The notes beneath the pieces are model-generated. The model was not told where the DNA came from, did not search any database, and saw only the letters and a program-made list of their open reading frames with translations. The position numbers were made by a program, and so were the translations under genes. A stretch of DNA of 64,000 bases from Rubrobacter taiwanensis (GTDB lineage: Bacteria; Actinomycetota; Rubrobacteria; Rubrobacterales; Rubrobacteraceae), in assembly GCF_004337705.1 (NCBI RefSeq), contig NZ_SKBU01000023.1, positions 1 through 64,000 on the forward strand, in the 5' to 3' direction. Below are positions 1-64,000 of this stretch, piece after piece (the stretch's first letter is position 1; every line of letters starts with the position of its first letter).

Positions 1-328
1 CCTCCTTGACCGCCTCAAGATGCCCCTTCTCAAGCACCCCAGCCGTAACAGCCGCCTCGTAGGCGTCGTCGGGCAGCACATCCCACCCCCCAAATACCAG
101 ATCCTCAAGCCTATAGAGAGGGACGAAGTCTTTGATCTTCGGCACGCGGTTCTCGGTGCGCTTGCCCAGACGAATGGTGCCCATCTGGGTCAGGGAACCG
201 ACCGGCCGGCCGAGCCCTCTCTTGATCAGCTCCACCCCCGCGATGAAGGCGGTGGAGACCGCCCCCATGCCCACCAGAAGTACCCCCAGCTTCCCGGAAG
301 GCTCCCGGATCTCCCTGCCCTTGCTCAT
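1..328 (-). CDS. ino1: Inositol-3-phosphate synthase, N-terminal part (cut by window edge)
   Basis: This encodes the first 109 residues of myo-inositol-1-phosphate synthase, which turns glucose-6-phosphate into inositol-1-phosphate for phosphatidylinositol and inositol-based solutes. The frame begins at an ATG (326-328) behind an AGGAG-type ribosome site. It shows the NAD-binding start GKLGVLLVGMGAVSTAF (residues about 13-28), then SLTQMGTIRLGKRTENR and KIKDFVPLYRLEDLVFGGWD, all hallmarks of the actinobacterial form. The frame stays open to base 1, so the catalytic C-terminal two thirds lie outside the window. The upstream gene is divergent. Identity is secure; whether the whole gene is intact cannot be judged. 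Confidence 0.93.
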   Translation of the reverse strand, partial: MSKGREIREPSGKLGVLLVGMGAVSTAFIAGVELIKRGLGRPVGSLTQMGTIRLGKRTENRVPKIKDFVPLYRLEDLVFGGWDVLPDDAYEAAVTAGVLEKGHLEAVKE

Positions 329-404
329 CCAGAGCTCCTCTCACTCGGGTACGTCTCGCCCAACACCGGGTAGCATACTCGAAGATCCCGGTGCAAGTTC
401 CGGT

Positions 405-411
405 TATAAAT
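405..411 (+). promoter_or_regulatory. -10 element giving a likely leaderless start
   Basis: TATAAAT ends 6 bases before the ATG at 418, and no purine-rich ribosome site lies between. Transcription starting about 7 bases after the -10 element would begin at or next to the start codon. A clear -35 is not obvious. Confidence 0.4.
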
Positions 412-417
412 ACAACC

Positions 418-1116
418 ATGAGACTACGAGAGTTCATACACCGCCTGCACGAAAACCCGATGTTGGTCATAGGGCTGCAGCTGGCCGCCGGACTCACCCT
501 GGCGCTCACGCTGCTGCTGGGCTTCGAATCGCTGGCAGAAGAGGTCTTCGAGGGCGAAACACACCGGCTGGATGAGGCGATCCTGAACTGGATCCACACC
601 ACCTTCCCCCCGCACCTCGAACCGCTCATGCTCGCCGTAACAGCGCTAGGTTACTACTGGTTCGTGGGCATCCTGCTGGCCATCGCCGCCCCAGCCCTGT
701 ACCTTCGGGGCCTGCGCTTCTCGGCCGCCCTGCTCACGATCTCAACCGCAGGCAGCATGGTGATCACTACCGCCCTGAAAGCGCTCTACCAGCGCGCCCG
801 GCCCGAACTCTTCCAGACGGACTACGTAGCCTCGTTCTACTCCTTCCCGAGCGGACACGCTACCATCTCGGTCGGATTCTACGGCGTCCTCACGATCATC
901 ATCGCCAGCCGGCTCCGGGGAGCGAGCCGCTGGGCTATCTGTACCCTGGGCCTGACCCTGATGATGGCCATAGGATTCTCCCGCCTCTACCTGGGCGTGC
1001 ACTACCCGAGCGATATCCTCGCCGGATACTTGACCGCCGGCTTCTGGGCCGCCACGGCAGCCTCAACCCTCTACACCTGGCGCCTCCTGCGAACCGTGAA
1101 AACACGCAAACACTGA
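418..1116 (+). CDS. PAP2-family membrane phosphatase
   Basis: A 232-residue integral membrane protein of the type 2 phosphatidic acid phosphatase family, likely removing phosphate from a lipid such as phosphatidate, phosphatidylglycerol phosphate or undecaprenyl pyrophosphate at the membrane. The three signature motifs are present in order: K-x6-RP (KALYQRARPEL), SGH (SFPSGHAT) and SR-x5-H-x3-D (SRLYLGVHYPSDILAGY). About six hydrophobic segments surround them. I chose ATG 418 because the first motif-bearing helix follows soon after; a GTG at 391 is in frame but has no ribosome site. It converges on the GNAT gene across a DnaA-box palindrome. The substrate cannot be read from sequence. Confidence 0.88.
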   Translation: MRLREFIHRLHENPMLVIGLQLAAGLTLALTLLLGFESLAEEVFEGETHRLDEAILNWIHTTFPPHLEPLMLAVTALGYYWFVGILLAIAAPALYLRGLRFSAALLTISTAGSMVITTALKALYQRARPELFQTDYVASFYSFPSGHATISVGFYGVLTIIIASRLRGASRWAICTLGLTLMMAIGFSRLYLGVHYPSDILAGYLTAGFWAATAASTLYTWRLLRTVKTRKH

Positions 1117-1131
1117 ACGGCCGGCACGCAA

Positions 1132-1163
1132 TTATCCACTTATCCACAACATGTTGTGGATAA
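1132..1163. promoter_or_regulatory. Cluster of three DnaA-box sequences in a perfect palindrome
   Basis: TTATCCACT (1132-1140) overlaps by one base a consensus DnaA box TTATCCACA (1140-1148), which is mirrored by TGTGGATAA (1155-1163). Bases 1140-1163 form a perfect 24-base palindrome. It lies between the 3' ends of two convergent genes, so it is not an ordinary promoter operator. It could bind DnaA (titration or reactivation type site), or the stem could act as a weak bidirectional terminator. Confidence 0.6.
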
Positions 1164-1193
1164 TCCCAAAGTCGCCTCCGACATACGGTACGG

Positions 1194-1703
1194 TCAGTCC
1201 AGGAGCTTCGCCATGGCGTACTCATCCAGGTAGCGGCCGTCCACCAGCAGGGAGTGTTTTCTGGTGCCCTCGATCTCGAATCCCATCTTCCTGTACAGCG
1301 CGATTCCGGCCGTGTTATGCGTCATGACGGTAAGCTCCAGGCGGTGTACGCCGCTCCGGCGTGCCCAGGCTTCCAGGCGTTCGAACAGGCGGGTTCCGAT
1401 ACCCCGGCCGGTAAACTCCTGCAGGATACCGACTATTATGAGCGCCGAATGCCGCTTCCGGCGCACCCGGCCGCCGAAGGCTCCGAGGAGGCCCACCAGC
1501 TCGCCTCCCCCGTCGACGACCAGCAGCGTGCTATTCTCCTGTGCCTTCACCTCCCGGATTCTCCGCCGCATCTCATCCGCCGTATGCCGGCGTTCGCCCG
1601 GTTCGTAGAGCATGAAGCTGGTCTCCCAATCCAGCTTCGTGTAGAGGTTCAGGAGCGCTCCGGCATCGCTCTCCCGGGCTTCCCGGATCTCCGGTTCAGA
1701 CAT
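1194..1703 (-). CDS. GNAT-family N-acetyltransferase
   Basis: A 169-residue GCN5-related acetyltransferase that would transfer an acetyl group from acetyl-CoA to an amine of unknown identity in the cytoplasm. The acetyl-CoA loop is seen as EFTGRGIGTRLFERLEAWAR (about residues 102-121; Q/R-x-x-G-x-G/A pattern), followed by LELTVMTHNTAGIALYRKMGF, a standard RimI/PhnO-type end. The length is normal for a single GNAT domain. It starts at ATG 1703, 18 bases after the stop of the 2H phosphoesterase gene, so the two are probably cotranscribed. Nothing in the sequence fixes the substrate. Confidence 0.85.
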   Translation of the reverse strand: MSEPEIREARESDAGALLNLYTKLDWETSFMLYEPGERRHTADEMRRRIREVKAQENSTLLVVDGGGELVGLLGAFGGRVRRKRHSALIIVGILQEFTGRGIGTRLFERLEAWARRSGVHRLELTVMTHNTAGIALYRKMGFEIEGTRKHSLLVDGRYLDEYAMAKLLD

Positions 1704-1721
1704 AGAATCCTCCAGTTCGCA

Positions 1722-2261
1722 TCACGGCCCCAGTCCCACCTGAAAGATCAGCTCGTGTTCCGCCCCTGCCCTCTGGATCAGGGCCAGGTTGTTCACCGGC
1801 ACCTTCCAGCCGAACTCCCGGTCCTTGAGCCAGCACAAGACATCCGGGAGTAGTTCCTCGAACCTCTCTCCCTGAGCGAGGGTTATGTGAGGTATCCAGT
1901 ACTCCGGCCTGTAGTAGCCGGAGATATTCTGGCCGGTCCCCGAGAGCTCGCGCCACAGCACCCGGTGCAACCAGCTGAGCGCGGGGGTTCGGACGATGGG
2001 AACGTAGAGCACGGGCCGCTCCCCGGTAAACACGCCCAGCCCGGAGGTCCGCACCTCGAAAGGAGACACCTCGCGGGCGAACCCGCGCAAGAGCTCCTTG
2101 AGCCTCCCGACGTCATACTCTTCCGCGACCTGATAGGAGAAGTGCGGCAGGTGCCCGGCGTAGTCGCCGCGGATGCCGAATCTCTCTTCCAGCCCGCTCC
2201 GGATCTCCTCCACCGCCCGGCGGTGCTCACCGACCAGCAGCGATGCAACGGCCTGCAGCAT
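1722..2261 (-). CDS. 2H phosphoesterase / 2'-5' RNA ligase-like protein
   Basis: A 179-residue protein of the 2H phosphoesterase superfamily (LigT/CPDase fold), which acts on 2',3'-cyclic or 2'-5' phosphodiester bonds. The two defining H-x-T/S motifs are spaced as expected: HFSYQ near residue 40 and HITLAQ near residue 127, each at the end of a beta strand. The length fits a single-domain member. It is the first gene of a two-gene operon with the downstream acetyltransferase. A short palindrome sits just upstream of its ATG. The first motif carries Ser instead of Thr, which occurs in the family. RNA or nucleotide substrate is unknown. Confidence 0.75.
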   Translation of the reverse strand: MLQAVASLLVGEHRRAVEEIRSGLEERFGIRGDYAGHLPHFSYQVAEEYDVGRLKELLRGFAREVSPFEVRTSGLGVFTGERPVLYVPIVRTPALSWLHRVLWRELSGTGQNISGYYRPEYWIPHITLAQGERFEELLPDVLCWLKDREFGWKVPVNNLALIQRAGAEHELIFQVGLGP

Positions 2262-2271
2262 ATCCAGCAGG

Positions 2272-2283
2272 ATGATATATCAT
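2272..2283. promoter_or_regulatory. 12-bp palindrome ATGATATATCAT upstream of the 2H phosphoesterase gene
   Basis: A perfect AT-rich palindrome ends 10 bases before the start codon at 2261 and includes a TATATC -10-like element on the minus strand. It could be a small operator or simply the promoter core. Confidence 0.3.
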
Positions 2284-2319
2284 GCCGAGATGCGCGGGCA
2301 TCATCGCCAGCGAAGAAGA

Positions 2320-3561
2320 CTACCCGGCCGCCTCGCGCAGCACCTCGACCACGAAGCCGTTGAGCTGCAGGTAGCCGGGTACGTCGCCGGGCTCGGGGTC
2401 GGCGTGGGCGAGCGCGGCGGTCACCAGCACTTCCGCGTCCGGGGCGCGTGCGGCCAGGGCGCGGGACTCGGCGACCGGGAAGTACTTGTCGCGGGGCGGA
2501 GAGGCGAGCCTCACCGGGGCCTCTATCCGCTCCGCGCGTGTGATGGGCGAGAGCTCTTCGATGCGCGCGCGCGTCTCCTGCGGCAGACCGGCGTACAGCT
2601 CGTCGAAGCGCCGGGGATCGGTATTGCCGAGGATCCGGACCACCTGCCGCGCCGCCGGTGAGAGATCCTCCGAGGAGCAGGCCCGCAGGAGCGAGAGCGG
2701 GCCTCCCGTCTCCGGCGGCAGGGCTTCGAACAGTTCTCTCAGCCCCGCGCCCGCCCGCGCGCAGGCGCGGAAGGCGGCCAGCGGGTCGGGCGAGCTCTGA
2801 TCCAGAGGCCGCAGCGCCTCTACAAACTCCGAGCCCTCCTGCGGCGGCAGACCCGCGAACAGGGAGCGGGCCACCACGAGAGACAGGTAGGGGTCGGCCT
2901 CGAACCGCACCAGCTCGCCGTCCCGCAGGTAGGTCCCGGTGGTGCCGATGCGGATCGCCTCCCGGATGTCGGTATAGGGTGCTACACCCGCCACCACCGT
3001 GACGCGCTCCCGCAGGCCGGGCTCCGATGCGGCCACCAGAGCCAGCGAGGCCCCCACCGATACCCCGGCGAGCCCCACCCGGCCGCCCTGGGTGTCTTCG
3101 TCGTTCGCGACGGCGCGGATGACGTCCACGGAAGCCTCAACCGTCTCTGCCGAGATCTCGCCCAGCGGCAGCCCGGCAGGCTCCGGGGCATAGACCACGT
3201 ACCCCGCGCGCGCCAGCCCCTCCGCCAACCGCCGGAGCGTCGGGTTCTCCCGGCCCAACGGGTCCGCGCCGGTGATAAAGACAAACGCCGGGTGCGGCCC
3301 CTCCCCCGATGGGTACGCCACGAGCGCCGGAGAGCCCGCGACATCCCGGTCCTCCAGCCGGGGCTCTCCCGTGGCGAAGCGCGCGACATCCCCGAGCAGC
3401 GGAGCCTCCAGAACCGTCCCCAGGATCACGAGCGTCCGGAGCTGGGCCGCCGCCTGCTCCCGGTAGACGAGCCCCAGAGCCAGCGCCACGGCCAGCAGTC
3501 CCGCCCCCAGAGCGAGCAGGAACCTGAGCAGGCGATTTTTCAGAAGATCTCCGGCAGGCAC
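2320..3561 (-). CDS. Alpha/beta hydrolase, membrane-anchored
   Basis: A 413-residue serine hydrolase with an N-terminal transmembrane anchor (about residues 12-32, FLLALGAGLLAVALALGLVY), so the catalytic part is probably outside the membrane. The nucleophile elbow is GVSVGAS (about residues 167-173), an oxyanion-type FITGADP follows the first core strand, and a late His sits in AALAHADPEPGD near residue 387. An internal stretch of about 100 residues between the elbow and the acid/His region is probably a lid. The start is GTG 3561. The gene diverges from the UMF1 transporter with only 46 bases between starts. The ester or lactone substrate is not predictable. Confidence 0.72.
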   Translation of the reverse strand: MPAGDLLKNRLLRFLLALGAGLLAVALALGLVYREQAAAQLRTLVILGTVLEAPLLGDVARFATGEPRLEDRDVAGSPALVAYPSGEGPHPAFVFITGADPLGRENPTLRRLAEGLARAGYVVYAPEPAGLPLGEISAETVEASVDVIRAVANDEDTQGGRVGLAGVSVGASLALVAASEPGLRERVTVVAGVAPYTDIREAIRIGTTGTYLRDGELVRFEADPYLSLVVARSLFAGLPPQEGSEFVEALRPLDQSSPDPLAAFRACARAGAGLRELFEALPPETGGPLSLLRACSSEDLSPAARQVVRILGNTDPRRFDELYAGLPQETRARIEELSPITRAERIEAPVRLASPPRDKYFPVAESRALAARAPDAEVLVTAALAHADPEPGDVPGYLQLNGFVVEVLREAAG

Positions 3562-3588
3562 GACTCCCGAACGGGTGGCGACCCTTCT

Positions 3589-3607
3589 CTAGTAATATTT
3601 ATACTAG
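3589..3607. promoter_or_regulatory. Inverted repeat overlapping promoter and start of the UMF1 gene
   Basis: CTAGTA (3589-3594) and TACTAG (3602-3607) form a 6-7-6 inverted repeat that ends at the base before the ATG at 3608. A TAATAT -10 (3593-3598) lies inside it. A bound repressor here would block the start of transcription of the transporter and sits within the divergent promoter region shared with the hydrolase. Confidence 0.4.
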
Positions 3608-4936
3608 ATGGCGGATACTTCGACACCCGTTCCCCGCAAGGTCTCCTCCGCAGCCGTGGGGGCCTGGATTGTCTACGACTTTGCGAACACGATCTTCTCG
3701 CTCAGCATCCTGAGCTACTTCTTCCCGCTGTGGCTTGGGGATGAACTCGGGGGCGGGCCGGATCTCTTCAACTACATCACCGCGGGCTCGATGCTGCTGG
3801 TCGCGCTCACCGCGCCGTTCTTCGGAGCCGTGGCCGACCTGCGGCAGCGGCGGATGCCGTACCTGATCCTGTTCACCGTGCTGGCCGGGCTTGGGGTGCT
3901 GGGGCTGGACCTCTTCGGAACCGTCGCCGCCGCCGCGGCCATCTTCATCGCGTCCAACTTCGCCTACCAGACGACCCAGGTCTTCTACAACTCGCTGCTG
4001 CCCGGCATTGCGGGCCGGCGGGGGGCCGGGAAGATCAGCGGCTACGGCGTGGCCGCCGGATACATCGGGAGCATCTTCGCCCTGCTCTTCCTGACGCTGT
4101 TCGTCACCAACGCCAGTATGATGAAGGAGATCCTGGGCCCGCTCGGGTTCTGGCTGCAGACCGACGAGGAGCTCAACTCCAACGCCTTCGTGCCCACGGC
4201 CGTGCTGTACCTCCTCTTCAGCCTCCCGGCCTTCTTCCTCGTGCCGGACCGGCGGGTGAGAGAGCCCAGACCCGTGCGGGTGCGGGAGACGTACCGGGAC
4301 ATCCTGCGGACGGTGCGCAACATCCGGCAGTACCCGGGCATGGGGGCGTTTATCATTGCCACCTTCCTCTTCACCGACGCGGCCAACACCGTGGTCACGA
4401 ACATGTCGCTCTACGGCCGGGTCGTCTTCGGCATGCAGCAGGAGGACATCCGCAACCTGCTCATCTTCTCGACCGTGTTCGCGATCCTGGGGTCTACGGC
4501 GTTCGGGTTCGTGGCCGACCGCCTCGGGCCGAAGAAGGCCATGGTGATCGTGATCTGCGTCTGGCTCACCGCCGTGCTGGTTGCCACGGCGGCCGTCGAG
4601 GCCTGGATGCTGCTGCTGGCCGGGCCGCTGGTCGGGGTGGCTCTGGGCTCCACGTGGGTGGTGAGCCGGGTGCTGCTCGTGGCCCTCTCCCCCTCCGAGA
4701 AGGTCGGGGAGTTCTTCGGGTTCTACGGGCTGGCCGGACGCTTCTCGGCCGTCACCGGCCCGCTCCTTACGGGGCTCATCCTGACCGTGTTCGGCGGTCT
4801 CGGCCCGGGAGCGTACCGTATCGCGGTCTTCTCGCTCTTCATCACGCTCTCCATCGCCCTCATAATCCTGCTCCGGGTCCCGGACAAGCGTCCGGACCGG
4901 GTGATCGAGGAGTTCTCCGCAAGCCCTCCGGGCTGA
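3608..4936 (+). CDS. UMF1 (Atg22-like) MFS transporter
   Basis: A 442-residue, 12-helix major facilitator of the UMF1 family, whose fungal member Atg22 exports amino acids from the vacuole; bacterial substrates are mostly unknown. The family start is clear: AWIVYDFANTIFSLSILSYFFPLWL (residues about 18-42), the extended W-x3-YDFAN-x3-S motif. A large loop occurs after helix 4 with the RRGAGKISGYGVAAGYIG segment typical of UMF1. The -10 element TAATAT ends 9 bases before the ATG and there is no ribosome site, so the message may be leaderless. A 10-bp hairpin at 4948-4970 follows the stop. Confidence 0.85.
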   Translation: MADTSTPVPRKVSSAAVGAWIVYDFANTIFSLSILSYFFPLWLGDELGGGPDLFNYITAGSMLLVALTAPFFGAVADLRQRRMPYLILFTVLAGLGVLGLDLFGTVAAAAAIFIASNFAYQTTQVFYNSLLPGIAGRRGAGKISGYGVAAGYIGSIFALLFLTLFVTNASMMKEILGPLGFWLQTDEELNSNAFVPTAVLYLLFSLPAFFLVPDRRVREPRPVRVRETYRDILRTVRNIRQYPGMGAFIIATFLFTDAANTVVTNMSLYGRVVFGMQQEDIRNLLIFSTVFAILGSTAFGFVADRLGPKKAMVIVICVWLTAVLVATAAVEAWMLLLAGPLVGVALGSTWVVSRVLLVALSPSEKVGEFFGFYGLAGRFSAVTGPLLTGLILTVFGGLGPGAYRIAVFSLFITLSIALIILLRVPDKRPDRVIEEFSASPPG

Positions 4937-4940
4937 TACC

Positions 4941-5720
4941 TCACCTGTGGGAGAGCCTCAGGCTCTCCCAGCTCCCGTCAGAAGCCCAGCCGCCGTCCAC
5001 CGAGAGGGCGTGGCCGTTTACGTAACCGCTCTCGACCGGGTCGGCGAGGAAGGCGACGGCCCGGGCGACGTCCTGCGGGCGCGCGAACCGGCCCATCGGG
5101 GTGCGCCCCTCGATGTCCGCGTCCGTATATCCGCCGCCGGCCTGGTCCTCCTCGTCCATCTCGGTCTTGACCCAGCCGGGGCACACGGCGTTAACCCGCA
5201 CCCCGCGGCCACCCCACTCCGCCGCCAGCGTGCGCGTCAGCCCGACGAGCCCGTGCTTGCTGGCGTTGTACGCCGAGCGGTCGGCAACCCCCAGAAGCCC
5301 GGCCACAGAGCTTACGTTCACGATGCTCCCCGCGCCCTGCTCCAGCATCGCCCGCCCGAACTCCCGGCACATGAGAAACGGGCCGGTGAGGTTCACCTCC
5401 AGCACCCGCCGCCAGTCCTCCGGCCTCGTCTCCTCGGCCGGGGAGATGTGGCTGATGCCGGCGTTGTTCACCAGCACGTCCGCACGCCCGAACCGGCCGG
5501 ACACCTCCGCCAGCATCCGCTCCGCATCCTCCTCGTTCGAAACGTCGCCGGGCAGTGGGAGCGCTGTGGCTCCCAGCTTCTCCACCTCCTCCACGGTCGC
5601 CTCAGGAGCCCGCAGGTCGTTCGCAGCGACCGCGTACCCGCGCCGGGCCAGCTCCAGCGCGACCTCCCGCCCGATGCCGCGGGCCGCTCCCGTGACGACC
5701 GCGACCCGCAGCTCAGTCAT
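4941..5720 (-). CDS. Short-chain dehydrogenase/reductase
   Basis: A 259-residue classical SDR using NAD(P)H to oxidise or reduce an alcohol/carbonyl in the cytoplasm. The cofactor loop is VTGAARGIG (residues 9-17), NNAG follows near residue 88, and the catalytic triad is Ser in VSSVAG plus Y-x3-K in YNASKHG. Asp after the second strand (ANDLRAP) favours NAD. It overlaps the 3' end of the upstream epimerase gene by 8 bases, so the two are coupled. The last ten residues (SWESLRLSHR) come from a hairpin that also looks like the terminator of the convergent transporter gene. The substrate is unknown. Confidence 0.85.
   Translation of the reverse strand: MTELRVAVVTGAARGIGREVALELARRGYAVAANDLRAPEATVEEVEKLGATALPLPGDVSNEEDAERMLAEVSGRFGRADVLVNNAGISHISPAEETRPEDWRRVLEVNLTGPFLMCREFGRAMLEQGAGSIVNVSSVAGLLGVADRSAYNASKHGLVGLTRTLAAEWGGRGVRVNAVCPGWVKTEMDEEDQAGGGYTDADIEGRTPMGRFARPQDVARAVAFLADPVESGYVNGHALSVDGGWASDGSWESLRLSHR
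4948..4970 (+). terminator. Hairpin serving as terminator of the UMF1 gene, inside the SDR 3' end
   Basis: TGGGAGAGCC - TCA - GGCTCTCCCA is a perfect 10-bp stem with a 3-base loop, 11 bases after the transporter stop codon. There is no T-run. It lies inside the last codons of the convergent SDR gene. Confidence 0.5.
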
Positions 5721-6618
5721 CCCGCGCCCCCGCGCCGGGCCTCAGCCGGCCGTTCTCGTCCAGGTAGTCCCGCCAGGAACGTCTGGGGGAGTAGCCCAGC
5801 ATCCGCTCCGCCTTGGCGCAGGAGATCCCGGCCGCGTCCTCGCGGGGGAGGGCCCGGATCTCGGGCGCCCGGTCGCCGTAGTACTTCTCGACCAGCTCCC
5901 GGAACGGCCGCCCCGTGCAGTTGTCCGGGGAGGCTATGTAGAAGACCTCGTGGCCCGGCAGGTCGCTCTCGACGGCGAGCCGGATCGCGTCCGCCAGGTC
6001 GTAGAGGTCTACGTAGCTCCAGAAGTTGGGCGAGAGGATGGAGGGGTCGCGTACCTGCGGTCCCAGGTTGCGCTCGTAGTTGCCCTCCCACTGCACCCAG
6101 CTCGGCCGGATAGAGATGCACCGGATATCGCTGCGGCGCACGGCGGCGTCCATGAGCTGCTCGGAGAAGTGCTTGGCGAGGGCGTAGGGGTCCTGCGGCC
6201 GGACCGGGTGCTCCTCGTTCACCGGCACGTAGTCCGGCAGGAACGGCCGCTCCGGGAAGAAGAAACCCGGCACCGTCTCGCTGGAGATGTTCACGAACCG
6301 CCGCACTCCGAAGCGCACCGCGGCCTCGACCGCGTTGAAGACCGCCATCAGGTTGTTCTCGAAGACCACGTGCGGCGGGTTTTTAGTCGGTTCCGGGATC
6401 GCGGCCGCGTGCACCACGGCCTCCGCCCCGCGCACGACGGCGAAGGCGTCGCCCGCGTCCGCGAGGTCCGCCTGGACGTAGGGCAGCTCGCCCGGCAGCG
6501 GGCGTTCGAAGACGGGAGGCCCCAGGTCCGTCGTTGTGACCTCGTGTCCTGCATCGGCGAGCGCGGCAGCCGCCGCACTCCCGACCTTGCCCCGTGCTCC
6601 GGTCACCAGTACGCGCAT
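5713..6618 (-). CDS. NAD-dependent epimerase/dehydratase (extended SDR)
   Basis: A 301-residue extended SDR. Its Rossmann loop [10 protein letters not shown] is at residues 6-15, Ser comes in NISSETV and the active pair in YALAKHF (Y-x3-K). Family members act on nucleotide sugars, aldoses or uronates (uronate dehydrogenases look similar). I chose ATG 6618 because MRVLVTG puts the glycine loop at the very N-terminus and AAAGGAAC precedes it; an earlier in-frame start would add 19 unlikely residues. It is followed by the overlapping SDR gene, so they form an operon divergent from the aldo/keto reductase. The exact substrate cannot be settled. Confidence 0.82.
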
Positions 6619-6725
6619 GCACCAGTTCCTTTCTCCTCGTTTTCCGGACCATCTTAGCCGATGTGCGGGGTGCACCGCGGCAGGGTATAGAATCTTGCGC
6701 GAGCGATTCGGAAAGGAGTTACATC

Positions 6726-7712
6726 TTGGAAGAGGTGCGTCTCGGCAACCAGGGCCTCACCGTCTCCCGCATAGGGCTCGGGTGCATGGGGATGAGCGAG
6801 TTCTACGGACCGGCGGACGAAGAAGAGGCGATGGCCACAATCCACCGGGCTCTGGAGCTGGGTATCAACTTCCTGGACACGGCGGACATGTACGGGGTCG
6901 GCCGCAATGAGCGGCTGGTCGGCCGCGCCATAGAAGACCGCCGGGAGGAGGTGGTGCTGGCGACCAAGTTCGGCATAGTGCGCGCCGAAGATGGGACGCG
7001 GCTGGGCATCAACGGCCGCCCGGAGTACGTGCAGCGAGCCTGCGACGCCTCACTGCTGCGGCTCGGCGTGGACCACATAGACCTCTACTACCAGCACCGG
7101 GTAGACCCGGACGTGCCCATCGAGGAGACCGTGGGCGCAATGGGAGAGCTGGTGGAGGCGGGGAAGGTTCTCTACCTGGGCCTCTCGGAGGCCGCGCCGG
7201 AGACGATCCGCCGGGCGCACGCCACGTTCCCGATCTCGGCGCTGCAGTCCGAGTACTCGCTCTGGAGCCGGGACCCGGAAGATGAAGTGCTGCCCGCAGT
7301 GCGGGAGCTCGGGATCGGATTCGTCGCCTACAGCCCGCTCGGGCGGGGTTTCCTCTCCGGCGGCATCACCGCTCCCGAAGATCTGCCAGAGGGCGACTGG
7401 CGGCGCAACAACCCCCGCTTTCAGGGCGAGAACTTCCGGAAGAATCTGGAGCTGGTAGAGCGGGTGAAGGAGATCGCGGCCGAGAAAGACGTCACGCCCG
7501 CCCAACTCGCCCTGGCCTGGGTGCTGCACCGGGGCGAGGATATCGTACCTATCCCCGGCACCAAGCGCCGCCGGTACCTGGAGGAGAACGCCGCGGCGGT
7601 GGAGATAGAGCTGGACCCGCAGGACCTGGAGCGCATAGAAGAGGCGCTGCCGAAGGGAGCGGCCGCCGGGAACCGCTACGACGAGTCCACCCTGCGCACC
7701 GTGAACCTGTAG
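6726..7712 (+). CDS. Aldo/keto reductase
   Basis: A 328-residue NADPH-dependent aldo/keto reductase TIM barrel. The catalytic tetrad is visible as Asp and Tyr in [14 protein letters not shown], Lys in VLATKFG and His in LYYQHRVD; the cofactor end is [16 protein letters not shown]. The chosen start is a TTG at 6726, seven bases after AAGGAG, giving [21 protein letters not shown] as N-terminus, which is standard for the family. An earlier ATG at 6594 in the same frame would add 44 residues with no family character. The gene diverges from the epimerase operon. Physiological substrate unknown. Confidence 0.88.
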
Positions 7713-7732
7713 GACGCGGGCAGATCGGGAAA

Positions 7733-8380
7733 CTGAGCCCATCCATCTCGAACCCCGGCAAATTTCTGGCCGGGACGGCCGCAGCCGCAGCGGCCGCCCT
7801 CGTCCTATGGTGGACCGGCGCGTGGCAGTGGTCGTGGGAGATTTTCTCGGACCGGGAGCAGGCCCGGCGGCTCGTCGAAGATGCCGGTGCCTGGGCCCCG
7901 GCGGCATACGTGCTGCTGATGGTCCTCCAGTCCGTGGTTCCCCCGCTGCCCGCCACCCCGATACAGGTCGCCGGCGGCTACGTCTTCGGAACCCCGGCGG
8001 CGTTCGCAATGTCTTGGGCGGGCATAATGCTGGGGAGCGCGATCTGCTTCGGCATCTCCCGGCTTACGGGCCGGCGGTTCGTGGTCCGCAGCCGCCGGCT
8101 CGCGCGTTTGGACCACAGCATCCAGAAGCACGGAGCCATCATAGCCTTCGTCGCGGGGCTAATACCCCTGATCAGCTTCGGAGCCGTAAGCTACGCCGCG
8201 GGCCTTAGCGGTCTGTCCTTCTGGAGGTTCATCCTGGCCGCGGCGCTCGGACTGACGCCGAGCACGCTCGCCATCGTGCACCTCGGCGGAGCGGAGACGG
8301 CCCCCGGGATCTACGCGGCGCTCGGAGCCCTCGCGGCGATCTCCGTCGCAGCCTACGCATACTACCGGCGGCTCTCCTGA
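7733..8380 (+). CDS. TVP38/DedA-like (VTT domain) membrane protein
   Basis: A membrane protein of the TVP38/TMEM64 family, related to DedA, implicated in lipid scrambling or membrane homeostasis. The core is seen in LQSVVPPLPATPIQVAGGYVFG, then GSAICFGISRLTGR and FVAGLIPLISFGAVSYAAGLSGL. The first ATG in frame is 7910, but family-like coding continues upstream: a helix (KFLAGTAAAAAAALVLWW) and REQARRLVEDAGAWAPAAYVLL. No ATG, GTG or TTG exists in that stretch before the helix, so I set the start at CTG 7733 provisionally (215 residues). The 3' end overlaps the convergent sirtuin gene by 19 bases. Confidence 0.7.
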   Translation: MSPSISNPGKFLAGTAAAAAAALVLWWTGAWQWSWEIFSDREQARRLVEDAGAWAPAAYVLLMVLQSVVPPLPATPIQVAGGYVFGTPAAFAMSWAGIMLGSAICFGISRLTGRRFVVRSRRLARLDHSIQKHGAIIAFVAGLIPLISFGAVSYAAGLSGLSFWRFILAAALGLTPSTLAIVHLGGAETAPGIYAALGALAAISVAAYAYYRRLS

Positions 8381-9129
8381 CCCCAGGCGGCCTCTAACAG
8401 CGCAGGAAGCATCTCACCGGACGGCCCGCGCAGGGTATAGGTGGCGCTCCCGCTGAGCGGGGTGCGTTCGGGGTTGATCTCGACCACCATCGCCCCGCCG
8501 TCGAGCGCTACATAGGGCAGGGATGCGGCCGGCTGTACGAGCGCCGAGGTCCCGACGGAGAGGAAGAGCTCGCAGCTCTCGGCCGCCTCCAGCGCCCGCT
8601 CCACCGCTCCGGGCGGCAGCATCTCCCCGAACCACACCACGTCCGGCCGCAGAAGACCGCCGCAGTCCGGGCAACGCGGCGGGACCTCCCCCGCATCCTC
8701 CCGGCCCTCGACGATCCGATCCTCGCCGAAGCACCGCGTGCGGTGGATGTTGCCGTGGTATTCGACGACGTTCCTGCTCCCGGCGCGGCGGTGCAGCCCG
8801 TCCACGTTCTGCGTGATGAGCGTGAACTCCGGAACCCGCCGCTCCAGCTCCGCCAGCGCATAGTGGCCGGGGTTGGGCTCCGCCCGCGAGACCAGCTCGC
8901 GCCGCCACGCATACCACTCCCAGACCAGCTTCGGGTCGCGCCGGAAAGCCTCGGGCGTAGCCAGCTCCTCCGGGCTGTAGCGCTCCCAGAGACCCGTCTG
9001 GGCGTCGCGGAAGGTCGGTACGCCGCTCTCGGCCGAGACGCCCGCGCCGGTCAGAGCCGCAACGCGCCGCGCGGAACGCAGTTTCTCTACAATCTCCAGA
9101 GGAATATCCGGTGTGATGGAAGCACTCAT
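8362..9129 (-). CDS. cobB: Sir2-family NAD-dependent protein deacylase
   Basis: A 255-residue sirtuin that removes acyl groups from protein lysines using NAD, making nicotinamide and O-acyl-ADP-ribose. Motifs in order: ALTGAGVSAESGVPTFRD (residues 25-42), TQNVDGLHRRAG with catalytic His in YHGN (about residue 124), FGEMLP, VGTSALVQPA. The zinc module is odd: CPDCGG gives the second Cys pair, but the first pair has only one Cys (HRTRCFGED). Length is normal for a bacterial cobB. It overlaps the 3' end of the TVP38-like gene. Deacetylase against desuccinylase preference is not decidable. Confidence 0.9.
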   Translation of the reverse strand: MSASITPDIPLEIVEKLRSARRVAALTGAGVSAESGVPTFRDAQTGLWERYSPEELATPEAFRRDPKLVWEWYAWRRELVSRAEPNPGHYALAELERRVPEFTLITQNVDGLHRRAGSRNVVEYHGNIHRTRCFGEDRIVEGREDAGEVPPRCPDCGGLLRPDVVWFGEMLPPGAVERALEAAESCELFLSVGTSALVQPAASLPYVALDGGAMVVEINPERTPLSGSATYTLRGPSGEMLPALLEAAWGQESRR

Positions 9130-9149
9130 GGCAACGCACCCTTTCTACC

Positions 9150-9764
9150 TCAGTCCGACTTTCCGACCCCGGACTCCCCGCCCGCGCAGGCAAGGCCGGT
9201 CAGGTAGGTCCGCACGGCCTGCTCGAAACTCCGGTCCACCTCCCGGGGCATGCCGAAGCCTCCACAGAGCTCCAGCGAGACGAAGCCGTGGCAGAGGCTG
9301 CGGAGGCCCCGGACCGCATCGAGGCGGTCCTCAGATCCTAGCCGGTAGGGCTCCAGCGCAGCCCCCACAACCTCAAGTATCTCCCCGGCCGCGCTCGAAT
9401 ACCGGCCGTCACCCGGCTCCGGAGCCCGCAGGGTGGCGGCGTAGAGGTCCGGATGCTCTCTGGCGAAAGCGCGGTAGGCGTCCGCAATCGCGAAGACCGC
9501 CTGCTCGCCGCTCTTGCCCACCGCAGCCCGCATGAGAGACCCGGCCAGCCGCTCTACTCCCAGCACCGCCACCGCGCGTTTTAGCTCCTCAAGACCCGCG
9601 ATGTGGTTGTAGAGCGAGGGAGCCCGGACGCCGAGGCGCTCGGCCAGCCGGCCTACCGTAAGGCCATCCAGGCCCTCCTCATCGACCAGAGAAGCAGCGG
9701 CCTCAACCACCGCCTCCCGGTCCAGACCCGCCCTAGGCGACACGCCGCACCCCCACACCGGCAT
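9150..9764 (-). CDS. TetR/AcrR-family transcriptional repressor
   Basis: A 204-residue TetR-type regulator. The N-terminal helix-turn-helix is DREAVVEAAASLVDEEGLDGLTVGRLAERLGVRAPSLYNHI, with the C-terminal ligand domain of about 130 residues behind it. I chose ATG 9764 because GGAGGA lies six bases upstream; a start at 9782 lacks this. The gene begins 32 bases inside the 3' end of the metallo-beta-lactamase gene, so both are read from one promoter at 10.53 kb, which contains a good TetR-style inverted repeat. The simplest reading is a self-controlled operon in which the effector relates to the metallohydrolase substrate. Confidence 0.85.
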   Translation of the reverse strand: MPVWGCGVSPRAGLDREAVVEAAASLVDEEGLDGLTVGRLAERLGVRAPSLYNHIAGLEELKRAVAVLGVERLAGSLMRAAVGKSGEQAVFAIADAYRAFAREHPDLYAATLRAPEPGDGRYSSAAGEILEVVGAALEPYRLGSEDRLDAVRGLRSLCHGFVSLELCGGFGMPREVDRSFEQAVRTYLTGLACAGGESGVGKSD

Positions 9765-10479
9765 CCTCGCTCCTCCCCACACGCCGTTCGGAGACGGCTA
9801 TCGCCCGGTCCATCGCCTCTAGAGGCTCTTCGAGCACCTCGCCGTGGCCCACCGCCAGCCGGGACGGCTCGAGCGCCCTCAAAAGCTTAGCGCTCTCAAG
9901 CGCCGTCGGCTCGTGCCAGGTCGCCAAAGCCGGGAAGGGAAAGAGCACCCTCAAGGTCCCGGCCACCGCAACCCCCGCGCGCGTCTGGAAGGCGTCGCCG
10001 GCAAACAGGGTCCCGTCCCTGGTCTCCAGGAAAGCCACGTGCCCCGGTGTGTGCCCCGGAGAAGACACCACCTCAAGAGATCCCACCCTCTCACCCGGCG
10101 ACAGCAAGCGCGTGGGTCTGGTCCCGCACACCCGCCATCCCCCGCGCAGCCGGACCTGGGGCTCCCCAGAGTCCAGGCTCATCTCCCCGCCGAGAAAGCG
10201 GGCCTCTCGCGCCGAGACCATCACCTCCACCCCGGGTAAAGCTCCGCCTAAAGCATCCAGCGAGCCCACATGGTCGCCGTGGGCGTGCGTCAGCACAACG
10301 CGCCGGATCTCTCCCCCATGCTCCCGCGCAGCCTCAAGTATCGCCCGCTCGCTGCCCGGAAGCCCCGCGTCGATCAGGGTGAAGCCGTCCTCCTCGCGTA
10401 CCAGGTAGCAATTGACGGGAAAGACCCTCGGATAGCGAGTGATCTGAACCATGTTCTCCCCGTGAGCAACGACCCTCAT
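9733..10479 (-). CDS. Metallo-beta-lactamase-fold hydrolase
   Basis: A 248-residue MBL-fold enzyme with the two-metal site HAHGDH (T-H-x-H-x-D-H), followed by His in SPGHTPGHVAF, Asp in LFAGDAF and a final His in LAVGHGEVL. This layout matches glyoxalase II/quinolinase-like hydrolases rather than RNases or true beta-lactamases. The start is ATG 10479, behind CGAGGAGGCG; an earlier in-frame ATG at 10524 overlaps the promoter and is rejected. The TetR gene begins within its last 32 bases. Likely substrates are thioesters or lactones, but this is family knowledge only. Confidence 0.85.
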   Translation of the reverse strand: MRVVAHGENMVQITRYPRVFPVNCYLVREEDGFTLIDAGLPGSERAILEAAREHGGEIRRVVLTHAHGDHVGSLDALGGALPGVEVMVSAREARFLGGEMSLDSGEPQVRLRGGWRVCGTRPTRLLSPGERVGSLEVVSSPGHTPGHVAFLETRDGTLFAGDAFQTRAGVAVAGTLRVLFPFPALATWHEPTALESAKLLRALEPSRLAVGHGEVLEEPLEAMDRAIAVSERRVGRSEDAGVGVRRVA

Positions 10480-10524
10480 CTCTTCGCCTCCTCGGTTCCG
10501 GCGCGGCCATTTACTATCGTACAT

Positions 10525-10554
10525 AGTTTAAAACTACCTATATTAGTTTGTCAA
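10525..10554 (-). promoter_or_regulatory. Promoter with TetR-type operator for the MBL/TetR operon
   Basis: On the minus strand TTGACA (10554-10549) and TAAACT (10530-10525) are 18 bases apart. The spacer is filled by the inverted repeat AAACTA (10531-10536) / TAGTTT (10544-10549). A second repeat ACTAT / ATAGT lies at 10513-10527. The TetR protein of the operon is the natural candidate to bind here. Confidence 0.6.
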
Positions 10555-10579
10555 CGGCCGGAACGCTTGAGGCATCCTC

Positions 10580-12313
10580 TCACTCGAAGATGCGTTCGCC
10601 GCGCTGGAGCCGGCGTGCTATCGTGTAGGTCTGTCCCTGCCGCCGCACCGTTGGTGAATGCGCCGCCAGGTACCGGGTGGCGGCGACCAGCACGGCATCG
10701 CCTTCCTGCCGGCCGCGCAACGCTTCGTACTGCCGGAAGGCGGCCTCGACGGCCTGGATGGTGTGGAAGTCCCGGTCCTCGCGCAGGAGCAGCCCGCCCA
10801 GCGCGGCCATAAGCCGGTCGGGATCTCCGGCCGCCAGGTAGCGTGCTACCAGACGCCCGGCCTCATCCACCTGCTGCTGCCGGTTCAGCAGATCCGGCAG
10901 TTCCTTCAGCAGGGCCTCCGGGTCTTCTTCTCCGTCCGGTTCCGGAAGGCGGGCCGGGGGCACGTTCAGGAAGCGGTCCAGGTAGACGCTCATTGCCGCG
11001 TCGAAGACGCCCCGCAAAAGCTCCGGCGAGGGCGCGCGCCGCAGGCCCTGATGCACGGCGTTGGCGAAGGTGAAGGTATGCAGCGCGGTATCCCAGTCGC
11101 CGAACTCGTTACTGGTCGGGAAGCGGGCGATACGCAGCGCGGCTGTGTAGGCTACGGTACCGGCCAGCTCCGATTCGGCAGCGCCTTCGCGCAGGGCCGA
11201 GAGCAGGGCGTCCGAGATGGCCTGCGGGTCTTCGCCCAGCAGCACCGGCACGAGTTCCTCGCGGCCGCTCCATCCTTTTTTGTGGTGCTCCCTCCCCGCT
11301 TCCAGCGCGGCGGGCAGCTGCTCGAAAGCATCGTCCAGGATCTCCACCAGATCCACCGGGTTGCGCCAGGAGTTGGACTCCTCCATGCGGCCGGCGTTCG
11401 CGTAGCCGCGCGCCAGGCCGCTCAGAACGAGCCCGGCGTGCTCCCAGCCCGCCACGTCCAGCGCCTCGCAAGCTTTGTTGGTGAAGTCCAGCGGGTGCCC
11501 GGCGTCTATGTAGCGGTGGTCGGTCGCGGCGGCGAAGAGCATGTCGGCCAGCTGCCGGTGGCCGGCTCCGCTCCTGGCGGCGGAGACTATGCAGCGTTCG
11601 GCACCTTCGGCGTCGCGCACCTCCACGAACCGCCGGAACCAGTGCTTGAGGGTGGGAAGGTCTGCGGCGGTGTCCGGCAGGGGCCTGAGGGGGAATCGCG
11701 GCGGCGTGCCGTCCGAGTCTCCGGCGACGGCCGAGAGGCCGTGGTACAGGGCGCGGGGTCTGTCCTCAGGTTGCAGGCGAGGCAGCAGGTTCATCATGCA
11801 GGTGTGGATGGTGAGCCCCGCCCCCCAGCCGTTCCTGCGGTAGCGAGCGCCGAAGAGCAATCCCTCGCGGAAGGGTTCGGCGGGATCTTCGCCGGCTTCC
11901 AGCAGCGAGATCACGGACTTCGCCATCACCAGCGAGATGTTGCGCTCCAGCCCGTCCCGCAGGCGGCTGCGCCGGTACTCGCACCGGTCGCCGCGGGGCG
12001 TGAGGTCTACCCACACCTCGCCATCCCGGACCTCGACCGGGAAGATGCGGACGTCGTCCGCCCACTGGTCGAAGGTTCCGCCGCTCTCCAGGTCGAAACG
12101 GGCGTGATGCCAGTGACAGGTGAGGATGCCGTCCTCGACCGTGCCCCGGTGCAGCGGGAAGCCCATGTGCGGGCAGCGGTTGTCCAAGGCGTAGACTCTG
12201 CCGCCCGTTGAGAACAGGGCCAGCGAATGCCCCTCTACCCGAACGGGCAACCTCCCCGCTCTCTCAACATCCTCCAGACTCGCAGCGCGCACGAAATTGG
12301 CCTTCGTCTCCAT
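10580..12313 (-). CDS. Rieske [2Fe-2S] protein with large C-terminal domain
   Basis: A 577-residue fusion. Residues 8-105 form a Rieske ferredoxin domain with ligands Cys47-x-His49 (CPHMGFPLHRG) and Cys66-x2-His69 (CHWHHARFD). The remaining 470 residues are mainly helical and rich in His motifs (IHTCMMNLLP, RALYHGLSAVAG, HRYIDAGHPLDFTNKACEAL). These faintly recall the questin-oxidase-like (DUF4243) family, a resemblance I cannot test. A Rieske domain joined to such a domain suggests an oxygenase or oxidoreductase that receives electrons directly. It follows a gutted VOC gene at 12 bases distance and starts at ATG 12313 behind AAAGGGGGG. The Rieske part is certain; the overall function is unknown. 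Confidence 0.8.
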   Translation of the reverse strand: METKANFVRAASLEDVERAGRLPVRVEGHSLALFSTGGRVYALDNRCPHMGFPLHRGTVEDGILTCHWHHARFDLESGGTFDQWADDVRIFPVEVRDGEVWVDLTPRGDRCEYRRSRLRDGLERNISLVMAKSVISLLEAGEDPAEPFREGLLFGARYRRNGWGAGLTIHTCMMNLLPRLQPEDRPRALYHGLSAVAGDSDGTPPRFPLRPLPDTAADLPTLKHWFRRFVEVRDAEGAERCIVSAARSGAGHRQLADMLFAAATDHRYIDAGHPLDFTNKACEALDVAGWEHAGLVLSGLARGYANAGRMEESNSWRNPVDLVEILDDAFEQLPAALEAGREHHKKGWSGREELVPVLLGEDPQAISDALLSALREGAAESELAGTVAYTAALRIARFPTSNEFGDWDTALHTFTFANAVHQGLRRAPSPELLRGVFDAAMSVYLDRFLNVPPARLPEPDGEEDPEALLKELPDLLNRQQQVDEAGRLVARYLAAGDPDRLMAALGGLLLREDRDFHTIQAVEAAFRQYEALRGRQEGDAVLVAATRYLAAHSPTVRRQGQTYTIARRLQRGERIFE

Positions 12314-12325
12314 AGCCCCCCTTTC

Positions 12326-12469
12326 CTAAAGCCGCCGGCCGACGTGCTCGTAGTCGTAGGGCGTGATCTCGAACGGGTTGCCCCGCCCGTACCACTCCGC
12401 GGCCTCGTAGCGGTCCGGAACGAAGAGTTCGACGTGGTCTATCTGCTCGACCCGAAAACCGTTGTGCAT
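12326..12469 (-). pseudogene. VOC (glyoxalase/dioxygenase) gene with central deletion
   Basis: A 47-codon frame with a good start (GGAGGAG four bases before ATG 12469). Its first part, IDHVELFVPDRYEAAEWY, is the typical first strand and helix of a VOC-fold protein. It runs directly into GNPFEITPYDYEHV, which is the typical last strand of the same fold (DPDGNPFE-type ending). The roughly 80-100 residues that should lie between, including most metal ligands, are missing, and the frame is kept. It is therefore a remnant made by an in-frame internal deletion, sitting at the head of the Rieske operon. It may still be translated as a leader peptide. Confidence 0.65.
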
Positions 12470-12683
12470 TCGACTCCTCCCGTATCCACCCTGATTCTAA
12501 CCCCGCAGCAGGCGCAGATCCCCGAACTCGCACCAGAAGCAGCGCTCGCGCAAGGCTTCGGCGTACGCGGCCTCCGGCACTCCGGGCCGAGTTCACGATC
12601 TTGTTCCAGAGTTCATCCGGCCTCCTCCGTAACGGCGTAACCCTTGCAAACAGAATGTACGGCAGGTGAAGCCTTCCGCCATC
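12470..12683. other. Gene-free stretch, possibly decayed coding DNA
   Basis: With the following hairpin cluster this makes 341 bases without a recognisable gene (12470-12810). Short minus-strand frames here have coding-like composition (for example VPEAAYAEALRERCFWCEFG ending at 12497, and PDELWNKIVNSAR further upstream), but none continues or has a convincing start. They could be relics of the same event that gutted the VOC gene. Confidence 0.3.
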
Positions 12684-12780
12684 GGACGGCGGACCCGTCT
12701 TCGGGCTGTACTTCGGTACAGGTGTTATTCAGAGACCGGGAGTGCGGTGCGCTCCCGGAGCCGGCACAGCTCGATGCCGG
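12684..12780. other. Run of four hairpins downstream of a GNAT gene
   Basis: Successive stems are GACGG/CCGTC (12685-12699), CTGTAC-ttcg-GTACAG (12706-12721, a UUCG tetraloop on the plus strand), CCGGGAG/CTCCCGG (12736-12758) and CCGGCA/TGCCGG (12761-12780). The last two may end transcription of the acetyltransferase gene, whose stop is at 12811. The density of perfect stems also allows a small structured RNA. No T-run is present. Confidence 0.35.
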
Positions 12781-12810
12781 CAGGGCGGTCTTACCGGCAC
12801 ACCCCGGCCC

Positions 12811-13281
12811 TCACCCCTCTGCTTCCCGCACCATCTGAGCGAACTCCGCTCCGCCCTCGCCTTCGAAGAGGCATTCCCACTCGAACCCGGCCCGCTCGTA
12901 GACCCGGATCGCGCGCCGGTTGGAGGTCGCGACGGTCAGCCGGAACGCCGCCGGAGAGAACCTCTCCCGCGCGAAGCGCAGGATGGCCTTCACGACACCG
13001 AGCCCCAGTCCTTGCCCGACGAGATCCGGGCGCAGCCCGAGCCCGATATCCAGCGCATCCCCATCGTAATTCCCGCCCGGCACCCGCGCATCAGGTCCGG
13101 CGCAGAAGAACCCGACGAGCTCGCCGTCCTTCAGGATGGCGTGGTAGTTATTCTCCGGGGCCAGTAGCACCGCCAGCAGCCCTTCTGCCGGTTCATCGTG
13201 CGATGAACAGGGCTTCCCGTAGCTCCAGCTCAGGATCTCGCGCGCGTAGCGCTCATTCACCGGTTCAAACTCGTACAACAT
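12811..13281 (-). CDS. GNAT-family N-acetyltransferase
   Basis: A 156-residue acetyltransferase of the RimJ/RimL-like GNAT group. The acetyl-CoA binding turn is DLVGQGLGLGVVKAILRFA, followed by LTVATSNRRAIRVYERAGFE. I prefer ATG 13281 to the in-frame ATG 13299 because a TATAAT box on the minus strand (13307-13302) ends only two bases before 13299, so transcription would start inside the longer version; GCAGG precedes 13281. The gene diverges from yidC. The substrate is unknown; family members modify ribosomal protein N-termini, antibiotics or small amines. Confidence 0.82.
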   Translation of the reverse strand: MLYEFEPVNERYAREILSWSYGKPCSSHDEPAEGLLAVLLAPENNYHAILKDGELVGFFCAGPDARVPGGNYDGDALDIGLGLRPDLVGQGLGLGVVKAILRFARERFSPAAFRLTVATSNRRAIRVYERAGFEWECLFEGEGGAEFAQMVREAEG

Positions 13282-13316
13282 CCTGCGACACGCACCCATA
13301 GATTATATGCTCCGCC

Positions 13317-13345
13317 CTGATAACTCGGTCGGGGTCGGTTAGAAT
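13317..13345 (+). promoter_or_regulatory. Promoter of yidC, likely leaderless
   Basis: CTGATA (13317-13322) and TAGAAT (13340-13345) are separated by 17 bases. The ATG at 13357 is 12 bases beyond the -10 element, leaving at most a few bases of leader and no ribosome site. Confidence 0.55.
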
Positions 13346-13356
13346 AAGCGGGCTGC

Positions 13357-14184
13357 ATGGTTGATTTCATAGAAAACCTGTTCAGCCCGGTCGTAAGCGT
13401 CCTGGCCTATGTGCTGCGCTTCTTCCACTACGATCTAGGGGTCGAGTGGTGGATCAGCATCGCCCTGCTGACCGTGGTGGTGCGCACCGTTCTCTTCCCG
13501 CTGACGGTCAAGCAGGTCAAGAGCATGAAGGCCATGCAGGAGCTCAAGCCGGAACTGGACAAGATCCGGGAGAAGTACAAGGACAACCGGCAGAAGCAGC
13601 AGGAAGAGCAGATGAAGCTCTTCCAGGAGCGGCGGGTGAACCCTCTCGGCGGATGCCTGCCGATCCTCGTGCAGCTCCCGATCTTCATCGGGATCTTCTA
13701 CGTCATCCGGGACTTCGGAGGGAGCGCCGGGATCATCGGGGCGGCCGACCGCCCCGCCAGCGAGCCCACCTTCAGGGAGGGCGGCATCTTCTGGTTCACG
13801 GACCTCACGCAGCACGACCCGTACTTCATCCTGCCGGTACTCTCGGCGGTCACGATGCTGATCGGGATGGAGATCACGGCCAAGCGCCTGCCAAGGGAGC
13901 AGCGGTGGTTGATGCGCATCCTGCCGTTCGGCATCACCGTCATAACCTGGACCTTCCCGGCCGGGCTCTTCGTCTACTGGATCGCCAACAACATCTTCAC
14001 GGCGGTGCAGAACTACATCATCTACAACCTCGGCCCCGGCAAAGACAAGCCAAAGGAAGAAAAGAAAGAGGCCAGCTCTGCGGCCGCAGAGCTGGAGTCC
14101 GAGGACGAGGATTCCGACGACTCCTCAAGGAACCGGGAGAAGCGGCTCCGCCGGAAGCGCAAGAAGCGCAAGAAGAGCAGGTAG
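13357..14184 (+). CDS. yidC: YidC/Oxa1-type membrane protein insertase
   Basis: A 275-residue insertase that places membrane proteins into the bilayer, alone or with SecYEG. The first helix pair is WWISIALLTVVVRTVLFPLTVKQ, including the conserved Arg in the groove (VVVRTVLFPL). The cytoplasmic hairpin is KSMKAMQELKPELDKIREKYKDN, then NPLGGCLPILVQLPIFIGIFYVI and the last helices up to WTFPAGLFVYWIANNIFTAVQNY. The C-terminal tail (about 45 residues) is acidic then strongly basic (RKRKKRKKSR), suited to ribosome contact. It is not beside rnpA/rpmH here, so it may be a second copy. A leaderless message is likely. Confidence 0.92.
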   Translation: MVDFIENLFSPVVSVLAYVLRFFHYDLGVEWWISIALLTVVVRTVLFPLTVKQVKSMKAMQELKPELDKIREKYKDNRQKQQEEQMKLFQERRVNPLGGCLPILVQLPIFIGIFYVIRDFGGSAGIIGAADRPASEPTFREGGIFWFTDLTQHDPYFILPVLSAVTMLIGMEITAKRLPREQRWLMRILPFGITVITWTFPAGLFVYWIANNIFTAVQNYIIYNLGPGKDKPKEEKKEASSAAAELESEDEDSDDSSRNREKRLRRKRKKRKKSR

Positions 14185-14261
14185 GGACGCTGCTGCCGCC
14201 GGCCGGAGAGACATGTTAGAGCAGTCTCAACCCGACGAGGTAGCGGAGGCAGGCAGCCCCG

Positions 14262-15905
14262 GTGCCCGATCTGCTACATGACATCTTCGACAACGTCTTC
14301 TACGACGTAGCGGCGATGCTCATCATCGCCGCCATCGTCGGGGCGGTGGCCGTCCGGCTGCGCCAGCCGCTCATCGTGGCGTTCATAGCGGTGGGGATCC
14401 TTGTGGGCTCGGTGCTGGGCTGGATCGAACCCGGAGAGCCGGTAGACCTGCTGGCAGAGATGGGTATAGCGCTGCTGCTCTTCATCGTCGGGCTCAAGCT
14501 GGATCTGCACCTGATCCGCACCATGGGACCGGTGGCACTGGCTACCGGGCTCGGGCAGGTGCTCTTCACCTCCATCGGCGGCTTCCTGATCGCGCTCGCG
14601 CTCGGCTTCGATCCCGTCGCGGCGCTCTACATCGCGATAGCGTTGACCTTCTCCAGCACGATCATCATCGTCAAGCTGCTCTCCGACAAGCGGGAGATCG
14701 ACTCCCTGCACGGGCGGATCGCCGTAGGGCTCCTGATCGTGCAAGACATAGTGGTGGTGATCGTGATGATCGCGCTCACCGCCTTCGGCGAGGGCGGCGA
14801 GGGTACAGATCTGGGATGGCGGCTCTTCAGGGTGGCGGTGCAGGGGGCGGCGTTTCTGGCCGCGATAGCCCTGCTCATGCGCTACGTTCTCCCGCCGCTG
14901 CTGCGGCGTCTGGCCGCATCCCCGGAGCTGCTGGTTCTGTTCTCCATCGCCTGGGCGGTCTTCCTGGCGGCGACCGGAGATTTTCTGGAGTTCAGCAAGG
15001 AGATCGGGGCCTTCCTCGCCGGCGTCTCTTTAGGCTCCACCCGGTACCGCGAGACCATAGGGGCAAGGCTCACGAGCGTGCGAGACTTCCTGCTCCTCTT
15101 CTTCTTTATAAGCCTGGGGGCGAACCTGGATCTGGAGCTGCTGGGAGAGAAGCTTGGGGCTGGCATCATATTTTCTTTATTCGTCCTGATCGGCAACCCC
15201 CTGATACTCATGGTCATCATCGGGGTGATGGGCTACCGCAAACGCACCGGGTTTCTGACCGGGCTCACCGTGGCCCAGATCAGCGAGTTCTCCTTGATCT
15301 TCGCCGGACTGGGGCTCTCCCTGGGACACATAGGTCCCGACACTCTGGGCCTCATAACGCTCGTCGGCCTCATAACCATCAGCATCTCCACATATATGAT
15401 CCTCTACTCCCATCCCCTCTACGAACGACTGGCACCCTGGCTCTCGATCTTCGAGCGCGACATCGAGCACCCGGAGGACGAAGGCGAGAGAGAGGAGCCC
15501 GGAGCCGAGGTAATAATCTTCGGTCTGGGGCGCTACGGCAGCCGGATCGCTGCGGGCCTCAAAGAGCGGGGAGTCTCGTTGCTCGGCGTGGACTTCGACC
15601 CCGAGGCCGTCGAGCGCTGGCACGAGAAGGGCCTGCCCGCACACTACGGAGACGCCGAAGACCCCGAGTTTCCGGCCGCCCTGCCCCTGAGCAAAGCCCG
15701 GTGCGTCATCAGCTCCGTCAGGGAACGCAGCGTGAACCTGGTCCTGCTCGAAGCCTTGCGGGAGCACGGTTTTGAGGGGAAGATCGCGCTCACGGCGGCC
15801 AACGAAGAGGACGCCCGGGCGCTGGAGAAGGCCGGGGCGGATCTGGTCTTCAGGCCCTACGCCGACGCTGCCGACCGCGCCGTGGAGGTGCTGACCGGGG
15901 CGTAG
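14262..15905 (+). CDS. CPA2 cation:proton antiporter with TrkA-N domain (KefB-like)
   Basis: A 547-residue monovalent cation/proton antiporter. Residues about 10-395 form the 12-13 helix exchanger (AVRLRQPLIVAFIAVGILVG, FIVGLKLDLHLIRTMG, TFSSTIIIVKLLSDKREID, FSKEIGAFLAGVSLG). The C-terminal part (about 420-547) is an RCK/TrkA-N domain with the dinucleotide loop IIFGLGRYGSRIA and Asp in GVDFDPEAV, which would gate transport by NAD(H) or nucleotides. It starts at GTG 14262, 77 bases after yidC in the same direction. It is likely used for K+ or Na+ efflux and pH balance. Confidence 0.87.
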   Translation: MPDLLHDIFDNVFYDVAAMLIIAAIVGAVAVRLRQPLIVAFIAVGILVGSVLGWIEPGEPVDLLAEMGIALLLFIVGLKLDLHLIRTMGPVALATGLGQVLFTSIGGFLIALALGFDPVAALYIAIALTFSSTIIIVKLLSDKREIDSLHGRIAVGLLIVQDIVVVIVMIALTAFGEGGEGTDLGWRLFRVAVQGAAFLAAIALLMRYVLPPLLRRLAASPELLVLFSIAWAVFLAATGDFLEFSKEIGAFLAGVSLGSTRYRETIGARLTSVRDFLLLFFFISLGANLDLELLGEKLGAGIIFSLFVLIGNPLILMVIIGVMGYRKRTGFLTGLTVAQISEFSLIFAGLGLSLGHIGPDTLGLITLVGLITISISTYMILYSHPLYERLAPWLSIFERDIEHPEDEGEREEPGAEVIIFGLGRYGSRIAAGLKERGVSLLGVDFDPEAVERWHEKGLPAHYGDAEDPEFPAALPLSKARCVISSVRERSVNLVLLEALREHGFEGKIALTAANEEDARALEKAGADLVFRPYADAADRAVEVLTGA

Positions 15906-15911
15906 AGAGCG

Positions 15912-17075
15912 CTACCTTATAAACAGGAACGCCAGCACCAGCATGATAAGCGCCAGACCCGCAGCGGCATAGAAGGCTCCGGCGAGCCCGAGCCCCGCGG
16001 CCGCCGCGCCCATAAAGACCGGTCCTACGGTCTGTCCGAAGCGCAGCACCATTCCGTTGAGCGCCATGAACGCACCCCGGTTCTCCGCGGGCGCAACCCC
16101 GCTCAGGAGCACCATGATGTTGGGGATGTTGATACCCTGCGCGATCCCGTAGAGCGCGGTCGCAACCAGGAGCAGCGGCAACGCGGGGATGTTCGGCACC
16201 ATGATCAGCACCAGCGCGTACAGCGCGAAGGAAGCCTTGATGAGGCTCGCCGGGCGCAACGTGCGGGTCAGCCATCCGAGCTGCGAAGAGGTGAGCGCCG
16301 TCACAACCGAGGAGCTGGAGATCACCGCCCCGATGATGAACGGCGGTGCGCCGAAGGAGCCGGCCATCAAGAGCGGCAGGTAGGTGAGATACGGCCCGTA
16401 GAGGATGATGAAGGTGACGATGCTGGCCGTGAAGAGCCCGATCACACGCCGGTCCCGCACCCGCTTCCACACGGCGCGCAGATAATCTCCCAGCCCCTGC
16501 TCGCTGCGCGGCTCCGGGCTGCGCAGGGAGAAGAGCACCAGAAGCCCGATGGGGACGGCGAAGAGCGGCAGGGCGAACGGGTAGAACCAGCCTAAAGTGG
16601 CCAGCGCGCCGCCGAGCACCGGATAGCCCGCCGTTCCGACGCTGAGCACGCCGGAGTTGTACCCCATAGCTACTACCCGCTCACGGCCGGAGAAGAGGTC
16701 CCCGATCAGGGTCACGTTCATCGCTCCAAGCGACGCAGCTCCCACCCCCTGCAGAAGGCGCAGCGCCAGCAGCAGCTCGAAATCCCGGGCCAGCGCGCAT
16801 GCTCCACCCGCCACCCCGAAGAGCAGCAGCGAAGGCACCAAGACCCGCTTGCGCCCGATGCGGTCCGAGAGAATGCCCAGCACCGGCGTCAGGAAGACGC
16901 CCGGCAGCGTGAAGACCGTGATGAGGAGCCCAACCTCTCCGGGCGAGACGCCGAGCTCCTCCACTATCCGCGGGAAGGCCGGCGTCACGCTGGAGGCCCC
17001 GAGCACGGCCATCAACGTGACGCCGAAGACGATGTGCAGGTTGCGGTCCCGTAGCAGCGAGCGCCCGCAGCTCAT
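15912..17075 (-). CDS. MFS drug-type exporter
   Basis: A 387-residue, 12-helix major facilitator of the DHA1 drug:proton antiporter style. Motif A between helices 2 and 3 is GILSDRIGRKRVLVPSLLLFG; the helix 5 motif is seen as GYNSGVLSVGTAGYPVLGG. The start ATG 17075 is preceded by GGCGGAG; a longer reading to 17123 has no ribosome site and adds a non-hydrophobic stretch. The gene lies between convergent kefB-like and same-strand SSF genes. The substrate is unknown. Confidence 0.83.
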   Translation of the reverse strand: MSCGRSLLRDRNLHIVFGVTLMAVLGASSVTPAFPRIVEELGVSPGEVGLLITVFTLPGVFLTPVLGILSDRIGRKRVLVPSLLLFGVAGGACALARDFELLLALRLLQGVGAASLGAMNVTLIGDLFSGRERVVAMGYNSGVLSVGTAGYPVLGGALATLGWFYPFALPLFAVPIGLLVLFSLRSPEPRSEQGLGDYLRAVWKRVRDRRVIGLFTASIVTFIILYGPYLTYLPLLMAGSFGAPPFIIGAVISSSSVVTALTSSQLGWLTRTLRPASLIKASFALYALVLIMVPNIPALPLLLVATALYGIAQGINIPNIMVLLSGVAPAENRGAFMALNGMVLRFGQTVGPVFMGAAAAGLGLAGAFYAAAGLALIMLVLAFLFIR

Positions 17076-17153
17076 CTCCGCCCCGCCCGCAGCATGTTCC
17101 CACCGGCAAGGTCCACGCACCAATCATAGAACACCGTTCGCTCCGGAACGGCG

Positions 17154-18632
17154 CTAAGCCGCCCCCTTATCTCGCAGCGCGCCCCGCAGGTACCCGATGA
17201 ACTCCTCGGCCCGCTCCCGCGGCGGACGGGTGATGAGGCTGACGCCCACGTAGAGGGCGCTCGCGGCGAGCAGCCCCCAGACACCGGAGGCCTGACCTAG
17301 CGGCCGTACCTGCGTGAGCTCCAGCAGCACGACCAGCAGCCCGGCCCCGACGATGCTCGCAAGCACCCCGGCGGCCGTGCCCCGCTTCCAGAAGAACGCC
17401 CCGATAATCGCGGGCACGGTGACCAACAACCCCGCAGAAGACGAAACGGCGAGGACCGCGATCAGGTCCAGACGCAACCCGGCGAAGAGCAGTGCCAGGA
17501 CCGCGATCAGCGGGATCACGACCTTCCCGACCGCAAGCTGCCGGGCGTCGTCCGGCGCGGCCCGGGAGACCCCATACACGTCGCGCGCCACCATCGAGGC
17601 GAGCGTGAGCAGGATGGAGTCTATGGTGGAGATCGCCGCAGCCAGAATCCCCACGATGAGCAGCACGCTCACCACCGGCGGCACGAGTCCGGAAGCTATG
17701 AGCGCCGGAGAGGCCGTATCCGGCGACTCCAGCTCGGGGAACTCCAGCAGCGCAGCATAGCCCCACAGCACGGCCACCAGCGTGTAGACGAACCCGAAGG
17801 CTAAGAACCCCAGCAGCATCCTGCGCAGGTTCCGCAGCGAGCCGAGCATGAAGAGCCGCTGGCTGACCTGCGGGTTTGAGATGCTGAAGAAGAACCACGG
17901 CAGCGTGAGCCCCAGAAACACGCTGAAGCTGAAGTACCCGTCCCTCCCGGGCACGCTCAAAGACCCCGGCCGCTCCGCGGCGAGCCGCCCGAAGAACTCC
18001 CCAAACCCGCCCAAAGCGTTCACCACCAGCGCCACGGCCACCGATGCCGAGACGAACATGATGACTACCTGCAGCGCGTCCGTCCAGGCGACGGAGCGGA
18101 TCCCCGCCACCAGCGCGAAGACGACGGCGAGCACCGTGGCTACGAGCGTCCCGGTGGTGAACGGGATCGCCCCGCCCGTCGTGCCCTCCAGGAGATACCC
18201 GATCCCGGCGAGCTGCACCGCGCTGTAGGGTATCAGAAAGACGCAGCTGGCCAGCGCCGTAACCGCCGCCACGGCCCGGCTCGCGTAGCGGTCGCCGAGC
18301 ATCTCCGACGGCGTCACATACCCGAACCTCTTGCCCGCCAAGAGAAAGCGCGGCCCGAAGAACGCCACCAGCACCAGACCGGAGATGTAGATCATCTCGA
18401 ACCCCAAGGCCCCCACACCGCCAGCATAGGTCAGCCCCGCAAGCCCCACCATCATGAACGCGCTGAACGTGGTCGCGCTGTAGCTCAGCGCCGCCACGAC
18501 CCCGCCCATCGAACGGCGCCACAGGAAGTAGTCCGAGAGATCCCCGACGAACCCGCCCCGAGCCAGAACCGCCACCCCGGCCCCGAGCAGAACATAGACC
18601 CCGATCGCCAGCCAGACCAGACCTACCTCCAC
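17154..18632 (-). CDS. Sodium:solute symporter (SSF family)
   Basis: A 492-residue symporter of about 13 helices that uses the sodium gradient for uptake. The N-terminal ADYFLWRRSMGGVVAALSYSATTFSAFMMVGLAGLTY-like region (as DYFLWRRSMGG, SYSATTFSAF) and GYVTPSEMLGDRYASR match the PanF/PutP group. It begins at GTG 18632, one base after the stop of a 60-residue DUF3311 protein; this pair of a small two-helix protein plus an SSF permease is a common arrangement for organic acid or pantothenate-type transporters. Substrate not determined. Its promoter carries two inverted repeats. Confidence 0.87.
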   Translation of the reverse strand: MEVGLVWLAIGVYVLLGAGVAVLARGGFVGDLSDYFLWRRSMGGVVAALSYSATTFSAFMMVGLAGLTYAGGVGALGFEMIYISGLVLVAFFGPRFLLAGKRFGYVTPSEMLGDRYASRAVAAVTALASCVFLIPYSAVQLAGIGYLLEGTTGGAIPFTTGTLVATVLAVVFALVAGIRSVAWTDALQVVIMFVSASVAVALVVNALGGFGEFFGRLAAERPGSLSVPGRDGYFSFSVFLGLTLPWFFFSISNPQVSQRLFMLGSLRNLRRMLLGFLAFGFVYTLVAVLWGYAALLEFPELESPDTASPALIASGLVPPVVSVLLIVGILAAAISTIDSILLTLASMVARDVYGVSRAAPDDARQLAVGKVVIPLIAVLALLFAGLRLDLIAVLAVSSSAGLLVTVPAIIGAFFWKRGTAAGVLASIVGAGLLVVLLELTQVRPLGQASGVWGLLAASALYVGVSLITRPPRERAEEFIGYLRGALRDKGAA

Positions 18633-18633
18633 C

Positions 18634-18816
18634 CTAGTCCCTCCAGCTCCGGGAGATCGCAGCGTTCACCCCGATCGCCGCCAGCCCAAACAACACCCAG
18701 AACAGAAACGCTCCGTACCATGCATCCACCCCGGAGAGCAGCGTATACGGTACCGTATACGCCGCCACCACTAAAGCCAGCATCATCCCGGCCCAGAAGA
18801 TGCCCCTGCGTCCCAT
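18634..18816 (-). CDS. DUF3311 small membrane protein
   Basis: A 60-residue protein with two hydrophobic helices (GMMLALVVAAYTVPY and GAFLFWVLFGLAAIGVNAAI) and a short basic tail. The family is found almost always just before an SSF symporter gene, as here, where the next start codon follows its stop by one base. It is probably a small partner subunit of the symporter. ATG 18816 is preceded by GGAGGTGTT, a strong ribosome site; a longer frame to 18855 has none. Confidence 0.75.
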   Translation of the reverse strand: MGRRGIFWAGMMLALVVAAYTVPYTLLSGVDAWYGAFLFWVLFGLAAIGVNAAISRSWRD

Positions 18817-18874
18817 AACACCTCCGCTCGTAACTCTCACGCATGAGCTTGCCACACGAAATCGTTACAATGTA

Positions 18875-18897
18875 AGCCGTTTGTAACTTATAGTTAC
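18875..18897. promoter_or_regulatory. Inverted repeats upstream of the DUF3311-SSF operon
   Basis: TTACA-a-TGTAA (18875-18885 region) is followed by GTAACT-tat-AGTTAC (18883-18897). Both are perfect and lie 59-81 bases upstream of the first start codon, in an AT-rich patch unlike its surroundings. They look like operators for a regulator not encoded next door. Confidence 0.45.
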
Positions 18898-18936
18898 TTA
18901 CAGTATCGCACGGGTTTGCGGTGAGTGGCAAGGCGT

Positions 18937-19626
18937 TCATGGTGTACGCAGTTCGCGCCAGATGGCGGGCAGGACTTTCAGGGGGTAGCACCAGTTTACG
19001 AAGGAGAGTCCGTAGCGGCGGGTGGAGTACTGGACCGGCACCTCTTCCAGGCGGAATCCTTTACGCAGCAGGTCGAGGGTAAGGATCTGGGCGTAGTTAT
19101 AGTCGTGGATGATCTCGGCCCGGGAGGCGGCTTCTTTGGAGAAGGCTCGCATCCCGGTCTGGCCGTCGGAGATCGGGCACCGGGCGAGGGCTCTGAGCAG
19201 GGTGGTGAACGCGTGGTTACCCAGCCGCCGGTGGAGCTTCATCCCCCGCGCTCCGTTCAGGAAGCGGCTCCCGAGCACGTAGTCCGCCCGGCCTGCGAGG
19301 ACGGGTTCCACCAGGCGCGGGATGTCCTCCGGGTGGTATTCCAGGTCGGCGTCAAGGTAGGCTACGGCATCCGCTCCGGCCTCCACGGCGGCGCGCAGCC
19401 CGGTCCGCAGTGCCGCTCCGAGCCCTTGGTTTGCGGGGTGCGGGATCACGGTCGCGCCTCGGGTTCGGGCGATCTCCGCCGTCCGGTCTGCCGAGCCGTC
19501 GTCCACCACGAAGGTGCGCAGCATGTAGCCTGGGATCTGGACGCGGGAGATCCGCTCCAGCAGCTCGCCGATCGTGGCTTCCTCGTCCTTCGCCGGGACG
19601 ACGACGGCCAGGAGCCCGGCGCTCAC
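18937..19626 (-). CDS. Family 2 glycosyltransferase, DPM1-like polyprenyl-phosphate hexosyltransferase
   Basis: A 229-residue GT-A fold enzyme that would move a sugar from a nucleotide to polyprenyl phosphate. Signatures: VVVPAKDEEATIGELL at the start, VVDDGSADRT, the metal motif in AYLDADLEYHPED, and GSRFLNG...DGQTGMRAF. There is no membrane domain, as in DPM1-type enzymes. Start is GTG 19626, overlapping the TGA of the upstream phosphatase gene (GTGA). It is the last gene of a four-gene operon with a GT-C membrane transferase, so it probably makes the lipid-linked sugar donor for that enzyme. Confidence 0.85.
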   Translation of the reverse strand: MSAGLLAVVVPAKDEEATIGELLERISRVQIPGYMLRTFVVDDGSADRTAEIARTRGATVIPHPANQGLGAALRTGLRAAVEAGADAVAYLDADLEYHPEDIPRLVEPVLAGRADYVLGSRFLNGARGMKLHRRLGNHAFTTLLRALARCPISDGQTGMRAFSKEAASRAEIIHDYNYAQILTLDLLRKGFRLEEVPVQYSTRRYGLSFVNWCYPLKVLPAIWRELRTP

Positions 19627-21074
19627 CTCACCCGCTCCCCGGCGAGCGCGTCCTTCAGCACCCGGCCGACCGAGCCGTCTGGCGGCTCGACGCCGAGCAG
19701 GTAGCAGATCGTGGGCGCGAGGTCCAGGATGGAGGCCGGCTCCTCGACCACTCTGCCGGGCGCGATCCCGGCGCCCCACAGGGCGAACGGCACGTAGCGC
19801 TCGCCCTCTGAGAGGTGGCCGTGGGCTCCGATGCCGATGCCCTGCCCGTGGTCGGCCATCAGGATCACGGCGGTCTCCCCGTCCAGGTAGCCCCTTTCCT
19901 CGCACCAGCGCATGAAGCCCTCGATGAGGCGGTCGGTGATCTCGATCCGCTCTACGTACTCCGGGTAGTAGGTGCCCCGCACGTGGCCGTTCTGGTCTAC
20001 CGCGAGCAGCTGCAGCACGAGCAGGTCCGGATCTTGCTCCTCCAGCTCCCGCTTGGCGGCGGCGATGAGGTTCTGGTCTATCCGGTCGTTGTGCGCCACG
20101 CTCGTAACGCTCGCCACGTCGTCCCCGAAGGCGTCTATGAGGTGGGCTATCCCGACCAGCCGCCCCTTCCTCCCGGCCCGGCGCAGCGCGTCGAAGACGC
20201 TCTCCACCCTGAGACCCAGTTTCAGCACGAGGTTGGAGGAGATGCCGTGCGCCTCCGGCGGCGCGCCGGTCAGCATAGAGGAGAAACAGACGACGGTGCG
20301 CGCCGGGTAGACGGTCTCCACGGTGGTGTAGACGGTCCCGGAGGCCATCATCCTCTCCAGGTATGGCTTCCTAGCCTGGTGGAAGCGGTCCAGCCGGCAG
20401 CCGTCTATCACGACGACGATCACGCGCCGCGCCAGCGGGCGGCCCCGGTTCACGTCCCGTGTGGGTTCTGCCGGGTAGACGGGCTTCCAATCGAAGAAGC
20501 GCCGGTGCAAAACGTAGCTCGCGGTGGCGAGCGCCGCGGTGAACCCGAGCGCGAGCCCCGCCCGCCCCCACGTCAGCGGTTCTGAGACGAGGTACTGGAG
20601 GGTGAAGAGCGAGATCAGGGCCTTCGGCACCTGCTCCAGGAAGTTGCCGCTGGTGGAGTCCGGGTTCTCCAGCACCAGCCTCCAGAAGCGCAGGAAGTTG
20701 GTCCTCGGGGCCCCGGTGCGCAGGTGGTAGTAGAGCGTCCCCCAGAAGAAGACGGTGAAAAATATGTAGAGGCCGAGCGCGAGGACGAGGGCCGCGAGGT
20801 CGGCGAACCGGAAGAGGAGCAGGAAGGCGGCGAGGTACGCCCACAGAGTCCACCGCAGCCGCAGCGGGAAGTCGTAGTAGACGAAGAGAGCTACCAAAGG
20901 AGATGCAACTGCCAGCGCGGGCAGCGCCCGCGCCCAGAACTCCGCGCTCCCCAGTTCGGGGACGTGGAGCAGCAGGAAGGTCCCCAGCACGAAGACGGGA
21001 TGGAAGGACTTGCCCTCGTTGAGGACATTCCAGACCCTCGCGGCAACTATCTCAAACCCGGACGCGGGACGCAT
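19623..21074 (-). CDS. Membrane-anchored alkaline phosphatase-superfamily phosphodiesterase
   Basis: A 483-residue protein. The first 190 residues hold about five hydrophobic segments. The rest is a type I phosphodiesterase/nucleotide pyrophosphatase-like domain: metal Asp in VVVIDGCRLD, Thr nucleophile in YPARTVVCFSSMLTG, then DQNGH, MADHGQGIG and GAHGHLSEG, which supply the other zinc ligands. Such enzymes transfer or remove phospho-groups such as phosphoglycerol or phosphoethanolamine on envelope glycans. It overlaps the upstream flippase-like gene by 23 bases and the next gene by 4, so its role is probably part of the same envelope pathway. Confidence 0.82.
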   Translation of the reverse strand: MRPASGFEIVAARVWNVLNEGKSFHPVFVLGTFLLLHVPELGSAEFWARALPALAVASPLVALFVYYDFPLRLRWTLWAYLAAFLLLFRFADLAALVLALGLYIFFTVFFWGTLYYHLRTGAPRTNFLRFWRLVLENPDSTSGNFLEQVPKALISLFTLQYLVSEPLTWGRAGLALGFTAALATASYVLHRRFFDWKPVYPAEPTRDVNRGRPLARRVIVVVIDGCRLDRFHQARKPYLERMMASGTVYTTVETVYPARTVVCFSSMLTGAPPEAHGISSNLVLKLGLRVESVFDALRRAGRKGRLVGIAHLIDAFGDDVASVTSVAHNDRIDQNLIAAAKRELEEQDPDLLVLQLLAVDQNGHVRGTYYPEYVERIEITDRLIEGFMRWCEERGYLDGETAVILMADHGQGIGIGAHGHLSEGERYVPFALWGAGIAPGRVVEEPASILDLAPTICYLLGVEPPDGSVGRVLKDALAGERVR

Positions 21075-21972
21075 CTCTCACCTCTCTAGCCTGCGCGACG
21101 GAGACCCCCTCGCCGAGCGCGCAGGGAGCAGCGGCGAGGGCGTAGAAGAACTTCAGGGCGTGGGAGATTACGGCCGCGGCCAGCGCCAGGGACGCCCCCT
21201 GGCCGAGCGCCACCAGCGCGGCCACCATCCCGGCCTCGTAGGTTCCGACGCTCCCCGGGGTGAGGGGAACGGCGGCCGCGAGCACGGCTAAACACGAGGC
21301 GGCGACCACCGCGGAGAGCGGGAGGTCCATCCCCAGCCCCCGCGCCACGAAGAGCAGGATGCCGGCCTCCAGCACCCAGGCCGACGCCGCGAACGCGAGG
21401 GCCCGCAGCAGCGCCGCCCCGGTGGTCTCCCGCAGCGCCGCCTGCAGCCGGGCAGCGCGCCGGGCCACCCCGGAGGGCAGCTCGATGCGGGCGAGCAGCC
21501 AGAGCCCGCCCCAGCCGGCCAGCACCACCGCCGCGGGCAGAGCGACAGCTCCCCACCGCGCGCCACCGGCGAGCGCCCAGGCTCCGGCGAGCACCACCAG
21601 CAGGCCGAGGAGGTCTGCCACCCGCGAGAGCACCACGCTCGCCACGGCCCGCTCCGCCGGAACGCCGCGCCGGGCCGCTGCGTACATGCGGGCGAAGTCC
21701 CCGGCCTTGGCCGGAGCCGCATGGTTCAGGAAGAGGGCGGCGAGCAGCAGAGAGAACAGCCACCGCAGCGGGATCCGGTCTCGGAGCAGCTCCCGCCAGG
21801 CGAGCGCCCGCAGTACGAACGCCCCCGTGTAGGCGGCGAACGCCAGCGAGAGCCCGAGGGGGTTGCGCAACGCGTGGTACACGGCCTGCCGCACGGCCTC
21901 CGGGGAGACCGCCACCGCCGCCGCCAGCAGCACCGCAAACCCGGCGAGAAGCAGCAGGAGCCGCAACTTCAT
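21052..21972 (-). CDS. LPG synthase transmembrane / flippase-like protein (AglD/UPF0104 type)
   Basis: A 306-residue protein of about eight helices from the lysylphosphatidylglycerol synthase TM-domain family. Members without the soluble domain, as here, are thought to move lipid-linked sugars or lipids across the membrane. Family marks include FLNHAAPAKAGDFARMY, RVADLLGLLVV and the late PLTPGSVGTYEAGMVAALVALG. The start ATG 21972 overlaps the upstream stop (ATGA). A much longer frame continues upstream of this ATG but is only the mirror of the GT-C gene. The operon context suggests flipping of a polyprenyl-phosphate sugar. Confidence 0.82.
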   Translation of the reverse strand: MKLRLLLLLAGFAVLLAAAVAVSPEAVRQAVYHALRNPLGLSLAFAAYTGAFVLRALAWRELLRDRIPLRWLFSLLLAALFLNHAAPAKAGDFARMYAAARRGVPAERAVASVVLSRVADLLGLLVVLAGAWALAGGARWGAVALPAAVVLAGWGGLWLLARIELPSGVARRAARLQAALRETTGAALLRALAFAASAWVLEAGILLFVARGLGMDLPLSAVVAASCLAVLAAAVPLTPGSVGTYEAGMVAALVALGQGASLALAAAVISHALKFFYALAAAPCALGEGVSVAQAREVRDASRVRV

Positions 21973-23978
21973 CCCCCATCCTCCAGCCGGTAGACCCTGA
22001 AGACGACCTGCAGCTCGTAGGTGCCACTCGGGACGCGCTCGTACTCCGGCCGGAGGCGCGGAAGCGTCACCTCTTCGCGCGCGAGCTCGATCATCTCCAG
22101 GCCGTGGATGCTCGGGGCGGGCAGCCCGTCGACCGTCACGTAGATCGCGTCCTCTAGCAGCCCGGCGGCGCGCAGCGCATCCAGCTCCTCCCGGAAGCGT
22201 TTCGAGTCGTAGGCGAGCACCGGCCGCCCGTGCAGGTACTCCAGCGGAGCCCCGTAGTCGTCCGGACGGCCCGGCAGCTCCACGAAGACGACGCGGGCCT
22301 CGGGTATGGCGGCGTTGACCCGCTCGAACCCTTCTACTCCCCCGCGCAGCTCCTGCACGCCGTAGACCGGCCAGGCGGTGTGTACGGTCCAGCCGAGTGC
22401 GAGCGCAGCCAACGCCGCCGCGCAGGCAACCCCGGCGAGCGGCCTCCACCGCGCCGCGAACCGCCCCGCTTCCGCGACGGCGTACCCGGCGAGCAGGCAG
22501 AGCCCCGGGAAGACGGCCGGAACGAAGCGGCGGGTGGCCCAGGGGAGGTCCGGCGCCACGTTCGGGAGGGCGACGTACAGGACGGCGAAGCTGGCGGCGG
22601 CCCCCAGGAAGATGAAGCGTCCCGGGGTCAACCGGCGGGCGGCGAGCAGGAAGCCCGCAAGCCCCAGGGCTGCCACCGCGGGGGTCAGGAACCAGACCAT
22701 GCGGACCGCGACGTGCTCGTCGTACGCCCTGAAGGGCACCGAACCCTCCGGGAGAACCGGCGGGTCTCCGGGTCTCAGGAAGTACGCCCAGAGGGCGGCT
22801 CCTACGAGGGCCGCCGCCCAGAGGAGCGCGAGGCTCCGCCCATGCGCCGCCAGCCGGCCCGCCGCGCCGCCGCGCCGGGCGAGCAGGAGCAGAGCGGCGA
22901 GCAGCCCGACGGCTGCTACTATGTGCGGGGCCAGCTCCAGGGCCCGCCCCAGCCCGTGGTTCTCCCGGATCAGCTCCAGGTAGCGCCCCCCAAGCGTGGT
23001 AGCGTAGAGCAGCGCCGCCCCGGCGAAGAGCGCCAGCGGGATGCAGAGCGGAAGCCAGCGCCGCGCGGTCCCGCCCCGGAGCAGGTCGTAGCCCACCAGG
23101 AGGGGTACGGCGCTCGCCGCGAGGAAGGCATCCACCCGCACGAGCATCGCCCCGCCGAGCAGGGCCCCGGCCAGAACCCCCTCGCGCGCGCGGCCGCCGC
23201 TCGCGAACCGGGCGGCGAGCCACAGCCCGCCGAGGATGAAGAACTGCGAGATCACCTCGCTCGACGGATGGCGCGCCCACCACACCTGCGTATAGCCCAC
23301 CGCGAGCAGGGCCGCCCCCAGCATCCCGGCCCACCGCCCGAACAGCTCCCGGCCGAGCAGGAAGGCGACCGCAACGGAGAGCGCCCCGAAGACCGGCACC
23401 ACCCAGAAGAGCCCGGCTTGGACGCCGCCCATCAGGTTCCCGACCCCCAGCCAGACGAAAGGCCCCGGGAAGAACTGGGGCACGATCAAACCCTCCCCTA
23501 ATATGTAGAAGCCGGGGTACTTGGTGGCGGCGTGGAACTCGTGGAAGGGCGCTATGGCGGCCACGAGCGGATCCCTCGTAAACAGCTCCCCGGTTCGAGC
23601 CAGCTTCGCGCCGACGATGGTGTAGACCCCGGGGTCGCGGTCGTTGATTACGTACTCCGCCGGACGCGAGTAGAGCACCGCACCCAGAGCCCCAAGCCCC
23701 GCCGGGGCGAGATCCCACCGGAAGAACCGGGGCCGGTAACCGCCCCTCCGGCGAAAGAGCCATATCACCCCGGCCACCGCCAGCAGTACCCCGGCGATAA
23801 CCGGGGCCTCGAACCGCCCGAGCAGCGCCAGCGCCACGAGCACCGGGCACGCAACGGCCGCCGCAGCACACACCCGCAGCAGTAAGACCTCCGCCAGACC
23901 GTCCCCCTTGCGCGCGAGCCCGCCGCCGAGGAAATGCCCCGGCAGATAGAGCGCGATCAGAACGAAGATCACCCCCAC
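21969..23978 (-). CDS. GT-C membrane glycosyltransferase (ArnT/PMT-like)
   Basis: A 669-residue protein with about twelve hydrophobic helices in the first 480 residues and a soluble C-terminal part. The acidic loop after the first long helix, YVINDRDPGVYTIVGAKLARTG, is the type used by GT-C enzymes that take sugar from polyprenyl phosphate. EFHAATKYPGFYILGEGLI and WWARHPSSEVISQFFILGGLWLAA support a GT39/GT83-like fold. It heads the operon that continues with the flippase-like protein, the phosphatase and the DPM1-like enzyme. Start is GTG 23978. The acceptor (protein, teichoic-like polymer or lipoglycan) is unknown. Confidence 0.8.
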   Translation of the reverse strand: MGVIFVLIALYLPGHFLGGGLARKGDGLAEVLLLRVCAAAAVACPVLVALALLGRFEAPVIAGVLLAVAGVIWLFRRRGGYRPRFFRWDLAPAGLGALGAVLYSRPAEYVINDRDPGVYTIVGAKLARTGELFTRDPLVAAIAPFHEFHAATKYPGFYILGEGLIVPQFFPGPFVWLGVGNLMGGVQAGLFWVVPVFGALSVAVAFLLGRELFGRWAGMLGAALLAVGYTQVWWARHPSSEVISQFFILGGLWLAARFASGGRAREGVLAGALLGGAMLVRVDAFLAASAVPLLVGYDLLRGGTARRWLPLCIPLALFAGAALLYATTLGGRYLELIRENHGLGRALELAPHIVAAVGLLAALLLLARRGGAAGRLAAHGRSLALLWAAALVGAALWAYFLRPGDPPVLPEGSVPFRAYDEHVAVRMVWFLTPAVAALGLAGFLLAARRLTPGRFIFLGAAASFAVLYVALPNVAPDLPWATRRFVPAVFPGLCLLAGYAVAEAGRFAARWRPLAGVACAAALAALALGWTVHTAWPVYGVQELRGGVEGFERVNAAIPEARVVFVELPGRPDDYGAPLEYLHGRPVLAYDSKRFREELDALRAAGLLEDAIYVTVDGLPAPSIHGLEMIELAREEVTLPRLRPEYERVPSGTYELQVVFRVYRLEDGG

Positions 23979-24180
23979 CGGAGAATCTCCCTAAACCGGA
24001 CCCGGAGCCTGAAGCCCCCCGAGCCTCCCATCCGAAACCCGGCCCAAAACACCCCCTTCTCCAAAACTCCCGCAGCGAAGGCCCGGCGCTTGACCGGACC
24101 CGCCCGGAAGAGTACCCTGATAGCCGCTTTATTGCAAATGGCTGTCATTACGAGACAGGGGACATCAAGGAGGGAGATAT

Positions 24181-24882
24181 TTGGCGGGCATAGCTGGTCG
24201 CGCGTTAGCGGCGGGGGTTTTGGCGATTCTGGTGGGTATGTTCGCGGCGTGCGGGGGGAACCAGGAAGGGGTGGAGGCGACCGGGGAGACCGGCGGGGCC
24301 ACCACGGAGGTTACGGGCGGCACCACGGCGGGCACCACGGCGGGGGGTACTACCGGGGGGACGACGGCGGGCACCACGGTCGCCGGGCCGGCTCAGGATG
24401 ACTTCCAGGGGATCGTGGACTCCTATGCCATCGCGCAGGAGGAGATCTCCAGTGAGGGCGGTCTCAAAGAGGTCGGGCCGTATCTGGTCGGGTACATCGT
24501 GGAGCCGGCCGAGGGCTGGTGGGAGGGGGAGCCCAACCGGCTCCGGTGGCGCGAGCCGGAGGCCGGCGAGACCAACCACATCGAAGTTCTGCCCTTCGAC
24601 CCGGACACGGGGCTGCTCATCCCGGAGATGAGCATAACGCTCACGGTGCTCGACGAGTCCGGGCGGGAGGTGGAGAGCAAGGAGCTAGAGTTCTACTACG
24701 GTGAGTTCTACCACTACGCCAACAACTTCAGCCTCCCGGAGAGCGGGACGTACACGCTGAAGGTGGATCTGGAGCCGCCGCGGTTCAACCGCCACGGGTC
24801 GGAGGACGGTGAGGGCAAGGTCTTCACTCAGGCTGCCACGGTTGAGTTTGAGGGCGTGGAGATAGAGGCCGGGGAAGAGTAG
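24181..24882 (+). CDS. Lipoprotein with Tp34-type iron-transport domain
   Basis: A 233-residue secreted lipoprotein. A signal peptide ends in the lipobox VGMFAAC (Cys about 24), then a low-complexity Thr/Gly linker (repeats of TTAGT and TTGG), then a domain of about 150 residues. GLLIPEMSITLTVLDESGREV and EFYHYANNFSLPESGTYTLKVDLEPPRFNRHG match the Tp34/P19 periplasmic iron-binding family. The start is TTG 24181, six bases after AAGGAGGGA. A DtxR/MntR-type metal regulator follows at 84 bases on the same strand, which supports a role in iron or manganese handling. No permease lies nearby. Confidence 0.78.
   Translation: MAGIAGRALAAGVLAILVGMFAACGGNQEGVEATGETGGATTEVTGGTTAGTTAGGTTGGTTAGTTVAGPAQDDFQGIVDSYAIAQEEISSEGGLKEVGPYLVGYIVEPAEGWWEGEPNRLRWREPEAGETNHIEVLPFDPDTGLLIPEMSITLTVLDESGREVESKELEFYYGEFYHYANNFSLPESGTYTLKVDLEPPRFNRHGSEDGEGKVFTQAATVEFEGVEIEAGEE
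24317..24379 (+). repeat. Degenerate tandem repeat encoding the Thr/Gly linker
   Basis: Copies of a GGCACCACGGCG-like unit, some changed to GGGGGTACTACC, encode TTAGTTAGG-like residues between the lipidated Cys and the metal-binding domain. The repeat is within coding sequence and could vary in length between strains. Confidence 0.6.
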
Positions 24883-24966
24883 GAGGGTTGTAGCGCCCCG
24901 GCCCCGGCTATATACTTGGGGTTCGGCTTTAGCATGCCCTGACCGTCACGTCCGGAGGCAACCGCA

Positions 24967-25641
24967 ATGGCTCTGACGAAGGCCATGCAGGACTACATAA
25001 AGTTCATATACGAGCTGGAGCAGACCGAGGGCAAGGCCAGCACCTCGCGGCTGGCCGAGCTGATGGGCGTGGCCGACGCCTCGGCGACGAACATGGTCAA
25101 GCGGCTGGCGGACCTCGGTCTGGTCGAGCGGCAGCCGTACAAGGGCGTCACGCTCACCGGGGAGGGAGAGAAGATCGCGCTTGAGGTGCTGCGGCACCAC
25201 CGCTTGATCGAGCTCTACCTCGCCCGGGCGCTCGGGTACCCTTGGGACAAGGTACACGCTGAGGCTGAGAGGCTAGAGCACGTGATATCAGAGTACTTCG
25301 AGGACCGGGTGGACCAGCTGCTAGGCTACCCCACGGTGGACGTGCACGGCTCGCCGATCCCGACCAAGGACGGCGAGATCGAGGAGCAGGACTACGTCCC
25401 GCTGGAGAGCGTGCAGATCGGCGAGCGGGTCGCCGTCCGGCGCGTTCTGGACCGGGACCCGAAGATGCTCTCCTATCTCTCAAAGATCGGGCTGACCCTG
25501 GGCGTGGAGCTGGAGGTCACGGGCCGCCATCCCTTCGACGGTCCGCTGGTCATAGAGACCGGCGGTGACCGCCACATCATCAGCCTGGAGCTGGCCCGGC
25601 ACATCTTCGTCGAGCCGGCCGCCAAGGGCTCCGGCGGGTAG
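24967..25641 (+). CDS. DtxR/MntR-family metal-dependent transcriptional regulator
   Basis: A 224-residue regulator with three parts: winged helix (residues 1-62; TSRLAELMGVADASATNMVKRLADLGLV), metal and dimer region (63-140; HHRLIELYLARALGYPWDKVHAEAERLEHVISEYFE), and an SH3/FeoA-like C-terminus (145-218). The E-x2-E-x2-LEH pattern supplies iron or manganese ligands in this family, and the absence of the DtxR Cys favours manganese-type sensing, though weakly. Start ATG 24967 follows CCGGAGGCA. It is beside a Tp34-like iron lipoprotein that it may control. It converges on folE with three bases between. Confidence 0.9.
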   Translation: MALTKAMQDYIKFIYELEQTEGKASTSRLAELMGVADASATNMVKRLADLGLVERQPYKGVTLTGEGEKIALEVLRHHRLIELYLARALGYPWDKVHAEAERLEHVISEYFEDRVDQLLGYPTVDVHGSPIPTKDGEIEEQDYVPLESVQIGERVAVRRVLDRDPKMLSYLSKIGLTLGVELEVTGRHPFDGPLVIETGGDRHIISLELARHIFVEPAAKGSGG

Positions 25642-25644
25642 CGG

Positions 25645-27177
25645 CTACCTCCCGCGTGAGATGAGCGCCATCGCTTCCTGCCGGGAGCGTTCGTCTCTGG
25701 CGTAGATTCCGCGCACGGCGGAGGTGACGGTTATGCTGCCCGGCTTCTGCACGCCGCGCATCGTCATGCAGTTGCCGCTCACGACCGGAAGCCCCTCCCG
25801 GCGCACCAGAACGGCTCCGGTAGGAACGCTCACGCAGAAGACCTCGTCGTCGAAGTCTACCCGTTCCAGGTGCTCGGCCCGGAGTCTGCCCCAGCTCCCG
25901 CAGTCCTCCTCCGGCCGCTCCCCGCGGGTTCGAACCTCTATCCGGGCGTGGTCCTTGCAAATCCGGAGAGCTCCGGTCTCGCCAACCCGGAGCAGCAGCT
26001 CCTGTACATCGTCCATCAGGCGGCATGATCCGGACATGTAGATGCGGCCCTCTCCCGGGGCAAGCCAGCGCAGGAAGAGCTCGATCTGCCGGGCGCTCAT
26101 GCCCTTGATCTCGTCAGGCACGCACCTCACTTCAGGCTTCCCGAAGGCGCGCAGCGCCTCGTAGAGGCCCCGGTGCCCCGACTCGAACCGGACGCGCTCG
26201 GAGCGGTCCTTACACACGGCCCGGCGGAAACCGAAGGGCAGCCGTTGCAGCAGCGCCCGAATCTCGTCTGTCCCTCCCTCCGCGTTCCGGCTCACGGCCA
26301 CCCCCCGTTCGTCGCTGCGCATCCAGCCCCCGGAGAGCCACATCCCCATGAACGCGGCGAAATCATCTCCGGACACGCTCTCGCCGGCGAAATCCACCCG
26401 CCTCACATCCGGCGCGTCCCACTTTACCGCCTGGGGCACATAGAAAGCGGGCGGCATGGCGTAGGCCGGAGCTACGGACCACCGGAGATCCCACTCCGCC
26501 CGATACACCATCCTATGCTCGGGAGTGACCATCAGGCTGACGGTGTCGCTGCGCCATCTGTACATCGGTCCCGAGTAACGGTACCGGACCAGGTTCCGAG
26601 GCGGCACGAAGCTCATGCGGAGCGAATCCGGATCGACCTGTGCGACCTCGTCCTCCACGTCCATCTCGTCGAAACGCACCCATCCCCGCCGGGTCAGGAT
26701 CTCGGTCTCCCGGTCGTAGCACAGATGCTCGGCCTCCACGACGGCGATCGTTCCCTGAGCGTCGAGCCCCCTGTAGAGCGCGTCGGCTATCTGCCCCGTG
26801 AGCCGCTCCTGCAGCTGCGGGCGCCGGGAGTAACCCTCCACCACCCGGGCCAGCTTCGAGAGCCCGACGACCTTCCCGTTCGGGATGTAGCCCACGTGGG
26901 CCTTCCCGATAAACGGCATGAGGTGGTGCTCGCACATCGAGTAGAACGGGATGTCCCTCACGAGCACCATCTCGTGATGGTTCTCCTGAAACCCGACGCT
27001 CAGATGGGCCCGCGGGTCCTCGGCGAGCCCGGCGAACAGGAAGGCGTAGGCCCGGGCGATGCGCCGGGGGGTATCCCTGAGACCCTCGCGCTCCGGGTCC
27101 TCCCCTATCGCCAGCAGTATCTCCCGCACCGCCCGCTCTATGCGGGCGAAATCTACATGCAGCTCCTCTTCGAGCAT
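25645..27177 (-). CDS. folE: GTP cyclohydrolase I containing an intein
   Basis: The 510-codon gene encodes GTP cyclohydrolase I (first step of folate and queuosine pathways: GTP to dihydroneopterin triphosphate) split by an in-frame intein. Residues 1-152 carry the N-extein with the zinc ligands in [11 protein letters not shown] (Cys82, His85) and [17 protein letters not shown]. Residues 470-510 carry [21 protein letters not shown], whose first Cys is the third zinc ligand. Together the exteins give 193 residues, the usual size. The intein occupies residues 153-469. ATG 27177 follows AGAAGGAG by a long 13-base spacer. Enzyme activity must depend on splicing, since the zinc site is split. The HAD gene upstream may be cotranscribed. 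Confidence 0.93.
25771..26721 (-). mobile_element. Intein in folE with degenerate LAGLIDADG endonuclease
   Basis: A 317-residue intein. Block A starts with the nucleophile Cys ([20 protein letters not shown]); block B is VTPEHRMVY with its conserved His (residue 221 of the precursor). The C-terminal blocks are [19 protein letters not shown] and LPVVSGN, ending in the cyclising Asn; the next residue is the host Cys470. The residue before the Asn is Gly instead of the usual His. Between lie two weak LAGLIDADG-like segments ([14 protein letters not shown] and [17 protein letters not shown]) that both lack the acidic catalytic residue, so the homing endonuclease is probably dead. Splicing should rebuild EHLCMTMRG exactly. 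Confidence 0.9.
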
Positions 27178-27205
27178 ATCCGGCCTGTATCTCCTTCTAG
27201 AGCGG

Positions 27206-27964
27206 CTAACTTCCGACGAGCTCCGGCAGGCGGCCGAGATCCGGTATGGTGGCGACGGCTTCCGGGGCCTCCACCTCCCCGCTGCGGTCCACGAGCACGG
27301 CGTCTATCCCGCACGCGGCCGCACCCCGGACGTCGGCTACCGGATCGTTGCCGACGTGCACAGCCCGGCGGGGATCGGTCCGGCTCACCCGCAGCGCCTC
27401 CCGGAAGATACGCCGGTCGGGCTTCTCGGCCCCGACGAGGGCGGAGACGATCAGGCCGTCGAAGTATCCGAGGATGCCCATCTCCTCCAGCACGTCCTCC
27501 AGGAGGATGTCCCAGTTGGACACCACGTAGAGGCCCGCCCCCGTTTTCCGCAGCTCCTCCAGCACCTCCACCGTCTCCGGGAAGAGGTTGAAGGAGAGGC
27601 GGCGCTCCAGGCTCTCCAGAAGGACTTCGGGAGGCGCGTCCAGACCGAGCAGCCGGGCCGTCCGCCGGGCGTTGGCGTGCTTGAAGCCGTTCAGCTCCTC
27701 CACGGTGCGGTACCTGACGTTCTCCTGTATGTACTCCCGCAGAGCCTCCTGGACCGGCCGGGCGGCGCGGTGCGGGGTGAGCTCCCCGGCGGCGTACGGG
27801 GCGAGATCTTCCACGTAGCCTTCGAGGTCGAGATCCATCCAGAGCATCGTGCCGTCGACGTCCAGGAACACGGCGTCGTAGCGCACGCCTCCCAACACCT
27901 CCACGGATTCAGCAGCCGGCCCGCTCCGCCGGGCCGGTGCGGTAGCCGTCCAACTCAGCTCCAC
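27206..27964 (-). CDS. HAD-superfamily hydrolase
   Basis: A 252-residue phosphatase-type HAD protein. Motif I is FLDVDGTML (Asp35, Asp37), motif II VVSNWD, motif [13 protein letters not shown] and motif [17 protein letters not shown] helical cap of about 80 residues lies between motifs I and II. It may act on a small phosphorylated metabolite such as phosphoglycolate or a nucleotide. GTG 27964 opens the longest frame, but motif I would be unusually far from the N-terminus (residue 35), so a GTG at 27886 is a serious alternative. It is 28 bases upstream of folE on the same strand. Confidence 0.83.
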
Positions 27965-28012
27965 CTCCAGAAGAACCGCTCGAACCTCAGCAAGTATACC
28001 TCCGGGCGGCAG

Positions 28013-29110
28013 TTACAGATCGTAGCCGACGAACTTCCCGTCCTTCTGGATCAGCTCACCGTCGGCGTACAGCTCCCCGCCACCGCGGAGGTCGCAGATC
28101 ATGTCCCAGTGCACGCTGGAGGAGTTCTTGCCGCCGGTCACCTCGTAGGACTGCCCGACCGCGAGATGCACCGTGCCCCCGATCTTCTCGTCGAAGAGGA
28201 TGTTGCGCGTCGGGCGCCGGATGCCGTAGTTGGTCCCGATACCCAGCTCGCCCAGGTACCGGGCGCCTTCGTCCGCGTCGAGCATGGCCTCCAGATATTC
28301 CTGCCCCTTCTCCGCGGAAGCCTCGACGACCCGGCCGTTCTCGAACCTCAAGCGCACACCGGAGACCTCCCGTCCCTGCACGGCCGAGGGGATGTTGTAG
28401 AAGATGTGACCGTTGGCCGAGTCCTCGACCGGGCCGGTGAAGACCTCGCCGCAGGGCATATTGTGCCGGCCGGCGCTGTTGACGAACTTCCGGCCCTTCA
28501 CGGAGAGCGTGAGGTCGGTCCCGGGAGCCGTGATGCGGATCTCGTCCGCCCGCTCCAGCCGCCGGACGAGACCGGCCTGGGCCTCTTCCTTCCTGCGCCA
28601 GAACTCTACGGGGTCATCCTCGTTCAGGGCCATCGCCTCAAAGACGAACTCCTCGTAATCCTCCAGGCTCATGTCTGACTCCTGCGCCAGCGCATTGGTC
28701 GGGAAGAGCGTGAGTATCCAGCGGTCCTTCTCAAGGATCATCTCCCGGATGGGCTTGTCGCGCAGGCTGATAGCCTGCTGCTTCTTGGGATCTACGCTGG
28801 CCAGCGCGCGGGTGTTCTCCGGGGCCAGGATATTGACGTAGGCGTCGGCCCGCTCGTAGAGGCCGCGCACCGCCGGGGCTATCTTCTCGTAGTGGCGATC
28901 TCTGGCATGGCGGAAGAAGACCTCCTGCATCCCGGGCAGCGTCACCTGCGGGATCGGGTACGCCCCGCGGTCCAGCACGGCGGCATAAACCTCCTTGAGG
29001 ATAGGTCCGGCCAGGACGGAGCCGGAGATCAGGACCTGATCTCCCTCCCGGACCCCGAGCGAGTACTCGGTCAGAAGCCCGGCCCACTTCCTGATCCGCT
29101 CATCTCTCAT
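28013..29110 (-). CDS. M29-family aminopeptidase
   Basis: A 365-residue two-metal aminopeptidase of the M29 (aminopeptidase T/II) family, first known from thermophiles, releasing N-terminal residues from peptides in the cytoplasm. Metal-site segments are visible: MPCGEVFTGPVEDSANG (Glu), YLGELGIGTNYGI (Glu), GTVHLAVG (His) and SSSVHWDMICDLR (His and Asp). ATG 29110 is preceded by GGGGAGTG; a longer frame to 29236 is not supported. It diverges from the NUDIX gene. Length is slightly short of the 400-410 usual but all metal segments are present. Confidence 0.88.
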   Translation of the reverse strand: MRDERIRKWAGLLTEYSLGVREGDQVLISGSVLAGPILKEVYAAVLDRGAYPIPQVTLPGMQEVFFRHARDRHYEKIAPAVRGLYERADAYVNILAPENTRALASVDPKKQQAISLRDKPIREMILEKDRWILTLFPTNALAQESDMSLEDYEEFVFEAMALNEDDPVEFWRRKEEAQAGLVRRLERADEIRITAPGTDLTLSVKGRKFVNSAGRHNMPCGEVFTGPVEDSANGHIFYNIPSAVQGREVSGVRLRFENGRVVEASAEKGQEYLEAMLDADEGARYLGELGIGTNYGIRRPTRNILFDEKIGGTVHLAVGQSYEVTGGKNSSSVHWDMICDLRGGGELYADGELIQKDGKFVGYDL

Positions 29111-29173
29111 GCCACACTCCCCTCTCAAACTCTGCAGAGAGGAAGCATAACATCTCTCTGCCGCCCGGGCCGG

Positions 29174-29179
29174 TATACT
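29174..29179 (+). promoter_or_regulatory. -10 element TATACT, likely leaderless NUDIX start
   Basis: TATACT ends eight bases before the ATG at 29188 and no purine-rich site intervenes, so transcription should begin at or next to the start codon. Confidence 0.45.
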
Positions 29180-29187
29180 GGCGGACG

Positions 29188-29751
29188 ATGGGGACTCTGG
29201 AGAGAATAGCGCGGGCGTTGAGGAAGTTCGAGCCACACCTGGAGAGCGGTACCGCGCGCCGGGCGGCCGTCGCCCTGCTGCTGCGCGAACGGGGCCAGGG
29301 CCTGGAGGTGCTCGTGATCCAGCGCGCCGAGAAGCCCGGCGACCCCTGGTCCGGACACATGGCGCTGCCCGGCGGCCGCTGCGAGCCGGACGACGCCTCT
29401 CCCTACGAAACCTCGCGCCGGGAGACGCTGGAGGAGGTCGGGATAGATATCTCCTGGGGGCGCTACCTGGGCCGCCTGAGCGACGTCTCGCCCCGCAGGA
29501 TGCCGGGACGGCTCACCGTCTCCCCCGTCGTGGTCGCCATAGACGCGGAACCCGGCCCCCTGCAGGAGAGCGAGGTGGAGGAGGCGTTCTGGGTGCCGCT
29601 GGAGGAGCTGGAGGACGAGCCCGTGGAGATCGCGGACTTCCCCGGCACCTGGCCCGCCCTCATCTACGACGGGCGGTACGTGATCTGGGGCCTCACCCAC
29701 CGCATACTCTGCCAGCTGAGGCAGCTCGCGGAAGAATCCGGCGAAGACTAG
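29188..29751 (+). CDS. NUDIX hydrolase
   Basis: A 187-residue NUDIX enzyme that cleaves nucleoside diphosphate-linked compounds. The box reads GGRCEPDDASPYETSRRETLEEVGID, with RE-x2-EE intact; the extra spacing between the first Gly and RE, together with DPWSGHMALPGG before it, is like coenzyme A pyrophosphatases (NudL type). ALLLRERGQGLEVLVIQRAEKPGDPW forms the start of the fold. It begins with an ATG close behind a -10 box, without ribosome site. The stop codon overlaps the 3' end of the convergent kinase gene by four bases. Confidence 0.85.
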   Translation: MGTLERIARALRKFEPHLESGTARRAAVALLLRERGQGLEVLVIQRAEKPGDPWSGHMALPGGRCEPDDASPYETSRRETLEEVGIDISWGRYLGRLSDVSPRRMPGRLTVSPVVVAIDAEPGPLQESEVEEAFWVPLEELEDEPVEIADFPGTWPALIYDGRYVIWGLTHRILCQLRQLAEESGED

Positions 29752-31640
29752 TCATCCTCTGCCGGCTGCGGCCGCACCGGGGCAGGTCCCGGGAAGCCGC
29801 CGGGACCGAACGGCGAGCCGTCCTCGAAGACGCTCTGCTCGCCCTGGGTCCGGGAGGAACCACTCTGATCCGGCGCCCCCGCCTGAGAACCGCCGGAGTC
29901 CGGCCGCTGCTGCTCACCGGGAGGCTGACCCGGCGGCTCATCTTGCTGCGCGGGCTGAGAGCCTCCGGTGTCCGGCCGTTGCTCCTGCGGCTGCACGGGC
30001 CGCACCCGGTAGTACACGGTCGTCTCGCCGCCCGAGGCTCCACCGGCCGCCCCCGGGGCTGCGGCTGCAGGCGGGCCGGAGCTGATGGTGACGTCCACGG
30101 CCGTCCCCGGCTCCACCGCGCTCCCCGGCGCCGGAGACTGAGCGATAACGGTTCCCTGCGGCGCGGCGGCGCTCGGAGCGTAGGACTCGCTCCCGAAGCT
30201 CAGGCCGGCCGCCTCCAGCGCGCTTACGGCCTGCGAGAGGGACATACCGGCCAGGTCGGGCACCCTCACCTCCGGCTCTCCGGTGCTCACGAAGATGGTT
30301 ACGGGAGATCCGAACGCGGCCATCTCCCCGGCCTCCGGCTCCTGCCGGATCACGTCCCCCTCCGCCACCGAGCCGCTCTCCCCGGTCTCGACCCGGACCT
30401 CAAGCCCGGCCTCCTCCAGCACCCGGCGGGCGGCCTCCTCAGGCTCCCCCGCCACATCCGGAACCTCCACCATCCCGGAGCTGAGGACGACCGAGATCTC
30501 CCCTCCCGGCTCTAGCGGCGATCCGGGGCCGGGGCGCTGCTCCAGGATGGTGTTCCCGGGCTCGGGAACGTCCCTGGTGGCCTCCACAACGAGCTCGTAG
30601 TCCCCGCCGAGCGCTTGCCGCGCCTCCTGCAGCGTCTGCCCCCGCAGGTCCGGCACCGCCCTGGCATCCGCGCTCTGAGCCGGCTGCAGGAGGCTCCAGC
30701 CGACCGCGCCCGCGAATGAGAGGAGGAAGAGCCCCGCGAAGGCCACAACCCAGAGACCGGTCCTCCGGCGCCGCCCCGGACGCCCGCCCGCCGCCGGAGC
30801 CATGATCCGGGTCGCCTCCCCGGAGAGTCCGCTCAGGAAGAGCTCCAGATCCCGGATGAGCGCGGCCGCGCTCGGGTAACGCTCCTCCGGGTCCTTGGCC
30901 AGCAGCCGCCGTACGATGGCGTCCAGCTCCGGCGGGATGGCCGGGTTCACCTCTCGCGGCGGACGCGGCGGCTCGCTGGCGTGCTTGACGGCCAGAGCTA
31001 CGGGCGTCTCGGCCTCGAAGGGCACCCTCCCGGTGAGCATCTCGTAGAGCACGACGCCCAAAGAGTAGAGGTCGCTCCGCAGGGTGGCCCCCTCGCCGCG
31101 AGCCTGCTCGGGCGAGATGTAATGGGCCGTGCCCAGGATCATGCCCGTCGCCGTCGCCCGGGCCGCAGACGCGGCCCGGGCTATGCCGAAGTCCCCCACC
31201 TTCACGTCGCCGGATTCGGTGATGAGTATGTTGTGCGGCTTGACGTCCCGGTGCACTATCCCCCGCCGGTGCGCAGCCTCGAGCGCGCCGGCGATCTGGA
31301 TCGCCGCCTCGGCTGCCGCAGAAGGCGGCAGGGCCCCATCCCGCCGGATACGGTCCTTGAGCGTACCGCCGGGCACGTACTCCATGGCTATGTAGTACGT
31401 GCCGCCGGACTCTCCCCGGTCGTAGATAGAGACGATGCTGGGATGCGAGAGCGCAGCCGCACTCCGGGCCTCGTACCTGAACCTCTCCACGAACTCCTCG
31501 TCCTCGGCGAGGTGCCCGCGCAATACCTTGAGGGCGACGTTGCGTCCCAGTACCTCGTCGTGTGCCAGATAGACCTCGGACATGCCCCCGCTGCCGAGGC
31601 GCCGGATGGTGCGGTAGCGGTTGTCTGTGAGCTGCTCCAT
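29748..31640 (-). CDS. PASTA-domain Ser/Thr protein kinase (PknB-like)
   Basis: A 630-residue membrane kinase. Kinase domain residues 9-270: GSGGMSEVYLAHD, VALKVL Lys, HRDVKPHNIL, DFG and GTAHYISPEQ. A transmembrane helix lies near residues 301-321 (GLWVVAFAGLFLLSFAGAVGW). Outside are three PASTA repeats (VPDLRGQTLQEARQAL, VPDVAGEPEEAARRVLEEAG, VPDLAGMSLSQAVSALEAAG), which in related kinases bind muropeptides, then a Pro/Gln/Gly-rich tail of about 90 residues. It likely controls growth or cell-wall synthesis. It is not in the usual division operon with pbpA/rodA. TAGAAC lies six bases upstream of the ATG, so a leaderless message is possible. Confidence 0.92.
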   Translation of the reverse strand: MEQLTDNRYRTIRRLGSGGMSEVYLAHDEVLGRNVALKVLRGHLAEDEEFVERFRYEARSAAALSHPSIVSIYDRGESGGTYYIAMEYVPGGTLKDRIRRDGALPPSAAAEAAIQIAGALEAAHRRGIVHRDVKPHNILITESGDVKVGDFGIARAASAARATATGMILGTAHYISPEQARGEGATLRSDLYSLGVVLYEMLTGRVPFEAETPVALAVKHASEPPRPPREVNPAIPPELDAIVRRLLAKDPEERYPSAAALIRDLELFLSGLSGEATRIMAPAAGGRPGRRRRTGLWVVAFAGLFLLSFAGAVGWSLLQPAQSADARAVPDLRGQTLQEARQALGGDYELVVEATRDVPEPGNTILEQRPGPGSPLEPGGEISVVLSSGMVEVPDVAGEPEEAARRVLEEAGLEVRVETGESGSVAEGDVIRQEPEAGEMAAFGSPVTIFVSTGEPEVRVPDLAGMSLSQAVSALEAAGLSFGSESYAPSAAAPQGTVIAQSPAPGSAVEPGTAVDVTISSGPPAAAAPGAAGGASGGETTVYYRVRPVQPQEQRPDTGGSQPAQQDEPPGQPPGEQQRPDSGGSQAGAPDQSGSSRTQGEQSVFEDGSPFGPGGFPGPAPVRPQPAEDD

Positions 31641-31646
31641 AACGGG

Positions 31647-31652
31647 GTTCTA
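31647..31652 (-). promoter_or_regulatory. -10-like TAGAAC just upstream of the kinase start
   Basis: On the minus strand TAGAAC ends six bases before ATG 31640. There is no ribosome site between, which fits a leaderless transcript. The -35 is not clear. Confidence 0.3.
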
Positions 31653-31686
31653 CCCGACGGGGCTCTCCGCTACACGGGCAGACCAC

Positions 31687-34600
31687 CTAGAGGTTATCAC
31701 GGGCGAGGGAGAGGCGCAGCGTCAGGACCTCGAACGGGCGCACGGAGACTCTTATCGTGTCTCCCTCCACAGCCACTTCTTCCTCCAGCTCCTCCAGCAG
31801 GTTCGTCTGGAGCGCTCTCTCGAGCGGCCGGGCAAACCTCAGGACGGCCGTTCCCCGCGCACCGTGCGGCTCGTAGAGGCGCAGGATGACGTCCTCCCCG
31901 TCCTCGGCCCGCTTGAGGCCCCCGAGCGCGAGCTCCAGTCCCTCGTTCCGCACCAGACCGGACTCCACCGGCACGCTCCCTGAACCGGGCTCGAGAACAA
32001 CGGCGAAGAGCGGGCTGTTCAGGCCGAACGCCTCGCGCGCCACGCCCGCCGTCCAGTCCCCCGCGTGCGGCAGGAGGCTGTAGGTAAAGCGGTGCTCGCC
32101 CTCATCTGCGGTCGGGTCCGGGTGAACCGGGCTCCGGAGCAGGCTGATGCCGAGCACGTTGTCCCGGGCGCTGTGGCCGTATTTCCCGTCGTTCAGCAGC
32201 GCGGCCCCGTACCCGGTCTCGGAGAGGTCGGCGAAGCGGTGGGCGCTGACCTCGAAGCGTGCGGCGTCCCAGGAGGTGTTCCGATGGGTCGGACGGCGCA
32301 CCGCGCCGTACATCGTCTCGAAGGTCGCCTCGTGCGAGCGCACGGCCAGCGGGAAGAGCGCCCGCAGGAGCACCTGCCGCTCGCGCCAGTCTACGCGAGT
32401 CTCGATATCCAGCCGCCGGGAGCCGGCCCGGAGCCGGTAGGTCTGCTCGATACGCGAGCTGCGCCAGCGGCGCGTAGTGCGCACCGCCGCCTCGAGCGGC
32501 CCGGATTCTGTAACCCGGACCTCCTCCATCCCGCCGACCTCTTCGCATTCGAGCTCGTAACGCTCTTCTATGTCCCAGGCGTCCCACTCCCGGGGCTTGT
32601 CGGTGCAGGCCAGAAGGAGGTTCCCGCGACCGTCCAGCACCTCACGCTCCGCAACCTGGTCGTAGAGGCTATGCAGCGCTCCGTCGTGCCCGATCTCGGC
32701 CCGGATCTCCCCGTTCTCCAGCACGGCCCCGCCCCCGGATTCCCGGACGCGGACACCGGCCCCGGGCATCCTCTCAGCACCCCGCCGCACGAAGAGCGCC
32801 ACCCAGCCGAGCCCCGGCACCTCGCGCCCCGGGTCGTGCACGAGCAGACCGTCGCGCGTCTTCTGAACGGGCAGCGGCTCTCCCCGCGCGTCCACCAGTT
32901 CACCCCCTTCCAGCTCCGGCAGCACCGCGGAGAGCGGACGGGGATGCAGAGCGGCGTTCGCCACGAGCAACACGCCATCCGCCTCCTGAGGCTCCTCCAC
33001 CCGCTCCGCGAGGTGCCGCAGGGCCGCGTCCCGGATGCGGGTGGCGCTCTCGACCGCCCCGGCGAGCTGGCGGTGGGCCTCCTCATACACCTCGCGGATG
33101 GAGGAGCCGGGAAGGATGTCGTGGAACTGGTTCAAAAGCAGCGTCTTCCAGACTCCTTCCAGCTCCTCCCGGGGATACTCGAAGCCGCAGAACCCCGCGA
33201 TGAGGGCGAACGCTTCGGCCTCCAGCAGCCGGTGCTCGGCCTCCCGGTTCAGCTTCTTCACCCGGCCCTGCGAGGTGAGCGTGCCCCGGTGCAGCTCCAG
33301 ATACAGCTCCCCGACCCACTTCGGCAGCCCGGCGCGCGGCAGGCTCTCGAAGAAGTCCTCCACGCGCACGGAGCGCAGGCGCGGCAGGGCCGGGAAGTCC
33401 CGCAGCCGCTCGTAGTTCTCCAGCATCTTCTGGCTCGGACCGCCGCCCCCGTCGCCCCAGCCGAAGGTGAACAGGCTCTCCGGGTGGTACCGCTTGCCCG
33501 TGTAGTTGCGCCACGTCCCCAGCAGGTCGGACGGCGCGACGTTGCCGTTGTAGTCCGAACCGGGGTTCTCCATTGTGTGGGCCGTGATGGTGCTCCCGTC
33601 TATCCCCTCCCAGACGAAGAGGTTGTGCGGGAAGCGGTTGGCCTCGTTCCACTTGAGCTTGCAGGTGAAGAACCCGCTCAGGCCCGCCCCGCGCAGGAGC
33701 TGCGGGATGCCCGGCGAGAATCCGAACGCGTCCGGCAGCCAGGCGACTTTGCAGCGACGCCCGAACTTCTCCTCGAAGTACCGCTGGCCGTAGAGAAGCT
33801 GGCGGACGAAGGCTTCTCCTCCGGGCATCTGGCAGTCCGGCTCCGTCCACGAGCCGCCGACCGGCTCCCAGCGCCCCTCCGCAACGCGCCGCCGGATGCG
33901 CTCGAAGAGCTCCGGGTGCTCCTCCTCGACCCAGGCATAGAGCCGGGCCGAGGACTGGTTGAAGGTGAACTCCCCGTACTCCTCCATCAGGCGCAGCACG
34001 CTGGAGAAGGTGCGCCGCGCCTTGCGCCGGGTCTCCTGCAGGGGCCAGAGCCAGGCCAGATCTATGTGCGCATGCCCGCTCAGCGCCAGCCGCCCGGCCG
34101 GCGGGTACTCTTCCCGGAGCTCCTCCAGCCTCCGGGCCACTTCCGCGCGGGCGGCCCGGACGGCCGCCCGCGCCCGTTCGGAGAGCGGTTCGAGATCCCC
34201 AATCCCGGGCGGCAGGCTCCAGAGCTCGAGCCCCTCCTGCTCCACGTCCAGAGCCTCGTCCTCGAAGACCGGCGGCAGGCTCCAGAAGGCGCGGCCCATG
34301 GTGTTCTTGTACCGCTCCCGGTAACGGGCGAGCGCGATATCGGTGCGGGAGGGCCAGTCCGGCGCCAGCTGCCGGAAAGCGGCCTCCACCGCATCCAGCA
34401 GAAGCGGCACGGCCTCGTGGTCTCCGAGGTAGCGGCAGGCCTCCACGATGACGGAGAGATCCCGCTCCAACGCCCGCACCCCTACCTCGGGCACGACGAG
34501 GTGCGCGCGGGTGAGCCTGGGTTCGGCCACGTGCGAGCCGAAGAGCCCCTTGGGGACGACCTCGGCCTCTATCTCCACGCGCTCGCCGCCCGCGGCGGAG

Positions 34601-34923
34601 TCCGCAACGGGGAAGCGCCGGTGGAAGGGGTCCAATCCGCCCTCCACGCCGTTCGAGAGCCGCACGAACCCCTCGCCCCCGAGCCAGAGGTCGAGCTCCA
34701 CCGGCTCTCCCCTCCACTCCGCGGGCACCGCCGCACTCGCCGAGAAGGATACCGGCACCTCCACGGCCGGCCAGCGATCCCCGAGCTCCAGCTTGCGCAC
34801 CTCGCCGTCTGGAGCGGTGAACCGCCAGTAGCGAATGGGCAGCTCGCGCGCGTTGCGCCAGGTGCGCAGCTCGTCCAGACGGCGGGCGTAGTACTGCAGA
34901 CGGCGGGCGTCTCGATCCGGCAT
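31687..34923 (-). CDS. GH38 alpha-mannosidase
   Basis: A 1078-residue glycoside hydrolase family 38 enzyme, about the usual size for bacterial members. An N-terminal beta domain (to about 250) precedes the catalytic barrel: ALSGHAHIDLAWLWPLQETRRK (zinc His and Asp), EPVGGSWTEPDCQMPGGE and VAWLPDAFGFSPGIPQLLRG, whose Asp is the expected nucleophile. The C-terminal half is beta-sandwich rich. There is no signal peptide, so it should act in the cytoplasm on imported manno-oligosaccharides or glycan fragments. It starts at ATG 34923 with AAAGGAGTT before it. A terminator at 34965-35000 separates it from the IclR/DUF72 unit. Confidence 0.92.
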   Translation of the reverse strand: MPDRDARRLQYYARRLDELRTWRNARELPIRYWRFTAPDGEVRKLELGDRWPAVEVPVSFSASAAVPAEWRGEPVELDLWLGGEGFVRLSNGVEGGLDPFHRRFPVADSAAGGERVEIEAEVVPKGLFGSHVAEPRLTRAHLVVPEVGVRALERDLSVIVEACRYLGDHEAVPLLLDAVEAAFRQLAPDWPSRTDIALARYRERYKNTMGRAFWSLPPVFEDEALDVEQEGLELWSLPPGIGDLEPLSERARAAVRAARAEVARRLEELREEYPPAGRLALSGHAHIDLAWLWPLQETRRKARRTFSSVLRLMEEYGEFTFNQSSARLYAWVEEEHPELFERIRRRVAEGRWEPVGGSWTEPDCQMPGGEAFVRQLLYGQRYFEEKFGRRCKVAWLPDAFGFSPGIPQLLRGAGLSGFFTCKLKWNEANRFPHNLFVWEGIDGSTITAHTMENPGSDYNGNVAPSDLLGTWRNYTGKRYHPESLFTFGWGDGGGGPSQKMLENYERLRDFPALPRLRSVRVEDFFESLPRAGLPKWVGELYLELHRGTLTSQGRVKKLNREAEHRLLEAEAFALIAGFCGFEYPREELEGVWKTLLLNQFHDILPGSSIREVYEEAHRQLAGAVESATRIRDAALRHLAERVEEPQEADGVLLVANAALHPRPLSAVLPELEGGELVDARGEPLPVQKTRDGLLVHDPGREVPGLGWVALFVRRGAERMPGAGVRVRESGGGAVLENGEIRAEIGHDGALHSLYDQVAEREVLDGRGNLLLACTDKPREWDAWDIEERYELECEEVGGMEEVRVTESGPLEAAVRTTRRWRSSRIEQTYRLRAGSRRLDIETRVDWRERQVLLRALFPLAVRSHEATFETMYGAVRRPTHRNTSWDAARFEVSAHRFADLSETGYGAALLNDGKYGHSARDNVLGISLLRSPVHPDPTADEGEHRFTYSLLPHAGDWTAGVAREAFGLNSPLFAVVLEPGSGSVPVESGLVRNEGLELALGGLKRAEDGEDVILRLYEPHGARGTAVLRFARPLERALQTNLLEELEEEVAVEGDTIRVSVRPFEVLTLRLSLARDNL

Positions 34924-34964
34924 GTAACTCCTTTCGGGCGTGAGATCCGGCAGAGACTCCGGGT

Positions 34965-35000
34965 TAAAGATAAAACGCCGGCGGGCTTCAATCCACCGGC
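34965..35000 (-). terminator. Rho-independent terminator after the DUF72 gene
   Basis: On the minus strand an 8-bp stem, GCCGGTGG / CCGCCGGC (34977-34984 with 34993-35000, one G-T pair), is followed by GTTTTATCTTTA (34965-34976). It begins five bases past the DUF72 stop and isolates the IclR/DUF72 transcript from the mannosidase gene. Confidence 0.75.
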
Positions 35001-35004
35001 AGGG

Positions 35005-35814
35005 TCAGCCGCCCCTCATCCCCAGAAACCGCTCTATGGTGCTCGGGCTGTGGTTCTCGTAGTGGTTGTTCGCGTAAGCGAAGACCGTCCGGCCCTCCTC
35101 CAGGAAGCGGTCCACCCGCTCCGACCACCACCGGAGGTCCTGCGAGCGGTCGCGCTTGGGGTGCGTGTGTCCCTCCGGGAACTCCCGGCGGTCGCCGAGC
35201 CAGCGGATGTAGACGAAGTCCGCTGTGGCGAGCTCCTGGCGCGGCATGCCGGGGCTGTCCACGAGCACGAGCGCTGCCCCGAGCTCGCCGAGGAGCTCCG
35301 GCAGCCCGGACTTCAGCCAGCTCCGGTGCCGGACCTCGACGGCGTACCGGAACCCTCGCGGCAGTCCGCGCAGGAAATCCTCCAGCCGCCCGATGTTATC
35401 CGCCCGGAAGCCCGGGGGTAGCTGCACGAGCAGCGGTCCGAGTTTGTCTTCCAGCCCGGCCATGGTGCTCACGAAGGCGCGGGCGGGATCGCCTGCGTCC
35501 TGCAGCTCGCGCTCGTGTGTGACTTCGCGCGGGAACTTGGCCGCAAAGAGAAACCCCCGCGGCACGGTAGCGCGCCAGCGCTCGACCGTCGAACGCCGGG
35601 GTGTGCCGTAGAACGTGGAATCTATCTCGACCGTGGCGAAGTGTCTTGCGTACTCCGCCAGCCGCCCTACGGGCGGCGTGCCCGGAGGATAGAGCGTGCC
35701 CTCCCAGTCGGCGTACGACCAGCCGGATGTGCCCAGGTACAGCCCCTTCTCCGGCGGCTCCACCGTCTCCGTCGTCTCGCCCTCGAACAGGCGTTCCTGC
35801 CCGGAGCCCCTCAT
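35005..35814 (-). CDS. DUF72 family protein (YecE-like TIM barrel)
   Basis: A 269-residue protein of the DUF72/YecE family, predicted TIM barrel with unknown reaction. Typical landmarks are LYLGTSGWSYADWEGTLYPPG, FATVEIDSTFYGTPRRSTVERW, FLFAAKFPREVTHE, GPLLVQLPPGF, YAVEVRHRSWL and FAYANNHYENHSPSTIERF. ATG 35814 lies one base after the stop of the IclR gene with GGGGTGAG before it; a start at 35835 inside the regulator is possible. It is cotranscribed with the IclR regulator and ends at a clear terminator. No function can be assigned beyond the family. Confidence 0.87.
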   Translation of the reverse strand: MRGSGQERLFEGETTETVEPPEKGLYLGTSGWSYADWEGTLYPPGTPPVGRLAEYARHFATVEIDSTFYGTPRRSTVERWRATVPRGFLFAAKFPREVTHERELQDAGDPARAFVSTMAGLEDKLGPLLVQLPPGFRADNIGRLEDFLRGLPRGFRYAVEVRHRSWLKSGLPELLGELGAALVLVDSPGMPRQELATADFVYIRWLGDRREFPEGHTHPKRDRSQDLRWWSERVDRFLEEGRTVFAYANNHYENHSPSTIERFLGMRGG

Positions 35815-35815
35815 C

Positions 35816-36637
35816 TCACCCCGGTCCGGGATCATCCCCGCCTCCGGAGGCGGCCTCCGGCGAGACGTCGAGGCTCGCGGAGAAGCTCTCCGCTATGCGC
35901 CGGATGTGGGGGATGAGCTCCCGGATACGCTCCTCATCCAGCCGCCCGGCCGGACCCGAGATGCTCATCGCAGCCAGAACCTTGCCGTCCGGAGCGAAGA
36001 CCGGGGCCGCAAGGCACCGCACCCCCTCCTCCATCTCCTCGGTGTCCAGCGCGTAGCCCTGCTCGCGGATGCACGCGAGCTCCTCCCTGAGCCTGTCCGG
36101 ATCGGTTATGGTGCGGGGCGTGAAGCGCGGCAGCCCACTCCGGCGGATGATGGAGTCCACCGCCTCTTCGGGCTGGTAGGCCAGGAGCACCTTGCCGGTG
36201 CCGGTGCAGTGCGGGGGGACCCGGTTGCCCGGCTCGGTGAACATGCGCACCATGCGGGGCGCCGGAACCTGCTCCATGTAGACGATCGAGTTCTTGTCGA
36301 GAGCGGCGAGGTTTGCAGACTCCCCGCTGATCTCCATAAGCTCCCTTAGGAACGGGCGGGCCAGCACGCCCAGCCGCTCCCTGACGGCAGAGGCCAGGGT
36401 GAGCGCCCTGGGACCCAGAACGTACTTGCGGGTTGCGGGGTTCTGGCGGGCGTAACCGCGCGCGGTGAGCGTGGAGAGCAGCCGGTGCACCGTCCCGCCG
36501 GCGAGCCCGACCTCGGAGCCGATCTCGCTCACCCCAAGCTCCCCCCTCCGCCGGCTCAAGAGCTCCAGAATGTCGAGAGCCCGCTCGACCGTTTGAACTC
36601 CGTTGCCGGAGCCTGCCGCAGTACTCCCTCTACCCAA
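35816..36637 (-). CDS. IclR-family transcriptional regulator
   Basis: A 273-residue regulator with an N-terminal winged helix (residues 14-75; VERALDILELLSRRRGELGVSEIGSEVGLAGGTVHRLLSTL) and a C-terminal GAF-like effector domain (residues 90-260; HCTGTGKVLLAYQPEE, GYALDTEEMEEGVRCLAAPVF). The start is TTG 36637. IclR proteins often control sugar acid and aromatic catabolism; here it is flanked by mannosidase and beta-glycosidase genes, so it probably governs some of them. The effector is unknown. A stem at 36709-36723 between it and the GH1 gene may separate their transcripts. Confidence 0.87.
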   Translation of the reverse strand: MGRGSTAAGSGNGVQTVERALDILELLSRRRGELGVSEIGSEVGLAGGTVHRLLSTLTARGYARQNPATRKYVLGPRALTLASAVRERLGVLARPFLRELMEISGESANLAALDKNSIVYMEQVPAPRMVRMFTEPGNRVPPHCTGTGKVLLAYQPEEAVDSIIRRSGLPRFTPRTITDPDRLREELACIREQGYALDTEEMEEGVRCLAAPVFAPDGKVLAAMSISGPAGRLDEERIRELIPHIRRIAESFSASLDVSPEAASGGGDDPGPG

Positions 36638-36708
36638 GGCGCGCTCACTCTCTAAAAGCCGTCTTCCGCAAGACAGAACTTCTGGATTTTAGCACGCTGC
36701 GGGACGTC

Positions 36709-36723
36709 CGCTCCGCCGGAGCG
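36709..36723 (-). terminator. Small GC hairpin at the end of the GH operon
   Basis: CGCTCC-gcc-GGAGCG directly follows the GH1 stop codon (36725). There is no T-run, so it is only a weak terminator candidate. Confidence 0.35.
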
Positions 36724-36724
36724 C

Positions 36725-38107
36725 TTATCGGCCGGCGTCCGGCAGGCCGTTCTTGCGGATGACCTCCCGGTACCAGCGGGCGCTCGCTTTGGGGATGCGC
36801 CTCTGGGTTCCGTAGTCCACGAAGACGATGCCAAAGCGCTTGGAGTACCCTTCGGCCCACTCGAAGTTGTCCAGCAGCGACCAGACCATGTATCCCCGCA
36901 GGTTCACGCCGCGCTCGATGGCCTCGTGCGCCGCCCGGAAGTGAGCGTCGAGGAAGGAGATGCGCTCCACGTCGTCCACACCGCCCTCCGGGTCCACGTA
37001 GTCGTAGACGGCGCATCCGTTCTCGGTAACATAGACGGGCAGGTCTTCCGTGTACTCGTCCTTGAGCCGCACCAGCAGCTCGGTGAGGCCATCCGGCTCC
37101 ACGGGCCAGCCCATCGCGGTGGTCTCGACGCCGGGCGGCAGGACCGTCGCCGCGCCCAGGCCGTGAAAGCGGATGCCGGTGGCGAGATCCGGGGAGTCCC
37201 TGCGGGCGTCCATCACGGTGTGGCGCATGTAGTAGTTTACGCCCAGAAAGTCCACGGGAGCGGAGATCCGCTCCAGATCTCCCTCGCGCACGAACGCGTA
37301 GTCGCTGGCATCGCGATAGTACTCCACCATATCCTCCGGGTAGCTGCCGCGGAAGAGCGGGTCAAGGTAGAGCCGGTTGGCGTTTCCGTCCACGCGCCGG
37401 GCCGCTTCTGTGTCGGCGGGCTCGTCCGAGGCCGCCCGCACGGGCGCGAGGTTGAGCGTGATACCGAACCGGTCGTTCCCGCCCTGCGCGCGCATCGCTT
37501 CCAGCGCGAGCCCGTGCCCGAGCAGGAGGTGGTGCGTCGCGGCGAGGGCTTCTCCGGTGCCCCTCCTCCCCGGCGCATGCATCCCCATACCGTAGCCCAT
37601 CCAGGCCGAGACCCAGGGCTCGTTGAGCGTGATCCAGTACCTCACCGAGCCGGAGAGCGCCTCGTAGACGATGCCCGCGTACTCGGCGAACCGCTCGCTC
37701 GTCTGGCGGCTCGTCCAGCCGCCCCGGTCTTCGAGCGCCTGCGGAAGATCCCAGTGGTAGAGCGTGAGCATCGGCTCTATATCCCTCTCCCTGAGTCCGT
37801 CCACGAGCCTGCGGTAGAAGTCCAGCCCTTTCCGGTTTACCTCTCCGCTGCCCTCCGGCTGGATGCGTGGCCAGGCGACCGAGAAGCGGTAGGCCTTCAG
37901 GCCGAGGGCGGCCATCAGATCCAGATCCTCTTCCAGCCGGTGGTAGTGGTCGCACGCTATATCTCCGGTGTCACCGCGGTAGACCTTGCCGGGGGTATGG
38001 GAGAAGGTGTCCCAGATGGAGGGACCACGCCCGTCTTCGGCGGCCGCACCTTCTATCTGGTAGGCCGCCGTCGCCGTGCCCCACAGGAAACCTTCCGGGA
38101 AGTTCAT
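36725..38107 (-). CDS. GH1 beta-glucosidase/beta-glycosidase
   Basis: A 460-residue family 1 glycosidase, full length. The N-terminus is FPEGFLWGTATAAYQIEGAAAEDGRGPSIWD; the acid/base Glu is in TLNEPWVSAWMGY, the nucleophile Glu in PVYVTENGCAVYD and the sugar-binding Trp/Glu in LLDNFEWAEGYSKRFG. ATG 38107 overlaps the stop of the GH2 gene (ATGA) and has AAAGGAGAG before it; a longer frame to 38260 is rejected. It lacks a signal peptide and would release glucose, galactose or xylose from short imported oligosaccharides. It is the last gene of the GH3/GH2/GH1 group. Confidence 0.94.
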   Translation of the reverse strand: MNFPEGFLWGTATAAYQIEGAAAEDGRGPSIWDTFSHTPGKVYRGDTGDIACDHYHRLEEDLDLMAALGLKAYRFSVAWPRIQPEGSGEVNRKGLDFYRRLVDGLRERDIEPMLTLYHWDLPQALEDRGGWTSRQTSERFAEYAGIVYEALSGSVRYWITLNEPWVSAWMGYGMGMHAPGRRGTGEALAATHHLLLGHGLALEAMRAQGGNDRFGITLNLAPVRAASDEPADTEAARRVDGNANRLYLDPLFRGSYPEDMVEYYRDASDYAFVREGDLERISAPVDFLGVNYYMRHTVMDARRDSPDLATGIRFHGLGAATVLPPGVETTAMGWPVEPDGLTELLVRLKDEYTEDLPVYVTENGCAVYDYVDPEGGVDDVERISFLDAHFRAAHEAIERGVNLRGYMVWSLLDNFEWAEGYSKRFGIVFVDYGTQRRIPKASARWYREVIRKNGLPDAGR

Positions 38108-39909
38108 GCTCTCTCCTTTCTCGTGTCTTCGTCGTGCCGCGCGTTCCAGAACTGCCTGAGGCGGTGGGCCGCCAGCTTGGGGCGGCGGTCGCGGGTGAAG
38201 ACGCCCTTCAGGTTCATACCGCCCACCCTCCTTGCCTCCTGGGCGGTCTTGAAGTCGCACAGGTTCCAGACGTGCTGTCCGGCGACGTAGGGCTTCTCCT
38301 CCAGAACCCGCACGTAGCCGGAGATCATCTCAGCCTGGTACTCCTCGGTGAACATCTCGGGCGGGTGGGAGTGGCAGCCGGGCAGGGCGTCGGCACCGAA
38401 CTCGGTAACGATCACGGGCTTGTGGTACCTTGCATGCGCGGCGTCCAGATCCTCGGAGAGCCTGGCGAAGCCCTCTTCGAGCATGCCGGGTTCGGTGTAC
38501 CACCCGAAGTAGCGGTTCAGGCAGATCAGGTCGCAGAACTCGAACGCCTCGTCGGCCTCCTCGTGCATGCTGGCCAGCGTTACCGGACGGGTCGGGTCCA
38601 GGGACTTCGTGAGGCCGTAGAGCTCGCGGAAGAATTCTTTGGCACCGGGCCTTTTAGAGTGCGGCTCGTTCGCCAGGCTCCACAGGATAACTGCCGGACG
38701 GTTCTTGTCGCGGGCCACAAGCTCCCGAACGTACTGCCGGCACAGCTGTAGGCGCCTCCCCAGCCCCTCCTCTGCGAAGAAGAGGCCCACCGCGGGCGTC
38801 TCGTCTATGACCAGGAACCCGAGCCGGTCGGCGAGGTCCATCGCCTCCTCGGAGTACGGGTAGTGAGAGGTGCGAAAGGAGTTGGCTCCCACCCAGCGCA
38901 TGAGCGCGTAGTCCTTCACGACCGCAGGCGGCACGAGCCCGCGCCCGGCCACCGGGAAGTCTTCGTGGCGCCCGAAGCCCCTTAGCTTCACCGGCTCCCC
39001 GTTGATAAGCAGGGCGTCTCCCTCGACGGTCACGGTGCGCACGCCGACGGGCAGCGAGTAGCGGTCGAAGACCTCGCCGCCGCGCGAGAGCTCGGCCGCA
39101 AGCTCGTACAGGTTGGGCGCCTCCGGAGACCACGGCGCAACATCCGGCAGCGTTAGCTCGATCTCCGCCGTCTCGCCGGAGAGGGACACTTCTTCTGCGA
39201 CCTCGGCACCATGCCCTTTGAGGGACAGGCGCGCGGTCGCCCCATCCCCCGGCGTGCGGTCCAGCCGCACGCGCACGAGCCCCGTCGTCCCTTCAAGTTC
39301 GGTTCTTACCGTGAGGTCGGTTATAGCGTCGCGGGGCGTGGCGTAGAGCACGACGGGGCGGTGTATGCCGCAGAAGGGGAAGAAGTCGAAGGAGGTGTCG
39401 GGGTGGTTGCGGTGCGGGAAGTCGTCCCGGGGGTCCGGAGGTATCCTGCCCGGCGGCACGCGGTCGGGCGCGAGCTCCCCCTCCACCCTCACCACCAACA
39501 GGTTCTCCCCGGCGCGCAGGTACGGCGCGGCATCGAACTCGAAGGGAAGGTGGCCGCCCTCGTGCTCACCCAGATGAGCGCCGTTGAGCCATACCGCAGC
39601 CAGGTAGTTCACAGAGCCGAAGCGCAGGCGCACCCTTTTCCCGCTCCACCCCCAGGGCAGGATGAAGCGCGTCTGGTACCAGGCCGGACCGAGATAGTCC
39701 AGCGCCTCCTCAAACTGCTCATTCCAGCTGGCGGGCACCGCTATGGGGCGCTGGGGCGCAAATCCCGCGCCCCAGCCGGCATCGAGCCCGGCATCCCCGG
39801 GATCGAAGCGGAAGTCCCAAAAGCCCGAGAGGTTCAGCACCTGACGCGAAGCGTTGCTGCACGGGTACAGAGACGCTATCTGAGATCCGGTCCGCTGCAA
39901 TCCGGACAA
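38104..39909 (-). CDS. GH2 glycosidase, beta-glucuronidase-like
   Basis: A 601-residue family 2 enzyme with the standard layout: sugar-binding jelly roll (about 20-190; YQTRFILPWGW), immunoglobulin-like domain (190-285) and TIM barrel (285-590; RGFGRHEDFPVAGRGL, FRTSHYPYSEE). The catalytic Glu residues are in WSLANEPHSKR and VIVTEFGADALPG. Size and motifs fit beta-glucuronidase better than beta-galactosidase or beta-mannosidase. The chosen start is TTG 39909, seven bases after AGGAGG; GTG 39930 is an alternative. No signal peptide. Its presence beside pentose genes suggests handling of glucuronic acid side groups, though xylan carries these in alpha linkage. Confidence 0.87.
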   Translation of the reverse strand: MSGLQRTGSQIASLYPCSNASRQVLNLSGFWDFRFDPGDAGLDAGWGAGFAPQRPIAVPASWNEQFEEALDYLGPAWYQTRFILPWGWSGKRVRLRFGSVNYLAAVWLNGAHLGEHEGGHLPFEFDAAPYLRAGENLLVVRVEGELAPDRVPPGRIPPDPRDDFPHRNHPDTSFDFFPFCGIHRPVVLYATPRDAITDLTVRTELEGTTGLVRVRLDRTPGDGATARLSLKGHGAEVAEEVSLSGETAEIELTLPDVAPWSPEAPNLYELAAELSRGGEVFDRYSLPVGVRTVTVEGDALLINGEPVKLRGFGRHEDFPVAGRGLVPPAVVKDYALMRWVGANSFRTSHYPYSEEAMDLADRLGFLVIDETPAVGLFFAEEGLGRRLQLCRQYVRELVARDKNRPAVILWSLANEPHSKRPGAKEFFRELYGLTKSLDPTRPVTLASMHEEADEAFEFCDLICLNRYFGWYTEPGMLEEGFARLSEDLDAAHARYHKPVIVTEFGADALPGCHSHPPEMFTEEYQAEMISGYVRVLEEKPYVAGQHVWNLCDFKTAQEARRVGGMNLKGVFTRDRRPKLAAHRLRQFWNARHDEDTRKERA

Positions 39910-39991
39910 GCACCCCCCTCCTCTCTGCACCCTCGTTCCACATCACCGCGGGATGTGACCGGATCAACCGCACTCCGGCCGTAAAGCCCCC

Positions 39992-42184
39992 TCATCTCAC
40001 GCGGAAACGCGCTCGCAGCGCATTCTCATCCAGTGCGTGCCGACCCACGACGACCTCGTAGTCGATCGGCTCGACCACGAACTCCCGCCTCTCCGCATCG
40101 TAGTAAGCAAGGTCCGCAACCGGCACCTCCAGGCGCACGGGGCTCCTCTCTCCCGGGGCCAGCGCCACGCGGGCGAACGCCTTCAGCTCCTTCGGCGCGC
40201 GCTCGACTTCCGACCCGTGCGCCGCAACGTAGAGCTGCACCACCTCTTCGCCTTCGACGCTGCCGGTGTTGGTAATATCGACCTCGGCCACGAGCGTGTC
40301 GTCAGGCCCCAACTGATCTCGGGCCAGCCGGAGGTTACTGTAGGCGTATGAGGTGTAGCTCAGGCCGAAGCCGAAAGGGAAGGCGGGCCGGGTTCTGTCG
40401 CGCTCCAGCTTGCGGTAGCCGTGCCAGAGGTCATAGGTGATCTCCGTAGCATCCTTATCGAAGAAGGGCAGGTCTTCGGCGCGCCTTGGGAAGCTGCAGG
40501 GGAGCCTGCCGCTCGGGTTGACCCGCCCGAGCAGCACGTCGGCGAAGGCGTTCCCGCCCTCCATGCCCGGGTACCAGAGCATGAGGATGGCCGCCACCCG
40601 CTCGCGCCAGGCCTCGGTAATGATCGCGCTGCCGCCCATAACCGCGACCACGGTGCGCGGATTCGCCGCCGCAACCGCCTGGATCAGTGCCTCATCCTCC
40701 GGGCGCAGGGTGAGCGCGGCGCGATCGCCGCCGGCACCGAATCCGGACCCTTCCTCCTCGTCCGGCGTCCCGCCCTGCATCAGAGTCCGGGCGACCGGTT
40801 CTTCCTCCGGCGAAGGCTGCGGGAGGTTGGGCGCGAAGCGGGTCATCAGGTCGGGGGGTATGTACTCTCCTTCATCGCGGAAGGTGTAGCCCACCACGCA
40901 GACCGCCGCGTCGGCCTTCTGGGCGAGCCTCGCCGCCTGTGCCGGGTCGCTCCCATCGTAGTACTCGACCGCAACCCCGTCGCCGAGCGCGGCGCGGAGC
41001 CCTTGCAGCGGGGTGATCACATACCCCGGGCGGGTGTCGCTGGAGCCGCGGTCGCCGGTGTTCGGCGTGTCGGCCAGCTCTCCGATCACGGCCACGCGCC
41101 GCACGCCGGCCAGAGGCAGTATGCCATCCTCGTTCTTGAGCAGCACGATGCTCTTCTGCGCCGCCTCGCGGGCCAGCCGGCGGTGCTCCTCGCACCCCAC
41201 CACGTCGGGGGTGTAGTCGTCCGGATCACGGCCCTGGGCGAACCGCACCTGCTGCCGGAGCAGCCGCAGCGCCGCGTCGTCGATCCGCGAGACGGGCACC
41301 TCGCCGCGCTCGACCAACTCCCTCAGGTCGCGGTGGTAGAGCATCTGGAACGGCATCTCGAGGTCTTGTCCGGCCAGGGCGGCCTTTCTGGCATCCCGCA
41401 TGCCGAAGATGAAGTCGGTGAGCACGAAGCCCTCGAAGCCCCACTGCTCCTTGAGGATGCCGGTAAGGAGCGCCTCGTTCTGCCCGCACCACTCGCCGTT
41501 GACGCTGTTGTAGGCGCTCATCACCGAGGCCGCGCCCGCATCCACCGCCCGCTTGAAGTGCGGGAGGTAGACCTCGTGCAGCGCGCGCGGATCGACGGTG
41601 ACGTCGACGGTGAAGCGGGCGTTCTCCATGGAGTTAAGGGCGTAGTGTTTGGCGCAGGCCATCACGTGGCGCTGCACGCCGCGGACGAGCGCCGCACCGA
41701 AGGAGCCGAGGTGGTGGGTATCCTCGCCGTAGGTCTCCTGGGCGCGGCCCCAGGCGGGATGGCGCAGCAGGTTTATACACACGCCGCCGAAGAGGTTGCC
41801 CCCCAGGGCCCGCAGCTCGCGCCCGATCGCGTCGCCGATCCGCTCCTCCAGCCCGACATCCCAGCTCGCGCCGCGGGCCATCGAGACCGGGAAGGTGGTC
41901 GCGCCCGGCATCACCACGCCGCGCGGCCCGTCGGCGAAGCGGATGCCGGGGATGCCCAGGCGTGGAACGGCTCCGGCCGGCCACACCCGCAGGTTGTATC
42001 CTCCGTCCATCATATCTGCCAACCCGGACCAGAACGGGGTATCGCCGTACATCAGCCAGATCTTCTCGTCGAGACTGAGCCGGGCGAGCAGGTCGCGCGC
42101 TCTGGCCTCGATCTCGTCCGCCGTGAGCGTATCGGGGGTCTCAAGCCCGCCGAACGCGGAGTTGCTCTCGTTATGTGCGGTCAT
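39992..42184 (-). CDS. GH3 beta-glucosidase/beta-xylosidase
   Basis: A 730-residue family 3 enzyme. The N-terminal barrel has GIRFADGPRGV, KHYALNSMENARFTVDV and the nucleophile region FEGFVLTDFIFGMRDARKAALAGQDLEMP. The second domain (about 350-600) includes KSIVLLKNEDGILPL and LMLWYPGMEGGNAFADVLLG. It ends in a fibronectin III-like domain (about 620-725; YVAAHGSEVERAPKELKAFARV). It has no signal peptide. It starts with ATG 42184 overlapping the xylulokinase stop (ATGA), which ties it to xylose metabolism, so beta-xylosidase activity on xylo-oligosaccharides is the likely role. Substrate choice between glucoside and xyloside cannot be decided here. Confidence 0.92.
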   Translation of the reverse strand: MTAHNESNSAFGGLETPDTLTADEIEARARDLLARLSLDEKIWLMYGDTPFWSGLADMMDGGYNLRVWPAGAVPRLGIPGIRFADGPRGVVMPGATTFPVSMARGASWDVGLEERIGDAIGRELRALGGNLFGGVCINLLRHPAWGRAQETYGEDTHHLGSFGAALVRGVQRHVMACAKHYALNSMENARFTVDVTVDPRALHEVYLPHFKRAVDAGAASVMSAYNSVNGEWCGQNEALLTGILKEQWGFEGFVLTDFIFGMRDARKAALAGQDLEMPFQMLYHRDLRELVERGEVPVSRIDDAALRLLRQQVRFAQGRDPDDYTPDVVGCEEHRRLAREAAQKSIVLLKNEDGILPLAGVRRVAVIGELADTPNTGDRGSSDTRPGYVITPLQGLRAALGDGVAVEYYDGSDPAQAARLAQKADAAVCVVGYTFRDEGEYIPPDLMTRFAPNLPQPSPEEEPVARTLMQGGTPDEEEGSGFGAGGDRAALTLRPEDEALIQAVAAANPRTVVAVMGGSAIITEAWRERVAAILMLWYPGMEGGNAFADVLLGRVNPSGRLPCSFPRRAEDLPFFDKDATEITYDLWHGYRKLERDRTRPAFPFGFGLSYTSYAYSNLRLARDQLGPDDTLVAEVDITNTGSVEGEEVVQLYVAAHGSEVERAPKELKAFARVALAPGERSPVRLEVPVADLAYYDAERREFVVEPIDYEVVVGRHALDENALRARFRVR

Positions 42185-43698
42185 GCTGGTGCCTTTCCCG
42201 GTCGATGCTGGCCGCTCGCGGCGAGATCCGTCAGGCTGCTCATGGCGTCCCTGGTTGCGGGATACAGCGAGCGGTAGACCTCGTAGTATCCGTTGTAGAG
42301 GGCCACCCGCTCAGGGTGCGGCCGGACTACCTCATCACGCAGCCGGATATGCGAGCAAGCCTCCTCCACATCCGTGTAGACGCCGCAGGCAACTCCGGCC
42401 AGAAGGGCCGCTCCATATGCCGGCCCCTCATCGGCCGTGGTGCGGTAGATAGGCGCGCCGTAGATGTCGGCCTGGAGCTCCCTCCACAGAGGACTCCTCG
42501 CTCCGCCTCCCGTCACCCGTACCTCCTCCGCACCGACCCCAAGGCCGCCCATGATCTCTAATGCATCCCGCAGGGAGAAGACAACACCCTCCATCAGAGC
42601 CCGGCTCATGTGCGCGAGCGTGTGGCGGGAGGTGAGCCCGAAGAATGCCCCGCGGGCTTTGGGGTCCAGATGGGGGGTCCTCTCGCCGCTGAGGTAGGGC
42701 AGGAAGAGGAGCCCTTCTGAGCCGGGCTGAACTTCTGAGGCCGCCTCTACCAGCTCCTCAAAGTCCCTCCTCAGAGCACCGCGCCACCACCCGAGAGAGC
42801 CCCCCGCAGAGAGCGTAACCCCCATGAGGTGCCACTTGCCGGGTACGGCGTGGCAGAAGGCGTGTATCCTCCCCGAGGGGTCGGGCGAGAAGGTGTCTGT
42901 ATGGGCGAAGAGCACGCCGCTGGTTCCGATGGAGGAGCTTATTATCCCTTCCCGGATTATCCCCGTCCCCACCGCAGCAGCCGCGTTGTCCCCGCCGCCG
43001 GCTGCCACCGGTATTCCCGGAGGCAGGCCGAGCTCCCGGGCGACCGTTTCGCGCAGCGCTCCCGTCTTCTGTGGCCCTTCGTATACTGCGGGCAGCCACT
43101 CTTTGGGGATCTCTAGCGCCGAGAGGATCTCCTCTGACCAGTCCCTGAGCCTCACGTCTAAAAGCAGCGTGCCGGCGGCGTCGGAGGCGTCCGTTGCGTG
43201 CTCGCCGGTGAGCCTGAGGCGCACGTAGTCTTTGGGCAGGAGCACGCCGGCCACCTTCTCGTAGTTCTGCGGCTCTTCGTCTCTGAGCCACAGGATCTTG
43301 GGCGCCTGAAAGCCGGTCAGAGCCGGGTTGCCGGCGATGGCGAGCAGGCGCTCCTCGCCGACTGCCTCCGTTATCTTCTCGCACTGCTTGAGCGTGCGCT
43401 GGTCGTTCCACAATAGAGTCGGGCGGATGACCTCCTCTGAGGAGTTAAGGAAGACCGAGCCGTGCATCTGCCCGGTGAGCCCAAGCCCCGCAACCTCGCC
43501 TCCGACCTTTGTGGCCACCCGGCCCAGAACCTCTCTGGATGCCTGCCACCAGTCTTCGGGGTCCTGCTCGCTCCAGCCGGGGCGAGGGCTCATCAGCGGG
43601 TACTCTGAGGAGGCTTCGGCTAAGACTCTGCCGTCCTCCTCTACGGCAACCGCCCGGGCTCCCGTGGTCCCTATGTCCAGGCCGATGAGCACGCTCAC
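42181..43698 (-). CDS. xylB: Xylulokinase
   Basis: A 505-residue FGGY-family kinase that phosphorylates D-xylulose with ATP. The N-terminal domain begins GLDIGTTGARAVAVEEDG, with the sugar-contact GLTGQMHGSVFLN; the catalytic Asp is in AAGGGDNAAAAVG; the C-terminal domain has RVTGGGARSPLWRELQAD. GQMHG and the spacing are typical of XylB rather than glycerol or gluconate kinase. GTG 43698 overlaps the stop of the isomerase-like gene (GTGA), and its own stop overlaps the GH3 start, forming one tightly coupled transcript. It feeds xylulose-5-phosphate to the pentose phosphate pathway. Confidence 0.93.
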   Translation of the reverse strand: MSVLIGLDIGTTGARAVAVEEDGRVLAEASSEYPLMSPRPGWSEQDPEDWWQASREVLGRVATKVGGEVAGLGLTGQMHGSVFLNSSEEVIRPTLLWNDQRTLKQCEKITEAVGEERLLAIAGNPALTGFQAPKILWLRDEEPQNYEKVAGVLLPKDYVRLRLTGEHATDASDAAGTLLLDVRLRDWSEEILSALEIPKEWLPAVYEGPQKTGALRETVARELGLPPGIPVAAGGGDNAAAAVGTGIIREGIISSSIGTSGVLFAHTDTFSPDPSGRIHAFCHAVPGKWHLMGVTLSAGGSLGWWRGALRRDFEELVEAASEVQPGSEGLLFLPYLSGERTPHLDPKARGAFFGLTSRHTLAHMSRALMEGVVFSLRDALEIMGGLGVGAEEVRVTGGGARSPLWRELQADIYGAPIYRTTADEGPAYGAALLAGVACGVYTDVEEACSHIRLRDEVVRPHPERVALYNGYYEVYRSLYPATRDAMSSLTDLAASGQHRPGKAPA

Positions 43699-44789
43699 TG
43701 CTGTGAAGCGCTCCTTGAGGCTTTGGCCTCTTTGCGCCGCCCGATGATCCTCTCCTCGTATTCAGAGTCGAGCCCGAGTGCCGCATAGACCGCCCTCTGC
43801 CCTCCAAGGGCGTCGGCCCTCTTTTTGGCCTCCGCGAGTGCTCTGCGCTCTATTCTCTTGGCCACATCCCAGATGAACTCCCAGTGCAAAATAGCGCGCC
43901 TTACGGCTTTTACCTGATCTTCTGTGTAGGGATAGAGGTCGAAGCCCACTATCTCCCCGTTGGCCCCGTAGCCCACGTCCTGCAGGGTCTGGGCCATCTC
44001 TAAGGTCTGCATGAAGAAGTTGGTGCCCACCACGTTGTCGTCATCGAAGGTGCCCCAGCCGTCGTTGGCGTGCTGGTGGCCCAGCTTGTTCTCTGAAGCG
44101 AGAAGCTCGGCGTACTCGGCCAGAGACTCCCCGTTCATGATCAGGTGCTGCCAGTCCAGGTTCACCAGCAGATTGGAGGTGTCTACCCCAAGCTCTTCTA
44201 CCTTCTTTATGGTAAAGAGCGTCATGCCTATGTTCTGCATCAAAATCTTCATCGCCGGCTCGCTGTTTTTGTGCTCAAGAAAGATCTTTACGCCCCGTCC
44301 GCCGGCGTGCTCCGTGAGCTCAGCTACTCCCTCGATGAACGCCCTCCACGTCCCGGCATAGGGCCGCTGGAAGGTGTAGTTGTACCCTTCGGCCCCGGGC
44401 CAGATGATGAAGTTCGCCCCGATCTCACCCGCAAGCTCGATCCCTCGCTTGAGGGTATCTATTCCCCGGCGTCTGAGCCGCTCGTCGGGGTTAATGAGAG
44501 CGCCCATCTTGTAGGTGGGGTCGTTGTGCAGCCCGGCGGCGATCACGGGCAGCTCCATATGGTGCTCCTTGAGCACCGCAAGGATCCCCTCTGCGTTTTC
44601 CTCGTTCACCTCTCCGGGGTAGTGGTACTCAAGTCCATCGAGCAGATCCGAGAGCCCCTCGCACACCCGCTCTGTCTTCTCCACCATCCCTTCGTCTGCC
44701 ACCTCGTGGTGGTAGCCGGGCGGCACAAAGCGAGTGACCGCCGGCCCAAACGCCCAGATCCCTACCGAGTTCTTCACCACGTTAGTCAA
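43695..44789 (-). CDS. xylA: Xylose isomerase-like TIM barrel protein
   Basis: A 364-residue xylose isomerase-like barrel, upstream of and overlapping xylB. Metal-site and barrel motifs are seen: EGYNYTFQRPYAGTW, KIFLEHKNSEPAMK, NLLVNLDWQHLIMNGES and KLGHQHANDGWGTFDDDN, then GFDLYPYTEDQ. It is not the classic 390-440-residue XylA but a shorter, divergent relative found in thermophilic actinobacteria and Chloroflexi. The context argues strongly for D-xylose to D-xylulose conversion. The start is TTG 44789, seven bases after AAGGAGG; an ATG-type longer frame to 44819 covers the ribosome site. A different aldose substrate cannot be excluded. Confidence 0.82.
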   Translation of the reverse strand: MTNVVKNSVGIWAFGPAVTRFVPPGYHHEVADEGMVEKTERVCEGLSDLLDGLEYHYPGEVNEENAEGILAVLKEHHMELPVIAAGLHNDPTYKMGALINPDERLRRRGIDTLKRGIELAGEIGANFIIWPGAEGYNYTFQRPYAGTWRAFIEGVAELTEHAGGRGVKIFLEHKNSEPAMKILMQNIGMTLFTIKKVEELGVDTSNLLVNLDWQHLIMNGESLAEYAELLASENKLGHQHANDGWGTFDDDNVVGTNFFMQTLEMAQTLQDVGYGANGEIVGFDLYPYTEDQVKAVRRAILHWEFIWDVAKRIERRALAEAKKRADALGGQRAVYAALGLDSEYEERIIGRRKEAKASRSASQQ

Positions 44790-44871
44790 ATTCAAGCCTC
44801 CTTTTCGCCTCTCCCGCACCGGGGAGCCGCAGATGCCCCGAAGCTCCTCCAGCTTACCCCAGAACGCAAGC

Positions 44872-46284
44872 TCAGCCCTTCCTCCCGGCGGCCCTGGGAG
44901 CGTGCTCGGAGAGTATGCCGGCCAGCTCTTCGCGCCTGATGCAGTTCTCGAATCGGAAGGACCGCATCATCCCGTCTATCTCCGCCTCTTCCATGCCCCG
45001 GAATAGCTCTGCGTACTCGCCGACCATCGGCTCGGCCAGCAGGATGTTGCGCACCAGCAGCTCGATATCGCGCCGGGCCCCGAAGGGGAACGGGTCGTAG
45101 CCGGGATACTCCTTCTCGAAGAGCTGCTCCAGCGGCTCCATTACGTGGCGGATGTGCGCGTCCGTCCCGCCCCAGTGATCCACGCCCAGGCGGGCCTTCT
45201 TCTCCAGGATGGGCCGGATGCGCTCCACCCACGGCGAATCGGGAGCGGCGTAGACGACCCCCTGCAGCCCGATGTCTTTGTAGGTCCAGATCGCCCAGCT
45301 GACCCCGTGTCGGTCGTAGATCTCCAGCTGGTCCCGGAGTACCCGGTAGCGGGTTGGGTGAGTCTCGGGGCGGTCCTGCGGGTAGACCGGGCCGAACTCT
45401 CCCACCCAGATGGGCACCCCGTGCTCCAGCATGTAGCTGCTGCGCTGGAGGAACGTCTGCTCCAGCACGTCCCGGTCGACGTACTTCCCGCGAGATACAC
45501 CCGGGTACGGGCCGCCATCCACGAACCCCGGCAAGGCGTAGTCGTGGTTGGTGTAGACCACGTTCTCCCACGGCTCTCCGAACATGTGGAAGTCCTGCGA
45601 GTAGCGGTTGCCCTCAAGGAAGATTATGTGGTCTGGGTCTATGGCCCGGATCGCCTCGTAGAGGCGCCTGTAGAGGGGCATGAGCATCTCTTCGGTAGGG
45701 TCGGCCGGTTCGTTTACAGGATTGTAGCCTGCAACCCACGGGTTACCCTTGTAGCGGCCGGCTATCGCCTCCCAGATATTCACCGTGCGGTCCTGGAAGT
45801 GCTTGTGCCTCCAGAGCAGCGCCTTGTGGGTGGGGTTATCCGAGTGCCAGTGCTGGTTCTGGTAACCGGGCAGGGCGTGCAGGTCGATGATCGTGTAGAT
45901 CCCGTGCTTCGCGCACAGCTCTATCACCCGGTCGAGGTGCCTGAAGCCCTCCTCCTTTATCTCGAAGGGCCGCATGTCGTCCTCGAGGTGGCGGTAGTTG
46001 ACCGGCAGCCGCAGAAGATTCAGTCCCAGGGAGCTTATAAAGCGGGCGTCGTCTTCGGTGAAGAAGTGCTCCAGGAAGCGGTCGAAGAAGTATTCGCACC
46101 TCTCTTCCCCGAGGACTTCTCTTACGGCCTCCCTCTGGGCCTCCTCGTTGGCCGGATAACCGGTGATAAAGTTCTCCATGTTCATCCAGCCGCCCAGGCC
46201 GAACCCGCGCAGCACGACGGGGCTGCCCTCGCCGTCTACGATCTCGCTCCCCTTCACGCTGAGCGCCTGCTGGTTCTCCGTCAT
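44872..46284 (-). CDS. GH5-type glycoside hydrolase
   Basis: A 470-residue TIM-barrel glycosidase of the GH5 (cellulase) clan. It opens with VLRGFGLGGWMNMENFI, then GLNLLRLPVNYRHLEDD, IIDLHALPGYQNQHWHSDN, the acid/base Glu in AGYNPVNEPADPTEE and the nucleophile Glu in VPIWVGEFGPVYP; AIWTYKDIGLQG gives the eighth-strand Trp. No signal peptide is present, so it would act on imported oligosaccharides or steryl/aryl glucosides rather than polymer. It lies 82 bases upstream of the xylA-like start on the same strand and 69 bases downstream of the ABC permeases. Confidence 0.88.
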   Translation of the reverse strand: MTENQQALSVKGSEIVDGEGSPVVLRGFGLGGWMNMENFITGYPANEEAQREAVREVLGEERCEYFFDRFLEHFFTEDDARFISSLGLNLLRLPVNYRHLEDDMRPFEIKEEGFRHLDRVIELCAKHGIYTIIDLHALPGYQNQHWHSDNPTHKALLWRHKHFQDRTVNIWEAIAGRYKGNPWVAGYNPVNEPADPTEEMLMPLYRRLYEAIRAIDPDHIIFLEGNRYSQDFHMFGEPWENVVYTNHDYALPGFVDGGPYPGVSRGKYVDRDVLEQTFLQRSSYMLEHGVPIWVGEFGPVYPQDRPETHPTRYRVLRDQLEIYDRHGVSWAIWTYKDIGLQGVVYAAPDSPWVERIRPILEKKARLGVDHWGGTDAHIRHVMEPLEQLFEKEYPGYDPFPFGARRDIELLVRNILLAEPMVGEYAELFRGMEEAEIDGMMRSFRFENCIRREELAGILSEHAPRAAGRKG

Positions 46285-46353
46285 CTAACAACCTCCGTTT
46301 GTCCGGGACTCTCCCCTACGCCTTGGACTGGAATCCCGCTCAGATTGTCACCA

Positions 46354-47187
46354 TCAACCCTTAATCGCCCCGGCCGTTATTGCCTCCACGAATCGCCGCT
46401 GCATGACGAGGAAGACGGCGGCGATCGGGAGGGTGCTCAAGAACGACCCTGCCAGGATCGCACCGTACTCCTGGCTGTAGGGACCGAGAAGCGTCGGCAG
46501 CCCGAGGCTGACCGTGAACATCCTGCTCTCCGTCAGCACTACCAGCGGCCAGACGAAGTCGTTCCACGTGGTGGTAAAGAACAGGATGCCGAGCACGGCG
46601 ATCACCGGCTTCGAGAGCGGGAGGATGATACGCCAGAAGACCGTCCACTCCCCGGCGCCGTCTATGCGCGCGGCGTCCAGCATCTCGTCGGGGATGGAGA
46701 GGAGATACTGCCTCGCCAGAAAGACGCCTATCGCCTGCGCCGCGACCGGCAGGATGAGGGCTATGTAGGTGTCCGTCCAGCCGAAGGTGATCATCATCGT
46801 GTAGAGCGGCACGATGAGCACGTATATGGGCAGGGTCAGCATAGCGATGACCAAGACGAACAGAACGCCCTTGAACCTGAAGGCGAACTTGGCGAAGGCG
46901 TAGCCCGCCATTATCGAGATGACGATGGAGAGCGCCGTGCGCGCAGCGGAGACGAAGACGCTGTTCAAGAACCAACGCACGAAGTCGGTTTCCCGGAGCA
47001 GCAGTTCGTAGTTGCCCAGATAAAGGCTCTCGGGGAAGATCCGGACCGGTATGGAGAACAGCTCGCTACCAGGTTTGAAAGACGAGGTGACCATGTAGAT
47101 GTACGGCATGACCGTGAGGAACACGGCGAACAACAGGAAGGCATTGCCGAGCACCTGCCAGAAGCGTGTTCTTAACTTATGGCTCAT
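46354..47187 (-). CDS. ABC sugar transporter permease (MalG-like)
   Basis: A 277-residue CUT1-family permease of six helices. The EAA loop that docks the ATPase reads DAARIDGAGEWTVFWRIILPLSKPVIAVLG. The C-terminal end AVFLVMQRRFVEAITAGAIKG is typical of MalG-type subunits. It follows the MalF-like gene by 33 bases and precedes the GH5 gene. Together with the partner permease and binding protein it would import xylo- or gluco-oligosaccharides. The ATPase is not in the window, so a shared MsiK-like subunit elsewhere is likely. Confidence 0.93.
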   Translation of the reverse strand: MSHKLRTRFWQVLGNAFLLFAVFLTVMPYIYMVTSSFKPGSELFSIPVRIFPESLYLGNYELLLRETDFVRWFLNSVFVSAARTALSIVISIMAGYAFAKFAFRFKGVLFVLVIAMLTLPIYVLIVPLYTMMITFGWTDTYIALILPVAAQAIGVFLARQYLLSIPDEMLDAARIDGAGEWTVFWRIILPLSKPVIAVLGILFFTTTWNDFVWPLVVLTESRMFTVSLGLPTLLGPYSQEYGAILAGSFLSTLPIAAVFLVMQRRFVEAITAGAIKG

Positions 47188-47220
47188 CAGGTGCCCCCCT
47201 CTCTCTGGAGCGAAGTCCTC

Positions 47221-48192
47221 TCACCTCTCGAGCCTCCTGTACAGGTACAGTTGCGTCGCAGCTATGGCTATGGCTATGAGGGCCATCGAGTAGCCGATGG
47301 CGGACGCGTACCCGCGGTCGAACTGCCTGAAGCCGGTCTCGTAGAGGTAGATCGCCAGCGTCAGCGTCGCGTCCGAGGGTCCGCCTCCCGTAAGCAGGAA
47401 CGGCAGCTCGAAGAGCTGGTAGGAGAATATGGTCGCCTGCACGACGACGAACAGGATCACGGGCTTGAGCAGCGGCAGCGTCACGTAGAAGAAGGTCTTC
47501 ACCCGCCCCGCCCCGTCCACGGCCGCCGCCTCGTGCAGTTCATCCGGGATGTTCTGCAGCCCGGCCAGAAAGTAGAGCGAGTTGATCCCCACGTAGGTCC
47601 AGATCCCGACCATGATCACGGACGGCAGCGCCAAATCCGGAGAACGCAACCAGCCTAGCTGGGGCAAGCCGATCGACGTAAGGAAAGCATTCAACAGCCC
47701 GTAGTTGGGATCGAACACAACGTTGAACATCAGCGCCACTACCACCAGGGAGGTGATAAAGGGCAGGAAGAAGGTCAGCCGGTAGAAGCTCTTGAACGTC
47801 GCCCAGGGGACGACGAACGAGCGGATGGTCACCGCCAGGATGAGCGCGATGGGGCTCAATATAAAGATGCTCGCCAGCGTGTAGATCGTGGTGTTCTCCA
47901 GCGCTTTGAGGTAGCGCGGGTCTTCCAGAAGCTGCCGGTAGTTGCCCAGTCCGATGAATTCCGGCGTCCCGAACCCCCCGGCCTCGAAGAAGCTCAGCCT
48001 CAGGGCATCTAAGATCGGGTACAGCATGAACACGCAGTAGATGGAGAAGAACGGCAGCAAGAACAGGTACGGCGTATACGCGCGCTGGTTGCGGCGCCAC
48101 CATCCCGCAGTCGGCCTCCGCTCCCCGGGCGGCTTGCCCGCCCCGTGCTCTTGCGTTGCTTGCGTCTCTTCTCTATACACCCGCTCCGCCAC
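47221..48192 (-). CDS. ABC sugar transporter permease (MalF-like)
   Basis: A 323-residue CUT1 permease. A cytoplasmic N-terminus of about 40 residues is followed by six helices. LFLLPFFSIYCVFMLYPILDALRLSF is the standard first helix and HEAAAVDGAGRVKTFFYVTLPLLKPVILF the EAA loop. The GTG/ATG start at 48192 lies 69 bases after the binding-protein stop, with a strong 15-bp hairpin between them. Such hairpins usually allow more binding protein than permease to be made. Partner of the downstream MalG-like subunit. Confidence 0.93.
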   Translation of the reverse strand: MAERVYREETQATQEHGAGKPPGERRPTAGWWRRNQRAYTPYLFLLPFFSIYCVFMLYPILDALRLSFFEAGGFGTPEFIGLGNYRQLLEDPRYLKALENTTIYTLASIFILSPIALILAVTIRSFVVPWATFKSFYRLTFFLPFITSLVVVALMFNVVFDPNYGLLNAFLTSIGLPQLGWLRSPDLALPSVIMVGIWTYVGINSLYFLAGLQNIPDELHEAAAVDGAGRVKTFFYVTLPLLKPVILFVVVQATIFSYQLFELPFLLTGGGPSDATLTLAIYLYETGFRQFDRGYASAIGYSMALIAIAIAATQLYLYRRLER

Positions 48193-48212
48193 CTCTGCCC
48201 TCGAAGATCGTG

Positions 48213-48248
48213 GGTGACGGCGGACGCCAGAAAGCGTCCGCCGTCACC
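48213..48248 (-). terminator. Intercistronic hairpin between binding protein and permease genes
   Basis: A perfect 15-bp stem, left arm 48213-48227 and right arm 48234-48248, with loop CAGAAA, lies 13 bases after the binding-protein stop codon. There is no T-run. It probably causes partial termination or stabilises the upstream message. Confidence 0.65.
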
Positions 48249-48261
48249 GGGCCCGTAGCTG

Positions 48262-49584
48262 TTAGCCTCCCTCTATCGCCGACCTCACCTGCCTGAGCGC
48301 CTCCGCCGCATCCGCCCTATCCTGCATGACCGGAGTAATCACATCCCTGATAATGGTCTCGGTCGCCTCGGCCCACTGCGGCGACTGGTTGAACGGGACG
48401 AGTTGCGGAGCGAGGGACGAGTAGAGCTCCCCGAACCTCGTGTCAGCGAAGTAATCGCTGGGCTCCTGCAGCGCGGGATCCTCGTAGGCGGGGCTGTAGG
48501 TCGGGTACACCGTCCGCAACTTGAAGTCCTCCAGGACTCCTTCGGTGGTCAGGTTGCAGGCGCGTATGAGCTCCCAGGCCAGATCGGGTTTTTCGGACTG
48601 CACGGTTATGCACTGTCCGGTGCCGCCGAACTGGGCCGTCGGAATACCCTCGCCTACACCCTGCGGAAACTCCTGTACGGTCCATAGCCCGGACTGATCC
48701 GGCACGTCGAGGGGAAGCATCGCGAGGTGCCACGGCGGCCCGAACACCGCGACGAACCGCTCGGCCCTGAAGGCCGCCCGGTAGTTCGGCGGATACCATT
48801 GATCATCGCCAGCTACCGGCGCGATGTCGGCGATCTCGTGCTCGTAGACCAGATCGTAAAGGAACTGCATCGCCTCGATGCTCAGCTCGTTGTCGCCGAT
48901 GTAGTTGCCCTGCTCATCGAAGTAGGTCGTGCCGGCGCTCTGGGACATCATATAGTGGTCGCCGAAAGCCTCGTCGTGTATGGCGAACATCTTCCTGTCA
49001 GCGGTAGAGATCTCCCGGCCCGCCTCTATGACCTGGTCCCACGTCTCGAACGGGGTCTGGATGCCGGCGTCCTCCATGATGTCCTGCCGGTAGGCGAGCA
49101 CGCAGGTGTTCAGCTCGTTTCCGAGGCCGTAGATCTGGCCTTCCCACGTCCACGGATCTGTGCCGGCCGGCGTGTAGACGTTATCTATCTCGTCGCCTAT
49201 GCGGTCGTTGAGCGGCACGAAGGGGACCTGATCTCCCCGGATGAACGGCGAGAAGCGCGAGATCTCGACGTCCGCCAGGTCCGGGGCTCCCCGTCCGGAA
49301 ACGAGCGCGGTCTGCAACCGGTCGTGCATCTGCTCGTAGGGGAAGACCCGCAGATTGACCTCCACGTCCCCATGCTCAGACGTCCAAACCTCCGACTGGA
49401 GAACCTGCCGGATCCATTCGGCGCGCTCTTCGGAGAAGAGCCACATCTCGAGCGACTCCGCTCCACCTTCTTGTCCTTCGTCCCCTTGCCCCCCGCAGCC
49501 TGCGGTTCCCAGCAAGGCCGCACCAGCGACTCCCGCGCCGGCAACCTTGAGGAATTCTCTCCGGCTGAGCCTCCTTCTCATCAA
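48262..49584 (-). CDS. ABC sugar-binding lipoprotein (Tat-exported)
   Basis: A 440-residue extracellular solute-binding protein (family 1). The N-terminus RRLSRREFLKVAGAGVAG is a twin-arginine signal, directly followed by the lipobox LLGTAGC (Cys about 29), so it is folded before export and then lipid-anchored. The mature part shows WLFSEERAEWIRQVL, ISRFSPFIRGDQVPFVPLNDRI and GEGIPTAQFGGTGQCITVQSEKPDLAWELI, typical of oligosaccharide binders. First gene of the ABC operon, 41 bases downstream of the ROK regulator on the same strand. It likely binds xylo- or cello-oligosaccharides. Confidence 0.92.
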   Translation of the reverse strand: MMRRRLSRREFLKVAGAGVAGAALLGTAGCGGQGDEGQEGGAESLEMWLFSEERAEWIRQVLQSEVWTSEHGDVEVNLRVFPYEQMHDRLQTALVSGRGAPDLADVEISRFSPFIRGDQVPFVPLNDRIGDEIDNVYTPAGTDPWTWEGQIYGLGNELNTCVLAYRQDIMEDAGIQTPFETWDQVIEAGREISTADRKMFAIHDEAFGDHYMMSQSAGTTYFDEQGNYIGDNELSIEAMQFLYDLVYEHEIADIAPVAGDDQWYPPNYRAAFRAERFVAVFGPPWHLAMLPLDVPDQSGLWTVQEFPQGVGEGIPTAQFGGTGQCITVQSEKPDLAWELIRACNLTTEGVLEDFKLRTVYPTYSPAYEDPALQEPSDYFADTRFGELYSSLAPQLVPFNQSPQWAEATETIIRDVITPVMQDRADAAEALRQVRSAIEGG

Positions 49585-49625
49585 AAACCTCCTCCTGTTG
49601 ACGATGCTTCCGCCCCCATCCCTTA

Positions 49626-50885
49626 TTACACAACCGTTCTCCGCACCGCCTCCGGAACGGAGACGGCAAACAACTCCCGCAATACCAGAGCCGCAGCACC
49701 CACGGCCCCGGCGTCTTCCCCCAGTTCCCCTTTCACAATTCTCGTTCCCTCCGCCATGCCCGGCAGCGCCCTTCTCCTGGCGACCCTGACGAGCGGGCCC
49801 GTCACCATCTCCCCGATCTCCACGGTCGAGCCCCCCAACACCACCACCTCCGGATTGAGAACGTTGATCGCGTTGGCAACACCGATCCCCAGATACTGGC
49901 CGGTCTCCTCGAGCACCCTTGCGGCCAGCTCGTCTCCGTCGCGGGCCGCCTGAACAACATGCCTGACCTTCAGGTCATCAAGATCCACTCCTCCCAACCG
50001 ATCCCTGCCTGCCAGCTTCAGCGCCCGCCGGGCCCTCCGGGCGATGCCCGCCCTACCGGCGAAGGCCTCCAGACAGCCGTACCCCCCGCACCCGCAGGGC
50101 GGACCATCTACCTCTATGACCGTGTGTCCGATCTCCCCGGCTCCTCCGTCAGCCCCCCGCCGCAGATCGCCATCCACCACGAGCGCTCCGCCCACCCCCC
50201 AGTGGGCTATCACATAGAGCATGTTGCTAGCCCCGCGCCCCGCGCCGAACAGAAACTCCCCCAAAGCCCGAGCATTGGCATCGTTGTCTACTAAGACCGG
50301 CGCATCGAACTTGCGACTTATCAACTCCGGAACGTCCAGGCCACCCCACTCCGGGTCGCTGGGAGGGTCGAATCTAGTCCCTCTCGATCTCAGTATCGGA
50401 GCCGGAACCGCCACCCCGACACCGAGACTGTTCTCCGCCGCCTCCGGCACCTCCTGCAGAATCTGCTCGAAGATCGCCTCCACCTGCCCGGCGGTAACCT
50501 TTGCCCCCTCGACCATCTTCGAAGGCTTCTCCACACGCACTTTTACGGCAGCGTTGAGATCGGTCACCACAGCAGTAAGGGTCCGCGGACCGATCTCCAA
50601 ACCGACCGCACTGCGGGCCTCGGGGTCAAGCTCCACGAGCGCCGGGGGCCTCCCGCCGGTCGAGGGCCCCTCGCCCGCAACCCGAACCAGCCCCTCACGC
50701 ACCAGCTCGCCGATGATCTCGGCCACCGTGGCCGGGCTCAGCCGCGCCGCCCGGGCCACCTCCGCCCTGGATACCGGCCCGAGGTTGCGAACCAACTCCA
50801 GCACGACCGCACGGTTGTGACGCCGGATATCTCCAGCCACCCTACCGGCTACACGCCTGCCACGGTTCCCGTCTTCGATCTCCAA
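49626..50885 (-). CDS. ROK-family transcriptional regulator (XylR/NagC type)
   Basis: A 419-residue regulator joining an N-terminal winged helix (residues 20-80; GPVSRAEVARAARLSPATVAEIIGELVREGLV) to a ROK sugar-kinase-like domain (85-400). The ROK zinc motif is intact as PPCGCGGYGCLEAFAGR, and the sugar-contact stretch LVDNDANARALGEFLFG and GEIGHTVI are present. It probably responds to xylose or a related sugar and represses the ABC and glycosidase genes downstream, and perhaps the divergent YesL/xylanase genes. ATG 50885 follows GGAAGGATTG. A strong promoter with an inverted repeat lies 45-80 bases upstream. Confidence 0.9.
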   Translation of the reverse strand: MEIEDGNRGRRVAGRVAGDIRRHNRAVVLELVRNLGPVSRAEVARAARLSPATVAEIIGELVREGLVRVAGEGPSTGGRPPALVELDPEARSAVGLEIGPRTLTAVVTDLNAAVKVRVEKPSKMVEGAKVTAGQVEAIFEQILQEVPEAAENSLGVGVAVPAPILRSRGTRFDPPSDPEWGGLDVPELISRKFDAPVLVDNDANARALGEFLFGAGRGASNMLYVIAHWGVGGALVVDGDLRRGADGGAGEIGHTVIEVDGPPCGCGGYGCLEAFAGRAGIARRARRALKLAGRDRLGGVDLDDLKVRHVVQAARDGDELAARVLEETGQYLGIGVANAINVLNPEVVVLGGSTVEIGEMVTGPLVRVARRRALPGMAEGTRIVKGELGEDAGAVGAAALVLRELFAVSVPEAVRRTVV

Positions 50886-50928
50886 TCCTTCCCGTAACCC
50901 ACTTATAAAACAACGTAAATAAAGTCTC

Positions 50929-50964
50929 CCGGTAAAGGGTACATTTTCCGGTTTTTACTGTCAA
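50929..50964 (-). promoter_or_regulatory. Promoter with operator-like repeat upstream of the ROK gene
   Basis: On the minus strand TTGACA (50964-50959) and TACCCT (50941-50936) are 17 bases apart. CCGGTAAA (50929-50936) and TTTTCCGG (50944-50951) form an 8-7-8 repeat with one mismatch across the -10. This suits autoregulation by the ROK protein. The rest of the 254-base gap to the divergent gene is AT-rich and contains no gene. Confidence 0.5.
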
Positions 50965-51139
50965 GTTTTCAGCCATATCCCCTTATACACCGGCATCTTT
51001 TTACGAATACTGTATTAAACTGTGGGTGTCCCGGCATGTCTTGTGCCATATATTTCAGGAAAAGAATGCGGCCAGACAGACTTTTGGCCGGTCAAGAGAG
51101 GCGCCGCATGCAGCGGGGGTGCGCCGGGGGGGAGGGACG

Positions 51140-51733
51140 ATGAGCTTTCAGGACAGCCGTATCTACCGGATGCTAGAACGCTTCTCGGATCTGTTCATCC
51201 TCAACCTGTGCTGGCTGCTCGCCTGCCTCCCGGTGGTCACGATCTGGCCGGCCACGGCCGCCATGTTCGCGGTCGTGCGCGAGTGGGTTTTGGACAGGGA
51301 GCCTCGCGTGATCGCCAGCTTTCTGCGCTTCTTCAAGGCCAACTTCACCCAGAGCCTGTGCGTCGCGGTGATCTGGTCCCCGCTCGGTCTGCTGCTGTTG
51401 TCCGGCCTCAACCTCGCCGCGCAATCGGCGCCCCCATGGCAGCCGCTTCTCTTCTTTTGCGTCTCGATCCTGGGGATCCTCTACCTGGTCACATCCGTAT
51501 ACTTGTTTCCCGTGATGGCCAACTACCGCGTAAGCTTCCTTCAGATCATCAAGAACTCCGTCCTTTTCGGTATCGGGCGGCTTCCCGTCTCCGTTCTGTG
51601 CCTGCTGGTAGTAGGCGCCGCTGCGGCGCTAGTGGCAATCATCCCCGTGGCACTGCTAATAGCGGGCAGCTCCACCGCCTACGCCGTCTATCATCTTTGC
51701 AACCGCGCGTTCCGAAGAGTCGAGGCAGGCTGA
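51140..51733 (+). CDS. YesL-like DUF624 membrane protein
   Basis: A 197-residue membrane protein of the DUF624/YesL family, with five to six hydrophobic helices. FQDSRIYRMLERFSDLFILNLCWLLACLPVVTIWPATAAMFAVVREW is the characteristic start. The family is linked to polysaccharide (rhamnogalacturonan, xylan) uptake loci next to CUT1 ABC transporters, which is the setting here, but its job is not established. ATG 51140 has GGGAGGGAC upstream; a longer frame to 51026 has no ribosome site. It is divergent from the ROK gene and 229 bases upstream of the xylanase. Confidence 0.83.
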   Translation: MSFQDSRIYRMLERFSDLFILNLCWLLACLPVVTIWPATAAMFAVVREWVLDREPRVIASFLRFFKANFTQSLCVAVIWSPLGLLLLSGLNLAAQSAPPWQPLLFFCVSILGILYLVTSVYLFPVMANYRVSFLQIIKNSVLFGIGRLPVSVLCLLVVGAAAALVAIIPVALLIAGSSTAYAVYHLCNRAFRRVEAG

Positions 51734-51884
51734 GACAAGAATCAGAGAAAACACCGTCGCGCAACCCTCAGGCAAGACCGGCCTCTCTCTTCAGCCCGGC
51801 TCCAGAAGGCCAAGAACAGCACCTGCGACACTTAATTAATTGAGTAAAAAAAGTTGCCGGAATTTTCGGGATATTACGGCCATA

Positions 51885-51916
51885 GCATTGCAATGCAGAC
51901 GCATAAAGGCTACTAT
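51885..51916 (+). promoter_or_regulatory. Xylanase promoter with palindrome over the -35 box
   Basis: TTGCAA (51888-51893) and TACTAT (51911-51916) are 17 bases apart, about 46 bases upstream of the xylanase start. The -35 sits inside the perfect 12-base palindrome GCATTGCAATGC (51885-51896), an obvious place for a repressor. The patch is AT-rich compared with its surroundings. Confidence 0.55.
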
Positions 51917-51962
51917 TCCGGCTAACTTAGCTGGGGTGGTAACTAAAGTAAGGAGGGATGAC

Positions 51963-53135
51963 TTGAGTGCAGGCTACGTCAGGGGGCTTCTCCTGCTATG
52001 GGGATTATGTCTGGGGCTGATGATCTTGGGAGTGAGTAAGGCGCCGGCTGCCCCGCCGGACAGGCCTCCGGGTCTCGCCAAGCAGGATACTCTCCGGTGG
52101 GCGGCTCCGAAGAATCTCTATGTGGGATCTGCGGCGGCCGGTGGGGGTCACCACGAGGCCCAGGACTATCCCGACCCGTTCACCTACGACACCGAGTACC
52201 GCAAGCTGCTAGCGGCTGAGTTCAGCTCGGTCACGCCGGAGAACCAGCTCAAATGGGAGTTCGTGCATCCCGAGCGGGGCGTCTACAACTTCGGTCCGGC
52301 CGACGAGATCGTGGAGTTCGCCCGGCGGCACAACCAGAAAGTCCGGGGGCACACCCTGCTGTGGCACAGCCAGAACCCGGCGTGGCTGGAGGAGGGCGAC
52401 TTCACGGACGAGGAGCTGCGCGAGATTCTGCGCGAGCACATCTTCACCGTCGTCGGCCGCTACAAGGGCCAGATCCACCAGTGGGACGTGGCTAACGAGA
52501 TCTTCGACGGCAACGGCAACCTGCGCACGCAGGAGAACATCTGGCTGCGGGAGCTTGGGCCGGGTATCATCGCGGACGCCTTCCGGTGGGCGCACGAGGC
52601 CGACCCCAAAGCCGAGCTGTTCTTCAATGACTACAGCGTCGAAGGCATCAACGCCAAGAGTACTGCTTACTACAACCTGATCCGCGATCTGCGCGCTCAG
52701 GGGGTCCCGGTTCACGGCTTCGGGGTACAGGCTCACCTGAGCACGCGGTGGCCATTCCCGGCCGATATGCAGGCGAACCTGCAGCGCTTCGACGAGCTCG
52801 GGGTCGCGACCGCCGTCACCGAGCTCGACGTCCGGATGGACCTGCCCGGCGGAGCAGCGCCGACGCCCGCGCAGCTGCAGCAGCAGGCAGACTACTACCG
52901 CCAGGCGCTCCAGGCCTGCCTGAACGTGGCAGGATGCGGTTCGTTCACGATCTGGGGTTTCACCGACAAGTACTCCTGGGTCCCCGTATTCTTCCCGGAC
53001 CAGGGTGCCGCGACCGTGATGTGGGAGAACTTCGAGCGCAAGCCAGCCTACTACGCTCTGCAGGACACGCTCCTGGAGGCCAGGCCCGGCGGCAAAGCCC
53101 TCCGGGAGCATCACCCGGCCTACGCTGACCGCTAG
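51963..53135 (+). CDS. xynA: Secreted GH10 endo-1,4-beta-xylanase
   Basis: A 390-residue secreted xylanase that cuts the beta-1,4-xylan backbone outside the cell. The chosen start is TTG 51963, six bases after AGGAGG, giving the signal peptide SAGYVRGLLLLWGLCLGLMILGVSKAPA; the longer frame from 51840 would bury it. The mature GH10 barrel shows FSSVTPENQLKWEFVHPERG, VRGHTLLWHSQNP, the acid/base Glu in HQWDVANEIFDGNG and the nucleophile Glu in ATAVTELDVRMD, then FTIWGFTDKYSWVP. It is a single-domain enzyme with no carbohydrate-binding module. It has its own palindrome-bearing promoter and ends at a very strong hairpin. Confidence 0.95.
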   Translation: MSAGYVRGLLLLWGLCLGLMILGVSKAPAAPPDRPPGLAKQDTLRWAAPKNLYVGSAAAGGGHHEAQDYPDPFTYDTEYRKLLAAEFSSVTPENQLKWEFVHPERGVYNFGPADEIVEFARRHNQKVRGHTLLWHSQNPAWLEEGDFTDEELREILREHIFTVVGRYKGQIHQWDVANEIFDGNGNLRTQENIWLRELGPGIIADAFRWAHEADPKAELFFNDYSVEGINAKSTAYYNLIRDLRAQGVPVHGFGVQAHLSTRWPFPADMQANLQRFDELGVATAVTELDVRMDLPGGAAPTPAQLQQQADYYRQALQACLNVAGCGSFTIWGFTDKYSWVPVFFPDQGAATVMWENFERKPAYYALQDTLLEARPGGKALREHHPAYADR

Positions 53136-53143
53136 ACCGGCAG

Positions 53144-53187
53144 CCCCAGGACACCGCCCGGAGAGATCCCCGGGCGGTGTCCTGGGG
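53144..53187. terminator. Strong bidirectional hairpin after the xylanase gene
   Basis: A perfect 18-bp stem (53144-53161 with 53170-53187) with an 8-base loop lies nine bases past the xylanase stop and 21 bases beyond the stop of the convergent SDR gene. There is no long T-run, but the stem is very stable and can serve both strands. Confidence 0.8.
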
Positions 53188-53207
53188 CCACAGAGCCCCG
53201 TGCGCGC

Positions 53208-54038
53208 CTACACCCCTGAGAAGGCCGAGAAGCCACCATCTACGGGAATTACGGCACCGTTAACGAAGCCGGCCGCAGGAGAGCAAAGCCAGATCAGGGT
53301 CCCCACAAGCTCCTCCGGCTCTCCGAAGCGTCCCGCCGGGGTGTGCTCGATGATCTTGCCCCCACGCTCGGTTAGCGACCCGTCCTCGTTTACGAGCAGC
53401 GCCCGGTTCTGTTCCCCGAGGAAGAAGCCCGGAGCTATAGCGTTTACCCTCATGCCCGCGCCGTAGCGCCGGGGCAGCTCCACGGCCAGCCAGCGGGTGA
53501 GGTTGTCTATGGCGGCCTTGGCCGCAGAGTAGCCCACGACCCGCGTGAGAGGGCGCTGTGCTGCCATCGAAGAGATGTTGACTATGCAGCCTTCCGCCTC
53601 CCCCGGAGGCTTACCCTCTGCCATAGCCGCACCGAATACCTGGATGGGAAGCACGGTACCCACAAGGTTCAGGTCGAAGACTCCGGCAAAAGCCTCCCGG
53701 GAGAGTCCGAAGAAGCTCTCTCCCTCTCCCACGGCGGCCCCCGGCACGTTGCCGCCGGCGGCGTTTACGAGTATGTCCACCCTCCCCCAGCGCTCCAGCA
53801 CCGTCTCCCTGGCAGCTTCCAGCTGTTTCCGGTCCAGGACGTCGGCGGGCAGCGGCATCGCTTCTCCGCCGGCCTCCTCTATCTCCTTTGCTACCCGGGC
53901 CGCTCTCTCCTTCCGGCGTCCCAGCACACCCACGCGCGCCCCGGCGCGGGCGATCCCACGCGCCATCGCCCCTCCGAGCACGCCGGTCCCGCCGGTCACA
54001 ACGGCGACCCGGCCTCGAAGGCCGAAGATCCGGTTCAC
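53208..54038 (-). CDS. SDR oxidoreductase, D-mannonate oxidoreductase-like
   Basis: A 276-residue SDR. The cofactor loop is VTGGTGVLGGAMARGIA, followed by NAAGGN, the catalytic Ser in NISSMAAQ and Y-x3-K in GYSAAKAAI. The insertions (GESFFGLSREAFAGVFDLNLVG) and the end FGEPEELVGTLIWLCSPAAGFVNGAVIPVDGGF resemble SDR-type D-mannonate/fructuronate oxidoreductases (YjmF-like) found in uronate operons. That fits the uronate isomerase fragment directly upstream. GTG 54038 is preceded by GAGGAGGCGG. The usual partners (mannonate dehydratase, KDG kinase) are not in the window, so the assignment stays tentative. Confidence 0.8.
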   Translation of the reverse strand: MNRIFGLRGRVAVVTGGTGVLGGAMARGIARAGARVGVLGRRKERAARVAKEIEEAGGEAMPLPADVLDRKQLEAARETVLERWGRVDILVNAAGGNVPGAAVGEGESFFGLSREAFAGVFDLNLVGTVLPIQVFGAAMAEGKPPGEAEGCIVNISSMAAQRPLTRVVGYSAAKAAIDNLTRWLAVELPRRYGAGMRVNAIAPGFFLGEQNRALLVNEDGSLTERGGKIIEHTPAGRFGEPEELVGTLIWLCSPAAGFVNGAVIPVDGGFSAFSGV

Positions 54039-54062
54039 AACCGCCTCCTCGCTCTCTTGACC

Positions 54063-54887
54063 TCACGCATCGCCATCCAGCCCATAAGCCCGCTTCGCCA
54101 GCCCGTAGGCCAGCTCCCGCGCCATCTCTGGGGCATCCTCCTCGTCTATTACGCCACGGACCACCATCCCCGCCAGCCAGTCACAGCTTACGCGCCGCCA
54201 CACGTCGTGGCGAGCGGGGATCGAGGCGAACGCCCGCGTGTCGTCGTTGAAGCCGGCGAGGTTATAGATGCCGGCGGTCTCCACCACGGCGTCCAGGTAG
54301 CGGCGCATCCCCAGCGGGCTGTCAAAGAACCACCACGGCGCTCCCAATAAGAGCGCCGGGTAGTGGCCGGCGAGCGGAGCAAGCTCTCGGGAATAGGTGC
54401 TCTCGTCGAGTGTGAATAGGATGAGGCGGAAGCTTGGGTCGGCGCCGTACGCGTTCAGCAGCGACCGCAGGTTGCGGGTCCACTCGGTCGCGACTGGAAT
54501 GTCGGTGCCCATGTCGGTTCCGAACCGCGAGAAGATGGTCTCGTTGTGGTTGCGGAAAGATCCAGCGTGCAGCTGCATGACCAGACCGTCTTCCGCGCTC
54601 ATACGCGCCATCTCCACCAGCATGTGCGCGGTGAAGCGTCCGGCGTCGTCCTCGCTGGCCTCGCCGCGCAGGGCGCGCGCGAAGATGGCTTCCGCTTCGG
54701 CAGGAGAGAGCCGTTCGGCATGGGGCGTGAGAGCGCTGTGGTCGGTGGCCACGGCGCCCATCTCCTTGAAGAAAGCCCGCCGCTCCTCGATAGCCCGGAT
54801 GAAGGAGCCGTAGCCAACCACATCTGTTCCGGAGACCTCTGAGAGGCGTTCGACGTTCTCCCTCCAGCCATCGAACCCATCAAACAA
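54063..54887 (-). pseudogene. uxaC: Uronate isomerase, C-terminal fragment (5' deleted)
   Basis: A 274-codon frame matching the last 58% of UxaC, the isomerase of glucuronate/galacturonate. ERRAFFKEMGAVATDHSALTP, VMQLHAGSFRNHN, LLLGAPWWFFDSPLGMRRY and TAGIYNLAGFNDDTRAFASIPARHD are the conserved late motifs. The N-terminal ~190 residues, including the H-x-H metal site, are absent. The similarity begins immediately at the stop codon of the PTS IIC gene, which suggests the 5' part was lost when the PTS genes were joined to it. The frame starts with a TTG lacking a ribosome site and overlaps that stop by eight bases. It should be inactive as an isomerase. Confidence 0.75.
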
Positions 54888-56199
54888 AACCGAGCAGCCG
54901 GGCGATCAGCCAGATTATTATGGCCGGCACGATCGCGTCCGGTACGGTGAAGGCAAGTCCTTCGGCGCCCAGCGCGCCCAAGTCGCCGAACACCTGCATC
55001 TTGTATGCGAAGCTGATCATGAACCAGCCCACGAACCCCCAGAGAAAGCCGCCCGCCACGGCCCCGCGCCGGCCTCCGGTGGCGTTGCCGAAGATGGCCC
55101 CCGCTCCGCTGGCGAAGAAGGCCACGATCATGCTTGGCAGAGGGACCGGCCAACCGATGAGCGCCAAGAGAACCATCGCCACAACCTGAGCTACGGTCCC
55201 GGATATGAGGCCGATAATCAGGGAGTTGGGTGCGTACGGGAAGATGACCGGCACGTCCAGCGCCGGCCGGGCTCCGGGAATGACCTTCTCGCCGATTCCC
55301 CTGAAGGCCGGAACGATCTCGGCCAGGAGCATGCGCACCCCCTGCAGGAGGACCAGCATTCCGGCAACGAAGCCCAATCCCTGCAAGATGGCGAAGACGA
55401 GCCAGTTCTGACCGTCGCTGATATTCTCCTCGAAGCCTCCGATTCCCGTCTGCCACACCGCAAGACCTGCTGCCCCCAGGCTTATAACCAGGAAGATCAG
55501 GGAGGTGGAGATGGCGATATCCCGGAAGAAATTCAGCGAGTCGCGCACCTCCAGCTTCTCCGCGCTGTGCTCCGGATCGCCGACCAGCTTGCCCACCAAG
55601 GCGCAAAACACGTTGAGCAGCGTCTGCCCATGCCCGAAGGCAATCTCGTCGCTGCCCGTGATCCTGCGCATGAACGGCTGGGCTATAGCGGGGGCCAGCG
55701 TCATGTAGGTGCCATGCGTTATGGAAGCAAGAGCAATTACCCACACCAGCGAGAGGCCCAATGAATGGTACAGGATGGCAAAAGCGCCAGCGTGGATCCA
55801 GATCATATGCCCCGTCAGGTAGAGGTAACGGAAGGGAGTAATTCTGGCCAGGATGATGTGAAAGATGTAGCCGAAGAGCAGGGTCCACGCTATCGCCGCT
55901 CCCAGATCGTCTACGTTCGCTTCCTGAACGGCGCTCACCACCGCCTCGTCGAATGTGACGAAGGTTTGAAACCGCTCCTCCGGGATACCAGTCTGGAACA
56001 TCGCCTGGATACCGTCCAGAGCGTTGACCAGCGCCCCGATCCCGACACCGATGATGAGCATGCCCAACACCGTCTTGACCGTGCCGTTTATAACCTCTCC
56101 GCCGGGCCTGCGTTGGATCAACAATCCAATAAGTGCGATAAGGCCCAGCACGATAGCGGGCAGCTGTATCAGCTCGATTACGGCGAATATGATCTCCAT
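54880..56199 (-). CDS. PTS permease IIC, ascorbate/galactitol type
   Basis: A 439-residue polytopic protein of the SgaT/UlaA/GatC-type EIIC group, about 10-11 helices. Visible marks are LPAIVLGLIALIGLLIQRRPGGEVINGTVKTVLGMLIIGVG at the start, the long middle loop ITGSDEIAFGHGQTLLNVFCALVGKLVGD, IVPAFRGIGEKVIPGARPALDVPVIFPYAPNSLIIG and GGRRGAVAGGFLWGFVGWF. It would import a sugar acid, lactone or polyol and phosphorylate it with IIB. ATG 56199 is chosen over TTG 56220. Upstream are the creatininase and phosphotriesterase-like genes and IIB. No IIA or general PTS gene is in the window. Confidence 0.87.
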   Translation of the reverse strand: MEIIFAVIELIQLPAIVLGLIALIGLLIQRRPGGEVINGTVKTVLGMLIIGVGIGALVNALDGIQAMFQTGIPEERFQTFVTFDEAVVSAVQEANVDDLGAAIAWTLLFGYIFHIILARITPFRYLYLTGHMIWIHAGAFAILYHSLGLSLVWVIALASITHGTYMTLAPAIAQPFMRRITGSDEIAFGHGQTLLNVFCALVGKLVGDPEHSAEKLEVRDSLNFFRDIAISTSLIFLVISLGAAGLAVWQTGIGGFEENISDGQNWLVFAILQGLGFVAGMLVLLQGVRMLLAEIVPAFRGIGEKVIPGARPALDVPVIFPYAPNSLIIGLISGTVAQVVAMVLLALIGWPVPLPSMIVAFFASGAGAIFGNATGGRRGAVAGGFLWGFVGWFMISFAYKMQVFGDLGALGAEGLAFTVPDAIVPAIIIWLIARLLGFV

Positions 56200-56244
56200 G
56201 CTCTCCTTCCCTTCCGCCAATAGCGCATCAGAGGCAGATAAGAA

Positions 56245-57000
56245 TTACCGGTCCTGCCCTCCCCCTTGCGCCAACTCAAACCCTTCTCGAATCCCAGCCG
56301 AGATGCTCTTCACGAATACGTCCAGCATCCGCCGTCCCTTTTCGGCGGTGGCCCTCGTCGGGTCGCCGTAGACGCCGCTCTCGCTGAGCTCCCCGAGCGA
56401 GAGAGTGGAATTTCCGTAAAGAGCCGGCTTCTCCGGGTACTCCGCAACCGCTCGCTCCATCCGGACGTGCTCCGGGTAGAGCGCGAGCATAAGGGACGTC
56501 TCAAACTCGCAAGCGTGGATCATGCCGTGCCAGCTCCGGGAATCGCAGTGCTCCTCCATCACCTGCGCGAGCTCGGGGTAGAAGAAGTAGATCACCGGCA
56601 TATCGAGCTCGTCCTGAAGTTCGCGAGCCGCGTACTTCATGGAAGCGTTGTTGGCCTCGTGGCCGTTTATCAGGGCGAGCAGCTTAACGCCGTAGCGCGA
56701 GACGCTGTATGCCGCGTCCTTGATCACGGCCTCTACGTGGTGCTGCTGCAAGGAGACCGTGCCAGGTATCTCCCGCCACACCCACGAGTAGCCGAAGGGC
56801 ACTGCGGGTAGTAGCAGAGCCCCCGTCTCCCGGGCCACAAGCCGCGCCAGCCCCTCCGCGAGGAGGGTGTCCACCCCCAGAGGCAGGTGAGGCCCGTGCT
56901 GCTCCGTAGCACCCAGGGGAAGTATGGCTACGGGGAAACGTCCCACAGCCTCCTCAACCTTATCCCGGGTCATGTACTGGATCTCTCCGACCTCTCTCAC
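56245..57000 (-). CDS. Creatininase-family amidohydrolase
   Basis: A 251-residue member of the creatininase/MftE family, metal-dependent hydrolases of cyclic amides and related compounds. The metal segments are present: LPLGATEQHGPHLPLGVDT (Glu and His), INGHEANNASMKYAAREL in place of the usual GHGGN, and WHGMIHACEFETSLMLAL. The GHEANN variant is unusual and may signal a different substrate. The gene lies between the phosphotriesterase-like gene and the IIC gene in one operon, so it may open or process a ring of the PTS-imported compound. Start GTG 57000. Confidence 0.85.
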   Translation of the reverse strand: MREVGEIQYMTRDKVEEAVGRFPVAILPLGATEQHGPHLPLGVDTLLAEGLARLVARETGALLLPAVPFGYSWVWREIPGTVSLQQHHVEAVIKDAAYSVSRYGVKLLALINGHEANNASMKYAARELQDELDMPVIYFFYPELAQVMEEHCDSRSWHGMIHACEFETSLMLALYPEHVRMERAVAEYPEKPALYGNSTLSLGELSESGVYGDPTRATAEKGRRMLDVFVKSISAGIREGFELAQGGGQDR

Positions 57001-57033
57001 AGTTCGCCCACCTTATTTCACTCCGGGTTCGGA

Positions 57034-57987
57034 TCAGAACTGCGCCAGCCACCGGGCAGGGTTAGCAACGAATATCTGCTCTATGCTCTCCTCGCTAATC
57101 CCTTCATCACGCAATCTAGGTATGAACTTGGTGAGTATGTAGCGGAAGCCGGGCCCGCCTCCGTATGCGTGCAGATAGGACCGGCGCCCCATGTCCCCGG
57201 AGATCAGAAGCCGCGCTCCGTATCCGTGCCCTAGGAGGTTCTTGATAAGATCCACCCTCGTGCTGTCCGGGTAGTACTTGACCTTCCCGGGACCATCGAA
57301 CTGCACGTAAGCGCCCCTCTCGGCGAGCTTGAGGTGGTAATAGGGATCCGCATTGCGGTCTGAGTGCCCCACAGCGACCCTGCTCAGGTCTACCCCCTCC
57401 TCTTCCAGAATGTCGAGCATCTCCAACCCCATGGTGCCGGCCTCCGTATGAAGCCAGACAGGAGCCCCTGTCTCGAGTTGAGCACTGGCAACGGCCCGGG
57501 TCACCTTCTCTTCCAAAGGGTGGATCACGTTGTACCAGGAGCCGGACTTGAGAACTCCAGCCCTGATGCCCGTTGAATCCACCCCCTCACGCACCTCCCG
57601 TATCAACAGATCCGCTATCTCCTCAACAGACTTCGCTTCGACCCAATCAGGGAAGTAAATGTGCTTGTTGAAGCCGGTGGTGGCTACGACGTTGATGCCG
57701 GCAGCTTCGGACATCTTAGCGAGCAGCTGCACGTTCCTCCCGTAATCCAGGGTGGAGGCTTCAACAAGCGTCCTCCCTCCAGCCTCTCTGAAGTACACAA
57801 GCTCCTGCAGGGACTTGTCGTAGTCGCTCAGCTCGAGATCCCGGTCCTCCTGAGACGCCGGCGGAACGGCAATGAGATGCTCGTGACTGTAGACTACGCC
57901 CAGTTGTTCCGCCTCAACGTCTCCGAGCACGGTTCTTGCTTTGCCGCCGATGCTAACCTCCTCCCGAATTTCAGGATCTACGCGCAC
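57034..57987 (-). CDS. Phosphotriesterase-family hydrolase (php/COG1735-like), probable lactonase
   Basis: A 317-residue TIM-barrel metal hydrolase. Metal ligands are in GVVYSHEHLI (H-x-H), RAGVLKSGSWYN (carboxylated Lys), PVWLHTEAGTMG (His), VAVGHSDRNADPY (His) and LLISGDMGRRSYLHAYGGG (Asp). This is the php branch; studied members of COG1735 hydrolyse phosphorylated sugar lactones rather than organophosphates. In an operon with PTS IIB and IIC, a role in opening an imported phospho-lactone is the best inference. It starts at GTG 57987, nine bases after IIB. The strand-mate regulator YhfZ is also a php partner in E. coli. Confidence 0.85.
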   Translation of the reverse strand: MRVDPEIREEVSIGGKARTVLGDVEAEQLGVVYSHEHLIAVPPASQEDRDLELSDYDKSLQELVYFREAGGRTLVEASTLDYGRNVQLLAKMSEAAGINVVATTGFNKHIYFPDWVEAKSVEEIADLLIREVREGVDSTGIRAGVLKSGSWYNVIHPLEEKVTRAVASAQLETGAPVWLHTEAGTMGLEMLDILEEEGVDLSRVAVGHSDRNADPYYHLKLAERGAYVQFDGPGKVKYYPDSTRVDLIKNLLGHGYGARLLISGDMGRRSYLHAYGGGPGFRYILTKFIPRLRDEGISEESIEQIFVANPARWLAQF

Positions 57988-57996
57988 GTCATACCA

Positions 57997-58287
57997 CTAC
58001 TCTCCACCCAACTCTTTGAGCACCGGGAGTACCTTGCGCTCCAGCTCACCCTTATCCACCAGATTGCTCAAGCCAACCACCGGCACGGATGAGCCGGAGA
58101 GCTTGTCGGCTATCTCACTGGACGCCACGATGAGATCCGCCTCCCGCCCCTTCGCCGAACCCAGATCTACAGCCTCCCCCCTGACCTGAATCCCGTGCTT
58201 TCTGCCCAGCTCCTGCACGTTCATCAGCATCATGAGACTCGTCCCAAACCCCATCCCGCAGACGGCTAAAACGTATACTTGCCCGAT
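57997..58287 (-). CDS. PTS IIB component, ascorbate/galactitol type, possible ATC start
   Basis: A ~96-residue phosphocarrier. The phosphorylated Cys loop is VYVLAVCGMGFGTSLMMLMNVQEL at the N-terminus, then ADLIVASSEIADKL and VPVVGLSNLVDKGELERKVLPVL. No ATG, GTG or TTG lies in the right place. AAAGGAGG sits five bases before an in-frame ATC (58287), which would give GQVYVLAVCGMG, the expected length before the loop. A GTG at 58311 is in frame, but the -10 box (58319-58314) predicts a transcript starting at about 58307, beyond it. So I set the start at ATC with reserve. First gene of the PTS operon. Confidence 0.82.
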   Translation of the reverse strand: MGQVYVLAVCGMGFGTSLMMLMNVQELGRKHGIQVRGEAVDLGSAKGREADLIVASSEIADKLSGSSVPVVGLSNLVDKGELERKVLPVLKELGGE

Positions 58288-58313
58288 CTCTTCCTCCTTT
58301 CTTAGCTTCACAC

Positions 58314-58343
58314 AATATACAAAATAATGTAGATTGCTGTAAA
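58314..58343 (-). promoter_or_regulatory. Promoter of the PTS/lactonase operon
   Basis: On the minus strand TTTACA (58343-58338) and TATATT (58319-58314) are 18 bases apart. The predicted first base is about 58307, leaving about 20 bases with AAAGGAGG before IIB. The surrounding 80 bases are AT-rich and also serve the divergent aldo/keto reductase gene. Confidence 0.6.
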
Positions 58344-58399
58344 GGTCAGCGGGATAGCATGAAGTGGTCGGGGGCTGTAGATTTGAGGAAGGGAGCGGC

Positions 58400-59425
58400 A
58401 TGCGGTACAGGTTGTTGGGGCGCAGCGGGCTGAGGGTTTCGGAGATATGTCTGGGTACGGCGACGTTTGGTTCGGGCAGGGCTGGCGAAGCGGGCAAGGA
58501 TGAGAGTAAGGCTATCTTCGAGATCTTTGCGGAGGCTGGCGGAAACTTCATTGACACCTCCAACCGCTACGGCAGGGGGAAGAGCGAGGAATACGTCGGC
58601 GAGCTGGTGGCAGGGGACAGGGAGAGGTTTGTTCTGGCGACCAAGTACACTCTCTCCACGCGCGGAGAGGATCCAAACGCGAGCGGGAACCACCGCAAGA
58701 GTCTGGTGCGGGCGTTAGAGGGCAGCCTGAGGCGCCTCAGAACGGAGTATGTGGATCTCTATCTGGTACACGCCTGGGATTTTACGGTTCCTGCAGAAGA
58801 AGTGATGCGAGCTCTAGACGACGTTGTCCGGGCGGGCAAGGTCCTTCACGTCGGGGTCTCCAACGCTCCGGCCTGGGTGGTATCGCGGGCCAACACCCTG
58901 GCCGAACTTAGAGGCTGGACGCCGTTCGTGAACCTGCAAGTGGAGTACAGCCTCATCCAGCGAGAGCCGGAGCGCGAGCTATTACCGATGGCCAAAGATT
59001 TGGGCATAGGTATCACGGCCTATTCTCCTCTCGGAGCGGGATGGCTGGCGGGTGCGGTTGGCGGTCCCCCGCCCGGCGCCTATCGGCTCTCCAGGGTCGG
59101 ACGCGAGGCCGACGAGAGAAACGCCCGTATAGCGGCCGAGGTACGCCGGATAGCCTCAGAGGCGGGACGGCCGCCATCTCATGTCGCGCTGGCCTGGCTC
59201 AGGCAACAATATTGGGGCATCGTGCCCATTATGGGAGCGGTAGATGCCGGCCAGATGCGCGAGAACCTGGCCTGTCTAGACTTTAGCCTCTGCGAGGAGC
59301 ATCGCGCGAGGCTAAATAAGGCAAGCGCTATCGAGCTCGGATATCCCCACGACCTTCTGGCAAGAGAAGATACCAGAAAGCGTATTTATGGCGATCTCTA
59401 CGACCCTCTGGATCCCAGCCGGTAA
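58400..59425 (+). CDS. Aldo/keto reductase
   Basis: A 341-residue NADPH-dependent reductase of the AKR superfamily. MRYRLLGRSGLRVSEICLGTATFG begins it; catalytic residues are in NFIDTSNRYGRGKSEE (Asp, Tyr), FVLATKYTL (Lys) and YLVHAWDFT (His); the cofactor end is WGIVPIMGAVDAGQMRENLA. ATG 58400 follows GGGAGCGG; the longer frame to 58364 adds nothing family-like. It diverges from the PTS operon and converges on the YhfZ regulator, so it probably belongs to the same pathway, oxidising or reducing the sugar or aldonate involved. Confidence 0.87.
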   Translation: MRYRLLGRSGLRVSEICLGTATFGSGRAGEAGKDESKAIFEIFAEAGGNFIDTSNRYGRGKSEEYVGELVAGDRERFVLATKYTLSTRGEDPNASGNHRKSLVRALEGSLRRLRTEYVDLYLVHAWDFTVPAEEVMRALDDVVRAGKVLHVGVSNAPAWVVSRANTLAELRGWTPFVNLQVEYSLIQREPERELLPMAKDLGIGITAYSPLGAGWLAGAVGGPPPGAYRLSRVGREADERNARIAAEVRRIASEAGRPPSHVALAWLRQQYWGIVPIMGAVDAGQMRENLACLDFSLCEEHRARLNKASAIELGYPHDLLAREDTRKRIYGDLYDPLDPSR

Positions 59426-59443
59426 AAGTGACGGGCCTCTGCT

Positions 59444-60403
59444 TCAGAACAGGGGCACACGCTTGCCTTCGATCACCTCGTCTCTAACCCTCACTAACCC
59501 TCTCTCGTCTACCACCTCCGCGAAGAGGGAGCCGGTAGCCGCGTTGTCCTTCGCGCCCACCACCGCTAGCGCGCTCAGATCCTGCGAGATACGGCGGGCC
59601 GAGTCGCTGCGGATGGGCAGGAAGCTCAGTGTTTGGGAGGCGGCCTCCACGCGCCGGGTCGTTCTGCGCCAGACGGCCGCATCGAGCGTCCCTTCCAGGA
59701 TCAGATCGGGGATCATATGGTAAGGGCTCGGCACGAACTCCACCGGAGCCTGATCGAACTCCAGACGGGTGATCTCCGCGTGATCCCAAGAGGTTTCGTC
59801 AATACCCACGCGCCGGATCGTGCCCTCCGCTTCTCTTCGCACCAGAACGGTCAGCGAATCGGCGGCGTAGAAGGTGTTGGCGCCACAGCCAAGCAGCACC
59901 TTCAGGTCCGGCTCTTGAGAGCAGACCCTCTCAGCTGAGAAGCGCGAGAGCACCACGAAGTCTGCGCCGGATCTCAGGTACTCGATGCGGCGTCTGGCAC
60001 CGTTTAAATGCAAGAGGTTCAGCGGGATGCCCGCGTCTTTGAACAGCTGCGTAAGAGCGGTAGCTATGCCCTCGAACTCTCCGGAGTCGGGCAGCGGCAT
60101 CACACCGGTCACTGTCCCCAGACCGCTAACCGCCCACAGACGCCGCAGATCCTTCTCGAGTAAGTAAGTGCCCAGATGTCCTCGGCTTTCGAGGATGATA
60201 GCGCCCATCCCCTCCAGCGTCTTGAATGCCTTCTGGACCGTTCCCTGGCCCGCCCGCAGGAGGCGCGCATACTCGCTCGTGGTCTTCAGCCTGCTTCCCG
60301 GAGCAAGAGAGATCAACTCCCGGGCCACCTCCCGGCATATCAGGCCGTTCTTCTCCAGCAGACCGAGCATGGGGTCGAAAGCGGCATCAACTCCGGGTGC
60401 CAC
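59444..60403 (-). CDS. YhfZ-type transcriptional regulator
   Basis: A 319-residue regulator: an N-terminal GntR-like winged helix (residues 20-82; TSEYARLLRAGQGTVQKAFKTLEGMGAIILESRGHLGTYL) joined to a periplasmic-binding-protein-like ligand domain (residues 95-300; LPDSGEFEGIATALTQLFKDAGI, AADSLTVLVRREAEGTIRRVGID, DAAVWRRTTRR). This is the YhfZ architecture; in E. coli yhfZ sits in an operon with the phosphotriesterase homologue php. Its closeness to a php-like gene here supports a shared regulon. GTG 60403 is preceded by GGGAGAAG. The ligand is probably the lactone, aldonate or its phosphate. Confidence 0.8.
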   Translation of the reverse strand: MAPGVDAAFDPMLGLLEKNGLICREVARELISLAPGSRLKTTSEYARLLRAGQGTVQKAFKTLEGMGAIILESRGHLGTYLLEKDLRRLWAVSGLGTVTGVMPLPDSGEFEGIATALTQLFKDAGIPLNLLHLNGARRRIEYLRSGADFVVLSRFSAERVCSQEPDLKVLLGCGANTFYAADSLTVLVRREAEGTIRRVGIDETSWDHAEITRLEFDQAPVEFVPSPYHMIPDLILEGTLDAAVWRRTTRRVEAASQTLSFLPIRSDSARRISQDLSALAVVGAKDNAATGSLFAEVVDERGLVRVRDEVIEGKRVPLF

Positions 60404-60607
60404 ACTTCTCCCTTCTGAAGCGCCGCCGGAGCACCATTGCGGTCTCTGGCGGCAACCCGCCTATCGCAGCAGATGATCGAGTTTGCCCCGTCGGATACAG
60501 CTTCTTTACTTCCTGTCTTTTGAGTCTCGCAAGGACCAACTTCGTTTAGCGTACAGTTTAATGCACGCTGCGGTAGCGTCCACAGCGGGACCAGGAGGGT
60601 TCGGTTT

Positions 60608-62119
60608 TCAGGAGCCTCGGTGCAGAAGCCGCCCTGCCAGGGAGGATGCCGCCCTGCGGATAAGCGGACTAAAGAGCACCAGCAGGGCCAGCACAAGAAA
60701 CGTCAGGCTGAGCGGACGGGTAACGAACACCGTCGGGTCACCGCCGGATATTACCAGAGCGCGGCGAAACTGGGCCTCGAGTATCGGTCCCAACACGATG
60801 GCCAGCAGCACCGGGATAACAGGGAAGCCGAACTTACCCATCAGATACGCCAGAATTCCGAAGAAGAGCATTGTCCATACCGCAAGCATGGTGTTATCCA
60901 CGGCGTACGAGCCCGCCACGGCCAGCGCCGCGATAACCGAGAGAAGGTAGGGGCGCTTGATCTTGAGAACCTGGACGAAGAGAGGGATCAAGCGCAGCTG
61001 GGTCACCACAGTGAATACGTACGCCACCAAGAGCGAGAGGTAGACGCCTAGGATGAAGACGGGCTGCTCCTGGAAGAGGAGCGGTCCCGGTTGCAAACCG
61101 TGGATGATAAGCGCCCCCATGAGGACGGCAACGATCGGATCGCCGGGTATGGCCAGGGTAAGCATGGGGATAAGCGCGCTGCCCGTGACCCCGTTGTTCG
61201 CGGCTTCAGGGGCCGCCACCCCCCTCATAACGCCCGTACCGAACTTCTCGGGCTCTCTTGAGGCACGTTTCTCCCGATCGTACGCCAGGAAAGCAGCTAT
61301 CGGCCCGCCCGTTCCTGGTACTATGCCGATAGCCGTCCCGATAAGCGAACCGCGCAGGAAGGTGGGCAGCAGAGACCTCGCTTCCGCTCTGCTGGGCAAC
61401 TTCGCCGTGACCCTTCTGGCCACCGCCCGCGTGCCTGTACGAAGGCGCGGCTCCAGCTCCTCAAGTATCTGCGGGATGGCGAACAACCCGATCATCGCCG
61501 GAATAAGCGAGACCCCGGCCTGCAATGCGATCTGGTCGAAGGTGAAGCGGGGGACGCCCAGCATGGGATCCAAGCCCACCGTCATGAAGGCAAGCCCGAT
61601 CAGGCCCGCGATTATGCCCTTAATCACCGACCGTCCCGAGACCCCGATTATGATGCTGAGGCCGAGCACCACGATGGCGAAGAGCTCAGCAGCGCCCAGT
61701 TTCAACGCGAGAGCCGCCAGTTGGGGAGCGATGAGGATGAGCGCCAACAGGCTGACCATCCCCCCGAAGAACGAGGCCATAACGGCTGTGCCCAGAGCCT
61801 TGCCTCCCTCTCCCCTGCTCGCCATCGGGTGCCCGTCGAGGAGTGTGGCCGATGCTGAGGGAGTGCCCGGTATCCGGAGCAGAATCGCTGTCACCGAACC
61901 GCCCGTTATCCCTCCGACATGAACCCCTAGCAAGAGCCCGATAGCCGGTGCGGTAGGGAGCATAAACGAGAAAGGCAGCATCAACGCCATCGCCATGGTC
62001 ACCGTCAGACCCGGGATCGCGCCCATCACGATGCCGAACAGGACGCCGGCGAAGATGGCCAGCAGCGTCATCGGGTGACCTATATCCATGAGCGCTTGGC
62101 TGAGGTTCTCCAGGAGCAT
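60608..62119 (-). CDS. tctA: TctA large membrane subunit, tripartite tricarboxylate transporter
   Basis: A 503-residue, ~12-helix protein of the TctA family. Signature segments are LFGIVMGAIPGLTVTMAMALMLPFSF, VGGITGGSVTAILLRIPGTPSASATLLDGHPMA and, in the second half, GIVPGTGGPIAAFLAYDREKR and GVAAPEAANNGVTGSALIPMLTLAIPGDP. It uses the ion gradient to move a carboxylate delivered by TctC. It follows tctB by 12 bases and ends the tctCBA operon. Below it, 204 bases lead to the YhfZ start and hold its promoter; no gene is seen there. Confidence 0.93.
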   Translation of the reverse strand: MLLENLSQALMDIGHPMTLLAIFAGVLFGIVMGAIPGLTVTMAMALMLPFSFMLPTAPAIGLLLGVHVGGITGGSVTAILLRIPGTPSASATLLDGHPMASRGEGGKALGTAVMASFFGGMVSLLALILIAPQLAALALKLGAAELFAIVVLGLSIIIGVSGRSVIKGIIAGLIGLAFMTVGLDPMLGVPRFTFDQIALQAGVSLIPAMIGLFAIPQILEELEPRLRTGTRAVARRVTAKLPSRAEARSLLPTFLRGSLIGTAIGIVPGTGGPIAAFLAYDREKRASREPEKFGTGVMRGVAAPEAANNGVTGSALIPMLTLAIPGDPIVAVLMGALIIHGLQPGPLLFQEQPVFILGVYLSLLVAYVFTVVTQLRLIPLFVQVLKIKRPYLLSVIAALAVAGSYAVDNTMLAVWTMLFFGILAYLMGKFGFPVIPVLLAIVLGPILEAQFRRALVISGGDPTVFVTRPLSLTFLVLALLVLFSPLIRRAASSLAGRLLHRGS

Positions 62120-62131
62120 GATAGACCCTGC

Positions 62132-62665
62132 CTACGGTAAGCGAATCAGCAGCAGGTAATAGAAGACCAGATAGATGACAGCCGTGGCACCAGCAGACAA
62201 CCCCACGATAACTTTCCAGCTCCGCACCCCGTAAGCGAGCAGCAGGAGTGCGAGCAACGCAGGAGTTGCCACGAGGTAGCCAACCGCCTCCAGCGCCCAG
62301 CCGTAGCTAACCAGAATGGCGATGCCCACAATGGGGAACAAAATGTGGGGAGCGAGGCGCTGTTTTCCCGCCTCAGCGGATCTGTCTTCTTCTGATTCGT
62401 TCCTTGAGGTTACGCCTTCCTCCAGATCAACTTCAGGCTCTTGCTTCTCCTCAGAGCCTGCATCCTCCGCCTTTATCAAGCTCCTGACAAGCAGGACGAA
62501 CGAGGCAATCCCGATAGCAACGGCTACTAGCAAAGGGTATATCGCCATACCAGGCGCTCGCTGGACGTGCTCCTGAGGGAGTTGGCCGGCCTGGTACGCG
62601 AACAGGCCGGCGAACCCGAGCAACAGCACCGCGATAATGGCGTCCTGATACTTCCTCAAGGTCAT
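62132..62665 (-). CDS. tctB: TctB small membrane subunit
   Basis: A 177-residue, four-helix protein (first helix DAIIAVLLLGFAGLFAYQAGQL; RAPGMAIYPLLVAVAIGIASFVLLVRSL; later VGYLVATPALLALLLLAYGV and AGATAVIYLVFYYLLLI). A charged loop of about 45 residues (EDAGSEEKQEPEVDLEEG...) separates the helix pairs. This is the small partner of TctA. ATG 62665 follows AAGGGGAC; the much longer frame reaching 62878 lies upstream of any ribosome site. It sits between tctC and tctA in one operon. Confidence 0.87.
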   Translation of the reverse strand: MTLRKYQDAIIAVLLLGFAGLFAYQAGQLPQEHVQRAPGMAIYPLLVAVAIGIASFVLLVRSLIKAEDAGSEEKQEPEVDLEEGVTSRNESEEDRSAEAGKQRLAPHILFPIVGIAILVSYGWALEAVGYLVATPALLALLLLAYGVRSWKVIVGLSAGATAVIYLVFYYLLLIRLP

Positions 62666-62751
62666 CGGCGTCCCCTTATCAAGGCGGCAGGCGGGAAAGG
62701 GCGGTGAAGGATCCGTAGCTCCATGCCGCCTTCTCCCACCTCTCCGGTAGC

Positions 62752-63720
62752 TCAGTTCTCCTCGGCAGCCGCGGCAATCTCGTCTATCTGCTGCTGCATG
62801 TCCGCAATAAACTCGGTTGCCTCCTCGCTGCCCATGATCCTGACATCGGCGCCGGTATTCCGGGTAAACTCGGCCCATTCATCGGTCTCCGCCGCCTGCG
62901 TAAAGGCGTCCTCAAGCCTCTGGATGACCTCCTCGTCCGTACCCTCCGGGAGGGAGATGCCCCGCCACTGCTCCAGGACTACGTCAACTCCCTGCTCCTG
63001 AGCCGTCGGGACGTCTTCGAAGGTCTCGATGCGCTCGGGGCTGGTGATCGCCAGGATACGTATGTCCCCGGCCTCGTACTGCGACATGATCTCGGCCGGA
63101 TGCTGCACGCTGGCGTCTATCTCTCCGCCCATCACGCTCGCTATCGCCAGACCATCGCCGAACGGCACATGCTCGAACTCCACGCCAGCCTCTTCAGCCA
63201 GAGCGACGGCGGTAAGATGAGTGGTGCTGCCCATACCCGAGTTACCCACCGTCGGCGTCCGATTCCGAGCGTCAGCGATGAAATCCTCAAGGTTCTCCCA
63301 CTCCGAGTCTGCCGCTACCGCAAGGGTAACCGTCTCGGTGCTGACTATAGCTACGTGCTCGAAAGCCTCGTAGTTGAAATCGATATTGCCTGCGGCCGCC
63401 AGGGTATTCAGGGCCGCCGAGGACCAGATAGCGGTGTACCCGTCATTGGGCGCGTTTACCACCTCGTTGTAGGCCACGGCGCCCCCGCCACCGGTGACAT
63501 TCCTCACCTGGATGCTCTCGCCGAGCTCCTCTGAGGCCAACTCAGCTATCTGCCGGGCAGCTACGTCTGCCGCACCTCCCGGGCCAAACGGAACGATCAG
63601 TTCGACCGGCCGGCTCGGGTACTCGGCACCGGGCCCGCACGAGAACGCCAGGAGCGCAATCACCAGCACTCCCAGGGAAGCCGCAAGGCTCCGTCTCAAT
63701 CTTATAACGCTCACAGACAT
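62752..63720 (-). CDS. tctC: TctC solute-binding lipoprotein
   Basis: A 322-residue extracytoplasmic binding protein of the Bug/TctC family. The signal peptide SLGVLVIALLAFSC ends in a lipobox (Cys about 28). The mature start YPSRPVELIVPFGPGGAADVAARQIA and the later PTVGNSGMGSTTHLTAVALAEEAG, VPFGDGLAIASVMGGEIDAS are the family marks for a carboxylate-binding cleft. ATG 63720 is used, though GTG 63714 with AAGGGG eight bases upstream is as good. First gene of tctCBA. The ligand may be an aldonate, uronate or dicarboxylate; the nearby sugar-acid genes favour the first two. Confidence 0.9.
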   Translation of the reverse strand: MSVSVIRLRRSLAASLGVLVIALLAFSCGPGAEYPSRPVELIVPFGPGGAADVAARQIAELASEELGESIQVRNVTGGGGAVAYNEVVNAPNDGYTAIWSSAALNTLAAAGNIDFNYEAFEHVAIVSTETVTLAVAADSEWENLEDFIADARNRTPTVGNSGMGSTTHLTAVALAEEAGVEFEHVPFGDGLAIASVMGGEIDASVQHPAEIMSQYEAGDIRILAITSPERIETFEDVPTAQEQGVDVVLEQWRGISLPEGTDEEVIQRLEDAFTQAAETDEWAEFTRNTGADVRIMGSEEATEFIADMQQQIDEIAAAAEEN

Positions 63721-63864
63721 CACCCCTTCTTGCTCTTCCGCTGCGCTTACCCTCCCCCCACCCAGACCTCAGATCACGCCCGTATTGGGCTCAGCCTTTC
63801 CGGAGAATTGCTCTAACCCTGAGAACTCTCCCAGTTTGGCATTCTGAGGGCTTCACATGCGTCC

Positions 63865-64000
63865 CTACGGGACGAGCACAATCTTCAGGGGATCTCCCTC
63901 CCGCTCGCGCATGACCCGGAAGGCCTCCGTTATGTCCTCCAGGGGATACTCGTGGGTGACGAGACCCTCACCGTGCAACCGGCCCTGCGCGGCGAGCGAG
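63865..64000 (-). CDS. Zinc-type alcohol dehydrogenase, C-terminal end (cut by window edge)
   Basis: The last 45 codons of an MDR-family dehydrogenase: QGRLHGEGLVTHEYPLEDI, TEAFRVMREREGDPLKIVLV and a stop at 63865-63867. The H-x-PLEDI-x-EAF-x-VM pattern is the standard end of sorbitol/threonine-type zinc dehydrogenases. The rest is beyond the window. It lies 144 bases upstream of tctC on the same strand and probably acts on a sugar alcohol or aldonate, but the substrate cannot be judged from this piece. The gap 63724-63864 shows no gene. Confidence 0.75.
   Translation of the reverse strand, partial: SLAAQGRLHGEGLVTHEYPLEDITEAFRVMREREGDPLKIVLVP

Follow-up and report, generated by a model that had tools for sequence, protein, structure and literature searches.

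A single-copy palindromic DnaA-box element remote from oriC and conserved in the Rubrobacteraceae is a candidate DnaA control site

Introduction

The timing of initiation by DnaA-binding sites that lie remote from the replication origin has been worked out mainly in Escherichia coli. In this bacterium the DnaA-reactivating sequences (DARS) stimulate the loss of ADP from ADP-DnaA and so raise ATP-DnaA. DARS1 reads TTATCCACT-ATTCC-TGTGGATAA-CCA-TGTGTATTA, with box starts 14 and 12 bp apart, and DARS2 is spaced likewise. A prominent feature of the DARS elements is that box I is placed opposite boxes II and III, with head-to-head contact between DnaA molecules (PMC5742627). The essential boxes of datA all run in one direction, and datA moved to the terminus no longer prevents untimely initiation (PMC5742627). 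Clusters of DnaA boxes outside oriC repress early initiation in Bacillus subtilis and Streptomyces coelicolor (PMC5742627; PMC13220808), and according to a 2026 review it is unknown whether B. subtilis regulates the ADP/ATP balance of its DnaA (PMC13220808). In Actinomycetes, domain I of DnaA has been described as dimerizing head to head (PMC13270200).

In the literature consulted, DARS elements are known only from Proteobacteria, and a literature search for DARS in Actinobacteria found none. A search for Rubrobacter together with dif or oriC also returned nothing, and the accessible parts of the Rubrobacter DnaA-box literature contained nothing on the site that is the subject of this report. 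A small, gene-separable site in a deep actinobacterial lineage would make DnaA control loci outside the Proteobacteria directly testable. Here we analyse a candidate for such a site in a window of Rubrobacter taiwanensis DNA, the window being the whole stretch of 64,000 nucleotides that was analysed.

Results

The element comprises three DnaA boxes in the short gap between two convergent genes (Table 1). The original prediction, made from the window by itself, described two consensus boxes that form a perfect 24-bp palindrome and a near-consensus third box overlapping by one base, all within 77 bases between convergent genes, and this description holds in every part. The inverted repeat has arms of 12 nt that match at 100% and no loop, and it is the only inverted repeat of at least 10 nt between positions 900 and 1400. 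Box III ends on the first base of box II, and the gap (1117-1193) is indeed 77 bp long, with neighbours that Pfam identifies as a PAP2-family phosphatase and a GNAT acetyltransferase.

Table 1. Positions of the element and its neighbouring genes in the window
Feature	Position	Strand	Remarks
MIPS gene fragment	2..328	-	myo-inositol-1-phosphate synthase by Pfam; cut by the contig end
PAP2-family phosphatase gene	391..1116	+	Pfam; 3' end facing the site
Box III	1132..1140	+	TTATCCACT; same direction as box II, which it overlaps by 1 bp
Palindrome, 24 bp, perfect	1140..1163		TTATCCACAACATGTTGTGGATAA; two convergent consensus DnaA boxes and a 6-bp centre
Box II	1140..1148	+	TTATCCACA
Palindrome centre	1149..1154		ACATGT; reads AAnATnTT with the flanking A and T
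Box I	1155..1163	-	TTATCCACA when read on the - strand (TGTGGATAA on the + strand); faces box II
GNAT acetyltransferase gene	1194..1703	-	Pfam; convergent on the site

The source genome (G000) is a 3.04-Mb draft in 57 contigs, and the window lies on contig C15. The 9-mer TTATCCACA occurs 28 times in this genome, while its reversed control occurs twice. As 22 of the 28 copies are located at oriC/dnaA (C12:68456-71171), the 9-mer is the DnaA box of the source genome; the other six consist of four single boxes and the pair reported here. The window contains two copies where 0.13 would be expected. With up to three mismatches allowed, no further TTATCCACA-N6-TGTGGATAA pair was found genome-wide, the site being the only pair outside oriC/dnaA, and the expected number of convergent N6 pairs, computed from the four stray single boxes, is about 1e-6.

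The view that the site is not itself the origin proved correct. oriC was found on contig C12 between dnaN and dnaA, a region made up of dnaN, an array of 18 boxes, dnaA and, upstream of dnaA, a further cluster of boxes, and oriC identity was rejected for the present site because the dense box cluster beside dnaA/dnaN is the one on C12. That region holds a second conserved trio of DnaA boxes, upstream of dnaA (C12:71139-71171 in the source genome, L058; also in G016, G019 and G008), in which the starts are 12 and 12 bp apart and one box is inverted (TTATCCACA-N3-TGTGGATAA-N3-TGTGGATAA when read one way). This trio probably serves dnaA autoregulation. An open reading frame of 356 amino acids (C12:70274-71341, - strand; L058), directly upstream of dnaA, spans the DnaA-box region; its C-terminal part appears ATPase-like by eye, and its start codon is uncertain.

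Conservation in relatives, which could not be seen from the window, was assessed across the family with a threshold of at most three mismatches over 22 fixed positions. The palindrome was present in 37 of 39 Rubrobacteraceae genomes, and in 22 of 22 high-quality ones; the two genomes that lack it are 60% and 77% complete. There is one copy per genome, save in two genomes with an additional match at three mismatches, and most of the named records that carry it belong to Rubrobacter or Rubrobacteraceae. With the source-genome site turned to its - strand, which is how it corresponds to the loci of its relatives, the shared architecture is TTATCCACA-N6-TGTGGATAA-N12-GGTGGATAA, found in 33 of the 37 loci. 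The gap between boxes II and III is 12 bp in 33 loci, 11 bp in three and -1 bp in the source genome. In the orientation of the window the relatives' box III reads TTATCCACC, lies 11-12 bp from box II, and is the oriC 9-mer with one or two changes. Box III of the source genome, whose genus is represented by one draft genome in the comparison, probably corresponds to this box, the spacer having been lost.

Strong conservation is limited to the boxes and the palindrome centre and does not extend into the flanks. The genus-weighted information content per column reaches 1.76 bits in the palindrome and 1.79 bits in box III, compared with 0.31 bits upstream and 0.51 bits in the spacer, which shows that the limits of the third conserved block are exactly those of a 9-mer DnaA box. 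Most relatives (L031-L057) have a weaker conserved motif, TGTAACAAG-N3-TTAAC, at a distance of 10-30 bp past box III. It is missing from the source genome and g2, and is possibly a promoter or a further part of the element.

Outside the family, matches to the palindrome occur in Limosilactobacillus, Clostridium, Lachnospiraceae and others, in contexts that were mixed on inspection, and we propose no common element for them. In two Limosilactobacillus loci (L073, L075) and one from Lachnospiraceae (L086) the same palindrome is present and a third DnaA-like box comes after it, at 20-21 bp from the second; the L086 palindrome has murC and a DnaD/DnaC-like gene pair next to it (by eye). The comparison within the Actinomycetota covered a sample of 296 genomes, and thus a similar element with another spacing elsewhere in the phylum could be missed.

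Because oriC is built of repeats of this 9-mer, and box III repeats it once more with one or two changes, DnaA is the first candidate for the bound protein, and from the sequence we infer that DnaA would occupy the site. The DnaA of the source genome retains K178 (Walker), D269 (sensor-1), R285 and L290 (E. coli numbering), and the domain-IV contact residues R399, D433, H434, T435 and T436 are kept. It should be emphasized that these residues are widely conserved, and their retention therefore means only that nothing is missing. In the aligned loci AAnATnTT is conserved beyond the need of two 9-bp boxes, and for the palindrome centre an NrdR-type repressor is the alternative to be taken most seriously. 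It could be argued that the Zn-ribbon dimer of NrdR, or another palindrome-binding repressor, sits on the inner CCACAAnATnTTGTGG, and that the match to DnaA boxes is partly coincidental or the site composite. DnaA boxes alone do not account for AAnATnTT, and there is a resemblance to an NrdR box in the inner 16 bp, the interior of the palindrome agreeing with the 16-bp NrdR pattern at most positions. NrdR is also present in six of six family genomes tested; near-matches are located directly upstream of nrdR in other Actinomycetota families (L182, L183), and a Peptostreptococcaceae near-match lies 197 bp before an nrdD-like gene.

NrdR boxes, however, are paired 16-bp palindromes (PMC12051234). 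The two members lie 15-16 (or 24-27) bp apart, whereas no second box is visible near the single palindrome described here and no ribonucleotide reductase (RNR) gene adjoins it. In addition, the nrdR-nrdJ promoters of the Rubrobacteraceae bear a different version of the box (AAAATGTGGTGT / ATACCAGATRTGGTGT), a difference that lowers the standing of NrdR as an alternative. Conservation of the outer TTAT/ATAA and of the separate 9-mer of box III, GGTGGATAA, is roughly equal to that of the centre, which also speaks against a repressor on the interior. In three genomes no other copies of the core were found with at most one mismatch, and two-mismatch matches were at the level of the control; a transcription-factor regulon was ruled out on this ground. 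Binding of NrdR or a similar repressor is thus an unlikely explanation of the site. The NrdR boxes of L182 and L183 can resemble paired DnaA boxes, and are a trap for searches based on such boxes.

The immediate gene context of the element varies. It is found at convergent 3' ends in the source genome, g2 and g9, and upstream of MIPS or SufT elsewhere. The MIPS gene lies on the side of box III, where synteny with relatives such as L108 and L111 is conserved, and the PAP2 gene, which is not beside the site in the relatives examined, has apparently been inserted between the site and MIPS; the GNAT gene is not beside the site in relatives either. Common neighbour families are MscS, NUDIX, NTP-transferase/CDP-alcohol transferase, MIPS, SufT-like and UPF0047, and also AlkA-like, NDH-2, PgsA and RecQ. 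Pfam backs MscS, NUDIX, NTP-transferase, MIPS, SufT-like and UPF0047, the remaining families being assigned by sequence reading; gene calls in relatives were simple ORF picks and were used only when backed by Pfam or by family. In G020 an IS1595-type transposase gene adjoins the site, which is undisrupted (L099, G020:C1, locus coordinates 5279-6037). As the site is kept although its neighbours have been swapped, local gene regulation or termination is a poor fit.

DnaA regulates genes in other bacteria, and at this locus it might control transcription of the neighbouring operon (SufT or MIPS). The site is found a little upstream of SufT or MIPS in many relatives, and TGTAACAAG-N3-TTAAC after box III could be promoter sequence. 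The downstream gene, however, varies between genera, and in the source genome, g2 and g9, where the site has convergent 3' ends on both sides and no role in a promoter, it still differs from the perfect palindrome by 0-1 mismatch (none in the source genome and all three g2 genomes, one in g9). An intact palindrome where there is no promoter indicates that the transcription of one neighbour does not explain its retention, and regulation of the adjacent operon would accordingly be an improbable role.

A perfect palindrome between convergent genes might also be read as a terminator or RNA hairpin. The RNA stem would be 10 bp, and two degenerate orthologues (L115, L117) have kept much of their symmetry through paired changes. 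There is, however, no T run and no match resembling an intrinsic terminator, and the fold is ordinary (z-score -1.33); the terminator reading was dropped on these two grounds, the absent T run and the ordinary fold. The element also occurs once per genome, its sequence is conserved rather than pairing alone, box III falls outside the hairpin, and the sites of many relatives are not at 3' ends. The palindrome is thus not a common feature of convergent 3' ends, as it would have been if the original prediction were mistaken: it is present once in the source genome and once in relatives, with an occasional weak second match. A role in termination is very unlikely indeed.

In six complete or near-complete genomes the distance of the site from oriC, as a fraction of the circumference, is 0.382 (G019), 0.413 (G020), 0.416 (G016), about 0.41 (G004), 0.393 (G008) and 0.428 (G023). 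The site lies on either arm, and in each of the six genomes box III is on its terminus side. This pattern would arise from symmetric inversions around oriC even without selection on position. As the palindrome is single-copy, has a centre of 6 bp and lies on the terminus side of the chromosome, it could suggest a terminus or dimer-resolution (dif-like) site. In three complete genomes, however, where the GC skew switches near 0.46 (G019), 0.55 (G020) and 0.50 (G016), the site is terminus-side yet 230-600 kb off the switch; its arms are DnaA boxes, and an additional box of the same type lies 12 bp away. The GC-skew sampling disfavours the dif/terminus reading, which we consider scarcely credible.

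Late replication also bears on whether the element is a sink that titrates or inactivates DnaA, in the manner of datA or of the DnaA-box clusters of B. subtilis. In favour of a sink, the site is a cluster of DnaA boxes outside oriC, and its host is an actinomycete. Three boxes, however, offer little capacity against the 22 at oriC/dnaA, replication reaches the site late (at 0.38-0.43 of the circumference), and boxes I and II face each other, unlike the essential boxes of datA. We therefore regard a sink as distinctly improbable.

Discussion

The proposal that the locus is a remote DnaA control site is supported by its single copy and by its family-wide conservation, with DnaA the putative binder. 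The element has a defined box content, is unique in its genome, is conserved in the family, keeps a fixed spacing in relatives, is independent of gene context and lies far from oriC. Near letter-for-letter conservation in the family, far from oriC, suggests a hidden control point for the start of replication. Judged on these features, the chances are about even that the element is a single-copy remote DnaA control site of the Rubrobacteraceae, for which a DARS-like action would be the leading, although unproven, mechanism.

According to this mechanism, boxes I and II would each take up one DnaA molecule, the two facing each other, and box III would take up a third, oriented as on box II. The head-to-head layout would be unable to build the head-to-tail ATP-DnaA filament of oriC. 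A small complex of DnaA, possibly in its ADP form, may shift the nucleotide state or the availability of DnaA and in this way tune initiation at oriC, as is envisaged for a DARS-like site. That the effect would be nucleotide exchange, as at DARS, rather than another effect on DnaA is only suggested by topology and position. A more specific and more tentative possibility, which we consider rather unlikely, is that the locus may be a DARS-type reactivating site outside the Proteobacteria, in which a late-replicating set of three boxes, spaced in a manner of its own around a core that is a symmetric palindrome, would hold a head-to-head DnaA complex that resets the nucleotide state.

With datA and the B. 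subtilis and S. coelicolor clusters the element shares remote intergenic boxes outside oriC and dnaA. datA, however, which also has an IHF site, needs an origin-proximal place and a single box direction, whereas the site described here consists of few, facing boxes and is late-replicating. The trio upstream of dnaA is likewise conserved and has three boxes of which one is inverted, but it is spaced 12/12 and lies next to oriC; as it has the same topology as the present site, three-box orientation is unspecific and is weak evidence, and the site is for this reason not classed as a DARS. Relative to DARS1 and DARS2 the box starts differ, at 15 and 21 bp in relatives and 15 and 8 bp in the source genome against 14 and 12 bp. 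The Rubrobacteraceae site is also a perfect palindrome with a conserved AAnATnTT centre, and belongs to a different phylum; no IHF- or Fis-like accessory site was identified at the element. The likeness to DARS1 and DARS2 resides in the three-box core in which box I faces boxes II and III, in the short gap between boxes I and II (5 bp in E. coli and 6 bp in the Rubrobacteraceae), and in an intergenic single locus far from oriC whose relative position is kept among relatives.
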